Shown: piece by piece, positions 1-64,000 of the stretch
How positions within the stretch are numbered: the stretch's first letter is position 1
Layout: each line of letters starts with the position of its first letter
Assembly: GCA_030295235.1 (NCBI GenBank)
Contig: AP026129.1
Coordinates: forward strand, 186,001-250,000
Direction: 5' to 3'
Length of the DNA stretch: 64,000 bases
Source of the DNA: Fistulifera solaris
Lineage: Eukaryota > Bacillariophyta > Bacillariophyceae > Naviculales > Stauroneidaceae
Made by a program: the position numbers and the translations under genes
The notes under the pieces: generated by a model
The model's database searches: none
The model's input: only the letters and a program-made list of their open reading frames with translations
Told to the model about the DNA's origin: nothing

Positions 1-1131
1 TGTTTGGCAAACTGGTAGCGTACGAGGGTATTAGGTCTGGACCGTCATACAGGCTTCGCTGCATCGCGAAATCAAGCAATGAACGCCGTTCTGTCAGTAC
101 TCTAGCGATTTGTATGTTCTGTTGTTGGATCAGTTCTTGTTGCTGCAGAATATTGTGCCGAACTAGAAACTCGGAGAGAGATGGTTGATTGAACTGTGTA
201 TCAGTGACTATGAAGCTTGTTGGTTCAGTTCTGGCTGCATTGAACCCGCTTGCAAGAAAGTGTGTTGGTATTTCAATATTTTGGTTCGGTAAATTCAAGC
301 CATGCGTATTGAGGTCATTTGTTGCAGCAGTATTCACTTGTTGATTCCGGATAAAAAGTTCCGATGGGGTCAGTCCAGCGCTCTCAACTATTGGAAGATT
401 TCCACCTGGGGAAGAATCCTTGAGTCTAGTGTCTGAAGCAGAAGAGATGCCAGGTTTAGCATCTGCCTCTTGTTCCCTTGTCGTTTCGCACTCTTTCCCT
501 GGTGGTAATTTACGCTTTCTTACGCCTTTTATCTGTTCCATGAGCTCAGGCTTCCCGCGAAGGAAGAAGTCGTGATAGTACTTGTGCGTGCCAGGAGGCA
601 TGCTATCGTCTGCCACTCGTGAAAACCCGTGCCGTGTTAATCTACGGGCGAAACTATCGAACTTGGCACCCTGAAACTCTTTGTCCAAAACTTGCGATTG
701 AAAGTTCGTTGGGTAAATACATATAGCATTTCCTGCTTCGTTCCACCAAATGACATTCTGATTTTGAGGATTTTCAATGATATGATATACTTTCTCTGGG
801 AAAGTTCTCCCCGCTGCTCTTTTACGATGGCTCCCTTTCGCTCTTTGCAAAGTGCTGAGTGTCTCCTCTACGTGCGAGGCTTCACTTTTCCGAATTCTTG
901 AAGGCGGCTTGCTCTTTTGGAAGCGACGCTCTCCGTCAATAAACTTTTTGGAGGAGACCTTCTCCGCGACTTCTTGGAAAGATGTTGCTCTGAAAGGTCA
1001 GGCAGATTTAGAATCCGCGTAGAATCAACAGTCGACAGCTTGAGAGAGGGGAACCTACCATTTCGCGCTCCCTGTTCGTTATCATATCGTATACCAGATT
1101 CCATGTCCGGACTATATGATCTTCGTTCCAT
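1..1131 (-). CDS. Heat-shock-factor (HSF) type transcription factor, C-terminus cut by window edge
   Basis: A winged-helix HSF DNA-binding domain is readable on the minus strand from about 825 down to 540: FPEKVYHIIENPQN, then WWNEAGNAICIYP, FDSFARRLTRHGFSRV, GTHKYYHDFFLRGKPEL and a basic KGVRKRK end, which match the family's helix and wing order. The rest is Gln/Asn-containing low complexity (LQQQELIQQQN near 130). The first ATG is at 1131. The start-side frame (1131 to about 1070) and the HSF frame differ. A donor GTAGGT near 1061 and an acceptor TTTCAG near 992 suggest a small intron of about 65-70 bp, but the exact phase is unresolved. HSFs bind nGAAn arrays in the nucleus and are strongly expanded in diatoms. 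The gene continues beyond base 1, so its length is unknown. Confidence 0.85.
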
Positions 1132-2815
1132 TGGTTAGAAATAAGCAAACTAGGCAATGAATGCTTTTAAACTACTTGATAGGTGATGATTCTTGTTTCT
1201 CTTGTCGTCGCAACGAAAAGGAAGACGATTGTTCAGAGGTTAGATCCTCGCATAATTTCAGACAGAGTTTTTAGCAAGGAGGTACTTCTACCAGGGTATA
1301 AGCAGTACGTATTAGTGCAACTTTGCAAGATACATCAAACTGGTACATCGTTAAACTGTCAAATGGAATGACCGGGCTTAATGGTCATTGAAAATGAGTC
1401 ATGACTCATGACGAATGACGACCGAATTCAGACGATAAGGGCAATATTGTTACTTGTTTGTTAAATCTCGCCGATTAGCAAATAGTATAGAGCTTATTGT
1501 CTCTCTTTGTCTATTCTGAATCATCAGCGAATAACAATAAGCTTTTTTACGTTTTGATCCAATAACAAAAGATTTATTGCGCCAAAAGGCCTTATCCAAT
1601 ATCCGAGCCATACAAGAATTTAAAGAACTTCGCGGACCCGACTCGGGACTCCTCGGTCCTCGGCCCGTGCCCCGCATCCTCGACGTTAAGGTAAAAACGA
1701 TTCCAGGTTCCAGGTTCACGCCCGTTGACTGACTCAACTTGTAAAGTCGTTTCTTTTATTTTCACCTACTTTCTGTGACTAGCTACTGGCTACTGGCTAC
1801 TGGCTGACTCTGAAGACCAACTTACTGATCCTTCAATGGATCCTTCGCGCTTCGTTCGCGCTGACGACTCACCCATTTGTCATCTCTCATCTCATCCAGA
1901 TCTCGTCTACAGTAACGTCTGTCAAATGTTTAATGCAAAGTAACGAGTCTCGTTTCTCGTTTCTCGTCCATATTCTTTGTCCTTTGTCCTTCCTCCGCGA
2001 ACCGCGAAATGTTAGACATTTGACTTTTTGCCAAAATTGCATACCTGGTTTCTCTACTGCGCGCTGCTACTGTGACTGGCTTCGTAGGTGATTCGGCATG
2101 TAAAATTTGGCATCGTGGCACGTGTCAAGCTATGTGCAATACGGGGCATCTCAAACCTCGGATCTCGTCTCTGGGAACCCTGAAGTGGGAAGTAGGGCCA
2201 TGATCTTTTCTTTATTCCAGACACTTTTTGTCTCTAGCTTGGGAGTCGACGACCACAAGACAGTGAAAGAAAACTTGGGATGGTGTCGCGACAAATTGCT
2301 ATCCCATGGTGTTGTCGATCTAATCTTATCACATTACCTGGTAATGCAACGCTAAACGGTACAAGCAACTTGGTGGTAACGTAAAAGCTAGGCATTGACT
2401 ATTTACTTCTCCGAATCAGATGGCAGGACGTGGCTGACAAGGATTAGAGTTGATATCATCTCGTCGCTTTCCAAACATTCCGGGCTTATGGATTGTTATC
2501 AATAAAATTTGCAAGTGCAGAAGACGCTAAGGCAAACCATCATGTACCTGTTACCTGGTACTCTCTAAAACTGAGAATACTAATTCCAATTCGTGACTGT
2601 AATCGCGTCGTGAGACAATTCGCACAAATTTTTTCAAGACAAAAAATATTTTGCAACTTTTGATTGTGACTGTTGTCATTGCTTGGTTATTTCTACCTCA
2701 TCATTCGTCTACTCTCTTTATTATCATTCTTGCATCAAAGTAGCAGACCAACAGAAGAACGCGAGTAGCGCACCAACATTCAATCAACGTCGCACCCAAT
2801 ATTTATCACTAAAGT
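1132..2815. other. Intergenic, no convincing gene
   Basis: Only short unsupported reading frames occur here. Visible items are a perfect 16-bp palindrome at 1394-1409 made of two TGAGTCA-type bZIP half sites, and a (CTACTGG)n microrepeat near 1785-1808. The stretch probably holds the HSF promoter (left side) and the promoter of the dioxygenase-like gene (right side). Confidence 0.6.
1394..1409. promoter_or_regulatory. Perfect palindrome containing TGAGTCA/TGACTCA boxes
   Basis: ATGAGTCATGACTCAT is its own reverse complement and contains the AP-1/GCN4-like bZIP core twice. It lies about 265 bp upstream of the HSF start codon. A regulatory role is inferred from the motif only. Confidence 0.4.
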
Positions 2816-3910
2816 ATGGCTTTCAATATACGAACAAGTGCCCAGTTGTTGTTGTTGTTGTCTCTGATACACTTTTGCTCCGCTGTCTGGTGCGGCTTTG
2901 GGGCTTCAGCATTTCACAGACATTCCTACAAATATGAAATAGCTTCTCTGCAAAATAATCTACTTCGTGGTGGAGATCAAGACGATAGCACAGAACGAAA
3001 ATACGGACGAGTATCGCAAAACGAATACTTTTTGACACCCGATCAAATTGAAGCATTCCATAGAGATGGATGTATCACGTTAGAACACGTCTTGACTGAG
3101 GAAGAAGTAGAGCCATTATGTGCGATTTTTGATCGATTTGTCAATGGAGGTGTAGCCGTTCCGGGAAAAGACTTTTGTGACATGTCACAACCATTTGGAA
3201 CTCCTTATGATGAGTGGAATTTAGTCAATTGTATGCTTCCGTCACGGTACTTTCCGCCGCTGCAAAACAACATTTACGAGCGCATAACCAATCATATTGC
3301 AGCGCAGCTATTTCAAAGTCACAATCACACCATGGTCAAAGATTATGATCAGTTACTCAACAAACGACCCAATCGAACGGCAGCTGTGTTTGCGTGGCAC
3401 CAGGACATGGCCTACTGGCCCGGTGTCGAAGCATTGCACATGCATGTTAATACAACGGCGACTTGTACCTTCTCGTTAGCACTGGATGATTCGGACGAGG
3501 AGAATGGATGTCTCCGATATGTGGAGGGCTCCGGTGCTACCAAAACACTTCGCCCTCATCGTCCTGTCAATCAAAATCGAGAGAAAGGACATGCTCTCAT
3601 CACAGATGTCCGTGACGATGAACCGATACGACTCGCACCGGCTCGAAAAGGAAGTATCACGATTCATGATGAATATGTTGTCCATGGCTCCGGTGGTAAC
3701 AACAGTCCTCGTAGACAACGACGAACGTATGTTCTCGCATATCGAGCCCAAGAAATCGTGGAAGCCGAACGGAGGATTGGCTTTACTCATTCGCACAACG
3801 ATCAAGTTAATTGGGATACTTTCGAAGATGGTGCTTCGCATCGCAATCCGCAAAAAAACAAAGTAAGGTCTCAACAGAAAGTAGCTAAGTGGCAATTAGG
3901 TACATATTAG
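2816..3910 (+). CDS. Phytanoyl-CoA dioxygenase (PhyH) family protein, likely plastid- or secretory-targeted
   Basis: This 364-residue protein is uninterrupted. The N-terminus is a hydrophobic signal sequence (poly-Leu, LIHFCSAVWCGFG) followed by ASAFH, which resembles the ASAFAP motif that directs diatom proteins into the plastid. From about residue 70 it has the PhyH fold: YFLTPDQIEAFHRDGC at the start, the Fe(II)-binding HxD as WHQDMAYW near residue 200, and the distal histidine and 2-oxoglutarate-binding arginine in HDEYVVHGSGGN...RRTYVLAYR near 285-305. The family consists of Fe(II)/2-oxoglutarate hydroxylases acting on lipids and small molecules; the substrate here is unknown. ATG at 2816 is chosen because it gives the clean signal peptide. 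Its stop is 28 bp from the stop of the convergent purine gene. Confidence 0.85.
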   Translation: MAFNIRTSAQLLLLLSLIHFCSAVWCGFGASAFHRHSYKYEIASLQNNLLRGGDQDDSTERKYGRVSQNEYFLTPDQIEAFHRDGCITLEHVLTEEEVEPLCAIFDRFVNGGVAVPGKDFCDMSQPFGTPYDEWNLVNCMLPSRYFPPLQNNIYERITNHIAAQLFQSHNHTMVKDYDQLLNKRPNRTAAVFAWHQDMAYWPGVEALHMHVNTTATCTFSLALDDSDEENGCLRYVEGSGATKTLRPHRPVNQNREKGHALITDVRDDEPIRLAPARKGSITIHDEYVVHGSGGNNSPRRQRRTYVLAYRAQEIVEAERRIGFTHSHNDQVNWDTFEDGASHRNPQKNKVRSQQKVAKWQLGTY

Positions 3911-3938
3911 CTACAGTGGAAGGAAAGCCATGCATGTA

Positions 3939-5729
3939 TTAAACATTCACAGATTGATTCTTGTTATCCATTTGCTCCAAAAACGCATCGCTTCCCATTT
4001 CCACTAATTTCGTACTAGTTTCGTTGACTTTTTCCTTCATTTCCTTTTGGTATTTTTCCATATGCTGCAACAATGCCGGGCGGCTGGCTGCCAGCATACG
4101 AACGGCAAGCAAGCCGGCATTCATTGCGTTTCCAATCGCCACTGTAGCAACGGGAATACCGCGAGGCATTTGCACAATACTGTATAAGGAGTCCACGCCA
4201 CTCAATGTGGACGTCTTGACGGGAACGCCCACGACAGGAAGTGCCGTCATGGACGCCACCATGCCGGGTAGATGGGCAGCTCCGCCTGCCCCAGCAATTA
4301 TGACCTGAAGTCCCCGACGAGCGGCGGAGCGACTGTATTGCATCAACTTATCAGGCGTTCGGTGCGCCGACACAATATCGACTTCGTAAGGTACCTTAAA
4401 CTCTTTAAGAACTTGAATGGCGTCTTTCATAGTCGGCAAGTCACTATGAGATCCCATAATAACTCCAACCAAAGCCGGTTCCTTTGTCAATAGGGGTACA
4501 GGAAGCAACTCCATGGGAATTCGTTCAAGCGCGAGAAGCTTCTCGAGAGCGATATCGACCTGTGACTGCGAGTCCCCAATCACATTGATATGACCCATTT
4601 TGCGCCCGGAACGGCAGGCCGCCTTACCGTACCAGTGAACAGCAGCTCCAGCCATTTCCATGGCAGCATTGGAACTGGCGAGGGTCTCTTCCATGGACGA
4701 AGCCCCTAGCACATTGACCATGGCGGCGGCTGGCACCGTCATTTCGGTACTGCCCAGCGGCAAGCCACAAATCGCGCGGAGGTGATTTTCGAATTGATTA
4801 CAGACGCAAGCATCTTGCGTGTAATGGCCTGTGTTATGGGGACGGGGTGCTACTTCGTTCAACAAGACGTCATCACTGTTCGTAACAAACATTTCGACCC
4901 CAAAGACTCCACTCGCACCAGCTCCCAACGAATCAATAGCTTTTTGTGCCAATATTTCAGCTTTTTGCCGAACTTGAGCGGATATATTACGAGCCGGTAC
5001 GAGAACTACGCGGCATATTGAATCTTGCTGAATCGCATTGACCGCTGGGTATGATTTGGTCGTAACAAAAGAAACTTGTGGGTCACCAGCACGACTTGAT
5101 CGAACCACCATGACCGCAATTTCGCATTTAAATTCAATCCATCCTTCGGCGTACAAATCCAAAGCGGCGGATGCATCAATATTGGTAATTCCCAGTTGTT
5201 TCAATGCCTCTTCAATTGCTTCTTGTGTATTTTCTTTCAACACCGCGTTTCCTTTTCCATCGTATCCCCCACGACGTGATTTCAACATCAAGGGCAATCC
5301 CAATTCGACTGCCGCACTTTTTACAGCGGCAATGGATGGCGTTTCACGAAAGGGCGGTACAACAATGTCGTGATTGACAAAATGCTGTTTTTGTAAGAAC
5401 TTGTCGCGGATGATCCCGAGAACCCGGGCCGAAGGCTGCACATTACAACCGGAAGCTTCCAATTCGGCGAGTGCTTCGACGTTAACGTGTTCAATTTCAA
5501 CGGTCACAACGTCGGCGTTTCTCGCAATTTCTTGAATCTTTGCCGCGTCTTGCAACGATCCTTCGATGACGCGTGCGGTTGTTTGCGCAGCGGGGCTATT
5601 GAGGCCCAACGAATCCAAGAATGTCATTTCAATATTGAGACGAGGCGCCTCGAGATTCATCATGCGTCCCAATTGACCTCCTCCGACGCATGCGATGCGC
5701 AGTGGTTGATCTCCGACGATAAGTGACAT
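3939..5729 (-). CDS. ADE2: Phosphoribosylaminoimidazole carboxylase, PurK-PurE fusion (ADE2 type)
   Basis: This enzyme carboxylates aminoimidazole ribotide in de novo purine synthesis. The N-terminal two thirds is a PurK-type ATP-grasp N5-CAIR synthetase ([15 protein letters not shown] at the start, [11 protein letters not shown] for ATP binding, [14 protein letters not shown] near the end). The C-terminal third is PurE mutase ([37 protein letters not shown]). This order and a length near 600 residues match the fungal Ade2 and plant enzymes. The frame extends upstream to 5777, but ATG at 5729 ([12 protein letters not shown]) sits just before the PurK core and is preferred; the longer version would add 16 residues without an obvious targeting signal. 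No frame break is seen over 1.8 kb. It is divergent from the cytochrome b561 gene. Confidence 0.95.
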
Positions 5730-6193
5730 GATTACTACTGCAATGTCAAACACAGGAGAGAGATTGATTGAAACCAAGCCAGTGGATGCAACAATCGAGA
5801 AGAGTTTCGATCCGTTCGTCTTTTCTTGTGCGAGGATTTTTGCGGCTCATTTTGTTTTTGAATGGTGTTCAGATGAGACCCGACAGACGGCCACGTAAAG
5901 ACATGTCGTACCAACACTTTTAACTATCAAAGTCAAATTCAACACGTTTTGAGCTTTCGGGTGTAGGACAGACACAGGGAAGCACAAAGGCATGCTTTTG
6001 ATTTCAAGATCTTCACCCCTGTTCCTTTCGAACGAGAACTTGTTGTTTGTTATTGCTTATCGTGTTATTCCCTGACTTGTTTCATCAGCAAACGCAAGAG
6101 AAAGATTAGTTAATTCATCTCTTGTCAAAACAGCACTGTGTGTTTGTTTATTGGCTACTAGTTGATACTGAGAAAAGATCGCATAGATAAAAG
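5730..6193. promoter_or_regulatory. Divergent promoter region between ADE2-type gene and cytochrome b561
   Basis: A 464-bp head-to-head gap. I see no conserved promoter box that I can name with confidence. Confidence 0.4.
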
Positions 6194-6745
6194 ATGACTG
6201 CTCCTTCCATGGCCTACGCCATGGGCGCCCGCTGGTTTCACTGGATGACAGCGGTCCCACTAATTGGATGTGTCGGAACTGTCCTTAAAGCGCAACAGGC
6301 TCCGAAAGAAGAAAAAGGAAAATGGATGTTTCGTCACAAATCGCTCGGACTTCTCACGGGCATGATTGTTGCTCCTCGCGTGGCTTATCGTATCATGGGA
6401 AGATCCGGATACAATGTCATTGGACTACCGGGCACGTCTAGTACCGAAAGTGTTCTAGCGAAAGCAGGACACGCTTTCTTGTATGTCTTTATGACAGTCA
6501 TGCCGGCGACAGGCATCGCCATGGGACTCTACGGAGGCAAGGGGCTTCCCTTCTTCTGGACTACTTTTGCGGGCTTTGAGCAGACCAACGGAACAATTGC
6601 AAAGAACACCTTTCAAATTCACAAGCAATTGGGTGTGTATGGGAAGTATATGATCCCAGTGCATGCTGGAGCGGCGGTGATGCACGCAACCCGTGGGCAA
6701 GCCATCTTTGCTCGCATGAATCCCTTCCGTGCTGCTCGTGGATGA
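6194..6745 (+). CDS. Cytochrome b561, prokaryotic type
   Basis: This 183-residue, four-helix membrane protein resembles bacterial di-haem cytochrome b561 (CybB family). Candidate haem-ligating histidines are in ARWFHWMTA (helix 1), MFRHKSLG (helix 2), AGHAFLYVFM (helix 3) and the C-terminal pair in PVHAGAAVMH (helix 4). The GIAMGLYGGKGLPFF loop is also family-typical. Such proteins oxidise quinol or transfer electrons across membranes. In diatoms a mitochondrial or plastid location is possible, but no clear targeting peptide is visible. The ATG at 6194 is followed directly by the first helix. Confidence 0.85.
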   Translation: MTAPSMAYAMGARWFHWMTAVPLIGCVGTVLKAQQAPKEEKGKWMFRHKSLGLLTGMIVAPRVAYRIMGRSGYNVIGLPGTSSTESVLAKAGHAFLYVFMTVMPATGIAMGLYGGKGLPFFWTTFAGFEQTNGTIAKNTFQIHKQLGVYGKYMIPVHAGAAVMHATRGQAIFARMNPFRAARG

Positions 6746-6987
6746 AAAATATGCTTTGCTAGTGGTGGGTTGAAGTTTAGTGACTACTAATAATAATTGT
6801 ACTCCGTAATTATTTTGTGTTTAAGAACTGAAAAGGTTTTTTTCTTATTGATGACCCATTTACATCGCCTTTTTGTGAATTGAACTGCTCAACAACCGAA
6901 ACTATACACAGAACTTTCAGGAAGAGGTAATAAGAAATAATCAAAAATAATTAGCTAGAGTAATTAGTCTAGAGAGTAGCAGAAGTT

Positions 6988-7474
6988 TCAATTATCAATA
7001 CTCGATGTGTTACTTTTTTTAATTTGCATCAAGGCTTTATGTCGGTTCTCAAATGTATTAGCGGGTTTCGAATCATGTTTCGCTTGATAATATTCTTCGA
7101 TTCTCTCATCCATTCCTACAAGCTTCTGTTCAATCTTTTTGGCTCGTTCTTCTCGATTGCGCTGGTGTCGAGGCAGCTTCGGCGGTCGAATGGAGGGGGA
7201 AGCGACCTTTGCTGGTTCCCAACATTTCTAAATCCCAAGAGGGGTCCCAGCCGCCCTTATCAGCAACAAATTTTCCAAAGCTACCATTTTGTATCGCCTC
7301 TTTGCGTAAAGCAGCAGCTTTGCGTCGAGATACCATGGGAGGGATCCAAACTTTTTGTTCTCTACCATTCGAACCGAAGGTTTCAGGGCGTCCCCCTCCG
7401 TGTTGCGATAACTTTTTCAAAGCCGAAGGGAATCTCGTGGCGCTGGTCGAAAAGGATCTTGAGAACGAGTTCAT
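6988..7474 (-). CDS. Mitochondrial large-subunit ribosomal protein mL59-like (frame break at about 7195)
   Basis: The protein begins with a mitochondrial-type presequence (MNSFSRSFSTSATRF), followed by WIPPMVSRRKAAALRKEA, GGWDPSWD and, after a frame change, PPKLPRHQRNREERAKKIEQ and GMDERIEEYY. The order PP-x-SRRKAA-LRK, W-P-W-D, PPK-x-RN-E-AKKIE, M-ERI-YY fits the mitoribosomal mL59/YmL25 family. The two halves lie in different frames. The change falls at a five-C run (GGGGG at 7195-7199 on the plus strand), and one C fewer would make the frame continuous. The stop in the second frame is at 6988. It is tail-to-tail with the cytochrome b561 gene. The family call is from motif memory and is moderately sure. 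Confidence 0.6.
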
Positions 7475-8125
7475 TTTCTATTATAATAAAGGAGAAGAAA
7501 AAGGGGCGATCGAGAGACTAATAAATATACTGAATAATGAATAGGTTGCTACCAGACGTTACAGTGTTTGTGTTTGTTGTGATTATTTGTGATGCAACAT
7601 TGACGGCATCTCTAGCCTCTAGCTCTAAGTGTCACCAAGACGTACTGACGATCAGACGAAGTCTCTTTTCTCTTGCAAGGTTATTGCTTGGTTGGCTTGC
7701 TTGCTTTGCTTGATCATGGATCAGGTTTTCCCATATCAACCACGACTGATCCTCTGTCATGAAATAATGATATTTCGGATGAGCTGGTAATGGTACCGGT
7801 ACTCAGTACTCAGTGGCAAGGGGCAATCTACATTTCAGAAGTTACAGGAGGTCGGCTCGGCTCGTGCACCCTGGTCTACAAAAAACTATCGTCCATTGTC
7901 CATTTGCTCCTTTTCGAATTTCCACCCGGAAGAGCAGTTTTCCTAATTAGTAATGGAGCGCCGGCAGGGCGTGCTCCGTGCGGCAATCGCAAAAGTGGTC
8001 AACGAACATATCGCTCTTTCACTTTTCTGTCACATCAATAGCGTTGTTCTGTGAACCAACAAACTTGTCAGTTTTGCTTTTTGCTTGAAATAGACATACA
8101 ACCGCAATTTAAGATCAAATCTAAC
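7475..8125. other. Intergenic, divergent promoters of the mL59-like and silicanin-like genes
   Basis: No supported gene. It contains a GGTACCGGTACTCAGTACTC-like motif cluster near 7792. Confidence 0.5.
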
Positions 8126-9783
8126 ATGAGATTGAAGCTAGGAGTCATTCTTGGCTGCTTGGGTTTCACCTATGGTGGTTCTTTCGCGGAAGATGTCGTG
8201 CGTTCCTCCTTGAGAAATGGTAGAGCTCAACAACAGCAAATGGCTATCAAAAACGAACTTCTGGCTCGCGCTATCCCAATGACCAAATACAGGAAACTTC
8301 TGGAAGATCACGGTCTATCCATGCCTTCTCGAGAGTTGCAAGACCAAAACAATAATCAGCAATTGTACAGCTTCAGTGGGTATGCCATCAAATATGCCAC
8401 CTGTCAACCCGTTCAGTACTTCTCAGAAGATGTCATTCGCGCTGGAGAACACTCGCCGATGCTCACTCAAGATATCGTGGTTCTTCGATTGTGTCCTAGT
8501 AATGTTTGCTCTTCGAGCAGTCGGTACGGATGTCACTACAACTTTGCTGAATATGCTTTGACCTTATCCGACTATCTGGAGGTGATGTTGCAGTTCCGTG
8601 GCTATCAGAGAGAAAACGTATGCGCCTGGTGCGAGCAATGCGCCGCGGATGAATACAATTTGAATCAAAGTGGAAATAGACGTCGTTTGGAAGACAACGG
8701 AGTACAAGATAACGCTCAAGAAAACAACAACGCCGATCAGCAACAGGAACAAGCAAACCAAAACAATGAAGCAAACCAGGAGAATAATGCCAATCAAGAG
8801 AACTACGCTAACGCCGAGCAAGGAAACAACGATAATCAGGGAGGACAATAATGCGGAGCAAGCGAATAATGGAAACCAAAACAACAATGCCAATCAGGTC
8901 AACAATGAGAACCAGAGCGGAGCCGAGGGATGTGGCAAGTACTTCGATACGTACTGCACCGATTACGCGAGTGAATGTGTCAATAATAATCAAGACGGAG
9001 GAAACGAAGATTCTTCATATGTGGACTATGACTTGTATCTCGGATACCTCGGCTGTACTGAGGCAGCATACAACGGATACGGATATTACGTTCGCCCAAC
9101 ATGTGATGGAAAAGAGAAAACAATCAGGATGGCAGTCTATTATGACCAATACTGTTCCCGAACGGCGGAAGGAGTGAATATCAAAAGTCTGGGCTTAGGC
9201 TTCCATCAAAACGCTTTCCAAGAATTCTACTCGCCAGATTGCATTGATTGCTCCGAGAGTGTAAGTGTGTGAGACGAATCTCGTGTTGTGATAACATTTG
9301 TTTTGCTCACAAAATCTTATTCATAGCAATACCCTCCCTATTTTGACACCGGAAGTGCTTTTTGTAACAACTTACACTCCGCAAGTGCAAAATGCACCGG
9401 GGATTTGATGTATGACTTGTTTGATGGGGAAGCGGATCAATCATCCGAGTGCACATTCATCGAGGGCATACGTTTTGGAGCGTATGATTCTTCCGGTTCG
9501 CTCAGCACGTCTCACAGTAACAACGTTTGGAACGCGGAAGCTTCTAGAATGCAAAAACATTATGGTGGTCATCTCTCTTGGTATGGTGGTCTTTTTCATT
9601 ATTTATGCCTGTTATTTGCATCATGCAATGACAAACCTCTTGATCAAGTCTTTAAGTCATCGGGAATTACTTCCTGTTAGCCGACAGCAACGCCGTCGCC
9701 AAACAGGTGACAACAGTGTTGTAACTGGCAAACGTCGCCCAAGCGAGGATCTTGACGACGGCTTGTCCACTGGCTCGTTTTAA
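8126..9783 (+). CDS. Silicanin-like NQ-rich, cysteine-rich type I membrane protein (two frame breaks, one intron)
   Basis: The protein starts with a signal peptide (MRLKLGVILGCLGF). A propeptide follows, with an RxL site (SRELQ, near residue 72). Next come a first Cys-rich domain (ATCQ, MLTQDIVVLRLCPSNVC, GCHYNFAEY, CAWCEQCA), an Asn/Gln-rich linker of about 75 residues (8700-8930), a second Cys-rich domain (GCGKYFDTYCTDYASEC ... DCIDC, AFCNN, AKCTG, ECTF), a transmembrane helix (VVISLGMVVFFIIYACY) and a short basic tail. This layout matches silicanins, diatom silica-vesicle membrane proteins with an RxL pro-site, NQ-rich part, conserved Cys domain and C-terminal anchor. The frame changes at GGG 8839-8841 and at A5 9553-9557; one base fewer at each restores it. 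An intron, GTAAGTGTG...TTCATAG, runs from about 9260 to 9328. ATG 8126 begins the signal peptide. Confidence 0.7.
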
Positions 9784-9863
9784 ACAGATAGTGTTTGTAG
9801 TCGTGTATTTTCGAAAATTCCTAGTCAACATTACTCTAGCTACGCATATACTCATGCACTAAT

Positions 9864-12800
9864 TTACATTGCCTCAAGCAAAGCTCGAGCCGTATGCCTA
9901 AGGAAAACATCCGGATGGGGATAGTTTGCGATGGGAGTCAGCAATTCTGCGGCTCTATCTAGCAGAGCTCTACGTTCTGGATCTCCTTGCTCTTTGGTGT
10001 ATGCTAGACGCCAACATAATTCTCCCATTAGAGTATGAGCGCGGCGTTCGAGCTCAATATCATAAATGCTGCTTTCTTCATCCATCACCCACGCTTCGAG
10101 ATCCTCCAAAACGTCTGTATCGTACTGCTCACTTTCTTCCATAAGGATGAGCTCCAATACGTACGCCAATGGATTGAAGACTGGACTCCAGAAAGAAACT
10201 TGGCCTGATTCATGGTAAGGGTTGATGATATACTTCTTTAACAACCAATCCGCGTCTTTGGATCTGTCCACGAGCATCAAAACGGATATGACTGGTAAGA
10301 CTATTAGCATCGTATCATCAATGTCCATCCCATCCACCTGGGGCAGTAACTCGTCCATTATGTAATCTGCTCTATGTTCGGCTTGTTCTTGTTCTTGTGA
10401 AAGGTATAACCACTGAACACTTTCAGCGACAGAAACAAGTGCAAAATCGCAACCGTACTCAGCGACCATGTCAGAGCTGTACGACGCGATGTCATAAATT
10501 GACAAGATAGTATCAATACATCCATTGGCTTGCTCGAAATTACCTAGACGGGACTCGTGCGACGCTTTGATGGAAAGTGCGCGACAAATGTGTACCGGGT
10601 GCCCGTTGTTGTTGGCCTCGTATAAAAGGGTTTCAATCAGTTTTGCTTGCTCTTCTGGCATATCATTAGGATATTCGCTTTTATGTGCATCAAGCTTCAA
10701 TACGCACAATGATGATATGATAGGCATCATGAGCGCTTTACTCATACCCGGAATCTTTGATGCACTTTTGATGATACTATACGCATCTTCAAAAAGAAAA
10801 TACTTTCCTCGGGGTCTCCAAGTCTCTGATGACAAAGTCCTACGCAAATGTGAAGTCTCAAGATAAGGTCAAGCACCATCGGCTTAGCTTTTACTTGAAT
10901 CCACTCGCTGTCGGGATCTTTCTCTTCTTCGGCGTTGAATATACTCTCGAAGGAAAGTTCTAGAGCGTCTTCATATAGCTCCAGGCTTTGTGCGGACAGA
11001 TCCCATTCTTCTAAACGAGCTCCAACGGCAAGTGCAAGTGGTGCTGCTTTGCAAAAATCGCCACATGCCTTCCAGTGTTCGAAAATCGTCAAAAGACGTG
11101 AGATGTTGTTCTGCTCAAGAACCAAAACTTTATCGCCTTCCATAGTTTCAGCAATAAGTCGATGCAGCTCGTGCTTCCTTTCCTTCAGCATTGTTGCGAG
11201 TACGTTATTTCGCCACATAGCGTGACTGAATTGAAAGTAACGGTCATCCAAGGTGTTTCGCGAATGTGAGCGGCTTGTTTTCGAATGGCTACTAAATGTA
11301 TGCTCATCTTCGGAAAGAGATATCGATTTGAGAGAGATCGTTTCATCATCGTCTTTGCTATGCTCGACAAGAATCATTTCATCAACCGCTAAATCTAGTG
11401 CATTCTCGATCTCAATTTCGGCCATTTCGGGGTGAACTTGAATGACATCAGTTAGTGCGAATTCAAGCCCTAAAACTGCGCATGTCTGCAACACCTTCCG
11501 AACGCGACTATCCAGTGAATCGACACGGCTCAAGAATGATTCTTCCATCACCGCTGCATTATTGGTCGACGAGAAATTTCGCTGCAAAATGTTTCAGTGC
11601 GATATGCAGCAAATTCAATATAACATGCGTGTAACCTACCTTTTCACGCAGCCCTTCTGCGTTCCACCTCAACACCCCTTCGACCAGCTCAAGTGTCTTT
11701 TTTTCTTTTGATATTTTCTAGAGTCTGAACAACAAAAACAGGCAGCCCCCCGGTCCTTTGAAAGATGTCAGTGCATATTCCTTCTGAGACAGAACTCTTG
11801 TCAACTTCCAATATTAACGCAATCAGGTCGCGGATGTCGCCAAACTCGAGAGGACCGAGAGAAATCTCGGTCAACTTGCCTTGCAAATCGTTCTCTTCGG
11901 CGAGAGCCGATGATAAACGGCGCAATGCTTGTTTGTCATGTGATCTAGTGGCGCAAACAAGAAGCATTTTCGGCGATATTTTGCACAAAGCTCGAAAAAT
12001 TTTCCAGCTGAACGTGTCCGTCCATTGAAAGTCATCAAGAACTACAATAGCCATATCAGCAAAATCTGAAACACAAACAAATGCTTTTGAAAGGAAGTCT
12101 GCAAGTTCGTCCATTGTGGGTACATGTCCATCGACGTGCGTAATCGGACTAGCACTATCCAGCCCGAAAAACTGCGAGCCCACAATGTCTGCGTACTCAA
12201 ATGGATAATCAAGTTGCTCGCATATCCAACAAAGTTTCTCAAAGTACGGAACTGAATCTGCCAAGCGGTTCACGTTTGAGTCCGCACTTGCGACGGTGCT
12301 ATCGTCAATCGTACCTTTGCGCCTCTGAAATTCCGAACAGACTGTGTTTTCATGGATAATCTCATGAGTGATTCGCGTGCACTGCGCTGCTTATGAAGCG
12401 ACATCCCTAGAAGTGTCGGACGGTCGTTGCCGATGTCACGAGTGTTTCTAGTTCGCTCTACATTTCGCAGCTGATGGACAGAGTGACTAAGTGCGTCTTT
12501 CCTTGCTTTATTTTGCTCACCACCGTGTGAGGAATACCCAGAGAGAAGCCTGCTACGCTTTGAGAAACTTCCACGCCTAGCAGAGCTTTTAAAAGTTGAG
12601 CTCCTAGATGTGTGTTCCGTTTCAGTAATTGAGAAGTCTGTGGGTTCGCTGTATTCGTTGTGCTGAGTGTGGGATATCGATTGATGCATTAGTGAAGGAC
12701 GCTTCTCGTTAGATGAAGAATGGGAAGAAACAGTGCCATGAGACGATAGCTGCCTCGATGTATGAGACGATCGACTCAATGATGCATTTTGTACCATTGC

Positions 12801-15800
12801 TCCCGAGAAACGGCCGGATCGGTTTCGAGAAAAAGTGTGATTTTGGCGACGACCGGATAGTCCTCCGAGTGTTCCAGATCCTCTTGACGAAGCGCTTCTT
12901 CCTTCAGAATCGTTGCTCATGGTTACAGACCCATCATACTCGCATAAATCACGGATCATGCTTAAGAAAACTTGTCGAAAAGAACTAATATTGCAAAAAG
13001 GGTGAGTGGACATTACGCTGGTAATTTAGAGAAGAATTCACAGACGCACCTTAGTGGAATCCTCTGCTCTGTCTCGTTTGATGTAGATCGTGCAGCTACA
13101 ATGATCTTCTTGGTCTCCTTTTTTGCGGCATTCACTTCCTTTATCTCGTCTACGACAGACGTAGCTAGTGCGCTTTTACCCGAACCACTTTCACCTATTA
13201 CGAATACTATTGAACTTTTGCTAGGATTGTCGAGCATGTAGTCAGCAACTGACATAATCGCTCGCTTTTCATCTTTTCTTCCAAGGAAAGGATAGGCCGA
13301 TTTCTTCTTTTATAGGCCGGAACAGTGTTTAGCGGCTCAAAGATAGTAACGGGCTTGTCATATCCTTTCGCTTGAATTGGCTTTAGCGAGTTCATCAAAA
13401 ACGATCACCAGCCTGCTGCTGAACGGCTTCGTCCACCAGAATTCCCTTGTTCTCCTTCGAGCCCATTAGCCGGGCAGCCTGTTGACGTGAAGGCAAAGTT
13501 TTTAGTAAATAAAGTCGCCAGATAGCAAATACAACAACGTCGAACAAAAAAGTAGATTACTCACCAAATTACAGGGCGCACCCAAAACAGCAAATTCGTG
13601 TCTTCTTATTCCTCCCACGACTCCGCAATATACTTTTCCGAACGTGCACCCAATCCTATTGTCCACAGAGAGTTCATCTTTCAAGCATCGATTGATAGCA
13701 AACGCTGCCGGTAGGGCATTATTTGCAACCATATTTGGAAATGTAGATCCCCTCAAGCCAAAAGTCGCAATAAGTACAACACCTACAAATAGGAACACAG
13801 CATCATATGAGAATTCATCACAGCAGCGGTCCCAAAGACAGGTCTCATTCTCACCTTTGTCGTCAACGATAAATTGCCTCAAATGGCCACTGTATCGATC
13901 CAGTTCACGTGATGTGACATGCATTATATGATGAAGTTTCTGAGTAAGCTCAGAATCAATTTCTTCGTCTCCAGTTATCTTCGGCGAAATCATAGCATTT
14001 ATGAACATAGTGAACACAGAACGCAGCTCAGCTTCAGCTCGATGACGACTTTCGAGGGCTTCGGTTGGCTGAGTTGCTTTCCCCGATTGAATTGCAGCAG
14101 AAAGAGCCAATTCATCACCGCGAATCACAGGATGAACATAAAGAGCCATTTGCAGATGAAGTCGCGCTAACGCAGTGTTATTCAGTGCGCTGCAGTGGAC
14201 GCGAAGAGACTCATCATTTTGTTGCAATGATGTTTGCCGTTCAGTAGCGTGGTCCGAGAAGTCCAAATAACATTCGCCACGAGATGCGATCAGCAGCGGT
14301 TTATTGGTGTACAGTTGCTCATCTGATAAGTCAACACAATGAGCCAGAGCTGCCACCGCTTCTGGAGAAGCAAATACTTCGCCATCATTGGCAACATCGG
14401 CAGCGATAGAGACCTGTCGAATTTTAAAAGTTTTAGCGTCTTTGTCCGATTACCTCATGTTCATACAATCGAGCTACCTACCTGCTCGATTGGCTCGCCA
14501 AGGATAAGAAACTCCCTCCTCAATTCAATCGCATCCTCTTCCTCTTCGCCATCTTTAAAGTCGCCAACGTGAAGCCCGGTCATTTTCCCTACGCCAACAC
14601 CACAATGGACATTCAACATAGCCTCACTTTTGCTCGTTGACGCGGACGTGACATGAAAATCGCTGAACTTTGCGACAATGGAACATGCGCATTGAGCCGC
14701 CATCAACACACAAGTTGAGAGCTTGGGTACTTCGCCATCATCCCACATGAATTCATTCACTGATGCGAGAGACGCATTCAAACTCTCCAGAGGATTGCGT
14801 ACATTACGACCGGATGCGCCATCCTCGCTCACAACTCTCCATTCCGCGAAAAATGCATCTCCAGCAAATTTCAAGATATCTCCACCATGTTGAATTACTT
14901 CGGTTACGATCATATCGAAGTAGGCATTAATTACTTTGGATAATGATTCAGCGTCGAGCATGGTGGACAGTTTTGTAAAGCCGGACATGTCGACAAACAA
15001 AAGTGCGCTCTCCCGCGGAACACTCTTGGGCAACTGCATAAAGGAATGATTTCCCTTGTCTTGCAATTTGATGAGGTTTTCCGACAATCGCTGGCCATCT
15101 AGGACGTCCGCCGAAGATGCCAAGTCATCCATGGAACTAACACTCGCAGCTTCGCCGCCCGTTTTTTCTTCTCCCACCTCGTCGAGTTTGTCGTGACTTG
15201 ACTGGCGTGCTGCTTCTCCAAACTTCCAACTCGTGGGTAATCAAGTCTTCCATGACAGTCTTTGGTGTATGAAACGAAAACCACACGACACTTTCGATGA
15301 GCTGTTCTTTTTTGAGCTTGAGGTGTGCATCCGTATCATTCCGGGTCATATTGGCGGTGGGTAACGTCAACGAAGACTGATGCATGAGGGCCACCATGGC
15401 TAGATTGGAAAGATCAGCGGAGCTATGACCCACACGAGTAGATTGCGAAGTGGCATAGGAAGATGATTGCCCAAGCACACCCCCGAGACTCAAGGAAGCA
15501 TCCGACATATCCGACGAGTCATCTAGAGGCCGAGATCGTCGAATATTGCCGGGAAGAACGGGTAAACCAGTCTCAGTACTCGGGTGTCGATTGAGTTTGT
15601 TGCGTCCTCCATCTGTACTGGCGTTCAAATAACGAGCAAGTCCCATGTTACTATTTGCATTCGAAGTAGTATCACTTTCGCTTTCTTCACTGCTATAACG
15701 AGCGGCCGGGCTTAAAATGACAGAGGTCCGGTAGGAATTGGCGAACGATTCCACACCGTCAACTGAGTTCCTTCGTTCTTCGCGACGACCTGGTCGTCGA

Positions 15801-15910
15801 GTAAGTCCAGTCATTAGTTGCTGATCAAATGAATTTGTGCGCGAAGTTCCTCGACGTGGATCCATCTCCATCGATCGAGATCTTGCTGGTTTTATGGGAC
15901 GAGGATCCAT
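9864..15910 (-). CDS. Soluble-adenylyl-cyclase-like protein: two class III cyclase domains, P-loop NTPase, helical-repeat tail
   Basis: One gene spread over many frames. The Ser-rich N-terminus (to about 15230) leads to cyclase domain C1 (ALLFVDMSGFTKLSTML, GGDILKFAGDAFFAEW; about 15020-14480) and C2 (TFGKVYCGVVGGIRRHEF, VLGAPCNLAARLMGS; about 13850-13440). Next are a Walker A site (GESGSGKSA, about 13190), a Ser/Arg-rich insert (12960-12380), a Walker B site (IVVLDDFQWTD, about 12040) and an alpha-helical TPR-like C-terminus. This is the architecture of bicarbonate-responsive ADCY10-type cyclases, which make cAMP. Introns are recognisable at about 14481-14415, 13851-13783 (in frame), 13563-13486, 13048-12981 and 11640-11583. 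Single-base frame breaks occur near 15221, 13399, 13309, 12370, 11700 and 10793. ATG at 15910 is preferred; a start at 16024 in the same frame is possible. Confidence 0.8.
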
Positions 15911-16689
15911 TTTGATGACAGATTTCTCTTTTAGGACAAATCTTTTATGTCTGCTATGTATAGGAGTAGCAATGAGTGCACGGATAAAGCGTTTGATTGA
16001 AAAGAACAACTCTCGAGGATGCACAAGTCACACAGCTCGGCAGCAACTTTCTCGGCCCGTCCAGTAATTTCGGTCCCAACTTCCACTTGATTCACTACCT
16101 TTCTTGGTGAATCACTATTCTGTTGAAGACAAACTTAAAGAACGTTGTTATCAATTTGTTGTTGTCGTTGATCGTCAATGCTACGGATGAGTATGCCTAT
16201 ATAGTTTTGTTTAGGTATGTTGGTTGTTGGGCAACGCGGTGGTAACAAATCTGAACTTTATTGACAGGGCCATCGCCCATCGGTCACTTTTACGCCCAAA
16301 AGGCCACAGAATGGGTCACAGTCCAATTATGACAGTTGAGTCCCGCTACTTAAGTCACGCGTTAGTAGCAGTATTTTCATTGTTTCCGGGGAGGACCATA
16401 AATCATCCATGATAGAATATCATCATCTAAAGAAAACTGGTCGAGGGGCATCACCAACAACAAATGATAGGTCGATGGTGTGATTCCTATATGAACTGCT
16501 GTTGAACTGTGCCTCTAAATAATATGGTGTTCATTTTCAAATTACAGGAGAATTGGCTAGGTCGACATGACAAGCAAAGCAAAGCATTATATATAGCCTC
16601 GACTTTAGCGCTCTATAAAGAATCTGCAAAAGACCGCAGAATACACATCTTCTTGCCAATATAAACAGGTATGGGTAAATCCCAGCTGA
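15911..16689. other. Intergenic, cyclase promoter side
   Basis: No supported gene. Part of 15911-16024 could be an N-terminal extension of the cyclase. The rest is AT-rich with no recognised repeat. Confidence 0.5.
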
Positions 16690-17712
16690 CTATTTGTATT
16701 GCCGTTGCCATAAACATTGTATCAAAGACGGCTGCTTGACGTTTTTCAGAGAATCTCCTTGAAAATGATAGTCGCAGGATTCCAACTCGATATATTCACA
16801 TTCGTAGTCTTCCCCGTATTCAAAGAATCGTCTAGTCCCGCCACACAAGCGTCGTGGAATCACAAAGATCACCACTCGAGCTTTATACTCCACTATAGCG
16901 TGATCGACAAATTCTTGTGCTAAATGAAAAGGCGGATTTCCAATCACAATGCACGATTCACTATCGTCGATTCCGAAATCGCGCTTGCTACTAGAAAGAA
17001 AATCAGAGACTTTCCACTGAATCTGGCTCATTCTGGGAATTGTAGAATAGTTTTGGCGACAATGCGAAACAGCTTCCGGATCAAGATCGAGGCCCACCAT
17101 TTTCCATCCCGTTGCCGATTGTTGGTGTTCTTCAACTAGAGCTTCCATAATGATCCCGTGTCCACAGCTTGGCTCAATAATAACCAAGTCGCTTTGCTGT
17201 TCCGTTGTTAGCCTCTCCATTAGAACTTTTGCCAAATGCTTCGCATTGGTATTACTACAGAAGTACTGCCCCAACTGCTTGGACTGCTGGCAATCCATGT
17301 GATCACTTGCGCTGGACCAGAGATTCTCGGTGTCACATTGCCGTGAGAATAGACTCCAAGCTCGAGAATGGTTCTTTTTTACTGTCAATAGATACTGGTC
17401 CAACATCTGTAAATTCTTTTTCATGTAAGGCTTCCAGCGATCATCACTCCTCTGCTCGACTGCAGGGTCCGGTCGTTGCCACGGTGATTCTTGCGCTAAT
17501 TGTCGGAAGGCTGCTTTCGGCAGAGGTACGGATGACTGTCGTGACAAGAGCAAGAAATCTAGCTTCGATCTCCACCAGTTCCCCGTTTCCAATCGAATCT
17601 TCCAAGCCGGAAAACGTTTGCCGGATTTCTCGATCCATAGTTGTTCGTAACCACACTCGAGGATACAAGGAGCAGTTACAGTAGTATCTGTTGTTGTGGA
17701 AGCTTCTGTCAT
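16690..17712 (-). CDS. SAM-dependent N6-adenine-type methyltransferase with NPPF motif
   Basis: This 340-residue uninterrupted protein has a Rossmann methyltransferase core in its second half: motif I as VIIEPSCGHGIIMEAL (about residues 180-195), an acidic residue binding the ribose in MVGLDLDPEAV, and the catalytic motif IV as CIVIGNPPFHLAQEF. The NPPF tetrapeptide is typical of enzymes that methylate the amino group of adenine in nucleic acids (the PCIF1, METTL5 and MTA families) or of glutamine (HemK). The N-terminal 150 residues have no motif I recognise (SPWQRPDPAVEQRSDDRW and a YLLTVKKNHSRAWSLFSRQ stretch). A nucleic-acid adenine methyltransferase is the best general call; the target is unknown. 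ATG 17712 lies just upstream of the first conserved-looking sequence. It is divergent from the metallophosphoesterase gene. Confidence 0.65.
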   Translation of the reverse strand: MTEASTTTDTTVTAPCILECGYEQLWIEKSGKRFPAWKIRLETGNWWRSKLDFLLLSRQSSVPLPKAAFRQLAQESPWQRPDPAVEQRSDDRWKPYMKKNLQMLDQYLLTVKKNHSRAWSLFSRQCDTENLWSSASDHMDCQQSKQLGQYFCSNTNAKHLAKVLMERLTTEQQSDLVIIEPSCGHGIIMEALVEEHQQSATGWKMVGLDLDPEAVSHCRQNYSTIPRMSQIQWKVSDFLSSSKRDFGIDDSESCIVIGNPPFHLAQEFVDHAIVEYKARVVIFVIPRRLCGGTRRFFEYGEDYECEYIELESCDYHFQGDSLKNVKQPSLIQCLWQRQYK

Positions 17713-18455
17713 ACTTAAAAAAAATAAAATACATTTCCACTGATCATCATGTCCTCAAACCTTGAACGCAAGCAACTATCGACTGGATTTTTCGCTCATG
17801 ATCTTAAAAGCCCGAAAACGATTAACCGGCAACAAAAGAGATTCACAGATCAACGTACGAAGTGCATAAACATAAATGTAAATTAGTTGTAATGGCATAC
17901 TGGTAGGGTTATCTTGACGAAGCAACAACTTCCTTCGAAACGCAACACCGGGGACCGTCGCAACCACCTTTCTAACCTACAGATTTTCTGCTTGTGCTCA
18001 GTTGTCGTCTCCACACACACGCACTACTTGACCTTTCACTCAAATTTTCTGAGGCGCTCACTATATTTCTAAAGTGTAAGCAACCTTTCGCCACGACTGG
18101 ATTTCAGTCATGAGACAGGATGCAATACCAGGTACCGGTACGAGTGCCGCTTTGTGAGATACCTGGTACGTCTTCCATGCGCCTCGCTTCTTAATTCGCA
18201 GGCCCGTCGCAGTCGCAGCCAACAACAAAATTTCGTCCGCATGCGTTTGATGGTGATCGATGATGATTCGGATGATTACAAGACAATGTACCAAGTACTT
18301 GTACATTGCGTCATAAAGTGAAAGAGATTCAAAAGGACTTGTACATTAGTCAAGAGATCAAAAGCCAATCGACTCCTCCTACAATGAGTTTCCGAGCGAC
18401 TGTGTAAATATATTTCCATTTTATATTTTTTTTTTGAGAAGAATCAGTTCACAAC
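17713..18455. other. Intergenic with a CACGACTG-type inverted repeat
   Basis: A divergent promoter region with no gene supported. It contains the inverted repeat at 18092-18112 and several CTGGTAC/GGTACC motifs (about 18128-18170 and 18290). Confidence 0.5.
18092..18112. repeat. Inverted-repeat element CACGACTG-N5-CAGTCATG
   Basis: Left arm 18092-18099, right arm 18105-18112, with one mismatch between the arms. The element recurs at 56114, 56274, 43490 and, in degenerate form, 43713 and 43941, always between genes. Confidence 0.5.
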
Positions 18456-21400
18456 ATGCGGCAAACCTCGAAACGATTGATCCTTAGCTCGTTATGCTGG
18501 ACATTATCGGTATCTTTTCATCTATCGCCTCAACCAGGAGGGTTAGAACACAGAGATATGATAAGACATAAACAGCAATTCACAATAATACCGAACAATC
18601 ACCTCATAACAGAGTTATGGATGTCGAGTCAGTCGTCGATTCATAGAAATGAAGGAAATGCCACATATGTTAAACGAAACATTACTACGAATAATGAAAA
18701 GATGCAAGACGATATCAGCCGGCGACTGGCCATGTCGAAAGATCGAACGTTGTCCGAGCGTCCTCCACCTTCAACTAACGCTGATCCAAAGAGAACACTG
18801 AGCCATGAAGAATATTCAAGCATTTTACTGCCTCCTCCGCAGCAAAAACAGAAACAAACAGACGCGGAAGGCGATCGCAACTCGGAAAGGAGTTTTCGAA
18901 AACAGCGCGCGAGACTCAAACAAACAAAGAAAAAGCCTATTTTTGATCGGAGATCACCACAGCCTGTACGAAAGTCAACAACGGCATTAAATGTACAGCC
19001 AGGCCGACAGGGGACAAAACTGAATACATATTCCTCTCTACTTCCGCCTTTGACCCCGGATTCCAGCGCTAACAGGGACTCCAACGGTGAACTAGACGAT
19101 GAAGACGATGAGAATGACCCTCTTTCGTCCGGCTTATCTTCGTGGGAAGAGTTCTTAGGTGTTAGCCCATCGAAGCCCACGACCAGCACCCGGGCTGGAA
19201 TGAAAAATGATGCGAAATACCCTAGAAAATCGGAAGATACCGTAATAGGCGGTGATGGAATTGCGCAGCAGCTACCTTCTATCCAAGATTTGTTTCCTTC
19301 TACCATGCACTCTTCTCCAACAGATGCCAAAAAGCCACAAAGGATTACCGAAACAACGTCGCGCTCGGCTCTTGATGGTGTTCTACCTGTATCGGCCCTT
19401 TTCTATCGATCTTCGCAGCAGCAAAAAACCGATGGAGCTCACGACGACGAAGACGACGATGTTGACGATGAAGAGCTTCCTTTCTCGGCAGAACAGTCCG
19501 GGGCTGTCAGCAGCGAAAATAACAAAGTTCGCATTCGTCGTAATCTGGCGTCGAAGCAGGTGCCGCCATCTAAACCGAAAAGATCTTCTCGAGGACGCAA
19601 ACTTGTCCGACGAGGTATGGAGATGCTTGTGGGAGGGGTTCCAATTAACGCCGACCCTCCACAACGCGGAGTTGAGCTGTACTACCAACCGACGGACATC
19701 GATTATCGCTTTGACTGGGCAAAAGTTGTATCACTCAATTCTCGAGTTTTCGGTCCTTTGCTTTACGCGGCTTCCATACCAAAAGTGTCTCCATTTGAAA
19801 GAGGACTGTTTTGCGAATATTGGACCAGCTCGGCATTGAAATGGGATATCTGTCCTAAAGATTTGCGTCGAATAGCCAGGGATCATTATTTGCAACAACA
19901 AATGTTTTCTTCAGAAAAATTGAAATCGATAGACAAAGAAAGGTCGAACAAAGTTCTAACTTGGAAAATACTACATTTACTGAAGTCGACGATGACCGAA
20001 ATTCAGATTCGAGCACGACCCGGTCTGGAAATTCCTGCGCTATTAAGAAAGAAATCAGTCCGCTTGAGAACGGTGTGTTCGAAACAGAAGGCGAGTGTAC
20101 TTTTGAAGTCGGCCTTTCGCAAGATGAAATCGAATCTGCTTCCTACGAAATATTTGAGTCCGTTTTCAGTCGAGCCTTCACATATGTTATAGAAAAAGCT
20201 GTTCGTTCCACTTCACCCGAAGCTGAAAGATACACAGTTGACATTCCGAGCATTAAATTTGTCGAGACAGACGAGGGTTACATCGACATACACGTCGGTT
20301 TCACGATAACGTTTAATGCGAACAGCCAAGAGAGCAACGCAGCGATGGATACACAGAAACGAACCAAACGTATCAACGAAGCACTACAACAGGCCATGGA
20401 TGATGGTGAAATTGCGTTAGAGTTAGCTCGAGCCGCACAAGAAGAAAGTCGTTGGCCCGACGCCCTTCGTGACCGAATCGTCGAGGAATGTTTGTTTCAA
20501 GACGACGCCGAACTTTTGAACGAAGCTGACTTTACACAAACAAAGGATACTATGCAGGAGAAGGAGAATAGTGATTCCAAACCCGATTTAAAAAAAATCA
20601 GAGCCAAAGCGAACACGGGAGAAGCGATCAACGTTGTACACCAGAGAAGATATGTTTTCTGGCGGAGGCACCGATGGTGTATTCTACAATTTTTCCGCAG
20701 GTAATGCGCTGAATGCTCCTTACGGGGGACAAATCGGTCTGCGCTTAGTAGATGCTGTTGTGGAACGTGCTAAGCAACGCCAACCTCGAGTGATTGCCAT
20801 TGGGGATGTGCATGGCTGTATCGATGAACTGCAAGATCTTTTGAGAGAGTGCGATTATCGACCGGGGGACTTGGTTGTTTTCCTGGGCGATCTGGTTTGC
20901 AAAGGCCCCGATAGTATTTCAGTCGTTCAAATGGCTCGTGAAATAGGCGCTATCGGCGTGAGAGGTAATCATGATTTTGAAGTTGTTCGGTGGCACCAGG
21001 CCATCATATCTGGAGTTGACCCCCAGTTGTTCGATCGGAGCACTATCATATTGCGTCTTGTTTAAGCAAGGCCGACATGAAATGGATGTATAGCCTACCT
21101 TGGTATGTCTCCAGTCAAGACTTGAGTACCCTGTTTGTCCACGCTGGGTTCGTCTCCGGCATCCGTCTTGCAAAACAAAACCCTCGGCTTATGATGAACA
21201 TGAGAAGTATTTTACCGGACGGTACCGTTACTTCCAAGTTCTTCAACAACTGGCCATGGGCACGTTTGTGGGACGGACCTCAGACTGTTTTATTTGGACA
21301 CGGTACGTCTTACGTGGCTGTGTTCGTTTGTTGCTGATACATCGATAACTAACTCTTCGCTATTCTAGATGCCGACCGCGGTCTTCAGCAATACGAACAT

Positions 21401-21529
21401 GCCATCGGACTGGATACCGGGTGCGTGTACGGGGGTCGATTGACAGCTTGTATTCTCCCCGAGAAGCGCCTCGTGAGTGTCAGCGCACGACGAGAATATT
21501 TCAAATATCGCCGGAAACACTACGACTAG
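18456..21529 (+). CDS. Calcineurin-like metallophosphoesterase with long targeted N-terminal extension (three frame breaks)
   Basis: The C-terminal part is a PPP-superfamily metallophosphoesterase related to bacterial ApaH and diadenosine-polyphosphate or protein phosphatases: VIAIGDVHGCIDEL (about 20795), VVFLGDLVCKGPDS, GVRGNHDFEVV, then LFVHAGF, LFGHDADRGL and GLDTGCVYGGRLTA, which gives all five metal-ligand motifs. An intron of about 66 bp (21302-21368, GTACGT...TTCTAG) splits GHD. Upstream lies an extension of about 700 residues: signal-like MRQTSKRLILSSLCWTLSVSF, a basic/acidic disordered segment with DDEDDEND clusters, and a more ordered part (YYQPTDIDYRFDWAKVVSLN; FESVFSRAFTYVIEKAV). 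Frame breaks are at about 19947 (missing A), 20634 and 21040. There is no untranslated gap, so one gene is likeliest, but two adjacent genes, the second starting at ATG 20652, cannot be excluded. Confidence 0.7.
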
Positions 21530-22255
21530 AATTATTATTTGTGCTGCCCATGATGTGCAGTTACATGCACCTAGCACAGCCGACACCACAGACACCTGTA
21601 ACTATCACTCAAAGCCATAGATCAAGGATTGCTTTTGTACTTTTTTCCTGCTCTTGAAACTGCTCGAAATCCGTCTGACTTCTCGCGCTGACGCTTCATT
21701 AAAAAGTCTTTCTGAATGACAGAAGACTGGAATTTACGGATGAATTTAGACTGCTCTAGGTTATGTTATTGAATTCTGCACACTGCACATGATGTCTTCG
21801 TCGCCTTGCGCTCAAGACTGGTTTGTTTTTGAAACGTGTTTGCTGCAGGCTTTTCGCGCGTTTCGAGTTTCGAGAAGTGTGGGAAGGCAACGCACGCGTC
21901 TACTTTCTGTGGCTATACACTTGCACCGAATTGCAACGTCGGACGTCGGCCCTCCTCCTGTGCGTATTCCGTCGAATTTCAAAATTCTGACGATGAAACG
22001 TGACTCGCTAGATACTCCGATCTGGTAGCTTTTCTACAGGAATATTACGGGCGCGGTCGACGAATCCTGAGTCACGAAAGAATCTTTTTGAGTTGACTTT
22101 TCTCCCAAGTTCGATTGTTCTTTCGCAAAATTTCAGTGCAAGTCGACACATCATCATCCCATCATCAACGACAATCGACGTAATTTACAACAATAACGCA
22201 AGAGAACCCCTATAAATTCTCTATATTTGACCACAAAAACAAATTGACCCGAAAC
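21530..22255. other. Intergenic
   Basis: No supported gene. The last 60 bp before 22256 (TATAAATT near 22211, CTATATTTGACC) look like a promoter and 5' leader. Confidence 0.45.
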
Positions 22256-23052
22256 ATGATGCAGTCAGTCGCTTTGACCGAGTTGAACTGCAATGACGAT
22301 GAATTCGTCATTGTAGAAGCACCTCGCGGATTGACAGAATCGAATGTGTTCGGGGGCTCCTCGCATACGCTTTCGTCACTAGCAGACGACGATGATGCTT
22401 CATACGACTACTGCGACGATGGCTATTCTATGCCTCCTACTGGCTCTTCACAATGGGAAGAAACATTCGCAACAACAGGACGTGATATTAACGAAGAATT
22501 TAACTTACCGCCGAACTTAACCGACACGGACGTGGAAGATGCGATTGATTATTTGCAGACAGAAAGGTTCCCTTTGCTAGAGCTCAGCGACACCAAGATG
22601 ATGAAGCAACCATATCAGAGCTCGTTTTGCTTTTCTCTTGATGGCGCAACGGCGTGTAAGATTCTTGAAATGAACGGGGACCGAGCGTCCGATTCGTCTT
22701 TACCTTCTTCCGTCTCAGAAGAAACCAAAGATGATGCATCTACTGCCACGAAAGATGACGCATCAACTCGTTTACCGAGTTCTTCATCGGCAACTGGATC
22801 AAGCGCGTCGAGCGCATCTAGTGTTACACTTACCCGTCTCTCGAACAAAAAGAGACGTAAGCAACTATTACTTGCGAAAAGGCAGCTGCAGCAGCCGCAG
22901 CTGCAGCGAAATTAGCCGAGGTAACCGCAAACGAAGTATTTCCTCCGTCTTCCACCTCCAGCAGCATCAAAAAAATATCATCACTTCATAAAAAAACGAA
23001 AAAATCTGCCTTGGGACGCAGCAAATCCAAGAAGCTTCGCAACTTCTCTTGA
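22256..23052 (+). CDS. Uncharacterised acidic protein with Ala-rich and Lys-rich C-terminus (one frame break)
   Basis: I do not recognise this gene. The N-terminal half is acidic (DDEFVIVEAP, LADDDDASYDYCDDG) and includes LTDTDVEDAIDYLQTERFPLL. A Ser/Thr-rich stretch with a short repeat (ETKDDAST/ATKDDAST) follows, then a basic NKKRRK segment. At an AAAA run near 22876 the frame changes into an eight-alanine run and a Lys/Ser-rich tail ending KSKKLRNFS with a stop at 23050-23052; one extra A would join the frames. The combination of acidic half and basic end with KKRRK suggests a nuclear protein, but this is inference. ATG 22256 (MMQSVAL) is used because it is the first ATG of the frame. It is tail-to-tail with the lysine methyltransferase gene. 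Confidence 0.55.
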
Positions 23053-23405
23053 ACATAGTACCCACAACATCCGGACGTATCAGCAGTCCATCCACGTGAA
23101 CGTCCACTCTGAACGTCATTGAAACAAATATTTGCAGAAAAAATTACTTGCCGACGACTCGTCTCACCTTTTCCTAAAACGCAAAAAAAACATTAAATTT
23201 GTTGCAGTCGCAGCTCGCATCAGTGAATGAGATTTGAACAAATGTGTTCAAGTCTCTCGATAGTAGTATATCTCTAGTCCCTTTTACATCAAGCTATAAT
23301 TTGAAAAAGCCAGTTTCGTAGCTACAGCTGAAATGTGCTGAACGTGATAAAGAGTCGTCGAGGTCGATGCCTTTACCATGCACAATAACCTTTTGTTAAC
23401 AGCTC
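23053..23405. other. Convergent 3' regions
   Basis: The 353-bp gap between two convergent genes presumably contains both 3' UTRs. Nothing else is seen. Confidence 0.4.
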
Positions 23406-24065
23406 TCACGTATAGTTTCCAGCTTTCCTCCGAATGACAAATATGCCAAAAGTCGTTCCACGAAAGTTTTCTGGTATGAGATGATCTGCCATTTTCTCGT
23501 AACGGAAGCCGCCTTTCTCTAAAAGATCGAAAAATGCGTCTTTCGTATCGGCCATGGTAACACCGAGAAGTACAATCGTCTTTGTCTTGGCGAAATATTG
23601 AAGTGAAGCAATGAGAGGATCGTAAAGTTCTTCTCGATAAGCGACATCCGAGCCAATAATGAGATCGAAATCTATCTTCGCCCAAGCCTTATTTTCTAGC
23701 TTTTCAAAAGCTCCCCATTTGTGCTTGACGACATGAACGTCGGTCTTTTGTAGGATATGATGATTTGCTTGCAGCGTTTTTCGAATCAGCTGTAAATGTT
23801 GGTCGTCTAGATCTGTCACCACGAGCGATTGTACGGATCCCCAAGCTGCTAAACAAACCGACAACAACCCATTGCCACTGCCTAATTCGAGGACCTTTAA
23901 GTGATCCAGCCGAGCTTGCTTCTCAGCGTGCTCTGTCTTGAGATAATGAGCTAATGCTAAACCTGTACTCCACAAACCTCCACCAATGCCGGTCGACCAG
24001 TCTTCTTGAAAAAAAATGGGTTGACCTCGGATGGTCAAGAAAGGGGATGGCAGTTCCGATTCCAT
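23406..24065 (-). CDS. METTL21-like protein lysine methyltransferase
   Basis: This intact 219-residue protein matches the PF10294-type protein-lysine methyltransferases. Near the N-terminus GIGGGLWSTGLALAHYL is the family's conserved W-x-(A/S)-x-xLA segment. Motif I is VLELGSGNGLLSVCLAAWG (about residue 75), the ribose-binding acid is in VVTDLDD, and the active-site motif is the variant IGSDVAYREELY (commonly DxxY). FFDLLEKGGFRYEKM lies in the C-terminal strand region. Relatives methylate eEF1A, HSP70 or other chaperones in the cytosol; the substrate here cannot be read from the sequence. The ATG at 24065 begins about 25 residues before the conserved block, as is usual. Confidence 0.85.
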   Translation of the reverse strand: MESELPSPFLTIRGQPIFFQEDWSTGIGGGLWSTGLALAHYLKTEHAEKQARLDHLKVLELGSGNGLLSVCLAAWGSVQSLVVTDLDDQHLQLIRKTLQANHHILQKTDVHVVKHKWGAFEKLENKAWAKIDFDLIIGSDVAYREELYDPLIASLQYFAKTKTIVLLGVTMADTKDAFFDLLEKGGFRYEKMADHLIPENFRGTTFGIFVIRRKAGNYT

Positions 24066-26481
24066 TGTTTTATTCGTCTTAGTCTATCAGGTTCCTTTTT
24101 TACGGCATCAAACATTCGAGGCACGTCTAAATTGGTATTTTAATGTGCAAATACAATTATTTCAACAAATGAACGAAACAGCGAAGATAAGAAAGAGATA
24201 CTTGTAAATGGAAGATCGCTAACAGCTTGTGGTGCCGAGCGAGGCCTTTTTATCCCTCCCTCATAAGGACGAAGGACTAAAAGGGTTAAGGATTTATTTA
24301 CGGAGTACCCGGTACTGGTACCGGTACCCCTCACTCTAGAGCTAAGAAGCAAACATTACCGTGTAGCAGTGTTAGTGTGACATTGGACAAAATGTGCGAC
24401 AAGGCGCCAAAACGCAAAGGCAACGCAAAACCACGGCACAGCAAAGCAAAGCTTCACGAAATTACCCGTACCATACCGGTACGGTACCGGTAGGTGATCG
24501 ACATGTCGCGTCGATTTTGTCTTCGCTTGGACTCCAAAGGCACCGTACATGACAGTGGGTGAACAGAGGGAGTGGTCGTTCATTTCGTATTAGCCAGCGA
24601 TTTTGCATTGATTCGAACCGATGACAAAGAACAAAACTTTTATCAGATCCTCAGATTATTCTCGAGTCGGTTTATGTTCATTTTTACTGTGAAAGTGAGA
24701 ACGACCGTGTCGATCCGCCTGATGGATTTTCGTAAAAGATTTCAAGACCGATGCGACGACCTTGTATCATGCGGAGTCAAATGACAAGATTCATAAAAAG
24801 AGAAGGCAGTTATTTCATCTCTTTCCATATCCTTGCTCCTCGATGATTCGACCGCCGGTGTGTCCCTTTGTCACAGATTTAGCGCGACCGGATCAGTGCA
24901 CTCCGCATTCTTTTTTTAGATGGTTACCGGTTACCCACAACTGAATGTGGTTGCAAGGTCAAGTCCTCCAAAACACGCGTCGCCAAACCAGGACAAAACA
25001 AACCCTTGATTGAAAACCTCTTTATTATAGATAGTCATTGTCATAATGCTCAAGGGGGAGAGAAGAGAGAACATGAGTCTGCAGAGTTGCAATTCCAGCT
25101 TCAAGATTCAAGGAACAATGAAACTTCAAAGACTTCATGAATTACGAGTAGAAGATAGTGGATTCAGAAGCAGAAGCACCCATCATCCATTGAAACCTGG
25201 TGAAGCGTGTGCGACAAGTGACAATGCATGGCTAGCAAAATGCTTTACCAGCATCGACACACAAACAAGCACAGAAGCTAACAGTAAACTAGCTACCGGT
25301 ACCCGTACTACTCATATCACATATCAGGCCGTCAAGCCGGGAGCCGGAGCCGGGAGTGAAAACAAAGAATAATTAAGAACCAGGAACCAACAACCAAGAT
25401 TGAAGGGGGCTATTCAAAGTTGAGATCGCTTTCATTGATGCAATCAAAAAATCATTGCCTTGCTTTTCTACAAACATACTTGAAATTAGCTTATCGTGCT
25501 GGGCGTTCTTTGTCGGTTATTGGTTATGATACACTATATACTCGTAAGTTACGCAGGACGAAATACTTGAGGAAGGCAGTACATTTACTATCCACTATCG
25601 CAGACGGAAACCATGGACCTTGGACACCGTTTATCGTTTCTACAAAATACACAGTATTACATTTTCCACTTAGTTCATAGTCTTTGTTCTTTGTTGCTGA
25701 TTGACGATTTGGATGAGACAATCGATGACCGATGACTGCACAGGGCGAGAGTCGATTCGCCGGTCGTCGGAAGATTCGTCGCTCGTGGAAGACGCCAGAT
25801 TCAAGATGATGATCTTCGAACTTCCATCTTACCCTTTGTGTTTACCTGGTACCTTGAAGCTTGATGTACGGTCTTAGTCTTAGAGTTTTCGTCCTTCGCA
25901 TCGAAGATAGAAGAATCAGAATTCGAAACTCCATGATATCAAATACAAACAGTAAACCCGATGACCGCCAACGAGACTATCTTCTATCGACTAAAAATTT
26001 CTCATGCTTCTTCACTTTGTTGATGGGTTCTGTTCTTCACTCTCGAAATCACTCAATTCTTATTTTAGAAGACGAGCACCCACTCTAGAGCCAAGTCTCT
26101 AGTCTCTAGAGACCAGAAAGTCGAAAGGTTGCATGACCAACGAACCAACGAATCCGACCATAAATAAAAAGGTTCAGAACAGAACACCAATGCAGATCGC
26201 ACGTTTCACGTTTCCCTTGTAAAGCAGATAAGACGGCAGTACACTTTCGCAACAGAATGCAAGATACAGGATGAAAGATCGAGGTGTCGATGTGTGATTA
26301 ACAGGTTCGCCAAAAGAACACACTCGACTTGGAAATGACTTGTGTCACTTGCCACCCACCACTCCGCAAGATCCGAACCATTGAACCTCTTCTCACAAAA
26401 AGCAATCTAATGCATTTTCAACCGAAGAGACAGCGATCAACCACAAAATACTAACGTCATTAAAATTGCAAGCATAAGACG
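24066..26481. other. Gene-poor 2.4-kb intergenic region rich in GGTACC motifs
   Basis: No reading frame here resembles a protein I know, and codon patterns are poor. The region contains dense GGTACC/ACCGGTACC and ACGGAGTA motifs (24300-24330, 24470-24492, 25295-25305). An undetected non-coding RNA or a rapidly evolving gene is possible. Confidence 0.45.
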
Positions 26482-27191
26482 ATGCTCTCCTTTCAAGAAA
26501 ACCAAATTGCGATCTTTCAGCTCCTGCTGAGCGACATGAGCAAGACGACGACGCTCACGTTACAAGAGGAAGTCGAGAAGGCACACATCATGTCGTACGA
26601 GTACGACGAAGAGCCCATTCCTTTGAATCGTTCTGACCTTTCTCTTTCCCTTGAGCCACAATCATCTTGGACTGAGTCTCCTGCATGCGGTAGTCATCTT
26701 TTGAGTCGCGCCATCATCAACGCGGCGAAAGCGTGACGTTTGGAGCATTCGACGACAATTACCGTGGAGTCATGAGAGTTGACGAATTGTTCCCATCATG
26801 TCGAAAAAGCTTGGCCACTGAATCAACCTGTTGCGGACCGAATGACCATGATATAGTGTGCTCTCGAGGAAAAGTGTTTTACAAACTTCCCGGTAACATT
26901 CGATTTCGTGAAGCCATCCGATCCTTTATGCCTGAGTATATGAAGGCTACAAGCAAGATGGACAAGTCGCTTATCATCGATAACATCCTTGACATTGCAG
27001 TGACCGTAGACACCATAGGCAGACCGTCTCGATTCTTGAAGTATCACTCACGTACCAACTCATGGAGTATCATGGGGCATGATCAAGTTCGCGATAAAGT
27101 GGGTCATGCTCTTCGAGAGGCGGTCTACGATATGGAAAGAGAAAGGAAATTGAAGGCCGCTAAAAAAGCGAGGAAACTGACACAGTGGTAA
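26482..27191 (+). CDS. DUF6824 protein, copy 1 (one frame break)
   Basis: The C-terminal 110 residues are a DUF6824 domain, a family greatly expanded in diatoms: GPNDHDIVCSRGKVFY, LPGNIRFREAI, SKMDKSLIIDNI, RFLKYHSRTNSWSIMGHD, QVRDKVGHALREAV. The domain's biochemical role is unknown; a regulatory or nucleic-acid role is often suspected but not shown here. The N-terminal 84 residues (MLSFQENQIAIFQLL, acidic EEVEKAHIMSYEYDEEP) end at 26734 in a different frame. One additional A in the AAA run near 26727 would read straight into VTFGAFDD, so this is one gene. The end RKLTQW is echoed by copy 2 (KKLSKW). The two copies face the same way and flank a Harbinger transposon. Confidence 0.8.
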
Positions 27192-27526
27192 GTAGAAATT
27201 CTCACGTTTCCTTGCTGGGACCCTTCGGCAAAATACTCGATGATTATCTGTTCCCTAGATAATAACCATTTAGGATTTTCATTATTGTAAGAAAAAGTCT
27301 TTTGTAGTTCATCCCAACCTGTTATTAGCTATGGTGCGCTTGGTGCAAATAATTTACTCCGTTTTTTTTTTTTTAAATAGGAGGGAGGATTTTGCAGAAA
27401 TTCGATCGCGTGCAGCAGATAAAAAAATGCTGCTGCCCAGTACCGGTACGAGTTTAAAACCATGATCTTTGTGCATTTTAAACAACCGTCCCTGATAGAC
27501 ATTCCCTACCTGGTATTCCTGAATTA
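27192..27526. other. 3' flank of DUF6824 copy 1
   Basis: AT-rich, including a long T run at 27362-27373 and ACTCCGTT and GGTAC motifs. No gene is seen. Confidence 0.4.
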
Positions 27527-27566
27527 GGGCCTTTATTATCGGGCAGAATTACCGTCCATTAGGGCG
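27527..27566. repeat. Left terminal inverted repeat of Harbinger element
   Basis: It pairs imperfectly with about 29555-29596, with shared blocks GGCCT, TATCG and GTCCATTA. Confidence 0.6.
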
Positions 27567-27816
27567 TCCATTAGGATTTTTCGTCTGTTCTCGATCGGAT
27601 AAAAGTTTTTCGAGCGTTCAGGTGAACAGGCCCAACGTTCACGTGAACGAAAACGTTCATTTCATTTTTTGATGTCCATTATGACATTTTGGCGCCAAAA
27701 GGCGAAAAACTCTACCCTTTTCGCGTTTAGTTGCGGTAACAAACATTTGTTTCACACTTCTTCATTCGCACAAATACAAGTGAAACTAATCAAATACAAG
27801 TGTAATTCATTCCACC

Positions 27817-27978
27817 ATGACAGATAGTAACAAAGAAAACAGCGACAGCGTCGTTCTCACTCAGAACTCGGTGAAGACGGATACAACCGAGTTCAGTGCC
27901 TTTGAGAAGTTGATTTCGAAAGAGAATGAGAAAGAGAAAGTCGATCTTGAACTTGAAGAACTGAAAAGAAATAGATAG
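27817..27978 (+). CDS. Small frame in Harbinger element, possible remnant of its second (Myb/SANT-like) protein
   Basis: A 53-residue frame starting at ATG 27817, rich in Glu/Lys with a coiled C-terminus (FEKLISKENEKEKVDLELEELKRNR). PIF/Harbinger elements normally carry a second gene for a SANT/Myb-like DNA-binding partner ending in such a charged coil. Only the coil-like end would be present here. The assignment is positional and tentative. Confidence 0.35.
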   Translation: MTDSNKENSDSVVLTQNSVKTDTTEFSAFEKLISKENEKEKVDLELEELKRNR

Positions 27979-28027
27979 TATTCTAATTTCTCTTATATAT
28001 AGGATTCACATTTCCCTACTCAAAAGG

Positions 28028-29277
28028 CTAGTTGTTGATGTTTGCATTGCGAATGAGGTTGCGTAAGGGCCGAACAAGTTGGGCGTCTTGACTGATAAGT
28101 TCTACAAGTCGACTGCGCCGAATTGATGAATAAACAAGCGGATCTGGACCGACTACTTGGTCTGCAACAAGGACGGGCGCTACCCCATGCATGAAGGCGC
28201 CTTGGTGCTCAACAAAGCGATCTTCGTAATCAACATCCACAGTATCGTTGTCAATGATGAAATTTTGCAGAATACAGCTCACCGAAAAGATTCGTGTGAT
28301 CTTTTCATGCTTATAAGCCATCTTACCTCGGAAGATACGAAATTTCGTCGTTAGGCGGCCAAAAGTCATCTCAATTCGAATTCTCATCTGAGAAAGAAAG
28401 AAGTTGTAGTTTCTCTGTGCTTCTGTCAAGCCGCTTCCGCTGAAAGGGATAAGAGAATAGTTTGTGAGTGGATATGCGGCGTCGGCCAGGATATAGAAGC
28501 CACTATCAAGCTCCTCTCTCGCGAGTCCACGGAGCCAGTCGGTGAGATCAGGACACATATCCAAAGCAAGGCTGTCGCTTGTCTTTCCTGGGGCAGCCAC
28601 ATTTGCGTAGGTAAATCGCAATTTTGGATCGCACATGCACTGCGTGTTGATTCCGTAGCAACCGTAATGTTCCGACCAATAATCTCGGCACACATCCAAG
28701 GCAGGTTTCGTGGTTTGAATCAAAAACCCATCTAGGCATCCAACCACCCCATAAAACACTCCTTTTGCATCGCTGAGTTCATTGAAGCCCATCGCGACTG
28801 CAGTCAGCTCATCTTTGTTTTCGGAAATTGCAACCATATCTCTGTTGTTGTGAGGCATGCATTGAAAAACAGATCAAGGTATCGATCAATGGAGGGTCGT
28901 CGGGGACCGAACATATCTTCCAAGCTCTTCTCCTTTTCGCCCCCGAGGAACCGGAGGCTGATTGCAACAACCATTTCCGGCGGAATGTAAAGCAATGGGT
29001 CGCCAGTTGAGTTGAGAGATTTCGTTTCGTCAATGACGATTTTCTCTCCAAGAAGATGTACCAGATATTGAAAAGACGAGTACGTCATGTGATATCGATT
29101 TTGGAAGCCAGAATCACGACATTCGTAAAGGTGTTGATTAAATATCTTTCGGGCAATGTGTCGCTTTGGGTCTCGCCTCTTTGGTTGTCGTAGACGTCGT
29201 CGACGAATTCTCTGCAGCGTCAAAACATTGAGTTGAAACTGCAGTTGAATTATTTGCAACAATACCAAGTCTTCCAT
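28028..29277 (-). CDS. PIF/Harbinger (HARBI1-like) DDE transposase, one frame break
   Basis: The N-terminal part (29277 to about 28860) includes the helix-turn-helix-like HMTYSSFQYLVHLLG and the stretch PPEMVVAISLRFLGG. The catalytic part follows in another frame: first aspartate in GVVGCLDGFLIQT, then FTYANVAAPGKTSDS, second aspartate in YILADAAYPLTNY, glutamate in RIRIEMTFGRLTTKFRI, and the family-typical ILQNFIIDND tail. This is the DDE nuclease of IS4EU/PF13359-type Harbinger transposases. The break is at about 28857, where one missing base separates FFNA from the frame continuing PHNNRDMVAI. The catalytic triad is intact, so apart from that break the enzyme looks complete. Confidence 0.85.
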
Positions 29278-29595
29278 TGTTTCCAAAGGAAATTGAGATA
29301 TAAAGAAACAAATGAATGACCTGTTATGGGCGACGAGTGATTGATGAAATGATTTATTTGAAAAATGATTGCCTTCAAATGCAAAAAATTGATGCCATTT
29401 TTCAAGGCATCGGCAAGGGAAAAAAGAAGATTTTTACTTAATTAATATTCTTTGATGTCGTAGAGATATTGCTCTAATGAACACTTAACCGAAATGGACG
29501 CAACAGTTTCGATAATAATTGCCCGTTCATTTTGTTTGTGTCCATTTCGAAATGAACGCTGTAATGGACAGTAAAAATTTCGATAAGATGAGGCC

Positions 29596-29973
29596 TTAAA
29601 GGTGCATATTATTTGAAAGTCGACTCCTTTTTACTACTCCGTACTTTTTTTCTCAATTTCGCACGAATATTATTTCAATTTGTAGAGTTGACGGTGTGGT
29701 TGTGGGTTGTGAAAAGAAAGAACAGGTTAAGCGGCCAGTGACATAAGTCGGCCAATGACATAAGTCTTTTTTCTTTAAGCCGAACCGTGAACCGTCAACA
29801 TAGAAACTGTACGATGTTCTATGACAAACTAAGCCAGATTGAGAAGTGTCTAGAGTGTCTACTTTCGTGTATGCAAAGAACAAAGACTCGGAGAAACAAC
29901 TGTTCTTCCCCTTCGGTTTGGTGTTTGGTTTTTGGCTTACGCAAAATCAAAGAAAATACGGAGTAGATGACGA
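29596..29973. other. Intergenic between Harbinger element and DUF6824 copy 2
   Basis: A promoter region for copy 2 with ACTCCGTAC (29636) and ACGGAGTAG (29957) motifs in opposite orientation. No gene. Confidence 0.4.
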
Positions 29974-30888
29974 ATGACCGGATCCCGAAATCCAAAATCC
30001 AAAGCCACACCGAGTTGGCGCGAACTGTATGTTCCAGAACAAGAAGAGTTCATTATTTTCCATGTATCCGATAACCAAACTTCATTAATGCCTCCTTATC
30101 AAAAAGCTATGCATTCCGCCCAAAGTAACGCGACTTTGTTTCAACTGCGTTTGCTGAAGGAAATCAGCAGCAAATCCTCGCCATCAGACAACAGGACACT
30201 CTACTCCGGCGCCTATCACGGTCAGGGTAGGATCTAGAGAATACCTATCACCAAAATGCTCTCCTTCCCGTTCATTAGAGACGCTTCCAGCTCATGCGGA
30301 GCAAGTCGCCATTGCCGGTTCACCTTTTTCGTCCACACGCCACTATATCACCCCTTCAAAAGAAAGCAAGGCGGCCAACCCGTTTGACGAATCCACCTTG
30401 CTTGGATCAATAATGAAGAACTATACTAGCGAGGTCAGAGCGAGTGAAATGCTGAAGCGAGCCAACTCGGTGCAACAACCACCTGCAGTCGTTACAGCAC
30501 GAGAAAATTCCCCGTCGTCGACATCCTTTCCTTACGGTCCGAATGAGCATGATGTAGTGTGCTCTCGAGGGAAAGTTTTCTACAGTCTCCCCGGTAACGT
30601 TCGCTTTCGTAACACGATCCGCTGTTATATTTCTGTCTATTTGGCCGCATCGAGTAAGATGGACAAGTCGGCCGTTATCAATAAAATTGTTGACAACGCC
30701 TTGAATAGTACCAAAGGTCCTACTCGTTTCTTGAAATATCACGCCCGAACTTGCACTTGGAGCATCATGGGACACGATCAAGTTCGTGATAAGGTGGGGC
30801 ATGCCCTCCGCGAAGCGATTTATGATATGGAACGGAACAACAAGTCAAACAATACCAACGCGCAGTGAAAAAACTATCCAAATGGTAA
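29974..30888 (+). CDS. DUF6824 protein, copy 2 (several frame breaks)
   Basis: A paralogue of the gene at 26482. The C-terminal DUF6824 domain reads GPNEHDVVCSRGKVFY, LPGNVRFRNTIR, SKMDKSAVINKI, RFLKYHARTCTWSIMGHD, QVRDKVGHALREAI. The N-terminal region starts at ATG 29974 (TGSRNPKSKATPSW) and has a Gln/Leu-rich coil best read as QQQILAIRQQDTLLRRL in a neighbouring frame after an AAA run near 30160. The middle (PAHAEQVAIAGSPF, PSKESKAANPFDES) is again in the domain's frame. At 30864 one missing base separates NTNAQ from VKKLSKW and a stop at 30886-30888, which matches the end of copy 1. So the frame is broken at two or three places; a small intron near 30226-30280 is an alternative for one of them. 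Confidence 0.75.
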
Positions 30889-31070
30889 ATGTACCTGATT
30901 CCTTCCCAATTTCCCAAGGATTTATTTCGCGTTTGAGATGATTATTTAAAGTTCCTAGAAGTAGTTATTCATACTTTGGAGATTTATTTCATCAGACGTT
31001 ACATGGAATTGATTTGTGAAAGCGCGTGCGATGTGCGACGACGACAAAAAGCACCCGGAAAATCATGGGC

Positions 31071-31388
31071 GGTCCAGAAATTCTGGACCATTTGATTTCA
31101 TTCATACAGAAAATCTGCATTTCATTCAAACAGAAAATCGGAGACGGTCCAGAATTTCTGGACCAGTTGTATTTCATTCAAACAGAAAATCAGACACGGT
31201 CAAGAACTTCTGGACCAGTTGAGTTTCATTCATACAGAAAATCTGGGGCAGTCCAAATATTCTGGACCAGTGGAATTTCATTCATACAGAAAATCGGGGG
31301 CAGTCCAGAACTTCTGGACCAGTGGAGTTTCATTCAAAACGAAAATCGGAGACGGTTCAGAATTTCCGGACCAGTTGAATTTCGGAAA
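31071..31388. repeat. Tandem array of six 52-bp units with internal palindrome
   Basis: Units start at 31071, 31146, 31198, 31250, 31302 and 31354. The period is 52 bp, except the first gap of 75, which contains an extra 23-bp copy of the TTTCATTCATACAGAAAATC part. Each unit holds an inverted repeat of the type GGTCCAGAA-N-TTCTGGACC. No stop codon occurs in any forward frame inside the array. Because 52 is not a multiple of 3, the same peptide rotates through the frames, so it is unlikely to be an ordinary gene. It lies 180 bp downstream of DUF6824 copy 2. Confidence 0.9.
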
Positions 31389-31830
31389 CGGGCTCTGGAC
31401 TTGCCCTCTACTAGAGCACTCTAGAGCTAGAGCGAGAACCACAGCCTACGCAGCGAAGTGCCAGATTGATATATATGAGACAAAATGAAACGAAAAATGG
31501 AAAATTCAATCGAATGTCAAAATTACATTCTGACTTTAGGAAATTAGGAATAAATATTCAAGTACCGGGTATATTTATTTATAAAAAATACCTGGTCCGG
31601 TAAATTGGTAAAACTGTTAACCTTAAAAATTACGGAGTAAAACGTTTCCTTCCCAAATGGGTGCGGGTGCATCTTGTTTTTCGCGGCCGCCTTATTTTTT
31701 GCAGTCGCAACCTCGCACGGCCTAAACACAATGGGTTGACACTGACAATAAAATGAATAAACGATAATCTATCTGTAAGAGCTAGCAAACAGTGAGTCCC
31801 TTTTCTATTGTTACTTTTTCGACGTATACA
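31389..31830. other. Intergenic upstream of aminoacylase
   Basis: AT-rich, with ACCGGGTATATTTATTTATAAAA near 31564 and an ACGGAGTA motif at 31632. A GCGGCCGC site lies at 31683. No gene is seen. Confidence 0.4.
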
Positions 31831-33293
31831 ATGTCGACCGACAAGCTTGCAGCTGATGCAAAAGAAGCCGCAATTCAATCCTTTGTGGAATTCATTCGCT
31901 TTCCAACCGTCTCTTCGACGGGCCCGGAAACAGGATCTTACCGCAATTGCGCCAACTGGCTCAAAGACCGTCTACATTTCTTGGACGAAGTCTTTTTCTT
32001 GGAAGATGCTCCGGATCATTCTCCCGTAGTGGTTGCCCGCTGGAAAGGTCGAGACGAAACTCTGCCCGTGTTGCTCCTCAATTCACATTATGATGTGGTC
32101 CCCGCAGAAGCGAGCGATTGGTCGGTACCTCCCTTTGAAGGCTTGCGGAAAGAGAGAATGGGGTCCCCGGTGATCTACGGAAGAGGTACACAGGTACGAT
32201 CACTTATGCAAAAAAGCTGGGCTCTGGAATCAGTTCCGCCTCACATTATTATTCTCTTTTTTCTCGTAGGACATGAAATGCGTGTGTATTCAATACATCG
32301 AAGCGGTCGCTCATCTAAAAGCCGAAGGATTTCAACCAGCACGTGACGTCTACTTGACATTTGTGCCAGACGAAGGTATATCGCTTTGCCAACGAATTCG
32401 TACGCGTTGTCGATCATTCTTCTCACCTTTTCTTTCAAAATAGAAATCGGAGGCTCTGGCATGGCCGCTTTTCTAGATTCATCTCTCTACAAATCATTAC
32501 CAGGCATTGCTTTGGCCTTAGATGAAGGATTGGCCAGTACGACAGATGTATTTTCTGTATTTTACGGTGAGCGACTACCGTGGTGGGTGGAGGTAACGGC
32601 TCGTGGCCCTACAGGGCATGGAAGTCGTTTTATTGAGAACACGGCGGTCGGTCAGCTACTAGAGTTTGCACAAAAGGCGATGGAATTTCGGTCGGGCCAA
32701 AGGTCGCTGCTCGGTTTAGATGAGCATTCCAACTGCGCACATGCGGCAGCTAAAAGACTCTAGGAGACGTGACATCCCTCAACATTACAACGTTGCAGGC
32801 GGGAGTCAAGGCGGGAAACTCGTATGCTTACAATTGCGTTCCACCGGTGGCTTCTTGCAGTTTAGATATTCGTATTTCGCCGCACATGGATCCTCAATCT
32901 ATGGGCTCGTTACTCGATAAATGGTGCTTGGAATGTGGAACTGTAGAATGGAACTATATTGGCGGCCAAGGCAATCAATCGACGACACATGCTGTTACGT
33001 CGACTGTTTCGAATCCGTGGTATGATGTCTTTGCTAGCAGTTTGCAGAGAACCGGCTACCAGGTGGAAACGTCTGTCTTTCCTGCAGCAACTGACTCGCG
33101 CTTCTTGCGTGCGCTCGGCATCCGCGCGTTGGGCTTCTCTCCTATGCGAAACACTGAAATCAAACTGCACGAGGTCGATGAGTACATACCTGAACATACC
33201 TTTTTGGAAGGTATTGAAGTGTTCATAGGTCTCCTCCGAGACTTGATGTCTCAGGGCAAGGAAATGGAGGAAAAGATCATGGAATCTCCATGA
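31831..33293 (+). CDS. ACY1: Aminoacylase-1 (M20 family N-acyl-L-amino-acid amidohydrolase)
   Basis: It removes the acyl group from N-acetyl amino acids, using two zinc ions, in the cytosol. The M20 signature is complete: LLLNSHYDVVP (His ligand), YGRGTQ joined across an intron to DMKCV (Asp ligand), PDEEIGGSGMAAF across a second intron (catalytic and ligand Glu), GLDEGLA, dimerisation-domain GPTGHGSRF, and the final ligand His in YIPEHTFLEGI. Introns run 32194-32269 (GTACGA...CGTAG) and 32375-32443 (GTATAT...AATAG). A single frame break lies at an AAAA run near 32755; one more A joins AHAAAK to TLGDVTSLNI. ATG 31831 (MSTDKLAADAKE) begins just before the conserved region. Apart from the break it is of normal length (about 430-440 residues). 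Confidence 0.9.
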
Positions 33294-33896
33294 TCGCTAT
33301 CTACGAACGTTGCTCTCGGGGCTACACTAATGAACCACTTGCTCCCCAATAGGTCTTTCGCCTTTCGATCTCATGAAAGGATTTCGCTCGTCCGATCGGT
33401 TTTGCGCGAGTGTCTGGGTAAAGGTAACAACGGCTCAGTGCGCGACGCGCTAATGGCAAAGATGAAACCGGATTTTGTTCTAGAACGTTGACTATTTAAG
33501 TTTGCCCATTCTCGTAGGGAGTTAGTACTGTCATTCTTCGTGCTTATTCTGTTTCTGTTGAGCTTCCTTCTCTCAAGGTCTAAGCTTGGAGGGAGTTTGC
33601 TTCGATTGATTTGTGAGCAAATACTCCGAACTCAGTGCTACCTGGTATGGAGTACTCCGTACTCCGTATTGTGCTTTTCTGTCTGGACACCGTTCGTCGT
33701 CATAAAAAGCGATTGCCGTACGTTTTCCCTATGTTTTGATCTCTCGCTCTTGCGCTCACAAGGCGCCGTTCCTTCGTTTCACGACAATAAAACAAGAAAA
33801 TGACTCCATAAACGCAACAATAGTCGTCAATTGAATCAGGCAATAGAAATCTGGCGATTCAGGGCAGTGGGCAACATTGCGACGCATTGATTTCCG
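33294..33896. other. Intergenic
   Basis: No supported gene. It contains GGAGTACTCCGTACTCCGTA at 33649, the densest example of the ACTCCGTA motif. Confidence 0.45.
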
Positions 33897-35632
33897 ATGA
33901 ACGCCGACTCTGCTCATTCTCCCTCCGCTAAACCTGCCTCACAAACGCCGGCAAAATCACACCGAGGACCTAAACCACGTTCCCGGAGAAATAGGAAACG
34001 TGCTCGTCCAGATGTGAACGAGGAAGCCATGCAAAATCTTCAATTCGAAATCGAGCATCTTTCCGGGAAGCAGTGGCTCTTACATCTCCGTCCTTACCCC
34101 TACACATTCGAAAGCTTTGCGAAGTCACGCTGGGTAGGCCGCACAATATTAGACGTCTACACCGATGAATTCAAAAGTTATCCGCGCTCGTACTACAAGG
34201 AAGCGATACAGCAGGGTCGTATTCAAATCATTCACAAAGATTGCCCCAGTCCAGTGACCGTTACTTGCGACTACGAAATCCAAGGGTCAGATGTGCTCGC
34301 ACACACGGTACATCGACATGAGCCATCAGTTATGATTCACGTCAATCAAAGTCCCTTCATTTCTATAGTTGGCGAGACAGAGGATATCTTAGCAGTCGAT
34401 AAGCCCGCCACTCTACCGGTTCATCCTTGCGGCGGATATCATCAAAATTCGCTCATTCCGTTACTGGAAAGGACGTTGTACAACGAAAAGACGACAACAA
34501 AAACTTATTTACTATTCACCGACTCGATCGGCTTACTAGTGGTTTGGTTATATTGGCAAAGAGAAGTGAAGTGGCTCGATCATGGACCCAAGCAATCTTA
34601 AAGCGCGAGGCTTGTACGAAATTGTATCTGGCTAGGGTCAAGGGAAGGTTTCCTTCGAACTTGAATCTTCCTAAGATCACTACTACCGATCCTCCATTGA
34701 ACGGAGAGTGGATGTCGCATGAATGCGATGGATCCGTCGAATCGCTACGCAAGCGCTATGCGCACGGGTACTGGGTGACATTGCAATCGTCAGATAAAGC
34801 GAAGTGTGCTGCTTTCAGCGACATGTCGCTAGATGAGTTCTGTGCTACATCGAATGATGTAGAAAGCTTGCTAACATCTCTCTCGAGCTCGGATCCACCG
34901 CCGGATATCGCACGCAAGATGCCTTGGCTTCACGTGGCCTGTCCAGTTCGTGTTGTCAACTTCAAGGATGGAGGGTGCGAAAGCGGCACATTCGATCATG
35001 TGGAAGACGACCTGTACCGTCGTAATGTCAAGCCTGCACAAAGTTCATTTGCGGTGATTCGCTACGATGCCGAATCGAATTCGACGATTGTTCTTTGTCG
35101 TCCCAGTACGGGACGAACGCACCAGATCCGATTACATTTACAAGCCACCGGGCATTCGATTGCCAACGACCCGAACTATGGGGGTGAAATATGGTACGGG
35201 AATCCCGAAGGCAAGAAGTCGTGCGACATGGCACAAAAGGAACTCGATGAAGCATGTATAACACTAGAAGACGTACCATTGGACTCAGACGAAGCGATTC
35301 AGAATAGTGACGCAAGCAACACACTCCATCCAACAAAAAGCCTTTCAACCAAAGACGTCCCCGCAACGGATGTGGAAGTAGAAGAGATGGCCCGTGCAGC
35401 ACCTCGCGACGAAATTAACGAATCTTTAGAAGATTTCATGAAGAGGACGTGCGTTTGGTGTGCGCGATGTCGAGGACAGACACATACGAAACGATCTCGC
35501 CTTGAGTTTCTGGTACGTAGTCAAGGAATTTGGCTCCATGCTTTGCAGTATGAGATTCGAATCGAAGGTGTAGCAACAGCATTTCGCACACAAGTCCCCT
35601 CCTGGTGTCTTTCTTCCAAAATTCTTCGATGA
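33897..35632 (+). CDS. RluA-family RNA pseudouridine synthase (Pus9/RPUSD-like), one frame break
   Basis: A basic N-terminus (KPRSRRNRKRARPD) precedes an S4-like region (YKEAIQQGRIQIIHK). The catalytic domain begins with DILAVDKPATLPVHPCGGY and, after a frame change, contains the RluA motif HRLDRLTSGLVILAK with the catalytic aspartate. It ends in GRTHQIRLHLQATGHSIANDPNYGG. A C-terminal extension has the Cys cluster TCVWCARCRG and RLEFLVRSQGIWLHALQYEI. Such enzymes convert uridine to pseudouridine in tRNA or rRNA. The break is in an AAAA run near 34488; one more A reads NEKDDNKNLFTIHRLD. Overall order and the Cys-containing tail resemble eukaryotic Pus9/Rib2-type and RPUSD2 proteins. ATG 33897 is the first in frame. 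Confidence 0.88.
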
Positions 35633-35882
35633 ATATGGTGCGGGTCTGTCACAAAGAGGTTGTGCTAGACGTTTCAGAGGAGACGACTTAATAGTGGTAA
35701 AGATATACGCTAATTATGATTATATATATACATTTTTCTATTAATAACGGGGTCGAGCACCAATTCAAGATAATGCGAGGTCACTTGAACCGCGGAACCC
35801 TGCGAGGAGTCAAAGTACGAAAGTGTAGTATGATAGAATGCACGATGCTTGTGATGAACAAGCCATGTCAAAAGAACAGTCT

Positions 35883-36230
35883 CTACAGTTCCAGATCAAA
35901 GATACCGCCGTAGTCTTCTTCATATGTGTGAGCGTGAGGAACTCTTCTTTGAGTGGCTAATGTTTGAAAGGCTCTCCTTGAATCCTTCGTAAGCAAAGGC
36001 TCCTTCCAAGACCCATCATAAGATCCTTGGCTCTTGTACAAAGGCTTATAATGTATCGGGAATCTCCGCGACGAATAGATACGATGGTACATTTCTAGAT
36101 CGCGGATCTCTGCCATGGCTTCTCCTTGCAACATTTGCTGCTGACGAGCAAAGTCGTCACTCGAGATTCGACTTGTTTTCCCAGGGATGCGAACTGTTGG
36201 AGATCGGGGTGAGGCGTAACTGGAAGTCAT
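35883..36230 (-). CDS. Small uncharacterised protein
   Basis: A 115-residue protein that I do not recognise. It begins MTSSYASPRSPTVRIPGK, has a central helix-like DDFARQQQMLQGEAMAEIRDLEMYHRIY, then basic/aromatic RRFPIHYKPLYKSQGSYDG and an acidic end YEEDYGGIFDLEL. Even composition and a clean ATG after an AT-rich leader favour a real gene over a chance frame. There is no signal peptide or membrane segment. It is convergent with the pseudouridine synthase gene. Confidence 0.5.
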   Translation of the reverse strand: MTSSYASPRSPTVRIPGKTSRISSDDFARQQQMLQGEAMAEIRDLEMYHRIYSSRRFPIHYKPLYKSQGSYDGSWKEPLLTKDSRRAFQTLATQRRVPHAHTYEEDYGGIFDLEL

Positions 36231-37217
36231 TGTGCGATTGAATGATTACTAATCTGAGTTGCTTTGCAGCGTTGATGGTGATGTGAAGATTGTGAAACAT
36301 AAACGTCGTTGTTGAAACATAAACTATGGCAATTGTTATCTTGTTTATTTAAATTTTGGAATGGCCGAGAGCCGAGACCCGCAATCTGCGATCTTGAAAG
36401 AACATATCGAGCCGAAAGGCGTTCCGTTTTGACTGGAACTCACTGTTCTCTCTTCTAAATTGTACAATCCGTGATGGCTATGACGTATGCTAGATGCGTG
36501 ATTCGCACGAATCTTTGTCGGTCGGAGTGACCGTTCGAGGTTGGAAGGAATTGATATGGTTATTAAAGTACCAGAGAAGATTCTTTAGGAATCGATGGTA
36601 CTGGAACGCCACGTGGCGAGCATAATCTGTCACTATAGCAAGAACCGTGAAAAACACCTCGCTAAAGTGAGTCATGGACTCAACTCATGATTCATGATTC
36701 ATGAATGACCTAGATTCGTCGTCACCCACATTTTTTGTATCTTCATTAGTCTACAACGCAACGGAGCTGTGAGCGAGGGATTATCAATCTCACACTCCGA
36801 ACTAGTCACGAAATGCTCAAGGAAAAGACCATAACAAGAAATCGGTTTTCAGACCCGTCGACAACTGAGCGGTTTGTAGGAAAAAAATTATTAGGATGGC
36901 TTAAAAAATGTCTACACTTTTTGCAAAATCACTTCTTGAAAGTAGTACCGATACAATTCATACTATTTGAGTAGACTCGAACTACCTATCCGGTGACCGA
37001 GCAAGCGATTCATCATTTCTATTTGCGCCTCTCCAAGTCGTTGAGTCGACGAATCTTCCCCATTCTACCTAGTTCGTCTCGTAGACTTGCCAATGCGTGC
37101 GTCGACCAAATGAGAAGCAACATTGTGCGGTAAATAGCAGGCGTTCTTAAAGTCACTTCGAGTCGGATCTTTGCGAATTGTCAATTATGAGTATGTGGTC
37201 GGTTGCTAAAAGGCGCT
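36231..37217. other. Intergenic
   Basis: About 990 bp without a supported gene. It holds a cluster of GAGTCAT/ATGATTCATGATTCATGAAT repeats at 36668-36710, related to the bZIP-like palindromes elsewhere. Confidence 0.45.
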
Positions 37218-38721
37218 TCAGACAAACAACGAACCAAACTTTTCTGCACCTTGCTGAACTATTAGAGCAGCCGCTACACTCAGTATAGCAGCAACGGAAA
37301 CTTTCCCTCCCGGAACAAGAGGCGGAGTAGCCAAGGGAGTGTTGCGCTGATAGCGTTCTTGCCAAATCAACAACGGCGGCAAAACAAGAAACAATGTACT
37401 GACGCCAAATGCTCCGCCGTAGTCAAGTGCTTGGAAGAAAATGTCTGGATTGAACAACGACAGAATTGTCGGAGGGATGTAAATCAATGCGAATAGAGCC
37501 AACTTGTTCAATGGTTTCAACTGATCCACCCGCCACTGAAACACATCCGTCCACGCATCGAGAAGACCGTACGTGAATCCAATGATACTGGTTAACAACG
37601 CGAGAGTTGAAAATGTTGTGACGAGCGGTCCCAAAACTCCCGTGTTTGGATCTTGCTGCAGCAGTGCTAGCGGATCGACATCAGTGACACCAAGCGGAAC
37701 ATTGGCCAACACAACCGCGTTCCACGCAATAAACATGACGAGCGGGATGATAGTACCCGTCGTCAATGTCATAGTAATCTTTCTACGGTCACCTTCCAGC
37801 TGTTGCACTACCGTAGGAACGATGTTTTGGTATACCAAAGCCAGCAGAAGAATGGGAAAACAGGAAAGAACAGCCGATGGGTTCGCTTGCGTGACGAGAA
37901 GACTCCAGTCGGCACTATTCGCTCCCACAGCAACAATGGCTGCAAAAGCGGCCGCCACGCCAAGCACCATCAAACTGTTGGTCTGTTCAATGATACTGGA
38001 AGAAGCCAAGAACAAGCTACTAAACGTGAGTGCTCCGAATACGACTGACCCGCTCACGTCCTCCGGCAGCAACGGATCGACGTTAACACCGCCCTGGGCA
38101 ATGTAGGCTACCATCATGGCATAATGCAAGAAGAAATAAGCAGCACTACCGATAGTTTTCCATGGATTTCCCAAGCTGTCGAACAATTCCAGTAGTCCCA
38201 AGCCTGGCTTTCCGGTCGTGACCCACCGATTCAAGGTTACTTCTGCAATGAACAATCCACTCGCAGTCATGATGACCCACGCAACTAACAAAGCCGTCGT
38301 CGAAGGAAGGAATCCTGCCGAAATGGTTGCTGCTGGTAGAGCTAAAACGCCCGCTCCTACGGTAGTACCGGCGACAAGTGCGGCAGAACCCCAGACACTC
38401 CCCCTCTTTCCGTATCATTTGCTTGGCTTGAGGAGAGTATTCGAGAGCGCTCAGCAATCGTTCGGGAGACGATTCAGCATCTAAAAACAAAAATCGACTG
38501 GAATCGATGTTTGAATCAGTCCATGAATCAGATTGAAATACTGTAGAAGTATCGGTAGATTGTTCTTTCTGGCACGTGACTTCTTCGGTCGCTGATGCTC
38601 GTCTTTGAAACAAATTTCTCTGACGACAGCAACGAGCTGCCGGTCTCGGAACAACCAAGCTGTCTACCTTTATTATTAATATAGCTGTCGCTGTTAGCAA
38701 TAGAAAGTGAATGGTTCGCAT
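37218..38721 (-). CDS. Aromatic amino acid permease-like transporter (TyrP/HAAAP type), organelle-targeted, one frame break
   Basis: An integral membrane carrier with about 11 hydrophobic helices. The first helix carries the substrate-site signature ALVAGTTVGAGVLALPAAT of the hydroxy/aromatic amino acid permeases (TyrP, Mtr). Later parts such as SLLVTQANPSAVLSCFPILLLALVYQNIVP and IGFTYGLLDAWTDVF fit the plant and algal tyrosine-transporter branch. The N-terminal 90 residues form a signal-like stretch (MRTIHFLLLTATAILIIKVDSLV) and a Ser/Thr-rich region, suggesting plastid import in a diatom. The extension and core are in different frames; the change is at a G5 run (CCCCC at 38401-38405 on the plus strand), and one G fewer reads RKEGSVWGSAALVAG. 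ATG 38721 begins the signal segment. Confidence 0.82.
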
Positions 38722-39142
38722 GCTTGTCTTTCTTCCTTCCTTTCGTAAGTAACACATAAAATTTCAACTGCATTGCAACTGCAACGATGAAGTGTTTTTT
38801 TCTTTGTTATTTCGCCCGCATAGCGCACAGACGAAGCATCGTTGACGTCAGAAACAGTTCTTTTTACCAGGTACGGTACGGTACTTGTACTCCGTAAGTT
38901 TTTAAAGCATGCAAAATACTTATGTTGAGGGGAGAGCTACACGACTACATGACCCATGACTGGATTTAACCATGAGTACAACATGATCTCTCATCTCATT
39001 ATTTTCGACCAATGACATCAACAAAAACGACGACTAAAACATAAAACGAAAAGGCTAGAGTCTAAATCAATTGCGCAAATGAAGATCTACATGTCTTTTG
39101 CTTTATAAACATGCTGAATAAGTAAAAGATAATAGCTCGAAT
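38722..39142. promoter_or_regulatory. Divergent promoter region
   Basis: A 421-bp head-to-head gap with CCAGGTACGGTACGGTACTTGTACTCCGTA at 38868-38897, which combines both dispersed motifs, and a CATGACCCATGACTGG/CCATGAG cluster at 38948-38975. Confidence 0.4.
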
Positions 39143-40282
39143 ATGGATGAAGAAGAGAAAAAGACCGACGAAAGCTTCGAATGGACATCTACGAAAGATT
39201 TAAAGCGTTTTGCAACAAATCGACCCACCCCGATCTTGACCCCGATCATCAATCCCCCTGAACCTCAACATGTTTCACCCTTGAAAGCAACGAAACGCTC
39301 GAAAATTGCCGTGGCTTTGATTTCTTTCGTTCTGCTGTGGTTAGGTATGGAATGGGAGTTTGTTGGTCCGCGAAATTTTCGAGCAACACCAAAGGGTCAC
39401 TCAAAAGACACCACCGTCATCACTCCTTGTAAAAACAATAAGAGAGACTATATTAGGAACAATACACGATCTATGATCGGCTCTTGGCAAGCCAACACGT
39501 GGATACCACCCGACGGCTGGGTATACGTCAGTCTTACCAAGATGCAGCAGCTATACATCAACAAAACCATTGTGTGGCTCGGTGACAGTCTCAGTCGCCG
39601 CGCTGCCTTGACATGGCACTCGTTGCTGACGACTTCCGATCCGCAAGATGCGTCCCTCTTTTCGTTGTCCAGTTCCACTATCATTGATGTGACCAAAGAG
39701 GAGGATGAGTACGAGTGTCCTTGGTATACAAAAGCGAAACATCGACCAAAGATTTGTCGGCTCAACTCCACGTATCCATTTCTGCATCGTGCGGGAGAAT
39801 TGCTGGACACAGGTCCTGCAATTCTTTCACGATGAAAACAAGAAACCCGTCACCATGTCGCATGATCCGGATTTAATAGTGGTGGCAGTCGGCACATGGG
39901 ATATCGATGTCAAAATGACATGTCGACTCGACGATCATTATCCTTTGCCCATGATCGTCGAGAAAGCGGTTATTGCCTTAAATCGCGTTGCTTCGAGTCA
40001 ATTACGAGTGGTGGTGCGGACGGCGGCCTATTCCGACTGGGGCGAAGAAAGGGCGATAGAGATCGATGCGATGAATGAAGTTCTCATGGATAGGATTGAC
40101 CAAATGATGAATCCTTTTTGACGTATATACACTGGGGCGGTGCCATGAAACCGCGGGCCTTGTATCCCAATCGTATTACTGGAGATAATCGAGCCCATTT
40201 TGGAGTGGAGGGACGTCTTGTCTTACTTCACATGCTGACGAATCACTTACTGGACGTCGGTTTCTTTGACTCCGAGGGCTGA
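39143..40282 (+). CDS. SGNH/PC-esterase-like type II membrane protein (two frame breaks)
   Basis: An acidic cytosolic N-terminus is followed by a single membrane anchor (KIAVALISFVLLWLGMEW, about residue 53) and a lumenal domain. That domain shows block I of SGNH hydrolases as VWLGDSLSRRAALTW, a central LIVVAVGTWDI, and a C-terminal catalytic-His block HWGGAMKPRALYP with RITGDNRAHFGVEGRL. This resembles plant TBL and animal/fungal CAS1-type O-acetyltransferases and esterases that modify glycans in the Golgi. The frame changes between about 39790 and 39815, and again at T5 40115-40119, where one more T reads NPFLTYIHWGGAM. The stop is at 40280-40282. Substrate unknown. Confidence 0.65.
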
Positions 40283-40778
40283 TTTATTCGCGCACACTAA
40301 GTTTCCTGTTTCCGGACCATGTTCATTATGATAAGGCTTTCTTTTGGGAAAGAAATGATAAGGGGTAATCGCACATCGCCTTAAACGCTCGCGTCGTTTT
40401 GGGAGACGTGTTCTTCGCACAAGATGAATTGGAGCTACTGTAGCTCAAACTCAAATTACCATGATTGACAGCTTCTCAAAGGTTTCATCGTAACCGATAT
40501 ACCAAAATGAGAGATAGGAGATGTGATAGCTCATACTTGTATAGCTACCGATAACGATGAAAAACGCGTAGACTAAGAGTGTATGGAGTATTATTCATTA
40601 TCTTGTCCGGATACATTATTTGTGTTAACGTATTCACGCGTAATTTATTAACGGCCGAGACTAAGAAACGATCCTGCTCAATGCATAAAGGAAATCAAAC
40701 GAATCTTTTAAGCAAAAATGCTTTCGAAGAAAGAAACAATGCCAGTCTTTCGTTCAGCATGACTTTGCATTCCTCTCT
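40283..40778. other. Convergent 3' region
   Basis: 496 bp between tail-to-tail genes. No gene is seen. Confidence 0.4.
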
Positions 40779-41183
40779 TTAAGCGCTATTCGACGGCCGG
40801 CACCTCCAGCGAATTCCCCGATTCTCCAGATCTTCTTCAACGTCTCGATCTAGTTGTCCTGTAACAGTGATAGCATAAACTCCAGGTAAATAATTATCGA
40901 CTCGAATCCATTTGGCCGCCCAACTTTCACCCGGATCCATAACAGCGGCGGTTCCCTCAAAAAAGGCGGTTGTGCAACTATTCACCCGCTCCATATTGTC
41001 AGTCATCTCCAAGAATGGGCAGTTTTCACAGCCTTCGTCATAAAACTGTCCTTGTGTTTTCAGTAGCCCACATCGTTTGCAAGCGCGGATGGTTTTGAGG
41101 TTCAAAGGGACACTAGCGCTAGCAAGATCGGCGACTTGTTGAGGGACTTCGTCGTCGTATCGCTCGTCTTCTTCGTCGCTCAT
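40779..41183 (-). CDS. SPT4: Transcription elongation factor SPT4
   Basis: A 134-residue protein of normal Spt4 size. After a short acidic N-terminus (SDEEDERYDDEVP) comes the zinc-binding region RACKRCGLLKTQGQFYDEG followed by CENCPF (Cys-x2-Cys twice). Then come the conserved CTTAFFEGTAAVMDPGESWAAKW and PGVYAITVTGQL segments. Spt4 pairs with Spt5 (DSIF) on RNA polymerase II to promote elongation in the nucleus. The frame is intact. ATG 41183 is the only sensible start. Confidence 0.95.
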   Translation of the reverse strand: MSDEEDERYDDEVPQQVADLASASVPLNLKTIRACKRCGLLKTQGQFYDEGCENCPFLEMTDNMERVNSCTTAFFEGTAAVMDPGESWAAKWIRVDNYLPGVYAITVTGQLDRDVEEDLENRGIRWRCRPSNSA

Positions 41184-41837
41184 TTTATAATTGAATACAA
41201 CAGAGATCGTTAATGTAAGAAGGGAAGAAGGTCTGCGAAATAAAATCGAGACTTCACTGTTTCAAGGTGGATGCGTTTATTGCTTTACCTGGTATCATTC
41301 GCCCCTCGTTTTGCGGTCGAACAAAGGACGCTTTCGTCGTCCGTCTCGTACCGGTACTCGTTTAGATAGTTTGAGAACTATTGCGATAAAAACAGAAACG
41401 ACTTATTCTTAAAAGTTAACAGGTCAGTAATGCTACGTCATTTTGTCAACAAACAACTCAAATGCTTTACTTATGAAAACTTAGTTTAGCTGGCCAGATT
41501 GGTCGAGGAGTCAGAGACAATTCCCACCAACTCTCCCACGTTCTGAAGATCCATCGAGTTGACCTTATGCAAGAGAAAGAATCAGATTTTTGTTTGAGCT
41601 TTAAACCGATCGTCATACCTCCCTCCGCGAAAATTTTAAAAGTAAGATATGGCAAGAACTACGTACAATTATATTTCGTCCTTTCATTCTTTTTGTCGAT
41701 TGAATTTTCTCCCAAATGAATGAAGGCGGTCGTATTTCTTTCTTCAGTATAGGCCAAAAAGTAATCTTATCTGCCACTTTGCTCTTACTACGTAATTCAC
41801 AATTTTTATAGTTCGACGTCATTCATCACTGGAGAGT
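41184..41837. other. Intergenic
   Basis: No supported gene. It contains CCTGGTATC and TACCGGTACTCG at 41289 and 41350. Confidence 0.4.
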
Positions 41838-43190
41838 CTACTTCTTTTGCAATTTAGGGCAGAGGCTCTTGTGAGACACACCTAAGCCCGAATAGCCCTT
41901 CCAATCTTTCCGTTGGCAATCTCGTGAGCAATACCAAACGACTTTGCAGTCTGAGCAACACAGAGTTGCCAATTTATAGCAAAACCTGCACGAATGCTCT
42001 TTCTTAGTCTCGTCGTCAAGCACCTTCGACGTTTGCAGTATCTTCCAGAAATGGACACCGATCACATCGTCATAAGGAAACGAGACAAATTTTTCTCTTG
42101 AAGATACGTCGCGGGAATAAGCCATTGCTTTATTGAAGGCCACTATCTTAGACGGATTGTGTTCCTTCATGCCGGGGGCTAGACAAAATTCGGCCGTCGC
42201 AGTGCCCGGCATGAGTTCAACGTTGGTCGTAAGCTCCAAGTACTGGTTTGTCTTTTTCATGTGCACCATGATGTTTCCTTTTTGAAGCAAATGGAACAAT
42301 GTTTCACCGTCATCATTAGGTTTTTTACCACCTAACTGCCGCTGTTCACGAAGCCACTCAATAATCCCTGGCGTACGTTCCCAAACCGGTTTGCAATCCA
42401 AGACGATGCTCGTTGCTTCCTCCAGTCCGCCCGAGGATGTATGCGTCGGCCGTTTCGGTAAAGACAGATCCCCAAGGATCAAGAGAGGCACATAGTTGTT
42501 GCGTTGAAGGGCACGTGCCAGCGTCTTTTGTAGGTCCGATTCGGAGCATGCACCGAGCTTGAATTTCATAAAGTCAATAAGAACGAAGCCATAATGAACA
42601 AATGCCTCTGTACTGTTTCTTCCGTTCGCGTGTTTCTCTGCTATCTGCTCCGCTTGTTGGTATTCGCCAACTTGGATCAATGTTTCGAAGAGAAGTTGCC
42701 GCACGCCTTGATTGTCGTTGGGATTGACTTTGAGCAAGAACTGGAATCTTTCGACGGCTTCTCGGTGTTTACCCAACTCCTTTTGAATTACCCCGAGACC
42801 GTGATAAGCTCGAAGCAACGGACGGTGCTCTATATGTCCCCACTCGATGCTTTCCTGATATTCAAGGTTGGGCCAGAGCAAGCGAGCCGAAGATAACGCC
42901 ATCTGATAGGTCGTCTCTGCCTTGACAAGTTCCGGCGGATCGCATACAACATAATAGAGATTCGCCCAGGCATTCAGGGCATCGACCGAAAAGGGAAATA
43001 TACGCAGAGCTTTACTTAAAAGTGCGAACTTCTGTTGCACAGATTCAGCCTCCCAAGAGTCATATACGAAATTCTGTGCCTCTTCATCAGCGTGATATCT
43101 CGCGATAGGGGATAGGAAATCGGGTGGTGATGAACTGTATTTTCGAAGCTCTGAAGCCGGCGGTAGTGTTGGAAGCGGAGGAATGCTCAT
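41838..43190 (-). CDS. TPR protein with C-terminal MYND zinc finger
   Basis: An intact protein of about 450 residues. The middle has TPR-like helical repeats (FALLSKALRIFPFSVDALNAWANLYY; LRAYHGLGVIQKELGKHREAV; FQFLLKVNPNDNQGV). The last 50 residues are a MYND-type zinc finger: CRFCYKLATLCCSDCKVVWYC, SRDCQRKDWKGY and a final SHKSLCPKL. MYND domains bind proline-rich peptides; the combination with TPRs suggests an adaptor or a SET-lacking SMYD-like protein. The frame extends to 43316 without an ATG, so ATG 43190 (MSIPPLPTLPP) is taken as the start. Confidence 0.8.
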   Translation of the reverse strand: MSIPPLPTLPPASELRKYSSSPPDFLSPIARYHADEEAQNFVYDSWEAESVQQKFALLSKALRIFPFSVDALNAWANLYYVVCDPPELVKAETTYQMALSSARLLWPNLEYQESIEWGHIEHRPLLRAYHGLGVIQKELGKHREAVERFQFLLKVNPNDNQGVRQLLFETLIQVGEYQQAEQIAEKHANGRNSTEAFVHYGFVLIDFMKFKLGACSESDLQKTLARALQRNNYVPLLILGDLSLPKRPTHTSSGGLEEATSIVLDCKPVWERTPGIIEWLREQRQLGGKKPNDDGETLFHLLQKGNIMVHMKKTNQYLELTTNVELMPGTATAEFCLAPGMKEHNPSKIVAFNKAMAYSRDVSSREKFVSFPYDDVIGVHFWKILQTSKVLDDETKKEHSCRFCYKLATLCCSDCKVVWYCSRDCQRKDWKGYSGLGVSHKSLCPKLQKK

Positions 43191-43489
43191 CTTTTCTTGA
43201 CCAGGTGGAAAGAGAAGTAAAGAGTTGCAAACTGTTATTGATTTTGTTGATGTGTACGGGGCTTCACTAAATAATAATGATAAAACACTCACGTCACGAT
43301 GTTCAGTTGATCTCAATTATTTTATAACGAAGCCATCCGTGTGCCGTGTGATGTGTGATTCGATTAGGATTCCTGGTAAGTCTCCTGGTAGATAAAAACC
43401 GTGAACACAACATGATGAAAGATGACTGATGACGTCTTCCTTTGCGCCTTCACGCGCAAAAACGCACAAAGAATTCACGACCATCCTCG

Positions 43490-43516
43490 CATGACTGACC
43501 CCTCATCCCAGTCATG
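43490..43516. repeat. Inverted repeat CATGACTG-N11-CAGTCATG
   Basis: Perfect 8-bp arms at 43490-43497 and 43509-43516; same arm family as the elements at 18092, 56114 and 56274. Confidence 0.5.
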
Positions 43517-43712
43517 GAGATAGGTCGCCTACAAACTTATTGGTTAATAGCAAATTGGCTTGGACAACAAACCCCAACAAGTTTCAACCATAATGAATCA
43601 AGAAGCATGTTGTGATTGAAGCTGATAGTAGTTTAATTAAAGCGAAGATGCTTTTGATATAATACGATTGTAGAGAAAAAGGATAGGTTGGAGTTTGGCC
43701 CGATAGCATGGT

Positions 43713-43744
43713 TGACTCATGACTCATCATTGAATGCAGTCGTG
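43713..43744. repeat. Degenerate CAGTCGTG element with two TGACTCA boxes
   Basis: It carries TGACTCATGACTCAT at 43713-43727 followed by GCAGTCGTG at 43736-43744, the reverse orientation of the 56114 element. Confidence 0.45.
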
Positions 43745-43940
43745 GTGAAGTTGACAAAACACTTTGGGGGATGGACAACAAACCGTAGCATTTTTCAACC
43801 ATGAAAATTCAAAGAAGTGTTTTCATGATTAATGCTGATACAAATTGCATTGAAGCAAAGATGAGGTAAGTATATTATGATTGTCGTTTGTACAGCAAGC
43901 TGAGGATAGATTGCAGCTTTAGCTCGGAACAAAATGTGGC

Positions 43941-43970
43941 TCATGACTCATAACTGAAAAAGCAGTCGTG
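43941..43970. repeat. Degenerate CAGTCGTG element with TGACTCA box
   Basis: CATGACTCATAACTGAAAAA precedes CAGTCGTG at 43963-43970; same layout and orientation as the 43713 element. Confidence 0.45.
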
Positions 43971-44260
43971 GTAGACTCTTGCTCGACGCAAATAATGCTG
44001 CCATTCTGGCATTCATACATTCATACGTCTTCCTATTAGAAAACATATCAATCGTCTAAGCTAGTTCTATTGGCTGAAAAGAATCTAGTTAAGCTCTCTG
44101 TTGAGGATTTTACGGTTCCACAGTATATGAACTACAAAGTACAGTACCCGTCCTCATTTCCGCCATAACAAAAATGGAAAGGGAAAGACCAGTCTTGTCT
44201 TTGCTGCCTTTCATTGTGATGATGATGATGTCAATATATTCTTAATATTACTTTAATTCC

Positions 44261-45390
44261 TTAGTAAATGGCAGTCCAACTCGGTTGACTCCTTGTGGAG
44301 GTCACAACATTCGACCAAGACGGAGAAACCGAAGAGACTGATGCAATTGCTGTTTTCAGTGCTAAAGCTTCAATGCGAGCAACAATGTCTTGCGTTCGTT
44401 CGGCGATGGACAAGTGACCGCCTGGAATGCGTTCTGTACGGACTTGTGGATAGAATGGTTGGAGACGTTGCCGAGCCAAGTTTATTTGGCGATGCTCAAA
44501 CGGATCTTCATTGCTACCGACAATTTCGAATGTGATACTTTGGTTCTGCGACTGCAAGTTTGTAAGAATATTGTATAGATTCCAGCGATCAGAGTATTTT
44601 TGATGCTCCCGAACAAAACCAGCTGCCACCGGTAGTACCGAAGTCCCTTTGTGACGACGTATCGTTTTTCGTATTTCAACGAGTTCACGGCGCCGAGTTT
44701 GTTTGGATCGATAAGATTTGCTGTGCAAGGGACGTAGCATCGAATTTAACATCCAATTTGAATGTTGCGCCATGCGTGATCCGAACCGACCGACCCGTGT
44801 TTGCAAAGAGGCGTTGTATTCCACGGATGGGAATGGCCATCGGCAAACAAACCACCATTGAGAATCAGAACGTGCTCAATACAAGTAGAGGAGAACGAGC
44901 GCTCCATTTGCCGACGCAACAATTCCATCAATACCAACGAAGAAAAATCGAATGTAACAACAACCGTCCTTCTCACACCATTAGCGCGCCATTGCGCTTC
45001 GACAAGATCCGCACGCTCCATCGTACTGTACGCGTAGTTGACCGGCTTGTCAGAGTCTCCCTGTCCAACATATTCCACGTAAAGTCGTGGAATTTGGCGA
45101 ACCGTGGAATTCGTGGTATCTTCGAGCCGTTGGTCAACTTTAGCGAAACCATAACTTCCATCAGGAAAACCTGGAAGAAATGTCAACCATCGAGAGGGTG
45201 GAGTCGATGCACTCACCGGATAAACAACTCGTTGGAAGACATTGACAGTGTTCGCATTCGAAGTTGACACCATTCGTTTTTGCTGAGGATCGAAGGGGGC
45301 ACGACGACCGCCCGCAAACCATTCTTCGGCCGTGATAAAACTCGCATCAGAGGAGTCGTTTCTGGAAAAGGAAGATGCTGGACGAAGCAT
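44261..45390 (-). CDS. Alpha/beta-hydrolase-fold protein (one frame break)
   Basis: A protein of about 375 residues. The N-terminal part includes WLTFLPGFPDGSYGFAKVD (oxyanion-hole region), RLYVEYVGQGDSDKP (the D-x-x-G-x-GxSD-like segment of the fold) and a nucleophile-elbow-like VVVTFDFSSLVLMELLRR, followed by HVLILNGGLFADGHSHP. After a frame change near 44816 it continues ASLQTRVGRFGSRM and ends with FEIVGSNEDPFEHRQ and the catalytic His in ERIPGGHLSIAERTQDIV. One missing base accounts for the break. The elbow reads F-D-F-S-S rather than a standard G-x-S-x-G, so the activity is uncertain. It is divergent from the rhomboid gene. Confidence 0.75.
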
Positions 45391-45796
45391 TGTCTTGAAA
45401 GATTTTGTTGGGTTTTGTAGGTTAGAAAGAATGTGAGTGTTTGTGGAGTGATGGCGAGTTTCGCAAGCGAGAATTCAAACGAATGAGGTGAGAAAAATCT
45501 TTGAATCGTGCTTCTTGACTGTTCCTTGAATCACGCCTCGAATTCGCGTTTGTTCGTCGAATAGGCCTTTTTTCCTTTCTGACTTTTGGCCTTCTAAGTC
45601 ACGATCTACCAAGACCGTCTTCGTTCGACGCGACGCGATAAGCGCGACGAACTCTTGCGTCTCCCTATCGCACTTATTCGCTTGCATCATAATTATTTGA
45701 ATGCATCATCGTCCTTCATCATTGGTATTTGATGATAATAATCTTTGCCGTGTTCCCTTGAACCTACCTTAGTCAATATAGTCGACCACCGCAACC
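45391..45796. promoter_or_regulatory. Divergent promoter between hydrolase and rhomboid genes
   Basis: A 406-bp head-to-head gap; no recognisable box beyond general AT richness near 45700-45760. Confidence 0.35.
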
Positions 45797-46895
45797 ATGA
45801 ATATTCGGAGCGTCAGCCGACAAGCGTCATTACTGATTTTATTTTGCATAATACAATCCACGCTGGCATTCCGTCCTTCCTCTCGTTCTCGTGTAAAGCA
45901 CATCACTCGCTCTCCTTTTATCACGTTTCGCAGTCCACCAAATCAAATCACGAAGAACAACTCTTCGTTTGTTGCTTACTCGAGGAACAAGAGCTACTGG
46001 GACGGTGATGATATGAGATGGCGATCAAAGTGGCTTCGACGCTTACAGCGATCTTTGGACGACAGTTCTGCACTACCCGCGCGCAACACCATTGTAGTGG
46101 CCTGTGTTTTGGGATTTATTTATCAGACCTTTGATACCCTCATGACACTTAAACGAAAATTTCCTTCATATTGGCCACAGCAAGCATTTTCGATGATTGT
46201 TGATACATTAATGGGATTCACTGTTCACCAAGGATCTGTTACGACAAATTGGAAGTTTCATCCAATCATGGCACGAGCCGAGCCCCATCGCTACGTCACA
46301 GCTGGATTTTTTACACGGTGGTATTGTCCACCTTCTTCTAAATATGGATGCTATTCGGAGAATGCCAGATTGGCTGGAAACTGGGTTAGGGACAAGACTT
46401 TACGTGTCGACGTTTCTGGTGAGCATCGTGACCGGTCATATCAGTCACACTTATTTTGATGATTTCAAATCGGCGTGCTTGGGTGCTAGCGGTGGAATAA
46501 TGGGTTTATATGGTCTCATGTATGTGTGCTTGGTTCGAATGGGGAATTCACGTGCGGCGTGGCTAGTTTTGCGGGGGCTGGCGCGGTTGCTCGTGTATGG
46601 CTTCGCGCTGGGAGGAGTTAGCAATGCCGCGCATTTTGGCGGCTTTCTTGGTGGTGTCGTCATGGGGACCTTATTTGGTCCTCGATATCGATCGAGTTAC
46701 GCGTTGCTAAGGAAAAATAGTCTTGAAGTGGACAACAGTCCTCGTGATTATAGATCCGTCATGGGACTAGGAACTAAATCAACCAGTGGGATATTCCCAC
46801 TTTCCGTCTTCTGGACTGTTTGTTTCCTGTCGCTTTTGTCGCAACCAAGGTTACGAAGCGCTCCATTGATGGCACTACGAGGGCTCGGATTGTAA
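45797..46895 (+). CDS. Rhomboid-family intramembrane serine protease, probably plastid-targeted (one frame break)
   Basis: It begins with a signal peptide and an ASAF-like site (LLILFCIIQSTLAFRPSSR), the pattern of diatom plastid proteins. The rhomboid core follows: HRYVTAGF, then after a frame change LHGGIVHLLLNM (L1 loop/helix 2), the catalytic serine in ACLGASGGIMGLYG and the catalytic histidine in SNAAHFGGFLGGVVMG. The Ser-His dyad is complete, so the protein is probably active in cleaving membrane helices. The break is at a T6 run (46308-46313), where one T fewer joins AGF to LHGG. ATG 45797 starts the signal peptide. The tail after residue 320 is a further hydrophobic segment. Confidence 0.87.
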
Positions 46896-47747
46896 GCTAC
46901 AAATTCTATTCTGCCAACCCAATTCAACAACAAAATGTCTCAGCATTCAGTAGCTCCAACGTTTGTTCGTAATCCGAAGAGTTATGCACATTTCTTTTCA
47001 ACCAGTGGAGGAGTTATGACTTATGACTATAGCTTATTGAGCGTCGACAAATCATGTCTCGAAAATGTCGCAATGAAGTTGACCATAGCGGTCAAATTAG
47101 ATCAACGTGCTGACACATAGGAAGTGTATAAATGATCCTACGACGCTATTTTGATTTTACTACCATTATAGATCAGCTCCACCCTATACTTATCCAATAA
47201 CACTCGCAGAGTGTAGAGTCGATTCAAATTGTCTACCAACCGCCTACCCCTTATTCCTAGCTTCAAACTCCTATAATTTAAAGCAAGTTGTCATCCCATT
47301 GATATATTTTCTTGGGGTCGTCAACGCCTGAAATCCAGTCGACGACGACTCTGGACGGCCTCCTCGTAATTTATTAGTAGGCCGTGAAACAGGAAATTCA
47401 GCCCTCTTAAAATTTGATTGTCAGCTTATTTTTTGTTTTGACTTTCAACACTGGAGCAGCACTTTGCACTTTGCGCCTTAGTTCTTCTTTCTGCCTTCAA
47501 CGAAACGAACTCATCCGAATGCTTCTCTCTATTTTAGCATCATCCTTTAGTAGTTTCGATGTCGTCTTATGTACACTTTCAAAGTATAGCCATCCTACCT
47601 CCATCTAGTTCTGTTGAACATGCGGTACAACTTCCGTCGGAGCGCAAGCACACCAAACCAAAAAAGAAAAAAAGCCATCAACCCATCACCATCATCAACA
47701 ACTATTTGCAATTGTAGTGAACCCTCTCAAGTAAATACAAATTTGCC
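46896..47747. other. Intergenic
   Basis: 852 bp without a supported gene. The part before 47748 (ACCCATCACCATCATCAACAAC) looks like a 5' leader. Confidence 0.4.
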
Positions 47748-48469
47748 ATGCTTCATTCATCTTCAGCCAAGCTTCGAGGCCACCGGATTCTCGACAAGGT
47801 AGCTCGAAGTCTGAGCACCCGCCTAAGCGCGGCAGACGTCCAGCTACCGAGACCGCAAGAAGGATTCACTTTGTCAGAGAAACAGCACGAAAATTCGTGG
47901 AATGATCTTGTCTATTGTATTTCAATGGCGCCGGATAGCACTGACTTTCATAAAAACTTTGAAAAGATTTTCAGCAAGCCTACAGCGATTATGAAGGAAC
48001 AGCTCTCGCACACGGTCCGAACGTTTGTTGATAATCGGCCTCTTCCTACTACTCTGGATGATGCCCTTAGGCCCACTCGGCGTGCCATAGTCATCACCGA
48101 AGCAAAGGCACCTTTTAAAATCTTCAATGTGAACAAAGCTTGGGAGGAACTTTGTGGTTACAAGTATGTTGAGTGTCGTGGCAAAACCCTTGGTTCGATG
48201 GTAAAAGGTCAGTCATTCACCGTTGGCTTGCTTTGAGATATTCACTTTGTACTCACACGTCGATGCCAGGTCCTGACACCGATACACGTGCTGCTACTGG
48301 TCTGATAAGTCAGTTATTGCAAGGAAATGAAGCGGGGGCTACAATCACAAACTATACGAAACAGGGCCGACGTTTCCGAAATCGCGTCCGCGTCGGCACT
48401 TTGAAAAACACCGACGGAGAAGTCACTCATTTCGTTGGTGTTCTGCAAGAAGTCAAGGACGGAATGTAA
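47748..48469 (+). CDS. PAS-domain protein, LOV-like but lacking the flavin-adduct cysteine
   Basis: A protein of about 220 residues with one intron (48208-48269, GTCAGT...TGCCAG). The PAS domain occupies the C-terminal half: RRAIVITEAKAPFKIFNVNKAWEELCGY, then GKTLGSMVKGPDTDTRAATGLISQLLQG and RVRVGTLKNTDGEVTHFVGVLQEV. The spacing of GPDTD and the final FVGVLQ(E/D)V resemble LOV photoreceptor domains. In LOVs the helix before GP(D/E)TD reads NCRFLQ with the photoactive Cys, and here it reads TLGSMVK, so light-driven adduct formation is not expected. The N-terminal 100 residues hold HENSWNDLVYCISMAPDSTDFHKNFEKIF. No effector domain is present, so it may act by dimerising with partners. Confidence 0.75.
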
Positions 48470-50699
48470 TTACGCAATGTATAAAATTTAATTCCAAGTT
48501 CATGTACGCATTATTTTCCTTTTCAGCAACCGTTATGCAAACTCAACTGAAGCGTCCCAACCTGCACGCGCTTGATTGTTCCCTGCATCTCAAAGCTTCG
48601 CGTCCTCTGCAGCAATGCAAATTTCATCCCGTAGGCGACAATCTTTGACTCCACTGTTTGCAAGAGGGAAACTTTTGCTGCACTTCGATTTCAATCAGCA
48701 GAGAAGTGAATGAAACAATGAGATGCTTTACGATGCAAAACAAACGTTCACGAGGTTCTCACACGACACTCATGTCGTGTTCACCAACTTTCACATGCAT
48801 TCACGTGTAACTGTTACTATCTTCAACCAAGCAACGCACTTAGCTATCTATCTTATCAATCTATCCATTCCAATCCGCTTCTTTTCGTATTACAACACAA
48901 TATCCCGCTGCAATAACAGCAATGAAACTTCACAGTCCGCAACACAACAGCCTTGCTTGTAATTTGCCCTGTCAAAAAAATAATCAAGAGCATCCATAGA
49001 GCGCCATGTACCAATGTACCACCAAGCTGCATAATAAGTGACAAGTATCTTGAAAGTGACTACAAGAGAAAATGATTTCACATGTTCTTCTTCACCAAAT
49101 GTTGCGTGGCTATTTCACTATTCAACCTCGGACCGCGAAGAATATCTCCGTGCATCTTTACGTGAGAAGGAGGACTGATATACAAAACTTTATTGTGATC
49201 CGATTTTCCGGGATTGCGCAACTCTACGTGCATAGTTCTATTGTTCCTTTGAATCCAATCGAATTTATGACATGTTCAGCTGTCGTTTGGTGGTCCAAGC
49301 TGTCAGCGGAGAAAACGCGTGTGATCTGGCACAAAGATCACATAAAAGATAGCATCGTGCAACTGGCACGTGCAAGTCGGTCGCTCTTCAGACTGTTGGT
49401 CTCGATCGTCTCTTTCGCCGGCTTCGCAAGTTGTAAGGTTACATTAATCACGTCGACATCCCTTGATAGATGCAAGTCTTCTTTGACCATAGCGAAGACG
49501 ATCACACAATGTTCTATTGTGGCAAGGACAGTGCGTGTTCTCACTCATCATACTTTGTACTGCAGGCACGCATGCGACTGCTATCATCATCATTTATCTA
49601 AACTAGAAGATACTTTTTTCTTGAAAGAAGATTAGAGTCTCAAAGCATCAAGCGCAAGCAAGTCTCGTTTTTCGTGTTGCAGTACCTGGTATGAAGGAGA
49701 TATTTTTGAGGTACTCTTGTCTCTTGTCAATTTGGTTTGAACTAAATGAACAACTGCTACCTGGAAATGGCGTTAAAACTCTGCCTCGTCGTGGATGCTA
49801 CGTAGAATCTTGTACCTTGTACCACAGGCAGAATTTTAACGTCATGTCATGACCTGGTAACGTACCAGGTACCAGGTACGAACTACGAACAACAAGAAAG
49901 AAAAACGGAGTAACTCCGGATCGTTGAGAGTATCAATCAGGAAGAAGTTTATTTCTGTTTCGGGGCTTCTTTCAAATGACGTGTGTGACGTCTGACGTGA
50001 GACAAATAAGTTGCATGTTGCATGTGGCATTCATTTCTTCGGAGTGACGAACGACGGAACACGAAGTTGTGCAAGTAGTAATTCTCTTTTCAAGTTTTCT
50101 TGTCAATCGAAACGCATAAAGTTCCCAATAGCGAAAGAAAACTTGGTGGGCGTGATGCTCTCTGTTTGACGTTCGAACTGCCACCTTCTTGAAGCACGAC
50201 GATTATTTGAGCTGAAGCAAATTCGTAGACGCCGTGCCTTGACTTTGTGGAAACATTGTTCACTACCTCTGATCTCCCATCGTCATGTACTGTAACACTA
50301 GACAGAAAAGATAGACTATTGAGAGATGTGTAGTCGAGGCGAGTGTTGAGGATGGTATCATGTATCACCATTGTGGTGGTCTACTGATTACTATCCCCTG
50401 ACTTGGGTTCAAATGTGACTCCCAGAATCACGTGGGCGAAATTTCAAACTGTACTATAGTAATTTATGTACTTATGTGGCCGAAGGCTGACGATGGGTCC
50501 TCGTAGAAAGAAGTGAGTCATTTGCATCGAACTGACGACCGTGGTGAGAAGGGAACGAAAAGTACAACTACCTCCCCATTCAGATCTCCTTCAACCCAAT
50601 CAAAGAGCTCCAAACGAAACCTTTCTACCATCGTCATTCCGCACGCTTTTCCATCCTTCCAGAAAAGCTCACTGTTCAGTTATTTTCTTCATCTTCGCA
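48470..50699. other. 2.2-kb intergenic region, one doubtful reading frame
   Basis: A 187-codon frame at 49072-49635 (plus) is the only long one, but its peptide is Cys/His/Ser-rich, without domains or a natural composition, and I do not call it a gene. GGTACC-type motifs are concentrated at 49856-49880. The cyclin 5' leader probably occupies the last 200 bp. Confidence 0.4.
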
Positions 50700-51653
50700 A
50701 TGAAAATGCTGCAGCAAGACGATGTATTGATTCTCGAATCAAGAGACAGCATTCACAAGATGCTCGCTCTTGAAGCATCAATGAAGTGCGGCGATGGAGA
50801 AGAAAACGCGGCTTCAAACGAAGGCGTCAACTCGCTCTGGAGGCAAAAAGTTGCTCTTTGGTGCTATCAAGTTGTCGATCATCTCGAAGAAGAGCGTTCA
50901 ACCGTTTATGTTGCAATGAATATTCTCGATCGCTTTTGCTCTGCCTTGCATAGTCGAGCTGGAATGGATGAACACGCCTACGAGGTTGCCTCGATGACAG
51001 CGCTTTTCTTGGCTGTGCGTATTGCCGGTTCTGGCAATCTTGAGATGTCAGAACTGTTATCGATGAGTCGAAAAGGAATTTCGTCACAAGATATCATGCT
51101 GACGGGTACATCGATCATAGAAACGCTCGACCTTTCGAAACGCATCCTTACGCCATTCGACTTTATTGCATCTTTGGCGGATCACCTCCCGCTATCACTC
51201 AAGGCAGATGCCTCGCGACTTCGTGATTCTGCATGCTACCTTGCAGAAATGGCTGTTTGTGACACTGTCCTGTCTTCCTTTAAAGCGTCTGAAGTCGCCT
51301 TTGTTGCTTTTGTAAATTCCATCGAGGAAATGGTGTCCAAATCAGAAGCCAGTGTGTTTGGCTCTTTTGTTGCGAAAGCAACCGACATTATTCCCTCTTC
51401 AAGCGAAACCGCTCGTATCAGCCGTCGCCTTCGCGGAATCTACCAAAAACAAAGACAGGATTCACGATCTCCCAGTGCGCAACAAGCGGAAGCTCAGCCT
51501 GTGGTTGCACACGCGCATTCACCTCTTGTCCGCGTCGTATCCGTTGACGACTTACAAGAGTTTTCCAAGCAACGATCAGGATTGAAGCGATGCCAAAGCG
51601 AATACAGCCTTGATGAAGACTATCAAATGAAGCGATCAAGATACCATGACTAA
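50700..51653 (+). CDS. Cyclin of the diatom-specific type
   Basis: An intact protein of about 317 residues with an N-terminal cyclin box: LWRQKVALWCYQVVDHLEEERSTVYVAMNILDRFCS, then ASMTALFLAVRIAGSGNLEMSELL and LDLSKRILTPFDFIASLADHL. The first helix and the L-DRF-S segment are standard for cyclins binding CDKs; the sequence between them resembles the large diatom-specific cyclin group linked to nutrient and stress control of division. The C-terminus is Ser/Gln-rich with a basic RSGLKRCQSEYSLDED and KRSRYHD. The open frame starts earlier (50541), but ATG 50700 (MKMLQQDDVLILESRD) gives the usual short N-terminus. Confidence 0.8.
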   Translation: MKMLQQDDVLILESRDSIHKMLALEASMKCGDGEENAASNEGVNSLWRQKVALWCYQVVDHLEEERSTVYVAMNILDRFCSALHSRAGMDEHAYEVASMTALFLAVRIAGSGNLEMSELLSMSRKGISSQDIMLTGTSIIETLDLSKRILTPFDFIASLADHLPLSLKADASRLRDSACYLAEMAVCDTVLSSFKASEVAFVAFVNSIEEMVSKSEASVFGSFVAKATDIIPSSSETARISRRLRGIYQKQRQDSRSPSAQQAEAQPVVAHAHSPLVRVVSVDDLQEFSKQRSGLKRCQSEYSLDEDYQMKRSRYHD

Positions 51654-52396
51654 AGTTCCATCTCCATGGACCGTGTACATACAAGAGCGACCCTTGTCCT
51701 CTTTTTAGAAGATTTTCTTTCACATCAACAGAATTATCCCTCACTGTCTAAATAGGGTTCTCCATCGATGCCTTTCAAAACCATGACGTTCAAATTACAC
51801 TTATTTCGGACGGAAGGCACGTACAACACATTCTTCCAACTAGAAAAACATGTACAGCAAATAATTATAAATCATTGTTTCTCAGGAACTTTCCCGCATA
51901 ACTTTTTTGTATAAAATACGGTTGCTTATTTAAAGGAAATAGGAAAGAAACTGGTGTAGACTCATGAAGCCTTAGTTCATAATGCTGCGGATAGAGTTCG
52001 TGATAAAGTGATGTCGTTGACGTGTGATGAGAACTGCTCACAGGCTTCTCAACAAGCATCAAGACCACGAAACTCGAGATCGCCGCAACTTCAATGTCTA
52101 ACTTGTACCGATATGACATCATCAGTTTCCTCTGATTTTTTTGTCGCACCACAAACGCTTCATGGCTCTGAACTCCGAACATGGCCAGATGCACCACGTG
52201 GAAGTTTCAAAAGTGATTGCTGGAACTGCTCGCAAACTTGCTTTCGTTTCGTTTGCGAACATCCGACCTGCCCATCAAAACGCTCGGCTTGATTATTTGA
52301 CATACAAACAACTTCAATCATCGAACAATTTTAGTAAAAAAGGCATCGCGGGTAACGTAGACTTGACTCTGTCATAGAGCGTATTCAAACCAGATC
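51654..52396. other. Intergenic
   Basis: No supported gene in 743 bp; the right end is the promoter of the WW-domain gene. Confidence 0.4.
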
Positions 52397-54749
52397 ATGA
52401 GACTCGAAAAACGATTGCTGGTAGCATTTCTTTCGTCGGCCTGCTCCAACCACTCTTTGTGGGCAACGGCATCGGCTGGAGGCAACCCTGGAGGCCATGG
52501 TTATCAGACACACGGCTACATGCAGCAGCAGGGTTCAAATTGGGGGTCTAATGAAGGCTCATATAGTCAACCGAACGATCGCGCTGCCCCACCTCCTCTT
52601 CCTGCTGGATGGTCCGAGCATTTCGATCCTTCCTCGGGCCAGCCGTACTATTACAACGCAGCTGACGGCACAACAACATGGGATCGTCCACAAGTTGTAG
52701 TAGCAGAAGATATCAACGAGTCGAAAGAAGATGCAACCCCGGAGTATTCAAACTTTTCTGGAGAAGAAAAGCGCCCCTCGCTCGATTCCGATTTTTCGAA
52801 TGAGGCTGAGGTAACCGATGAAAAACCAGCTCAAGAGAGCGAAAATGAGCCAACCTTTCGCGACTACAGTGCATTAGGTGCCAGAGAGGGACAAACTAGC
52901 GATTTGGGCAGCGGAGACCAGCCAATTAGCGAGCAGAAACCACAAGAGACGCAACAATCCTCCCAGAGACCATGGGGTGTTCCTCAAGGAATCCAACAGC
53001 CGTCCACTGAAGGCCTGAATCGAGATGTTTATCGCTCGTCTTTCGAGCCAACTTCTTCGAATCAATATCAGAATAACAATGCGCACCAGACTGGGCAAGA
53101 GCAGTTTTCTAACCGTCGTCCTGAACAGCGTCAATTCGAACCGTCGGGGCCATCAACGCAGGAAACCGAAATCGATGCTCGAGTTAAACCTTTTGGTCAG
53201 GGACCAGGACAGGTGCTAGGTCAGCCTCCTCAGCAGAGGGATAAGTACCAATCAGTGCACCAAGGAAGTCATTCAGCTCCGCGTAGGCCAACCTTTCAAG
53301 AGGAAACCAGTCCGAAGGAGGAGGAAAAGAAAGATTTAGAGCTCCCGCCCCGTTCGTTCGCACAAAGACATCAGCAGCAACAGACAGAACCAGAGTCGAT
53401 TTCCCAGCGACCGTTGCAGTCACAGCCAGTAGCATCTGCCAATATAACACAGACGGAGGCACCCAGATTTTCGCAAGCTTCTGGTCCAGCGTTCGTACCT
53501 AGACAGCCTGTCCCGGGAGCACCGTTGCGGCCGCAGCCGACGACTTTTCAAAGAGATCAAGGTTACCCAAGCGGCGGGCAGCACCATGGAGAACGAGTAA
53601 ACAACGAACAGCTTCAACGAACTACTCCGCCTCCCCAACAGCAGCAGCAGCTTCCTCCTCCCAATTTGCAGTCTCCTCCACAGCAAAGTCAATACAACCC
53701 GCCACAATATGCCCAAAGGCCTCCATCGGCGCACAATCAGCAACATCAATATGCTCTAGGATCGCCACAGGGTCAGTATGGCTACGGACAACAGGATGCT
53801 GCAGGTCAGAATCCGTATGGGCAGTATCCAAGAGAACATGCGCAAGCACAGTATGGGCAATACGGACAATACGGTCAAAACGGACAGTACTCTCAGCAGT
53901 ATGGAGGCCCTTCCCATCAAGGAGGGTCAGGCCAGCTCGTTTCTCAGGAAGAAACAGTGGGTGGAGCTTTGCGCGGGGCTTTCGGAAGTGCCTGGCAAGG
54001 ACTGGTTGGTTTTGGCAATCGAACCATGACGGCGGTAGAAAGTGCGAAGAATACTGTCGTGTCAGGTGCCCGAGAAGCCACGCAAACAATCTCATCGACG
54101 AGCTCAAGTAAGTAAATTGAGAGCGATTCCATCGTTTAGTTTTGCATATTTCTCACAATATTCTGCAGATTTACTGACCCAGGCCAAAGGCACCCTGAGT
54201 TCTGTTTTTGAAGGGGGAAGTGAATCAGCTGTTGATCAGTATTCGTTGACTGGTCGTTATGGAGCTCCTCCTGCATCGGGTTATGGTGCACAATCACAGG
54301 GTCAGCCTTATCCAGGCTACCCTTATCAGCAGCGACCAAGACCACAAGGTCAAAACTATCCGCCTCAAGGACAATATCCACCGCAGGGTCATTCTCTTCC
54401 GCAGGGTAACTATCCTCCTTCAGGAAAGTACCCGCCTACCGGTCAGTACCCTCCTGGATACAATCCACCGCAACCCCGTGATGACCCTCCTTATCCTCAA
54501 GCTCAGCAAGAACAACGTCCGCCCCACGGGCGCCCTATGCAATACCAATGGCAGCAGCCTCCTGGGTACGCTGGTCAACAATCTGGCGAATCACGACAGC
54601 AGCCCCCTGTTCAGCAACGAGGTGCTCCGTATCCTCAACAACGCCGCAATCCTGGTCCCGGCGACCAGCAGCCGCAGCAACAACTACCACAAGGACAACA
54701 AGCTCAGGACCCTTGGCAACATCCTGGCTTAGGACCAGATGGATATTAA
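52397..54749 (+). CDS. Secretory WW-domain protein with long Gln/Pro/Tyr-rich low-complexity region
   Basis: The N-terminus is signal-peptide-like (MRLEKRLLVAFLSSACSNHSLWATASAGG). A WW domain follows at about residues 65-95 (PLPAGWSEHFDPSSGQPYYY, then TTTWDRP). About 450 residues rich in Gln, Pro and Ser then lead into YGQYGQYGQNGQY-type repeats. A short ordered stretch (GGALRGAFGSAWQGLVGFGNRTMTAVESAKNT) spans the region before the intron (54108-54168, GTAAGT...CTGCAG). After it come QAKGTLSSVFEGG and a second PPQGQYPPQGH/GNYPPSGKYPP repeat tract rich in PPxY-like ligands. The protein could thus bind itself through WW-PPxY contacts. WW domains are usually cytosolic, so a secreted location needs care. 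No frame break. Function unknown; it stops 42 bp from the stop of the HAD gene. Confidence 0.7.
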
Positions 54750-54791
54750 AGTCGAATAATAGCGAAATTAATTCCGAAGTGTTCTATAATA

Positions 54792-56003
54792 TTACAGTTG
54801 GGAAAGTATAAGTTTCAGAGCCTCCTCCGAAGCTTTTGTCATATCTGACTCTTGTTCGAATGTCTTTGTGAATTGAGAAGGGTTGCTATGTACCGTGTCT
54901 TCCATAGATGATGAATGAAGACTAGGTATGTATGCATGAGAACATGCCATTGCCATTTCAATGTCATTGTCGTCGTCGCAGATGCAGACGGTATCGGATA
55001 GCAGCTCGTTTTCGCTAGCAGGATCAGGATATACATTTCTCGCCAGATATTCACAGCTGCATGCAAGATAGTCAGTGCAGTGAGCGATGAAATATGAAGA
55101 GCTGAGATGGTTGTGATACTTACCAGTTCTTCTTGCCAGAAGCGGTTGGATAAAAGTCGATGGCACCTAAATTGGTACTTGTGGCAAGACCTGGCGGGCA
55201 GGAAATCTTCCCGTTCAATAAATCATCAAAAGTTGTTCCCCTTGTTTGCTTTGCTGACTCCTGTGTACTCTAAAACATGTTGAATAGCTTTTGCAATCAA
55301 TCACCAGATCTTTAAGCTCCAAGCTTGCTGCAAATTCCCATAACAACCCAGATCTTTGTGAAATGGGGAGCGGATCTTGGGTTTGTTCGTAAGCCAATTC
55401 ATTTCCAATAAAACCCTCTTTACCAGCAGCACCTTTGTCTTCCCATCGCTTGCGCCATTCCATATCTTCTTGCAAACCAAATTTATCCAACATTTGGGCC
55501 CCTTCATACTGCACAGGTTGACATGTATATTGCCCGTCGACAGGAGATACGCGATAGAAAATACGCCCTCCGGCTTCTGTGCAGTAGACGTCCGCTTCGG
55601 GCAAAAAAGGTAGTCGACTGATCAAAGTGGAAGTGCGCATGCCACTGATCAGCACCAATTTGACACCACGTTTGCGTAGTTCTTGTGCGTACAACAAGGT
55701 TTGTGCTGATATGACGCCTCTCGTCCCCGTCGCACTCGGCGGTAACTGCAATATAGGTTCCGAGTGTTCACGTGCATATTGCGCAGCATCTGTCGGATAA
55801 TGAATAAGCGTTCCATCTAGATCACTGAAGACAATGCGAATGCGTGGCTTTTCGACGTTGGTGTTGATGTCGCTTGTCGTCATTTTGTGAATTGCTGAAA
55901 GCTGTTCGGTGATGCTGCTAGCAGCGGTCAATAGGCTGATAAGACTATTAGAAACAAGAAATAATAAGTACCAGTAGATTAATAGCATTCTCCTGCACTT
56001 CAT
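54792..56003 (-). CDS. HAD-superfamily phosphatase, sucrose-phosphatase/Cof-like (one frame break)
   Basis: The N-terminus is a hydrophobic signal or anchor (MLLIYWYLLFLVSNSLISLL). The HAD motifs follow: motif I VFSDLDGTLIHYPTD with the nucleophile and acid-base aspartates, motif II VLISGMRTSTL, and motif IV CICDDDNDIEMAMAC with SHAYIPSL after it. A cap-like region lies between (ADVYCTEAGGRIFY, GLQEDMEWRKRWED). The frame changes near 55245; the second frame reads TTFDDLLNGKISCPPG and AIDFYPTASGKKN, where the Lys of motif III is present, then crosses an intron (about 55126-55067, GTAAGT...ATGCAG) into CEYLARNVYPDP. The C-terminus is acidic. Substrates of this subgroup are sugar phosphates or nucleotides. 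The next Met before the domain (MTTSDINTNVE) is an alternative cytosolic start. Confidence 0.78.
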
Positions 56004-56113
56004 TCATTTACTACCCCGGAGTGTAAGGTTTACGTGGTTCTTGCATTGAAATGACAAGAAACAATTGTTGTCTTCCATAGTTACTGTAGACTTAAAAGTA
56101 AGCGCCTTTCCTC

Positions 56114-56139
56114 CACGACTGCAATTCAGTCATGAGTCA
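56114..56139. repeat. Inverted repeat CACGACTG-N5-CAGTCATG followed by TGAGTCA
   Basis: Arms at 56114-56121 and 56127-56134 (one mismatch), overlapping a TGAGTCA box at 56133-56139. Confidence 0.55.
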
Positions 56140-56273
56140 AGTTTTGACGAGACACGAGACAGGCTGCTGCCTGCTGCCCCATTATTATTTCTCAATCTTT
56201 CGGCGAGCTGCAAGTGTCGTCATTCGTCATGATTGGAAAAAGGCAGGCTATTTCCGTCGAAGTTCTCGGAAGC

Positions 56274-56294
56274 CACGACTGCAATCCAGTCGTG
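56274..56294. repeat. Perfect inverted repeat CACGACTG-N5-CAGTCGTG
   Basis: Arms at 56274-56281 and 56287-56294 match perfectly; the cleanest member of this family in the window. Confidence 0.6.
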
Positions 56295-57138
56295 AATCAT
56301 CAGTTTCATCTTTCTTCTAGGTTCGTAAAGAGCAATTGTCGTTCTTATTGTGAGGCAATTTTGTGCATTGTTTTTAATGCAAACGTTGACCATTTGCGTC
56401 GAAAAGCTAGGAGGATCGTTTTCTTAAGTATTTACTGTATACTTCGTATAAGATATGTGGTGCGAGGTCGTGTCTGCATTCTAAATCAGTCAAGAGTTCC
56501 GCTCTTCGGTGACCTAGCATCTTTGTTTGGTGGGCATTTAGGTATCTATCTCAACTGGGTCGAGTTTGACGACGGGGTCTCTTTAAACGAAATGTGATGA
56601 TTAGCTAATTTGTCTGAAATTTTTCGTTTGTTTTGAAGGGATAGTACGCGATCAATCATGATAAATTCAAGCGATTCTATTAATAAAAATAAATTCAATT
56701 CGGCCCAGTTTCAACCAACCATCTCATTCACATGTACAATCAAAACTGCTGATAGCGACATCGCTTTTGTTAGAGGATGCTGCTGTTGAAATGGATTCGA
56801 GAGGACCTTACATATTAGACAAGACCCAAACAGTGAGTAAATGTAAGGGTCACTCAATAAAATAGACCAGCTTTCCAAACAAAGCGGCGGAATTCAAGCT
56901 AAATTTGTGTCAAGAAGAAGACAGAGTCGACAGGCTGGTGCGCAGTTTGGAAGCATGAACAACCGGTTCGTTTCACATTCCCCTTGGAGGATCAGAAAGT
57001 GAGTTAGTGGCAACAGAAAAACGACAGCAACATGAAACCGTGCTTGTGTACGAACCTATATGCGTCCAAAACGCACAGAGCTCATTACGATTGCGGCTGG
57101 ACAGAAGTTACGAATTGCTGTTAGGCGTAGATGGCGGC

Positions 57139-57531
57139 TCACAATTTTAAATTCTCCTCATAATCACAGACGTACCAATATTGACGCACTTCTCGGTATT
57201 CCGGGTTAGACAGCACTTCTCCATAATAGTAAGCATCCATAGCATTCAACACCTTCTGAATGCCCCTACGTTCGAGTTCCGTTCCGTCTACTCGTTGCGG
57301 TAGACCAGTATCCATTTCTTTATAGGTGTCAGGGTCGAAGTGCTTTCTCACATCCATGGGATCATCCGAGCAGGTATAGGAGGTCGACGATGTATCGACG
57401 CAATAGCGGGCGTCTTGTGGAATGACATGTGTATGTTCCAGCGCACGATTACGCTCTTCGCGAGCGATGACTAGTTTGTTGAACAAAGTCAAAAGAAGAA
57501 GCGTTGTTTTGAGTATTTTTATCAAGGTCAT
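57139..57531 (-). CDS. Small secreted protein, uncharacterised
   Basis: A protein of about 130 residues with a signal peptide (MTLIKILKTTLLLLTLFNKLVIA). The mature part has a Cys pair (RYCVDTSSTSYTCSDD) and a C-terminal module ERRGIQKVLNAMDAYYYGEVLSNPEYREVRQYWYVCDYEEN, which has the look of a conserved stramenopile secreted motif (helix, YY-x-EVL-x-NPEY, W-x-C). I cannot name its function. ATG 57531 is chosen because it directly precedes the signal peptide; the frame itself runs on to 57591. A copia LTR in the same orientation ends 194 bp upstream of this ATG. Confidence 0.6.
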   Translation of the reverse strand: MTLIKILKTTLLLLTLFNKLVIAREERNRALEHTHVIPQDARYCVDTSSTSYTCSDDPMDVRKHFDPDTYKEMDTGLPQRVDGTELERRGIQKVLNAMDAYYYGEVLSNPEYREVRQYWYVCDYEENLKL

Positions 57532-57724
57532 CTTTCTGACAAATCTAATGTCTGTAATCCTATGCGGACTATGGCTAATACTGAATCGCACGGTCGCACG
57601 GAGTCAATTATTAGCTATAGAACGACAAATCAGCTTTGAAAGAAGGATATTGGTAACAACAAGAGCTTGACTGCAACTTCATTACGATTCGATTACGGCC
57701 TTTCTTTCCGTCATGAGAGAGCGC

Positions 57725-58234
57725 TGTTGAAATTTCTACCGCGGTCTGTAACTGCTCTCGGCTATCGGGGACTCCACACACCCCAGACGAAAGACTATTG
57801 AAACAACGAACTTTTGCTCCAAACACTCGTTTACAGAATTATGACGATTTCCTACGATTACTTTCGCTTTCCTCTTTTCACTGGTCTCCGATCTGATCTT
57901 GATCTGATCATGATCCGATCTTGCCAAGTCCATTTCTCCAATAACAACTTTAGGATAAAATAGCCCTTTCTGCCAATCCACCAGATTCTCCATTATTGCA
58001 TGTTCCTTAGCAACTAGCAACAGTCATCGTCCATAATTGCATACTGGATTCTTCCGTGATCCCAAATCCCCAAACATATAGTTCGAAACACTTCCGAGAC
58101 TCCTTTCACGAGTAGAATGCTTTCCCAATAAACTAGGCGGTCATTTCGAACCATTCCGACATCCGATGACGTGTCAACTCATGACTGAATAAATCTTTCA
58201 GTCCGACACTCAACCTCGACCTCGCTCTTTGACA
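57725..58234 (-). repeat. 3' LTR of copia element
   Basis: 510 bp. It differs from the 5' LTR by four single-base indels that I can find and otherwise looks identical. It contains repeated CTGATC/TGATC motifs at 57892-57918. Confidence 0.95.
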
Positions 58235-61200
58235 TCCTCCCTGTCGGCTGCTAAGATTAACTGCGTCATGAGTCCTTCTCTAACAACAGGCACCAAAAGA
58301 TCATGGATTTTCTCTGTCACATTCTTGGTTTCCAGATCTGCAATATTCCTTTCCGATCGAATAAACTTCACAACCAGCCTGGCTTCTTCCTTCTCCGTTG
58401 CAGCCATCATCTCCCTTATAAAATGCATTCGAATATCAATGTGTTTCGTCCTATTCCCCACAACTTGGTTTTCCATCAAGAAGATTGCGCCCGTGTTATC
58501 TTCAAACAAGGTAGCCGGTCGAATCTTCACCTTCGGAAACAATTCTTCGAATAACATCTGCAAAACTTGATGTCCGTCGCACACGTAGATGCCGCATAAT
58601 ATTCCGCCTCCGTACTTGACAGTGTCACCGCCGGTTGCAACTTGCTTGAAAAGCCACACAAACAACCTCCAATGGTAACAAAGTAGCCAGTAACACTTTT
58701 CCGCGTCTCCTTGTTCGTAGCAAAGTTTGAATCCACCCATGCGTAAACCTTCAAATTAACAGGCTCGCGCAACTTCAAATGAACGTCCGTACTCTCGAGA
58801 TAGCCGACCAATCTCTTCATCGCTCTCCAATGTTCTTCACCTGGCGAATCCATAAACATTGCAAGCTCCCTAACTGCATTTCCACATTCCGGAGCTACTT
58901 TCCGCACCAGCCACATGAGACGTCCGAGAAACTTCCGATACTGATCCTTATTAACTGGATCGCCTTCGTTCTTCACAAGCGATTCCCCTGGATAGCCCGG
59001 TGTCTTCTCAGCTTTCAACGGTCCAATCAGCTCCTTCCAATCCTTTACTATCTCGTCTTTGTACTCATCCATTCGCACTTCGTAGAACTCTCCTGCTTCA
59101 TCCGATTTTCTCTCGTACCAAACTCCCAAGTGTTTCTGAATCGGGCCCATTTCGGTAATGTTGAAGCGCTTCTTGATCTCTCTCTTGAACCAATTGATTT
59201 CTTCTTGGGGACCGGCAAGGATACAATCATCGACATACACCACAATGATTAATACTGTCTCGCCGTTCACCACTTTAAACCAGACACACGGATCCGCAGC
59301 ACTCTGAATAAGCCCCAGCTTCCTCAATTGGGCACAGTAGAGCATGAAGTACTCTCGTGGACTCTGGACCAAACCGTACATCGCCCTCTCCAATAGGATG
59401 ATGTAGTCAATTAACTCTTCATGCGTGATGTACCCAAACTCATATAGCCCAAAGGGCCATTCAAGATACACCTCCTCTCTCAACTTCGCTTCTAGAAACG
59501 CAGCCTCAACGTCAATAACTTCAGTGACCCACATCTTCTTCCACATGTAAAGTACCACTGCCAAAACCATTCGAACCGACATGTCCGATGCAACAGGTGA
59601 ATGCGAAGAGTGAAGTCCACACCAGGGATTTGAACAAACCCCCGGCACAAGTCCGAGCTTTGAAACGAATTCCCGTTGCCTCTTTCTTCTTTTTGAAAAT
59701 CCACTTCGGCGTAACAGGCTTCCGTCCTCTCTCCTTCATCTGCTTTCTAGGAACCATCTTCCAAGCATCTCTTTTAATGAAATTTTCAATCTCCTTCTTC
59801 ATTGCCTCTTTCCACTTGTCTGCATCCGGACCAACCAAGGCTTCCTTGTAAGTTTTCGGCGCACCAGGATCCGACGCCAACTCCGTATTCAAAACGTAGT
59901 GAAAATAACCTTCCGACACATCGATTGTATTGATCTCTCCTTTGGCGCTTCATTGTTGGGTTATATGAAGTGTCCAGCCTTGCCATTTCTCTATTCAGTC
60001 TTTTCATCGTCGATTGCGTCTCTTTCCGTTGATTCGGTGCTGGAGTATTGTCCGCCGTAGCCTCGGGTACCAGAGCTTCCGTAGGACCTTCCACAGCCAC
60101 TTCGACAACTTCCTCTGCCGCTTTCTCTTCCACAACTTTCCTCCCAGAGCTTCCGTAGGACCTTCCACAGCCACTTCGACAACTTCCTCTGCCGCTTTCT
60201 CTTCCACAACTTTCCTCCCTGCTCCAGCATCGACATCTTCGAGCATCACCGGTTTGATTGCGACTTCCTCCCCAATTTGGTCATCCTTTAAGTCGACTTC
60301 CATTCCAGCTGCAAACATCCTTAACTCTGATGCAACTGAAGCACTCGATCCATGCCAGTCTGCCCAAGTGACGTCACGTGAGAGAATGACAATATTTTCA
60401 TCCGGCTTGTAAACACGATACGTATCGCCCGCATGCGAATCCGCGTACCCAACCATCACGCATTTCACTGACTTCTTCTCCAACTTGGGCTGTTTGTTTC
60501 GTAAAGTCACATATCCGATCCGCCCCCACTGAACCAAGTGTTTCAGTATCTTAGGATGCTCGCCGTACCACGCATAATCAGGGCTCGATTCCACATTCCG
60601 ATTCGGGACAGCGTTATCCAACTTCGTTGCCGTGTGAACAGCCTCGGGCCATAACTTTCCTTGATGCTCATCCGACAACTTCGCCGCCAACATCATCGCA
60701 AGGGCCTTATCGCGAATTGTCGTGAACTTCCTCTCAACAACACCGTTCATCTGCGGAGTATGCGGGGCAGTAAACTCCATAGTTATGCCCCTCGCCTCAC
60801 AGATCTCCTTGAATGTTCCGTTCTCGCCTGCATTATCACACCGAATGTACTTTACGATTACGTTCGGATCTCCTTTCAAGCGATCAAGAAATAGCGTCAT
60901 GACTTTGCCAATCATCGACTTCTTTGTAACGAAGTAACTCCAAGCTTTGCGCGTGTAATCATCCACCAATAAGATCCAGTAGCAACTCTGTCCCAACGAT
61001 TTCTTGTAGGGCCCACTCGTGTCCACGTAGAATCGTTCTCCTTTCGCCGTTGCTTTGATAGCCGTCGACTTGCACACCGCCTTTGCTTTCGCCTTCGCAT
61101 ACGCGCACGCCTCGCATGTCTCCTTGGTTCCAGTTAACTCGATTCCCAACTGTTTCATGAGACTCTTCAAAGGAATGTCGCTTGCGTGTCCGTACATATC

Positions 61201-62616
61201 GTGCGCAGCATTTATGTCCATCTTCACTTTGGTCTCCACCGCATGGACATCTGACTTAACAACGCTAGCCTTCAAGTAGTATAACCCATAGTGTGACTGA
61301 GGTACCGTCAACACACTCTTTCCGGAGGGGTCAGTGATCTTCATCGCACAACTGGTTATCTCAATCTTGCACCCTTGCTTCACTAAAGCCCCAGTACTGA
61401 TAATATTCTTCGCGAACGTCGGCGCCACCTTGACTTCACTCAACTTCATAGTACCACCCACAGTAGCGAGCATGAGTGTACCCTTCTTGTGTACTTGGAC
61501 TTCCTTTCCGTCACCGACGACCAAATACTCCTTCGTCGAAATAACATCGCTCAAAATCGTTTCATCCACAACAACATGGCACGTCGCTCCACTGTCGAGA
61601 AGGAACCTTTCCTTGTCTTTGACTCTCGACACTTCGACCGCGCCAACTTGATGAACGACGCCACAGAACTCTTCGCCGCCTTTGCCGACCTCATAGCACA
61701 TGCCGACGAACATGTTCAGGTCCTTGTTCTCCGGCTTCGGATCCTTGCCGTTCGACTTGTCCGGACACTCGCGAGAGAAATGGCCTTCCTTGCCACAGTT
61801 GAAGCAGACTTTCTTCTTGTCGCTCTTGCACTCCACTGCCTTGTGTTCTTGTTTGCCGCAGTTGCGGCACTTTCCCTTGAACTTCTTCTTAAAACCACCC
61901 TTGCCCTTTTCGACGTTTAATGCTAAATTTTTATTTTCTTTTTTGTCTTTTTTCTTTTTCTTCGTTTTCTTCATCGTTCTTGGGCTTGAAACAGCGCTTC
62001 CACTTGTTCCGGATCTCCTTCTCGAGGTCTTCAATCGAGGTCTCGTTGATCTTTCCGCTCAACTTCGTGATCACATCCGAATACTCGTCAGGAAGGTTGG
62101 CCAAGTAGTGGGCCTTCAAAACTTAAACTTGGCTTCACATACTGCGATCCGATTGTCTTCAAACGGTTCTGCAACCGATCGCACTCCAGGAAGAACTTGT
62201 CAGGGTCATCTTCCTTCGACGCCAACTTGCACCGTCCGAACTCCGCCAACACTTCCGCCAAATCTTCCTCGCTGTTCCGGGCGTACTTAGCATCCAAAAG
62301 CTTGAATGCGTCTCTCGCATCGCCATCCGCTCTCTTGACAAGACCCAAAGGAACGCCTTCGCACGCAATCACCAACAAATCGATGATCTCGAGATTGCTT
62401 CGATACAACTCCTTGTCCTTCGGCCGTCGCCGTCGCTCCCATCGCAACTTCCTTCGTGGGGATCTCGGCCTTCAGGTCATCGAACACACTCGTCCAACCT
62501 CTCTTCGTGATCAACGACATCGTCTTGAACTTCCAGTCATCGTACGACTTCTCAGCGACCTTGTCGTCCAACGGGTAGAAGGTCAAAGCCCTCATCTTCT
62601 CTCCCTCGTCGGTCAT
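58210..62616 (-). CDS. Copia gag-pol polyprotein (multiple frame breaks)
   Basis: Gag starts at ATG 62616 (MTDEGEKMRALTFYPL) with the copia Gag pattern (DDWKFKTMSLITKRGW; ECDRLQNRLKTIG; HYLANLPDEYSDVITKL). Two zinc knuckles follow (CRNCGKQEHKAVEC; CFNCGKEGHFSREC, about 61800). The protease is at FLLDSGATCHVV (about 61600). Integrase has GHASDIPLKSL, ILLVDDYTRKAWSYF, CDNAGENGTF and a final Glu in NGVVERKFTTI (about 61200-60720). Reverse transcriptase begins WIFKKKKEATGIRFKAR (about 59700) and has YVDDCILAG (about 59240). RNase H has the aspartate of YAWVDSNFA and the Glu of LSSTEAEYYAAST (about 58600). Frame changes lie near 62450, 62110, 61935, about 60000-60220, 59650 and 58600. The last codons run into the 3' LTR. 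Confidence 0.88.
58235..58246 (-). other. Polypurine tract
   Basis: On the element's sense strand the sequence next to the 3' LTR is GACAGGGAGGA, directly followed by the LTR's TG. This is the position and composition expected for the plus-strand primer. Confidence 0.7.
60072..60219. repeat. 74-bp tandem duplication inside the copia pol region
   Basis: The unit beginning AGAGCTTCCGTAGGACC occurs twice in succession with no visible difference, in the linker between integrase and reverse transcriptase. Since 74 is not divisible by 3 it shifts the frame; the peptide EEKAAEEVVEVAVEGPTEAL is read in one frame from one copy and recurs in another frame from the other. Confidence 0.85.
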
Positions 62617-62665
62617 CTTGTCTTGTCTCGTAAACTTTTTTTTCTCAACGCCACGCTTATAAGCG

Positions 62666-63177
62666 TGTTGAAATTTCTACCGCGGTCTGTAACTGCTCTC
62701 GGCTATCGGGGACTCCACACACCCCAGACGAAAGACTATTGAAACAACGAACTTTTGCTCCAAACACTCGTTTACAGAATTATGACGATTTCCTCACGAT
62801 TACTTTCGCTTTTCCTCTTTTTCACTGGTCTCCGATCTGATCTTGATCTGATCATGATCCGATCTTGCCAAGTCCATTTCTCCAATAACAACTTTAGGAT
62901 AAAATAGCCCTTTCTGCCAATCCACCAGATTCTCCATTATTGCATGTTCCTTAGCAACTAGCAACAGTCATCGTCCATAATTGCATACTGGATTCTTCCG
63001 TGATCCCAAATCCCCAAACATATAGTTCAAACACTTCCGAGACTCCTTTCACGAGTAGAATGCTTTCCCAATAAACTAGGCGGTCATTTCGAACCATTCC
63101 GACATCCGATGACGTGTCAACTCATGACTGAATAAATCTTTCAGTCCGACACTCAACCTCGACCTCGCTCTTTGACA
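62666..63177 (-). repeat. 5' LTR of copia element
   Basis: 512 bp, starting TGTTGAAATTTCTACC and ending CTCTTTGACA when read on the plus strand. Confidence 0.95.
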
Positions 63178-63380
63178 GAGCGCTGCGTCTGTGCTGAAAA
63201 CGGGCATTCAATATCCGGGTACCTTGCAAGGGTGAATGCGAATGAGCTGAGCAGACATGAAAGTGATGCGAAATAATCTACCTAATGGAGTATCATAGAT
63301 CCAGTAAGAGCGCACGGCCAACGTTTCCAACAGGGACCGCGATGATTGGGATTACTCACACACCAGACCCATGATTTAAA

Positions 63381-63987
63381 TTACCATTTACGAAAGTGCT
63401 TCTTGTTTACGTGATAGTTTTTGTCCATGAGCTCGGGAGGGATGCCAAATCGACTAAAAATCTTCACGGAAAATTGGCGGAAATAAGCATGTCGACCAAA
63501 GATAGTCCCTACAAGGACGAGAAGAGTAGCATAGACGGGAGAAATGATGATAAAAGTACAAATCCGGTATGACCATGGGCCCTCAAGAATACTTCCTTTG
63601 ATACCCAAGCCGTCACTCACCGCAGGACGAACGAGCTGATAAAGTAATAAGGTCGAGACGTCATGGGCGTGAGATTGGAGAATAAGGTGACTGCAAGTAT
63701 AGAAATTGTCTTTCTTGTATCATTCTTACCATCATGGTCGATGATCCTGTGATTCCAAACACTATGCATATTAACGCCATCTCACGATACCAAGCAAAGG
63801 TTCCACGCGGTGGCATATCTTTGGGCGCTGTATACCTTTGCCACATAGATAGCGGCTTGTTACTGCTGTTCGAGTCACTCGCCGGTGTTGTAAAGTGGCG
63901 TCTCCCTAAACTCTTATTCACCAAATTCCCGCGACGCAGACAGCTGAGCGTGCGAGGTAGAAGAGTTCTCTGAAACAATGTGTTCAT
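63381..63987 (-). CDS. Mitochondrial DUF6787 membrane protein
   Basis: A Ser/Arg-rich presequence (LFQRTLLPRTLSCLRRGNLV, RRHFTTPASDS) is followed by MWQRYTAPKDMPPRGTFAWY and a first membrane helix (LICIVFGITGSSTMM). An intron of 94 bp (63636-63729, GTAAGA...TATCAG) joins it to LVRPAVSDGLGIKGSILEGPWSYRI, a second helix (ICTFIIISPVYATLLVLVGTIFGRH) and FRQFSVKIFSRFGIPPEL. The GITGSS, EGPWSYRI and ISP-YA-VGT-FGRH blocks are characteristic of the DUF6787 family of small mitochondrial membrane proteins; their role is not established. Start ATG 63987 gives the presequence. The 63178-63380 gap to the transposon holds only the 3' flank. Confidence 0.8.
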
Positions 63988-64000
63988 AATTTGGTAACTG

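Follow-up and report, generated by a model that had tools for sequence, protein, structure and literature searches.

The silicanin Sin1 of Thalassiosira pseudonana is described as having a signal peptide, an RXL site, an NQ-rich domain that holds all 18 luminal cysteines, one helix and a 20-residue cytosolic tail for which the published account gives no known motifs (PMC5525289). In the recombinant Sin1 lumen all 18 cysteines are reported in disulfides, and this lumen responds to pH by clustering and, together with polyamines, promotes the formation of silica (PMC5525289, PMC6599040). Sin1 is located in the membrane of the silica vesicle, and the silica incorporates its N-terminal domain; knockouts keep about two-thirds of the silica and have weaker walls (PMC5525289, PMC6599040). 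The RXL site is called typical of many biosilica-associated proteins (PMC5525289), the only proteins in which such sites are said to have been found so far (PMC5647440). Cytosolic contacts have been proposed for a second group, the silicalemma-associated proteins or SAPs (PMC5647440).

The window analysed here is a 64,000-nucleotide stretch of Fistulifera solaris DNA (positions 186001-250000 of contig C10, from an assembly of 51.7 Mb and 61 contigs). Its gene W shares with Sin1 and Sin2, as these are described (PMC5525289, PMC6599040), the signal peptide, the RXL site, an NQ-rich, cysteine-laden lumen (18 cysteines in Sin1 and 18 in W) and a single C-terminal helix. Unlike Sin1, it has a tail of 54 rather than 20 residues and an RXL pro-region of about 50 rather than 30 residues. 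W also resembles the SAPs in its signal peptide, RXL site, single helix and cytosolic part of possible function, whereas the SAPs have a serine-rich region and a conserved cytosolic domain of their own (PMC5647440), a distinction drawn from their description only.

Structure of the window gene and its partner copy

W consists of two plus-strand exons, 8126-9260 and 9327-9783, with 529 codons. The initial annotation had named a signal peptide, an SREL site, two Cys domains flanking an Asn/Gln tract, a membrane helix and a basic tail; each of these could be placed, together with an intron that it had not named and the two frame breaks that it had mentioned:

8126..8185, plus strand: signal-peptide-like N-terminus, residues 1-20; a hydrophobic stretch after MR, called by hydropathy and inspection only
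8186..8338, plus strand: pro-region ending in RxL (REL, residues 69-71), with SREL at 8327-8338; all 10 pairs of the family have an RxL ahead of their first luminal Cys
8339..8671, plus strand: first Cys module, residues 72-182, 7 Cys; from the family alignment and paralogue matches
8672..8930, plus strand: Asn/Gln-rich tract, residues 183-268 (86 residues), 52% N+Q, no Cys; from composition, with pLDDT <50 in the partner-copy model
8839..8839, plus strand: frame-breaking single extra base (GGG versus GG), from alignment to the C9 partner copy
8931..9260, plus strand: second Cys module, exon 1 part; family alignment
9261..9326, plus strand: GT-AG intron of 66 bases, phase 0, across which the frame continues; 76.9% identical between the copies, the partner intron having 69 bases
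9327..9558, plus strand: second Cys module, exon 2 part; family alignment
9553..9553, plus strand: frame-breaking single extra base (AAAAA versus AAAA), from alignment to the C9 partner copy
9559..9618, plus strand: single transmembrane helix, about residues 456-475; hydropathy maximum 2.6, called by hydropathy and inspection only
9619..9780, plus strand: basic cytosolic tail of 54 residues, with one amino-acid difference between the copies and a short pattern common to the paralogues P1 and P2

Residue numbers assume that both frame breaks are passed over, which gives a protein of 529 residues (530 in the partner copy); read directly, the frame opened at 8126 hits a stop near 8851 and resumes one frame over until the end of exon 1. 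The pro-region holds a second RxL (RKL, residue 56). The second Cys module spans residues 269-455 with 11 Cys, bringing the luminal total to 18, and the lumen overall is 22% N+Q. The tail, 54 residues or 55 if a 19-residue helix window is used, carries 9 K/R and 6 D/E. The parts of W that were searched gave no match in Pfam or PDB. A structural model of the partner copy's exon 1, weak overall, gave pLDDT 70-88 for blocks of the Cys modules.

The partner copy on contig C9 (H) runs from a start codon through a GT-AG intron to a stop, with both exons open. Neither extra base of the window copy, at 8839 in a G run and at 9553 in an A run, is present in it. Its single open frame passes through the NQ tract, so the two Cys-rich halves belong to one gene, and the alternative that they are separate genes was rejected on this ground. 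The exons of the two copies are 94.1% and 94.5% identical; identity falls to 76.9% in the intron and to 72.4% and 71.4% in the upstream and downstream flanks. With the breaks passed over, dN/dS between the copies (NG86) is 0.11 overall; ahead of the first break it is 0.14, past this break 0.10 and past the second 0.05; the tail codons differ by 4 silent changes and 1 replacing change. W is a real, still-conserved gene encoding one protein. Frame breaks are present in 6/20 family copies (the window copy, P1_C21, P1_C22, P2_C22, P4_C24 and P6_C40), the one in P2_C22 being inferred from its divergent tail and only some of the family's breaks having been checked base by base. Neighbouring reading frames also carry single-base indels relative to C9.

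Around the gene, the window has a GC content of 43-51%. A plus-strand frame at 6209-6742 matches prokaryotic cytochrome b561 (PF01292, E 8.6e-16), and a minus-strand frame at 7133-7477, with single-base indels versus C9 inside it, shows a weak, below-cut-off match to the mitochondrial ribosomal protein mL59. A long minus-strand reading frame at 9867-11593 is broken near 10794, where C9 is one base longer; neither piece has a Pfam match at E 0.001. Farther along, a 52-base tandem repeat in five copies occupies 31119-31383, and two identical 74-base tandem copies at 60070-60219 lie within a 676-codon minus-strand open reading frame (60004-62034), where the GC skew is strongly negative.

A family of paired genes and its Sin2-like members

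Searches of the genome with W residues 1-184 (16 matches), P3 (28 matches) and exon 1 of P7 (13 matches) revealed at least ten genes of this kind, each with a Cys-rich lumen, an RxL and one helix, and each present twice, on the two contigs of a pair (C9/C10, C17/C18, C21/C22, C23/C24, C30/C31 and C40/C41). They are labelled W, P1-P7, S1 and S2, and 20 copies were modelled, that of P4 without a clear start codon. Partner proteins are about 88-98% identical for each of the ten genes, a pairing that suggests an allodiploid genome, F. solaris being described as having 42 homoeologous chromosome pairs (PMC5935921). P1 and P2 cluster on C21/C22, and P3, P5 and P6 on C40/C41 (C40:278117-289724 and C41:251579-263445); S1 and S2, only 28% identical, adjoin on C30/C31. 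Identity between groups is 18-46% among the eight pairs compared, and 20-28% between W and the other P groups.

W, P1, P3, P4, P5 and P7 have 18 luminal cysteines each, P2 has 20, S1 and S2 have 16, and P6 has 12. Taking one copy of each pair, all ten have an RxL on the N-terminal side of their first luminal Cys, versus 2.2 expected after shuffling, whereas in the pro-region of W by itself an RxL is unsurprising (shuffle probability 0.51). That the NQ tract lies between two Cys-rich modules had been proposed as the mark of a distinct subtype. This we reject because S1 and P2 likewise have an NQ-rich linker separating their Cys modules; in Sin1, as published, the 18 cysteines lie inside the NQ-rich domain (PMC5525289). 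W is distinguished by a longer cytosolic tail and a separate branch, not by where its NQ tract lies. The S1 linker itself is long and repeat-like, made of Gln, Glu and Asn.

The Sin2-like pair was chosen through primers and guides printed for T. pseudonana (PMC6599040), 13 translated residues of which stand in for TpSin1 and TpSin2. Sin2_for translates to DDGSGL and Sin2_seq_for to QRIATYP; S2 has the counterparts SDGSGI and NKIVTYP in the correct order, 43 codons apart. The joint score of these two forward primers was 49 for S2, 37 for S1, up to 32 for P1 and P2 and 27 for W. In 100 shuffle rounds the best joint score was 39 and the mean 33.8, above the value for W; the joint test was picked after the single-primer scores were known, and its null takes the best of 10 shuffled proteins, with 20 copies scored.

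The scan with single oligonucleotides covered eight printed sequences (39/48 frames open), and its shuffle fractions are uncorrected for that number. Sin2_seq_for reached 0.020 on S1 and S2. Sin1_rev reached 0.010 on P3 (RLRHSL/RLGHSL), a match taken as chance because it is read on the strand wrong for a reverse primer; the strand is likewise unfit for Sin2_rev, at 0.020 on P1. Sin1_gRNA-2 (CQQCVEM) scored an equal 27 for S2_C30, P2 and H (0.105). Sin1_seq (AWCYM/AWCEQ) fits W and H best, with a score of 22 at the level of chance (0.425), and opposes a placement on C30/C31. Sin1 should share the branch of Sin2 because the two are 55% identical (PMC5525289), yet the published 18 Cys and 20-residue tail of Sin1 fit P3 better than S1 or S2 with their 16 Cys. 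From these short matches, we regard the identification of the C30/C31 pair S2 as good for a predicted Sin2 counterpart and weaker for Sin1.

Relation to the silicanins and the long-tailed branch

With the database size set to 2e7, blastp of W against the Sin2-like pair S2 gave no pairwise match (E = 13), while the two copies of P3 gave 1.8e-9 and 1.8e-5. Profile comparison linked W to the S pairs with a probability of 89% (hhalign, E 2.3e-6). For the other P pairs, from which P2_C22 was omitted, the probability was 99.9% (5.9e-35); all these E-values are pairwise rather than database-search values. The label "silicanin-like" that W had first been given is thus backed by its architecture and by the profile link to the Sin2-like genes, but not by pairwise similarity to them. 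In one published rule silicanins have a BLAST E below 1e-50 to TpSin1 (PMC5525289); in another, homologues are longer than 300 residues and match TpSin1 at an E below 1e-5 (PMC10328945). W has 529 residues; with the Sin2-like pair replacing TpSin1 its E is 13, and by this proxy it would fall outside the first of these rules. Of the silicanin features, a hydrophobic N-terminus is found in both copies, along with the RXL, the NQ-rich lumen and a type I arrangement with one C-terminal helix; the luminal Cys agree with those of Sin1 in their number, 18, and the Sin-like pairs here have 16. The 20-residue tail of Sin1 has no like in W.

Like W, S1 and S2 have an RxL, one helix and two Cys modules separated by a variable linker, and they resemble W at the profile level; they differ in their 16 luminal Cys, an intron before the linker and tails of 16 and 31 residues. 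P1 and P2 form the nearest branch and have long tails with GD...NS[GV][IV], and the intron of P2 lies at a place similar to that of W; these proteins are nonetheless longer (727-788 residues) and only 27-28% identical to W. The tree joins W with P1 at 92/92 and W, P1 and P2 at 96/96, apart from P3, P4-P7 and S, with a warning from the tree program of long branches meeting, W with P1 included. Tails measure 49-111 residues in W, P1 and P2 and 14-31 in the other groups, and an alignment of the W, P1 and P2 tails, short and gapped, shows GD, NS[GV][IV] and R..S in common. On these comparisons W is a distant silicanin-like paralogue in a separate long-tailed branch with P1 and P2. The possible novelty lies in the conserved long cytosolic tail common to W and its two sister genes; no long-tailed silicanin type was found in the available text of the silicanin literature (PMC5525289, PMC6599040, PMC10328945, PMC5647440, PMC9723790, PMC8027222 and the reference list of PMC11151724).

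Function and alternative readings

We favour, with somewhat better than even confidence, the reading that W is a type I membrane protein of the secretory pathway and of the silicanin-like superfamily, a paralogue of Sin1 and Sin2 specialised by its cytosolic tail, and that it most likely works in the membrane of the silica deposition vesicle or in the wall-adjacent plasma membrane. By analogy, the signal peptide would take W into the ER, the RxL would serve as a processing site and the Cys modules would fold with disulfides, while the NQ tract would stay flexible as a possibly self-associating insert. The tail may contact cytosolic partners, the role of W itself being a putative one at the silica vesicle or the cell surface.

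The two frame breaks of the window copy, which its partner lacks, could mean that it is a recent pseudogene and that only the C9 copy works. This is improbable, and we rejected it as the main reading: the breaks are probably assembly errors rather than decay, because both are single bases in short homopolymers, dN/dS is low past each of them, and breaks recur in other family copies and in neighbouring frames. It is more improbable still that W is a canonical silicanin and this genome's orthologue of Sin1 or Sin2. Its 18 luminal Cys, the number published for Sin1 (PMC5525289), and the best match of the Sin1_seq primer speak for orthology, though shuffles often reach that match; the lack of pairwise similarity to the Sin2-like pair, the joint primer score below the shuffle mean and far below that of S2, and the 54-residue tail all speak against it.

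A possible, though clearly less probable, alternative to the favoured reading is that W takes no direct part in forming silica and acts instead as a receptor or adhesion protein of the cell surface, in a diverse superfamily where RxL may be a general processing site. The 18-46% identity between groups suggests more than one job, and within the silicanin literature consulted a silica role has been shown, among silicanins, for Sin1 only; against this, all ten pairs carry an RxL, a site placed so far only in biosilica-associated proteins (PMC5647440) and typical of many of them (PMC5525289). Within the silica-related reading, it is a tentative and rather doubtful extension that in the long-tailed branch of W, P1 and P2 the tails carry a conserved Ser/Arg pattern and couple the silica-vesicle lumen to the cytosol, as a membrane link to cytosolic partners, for example the cytoskeleton, like that proposed for membrane proteins of the silica vesicle.

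The silicanin-like proteins of this one genome are far more diverse than the Sin1/Sin2 type. For the shaping of silica from the cytosol through the vesicle membrane, a long tail on a silicanin-like lumen, conserved in both copies, offers a concrete candidate.
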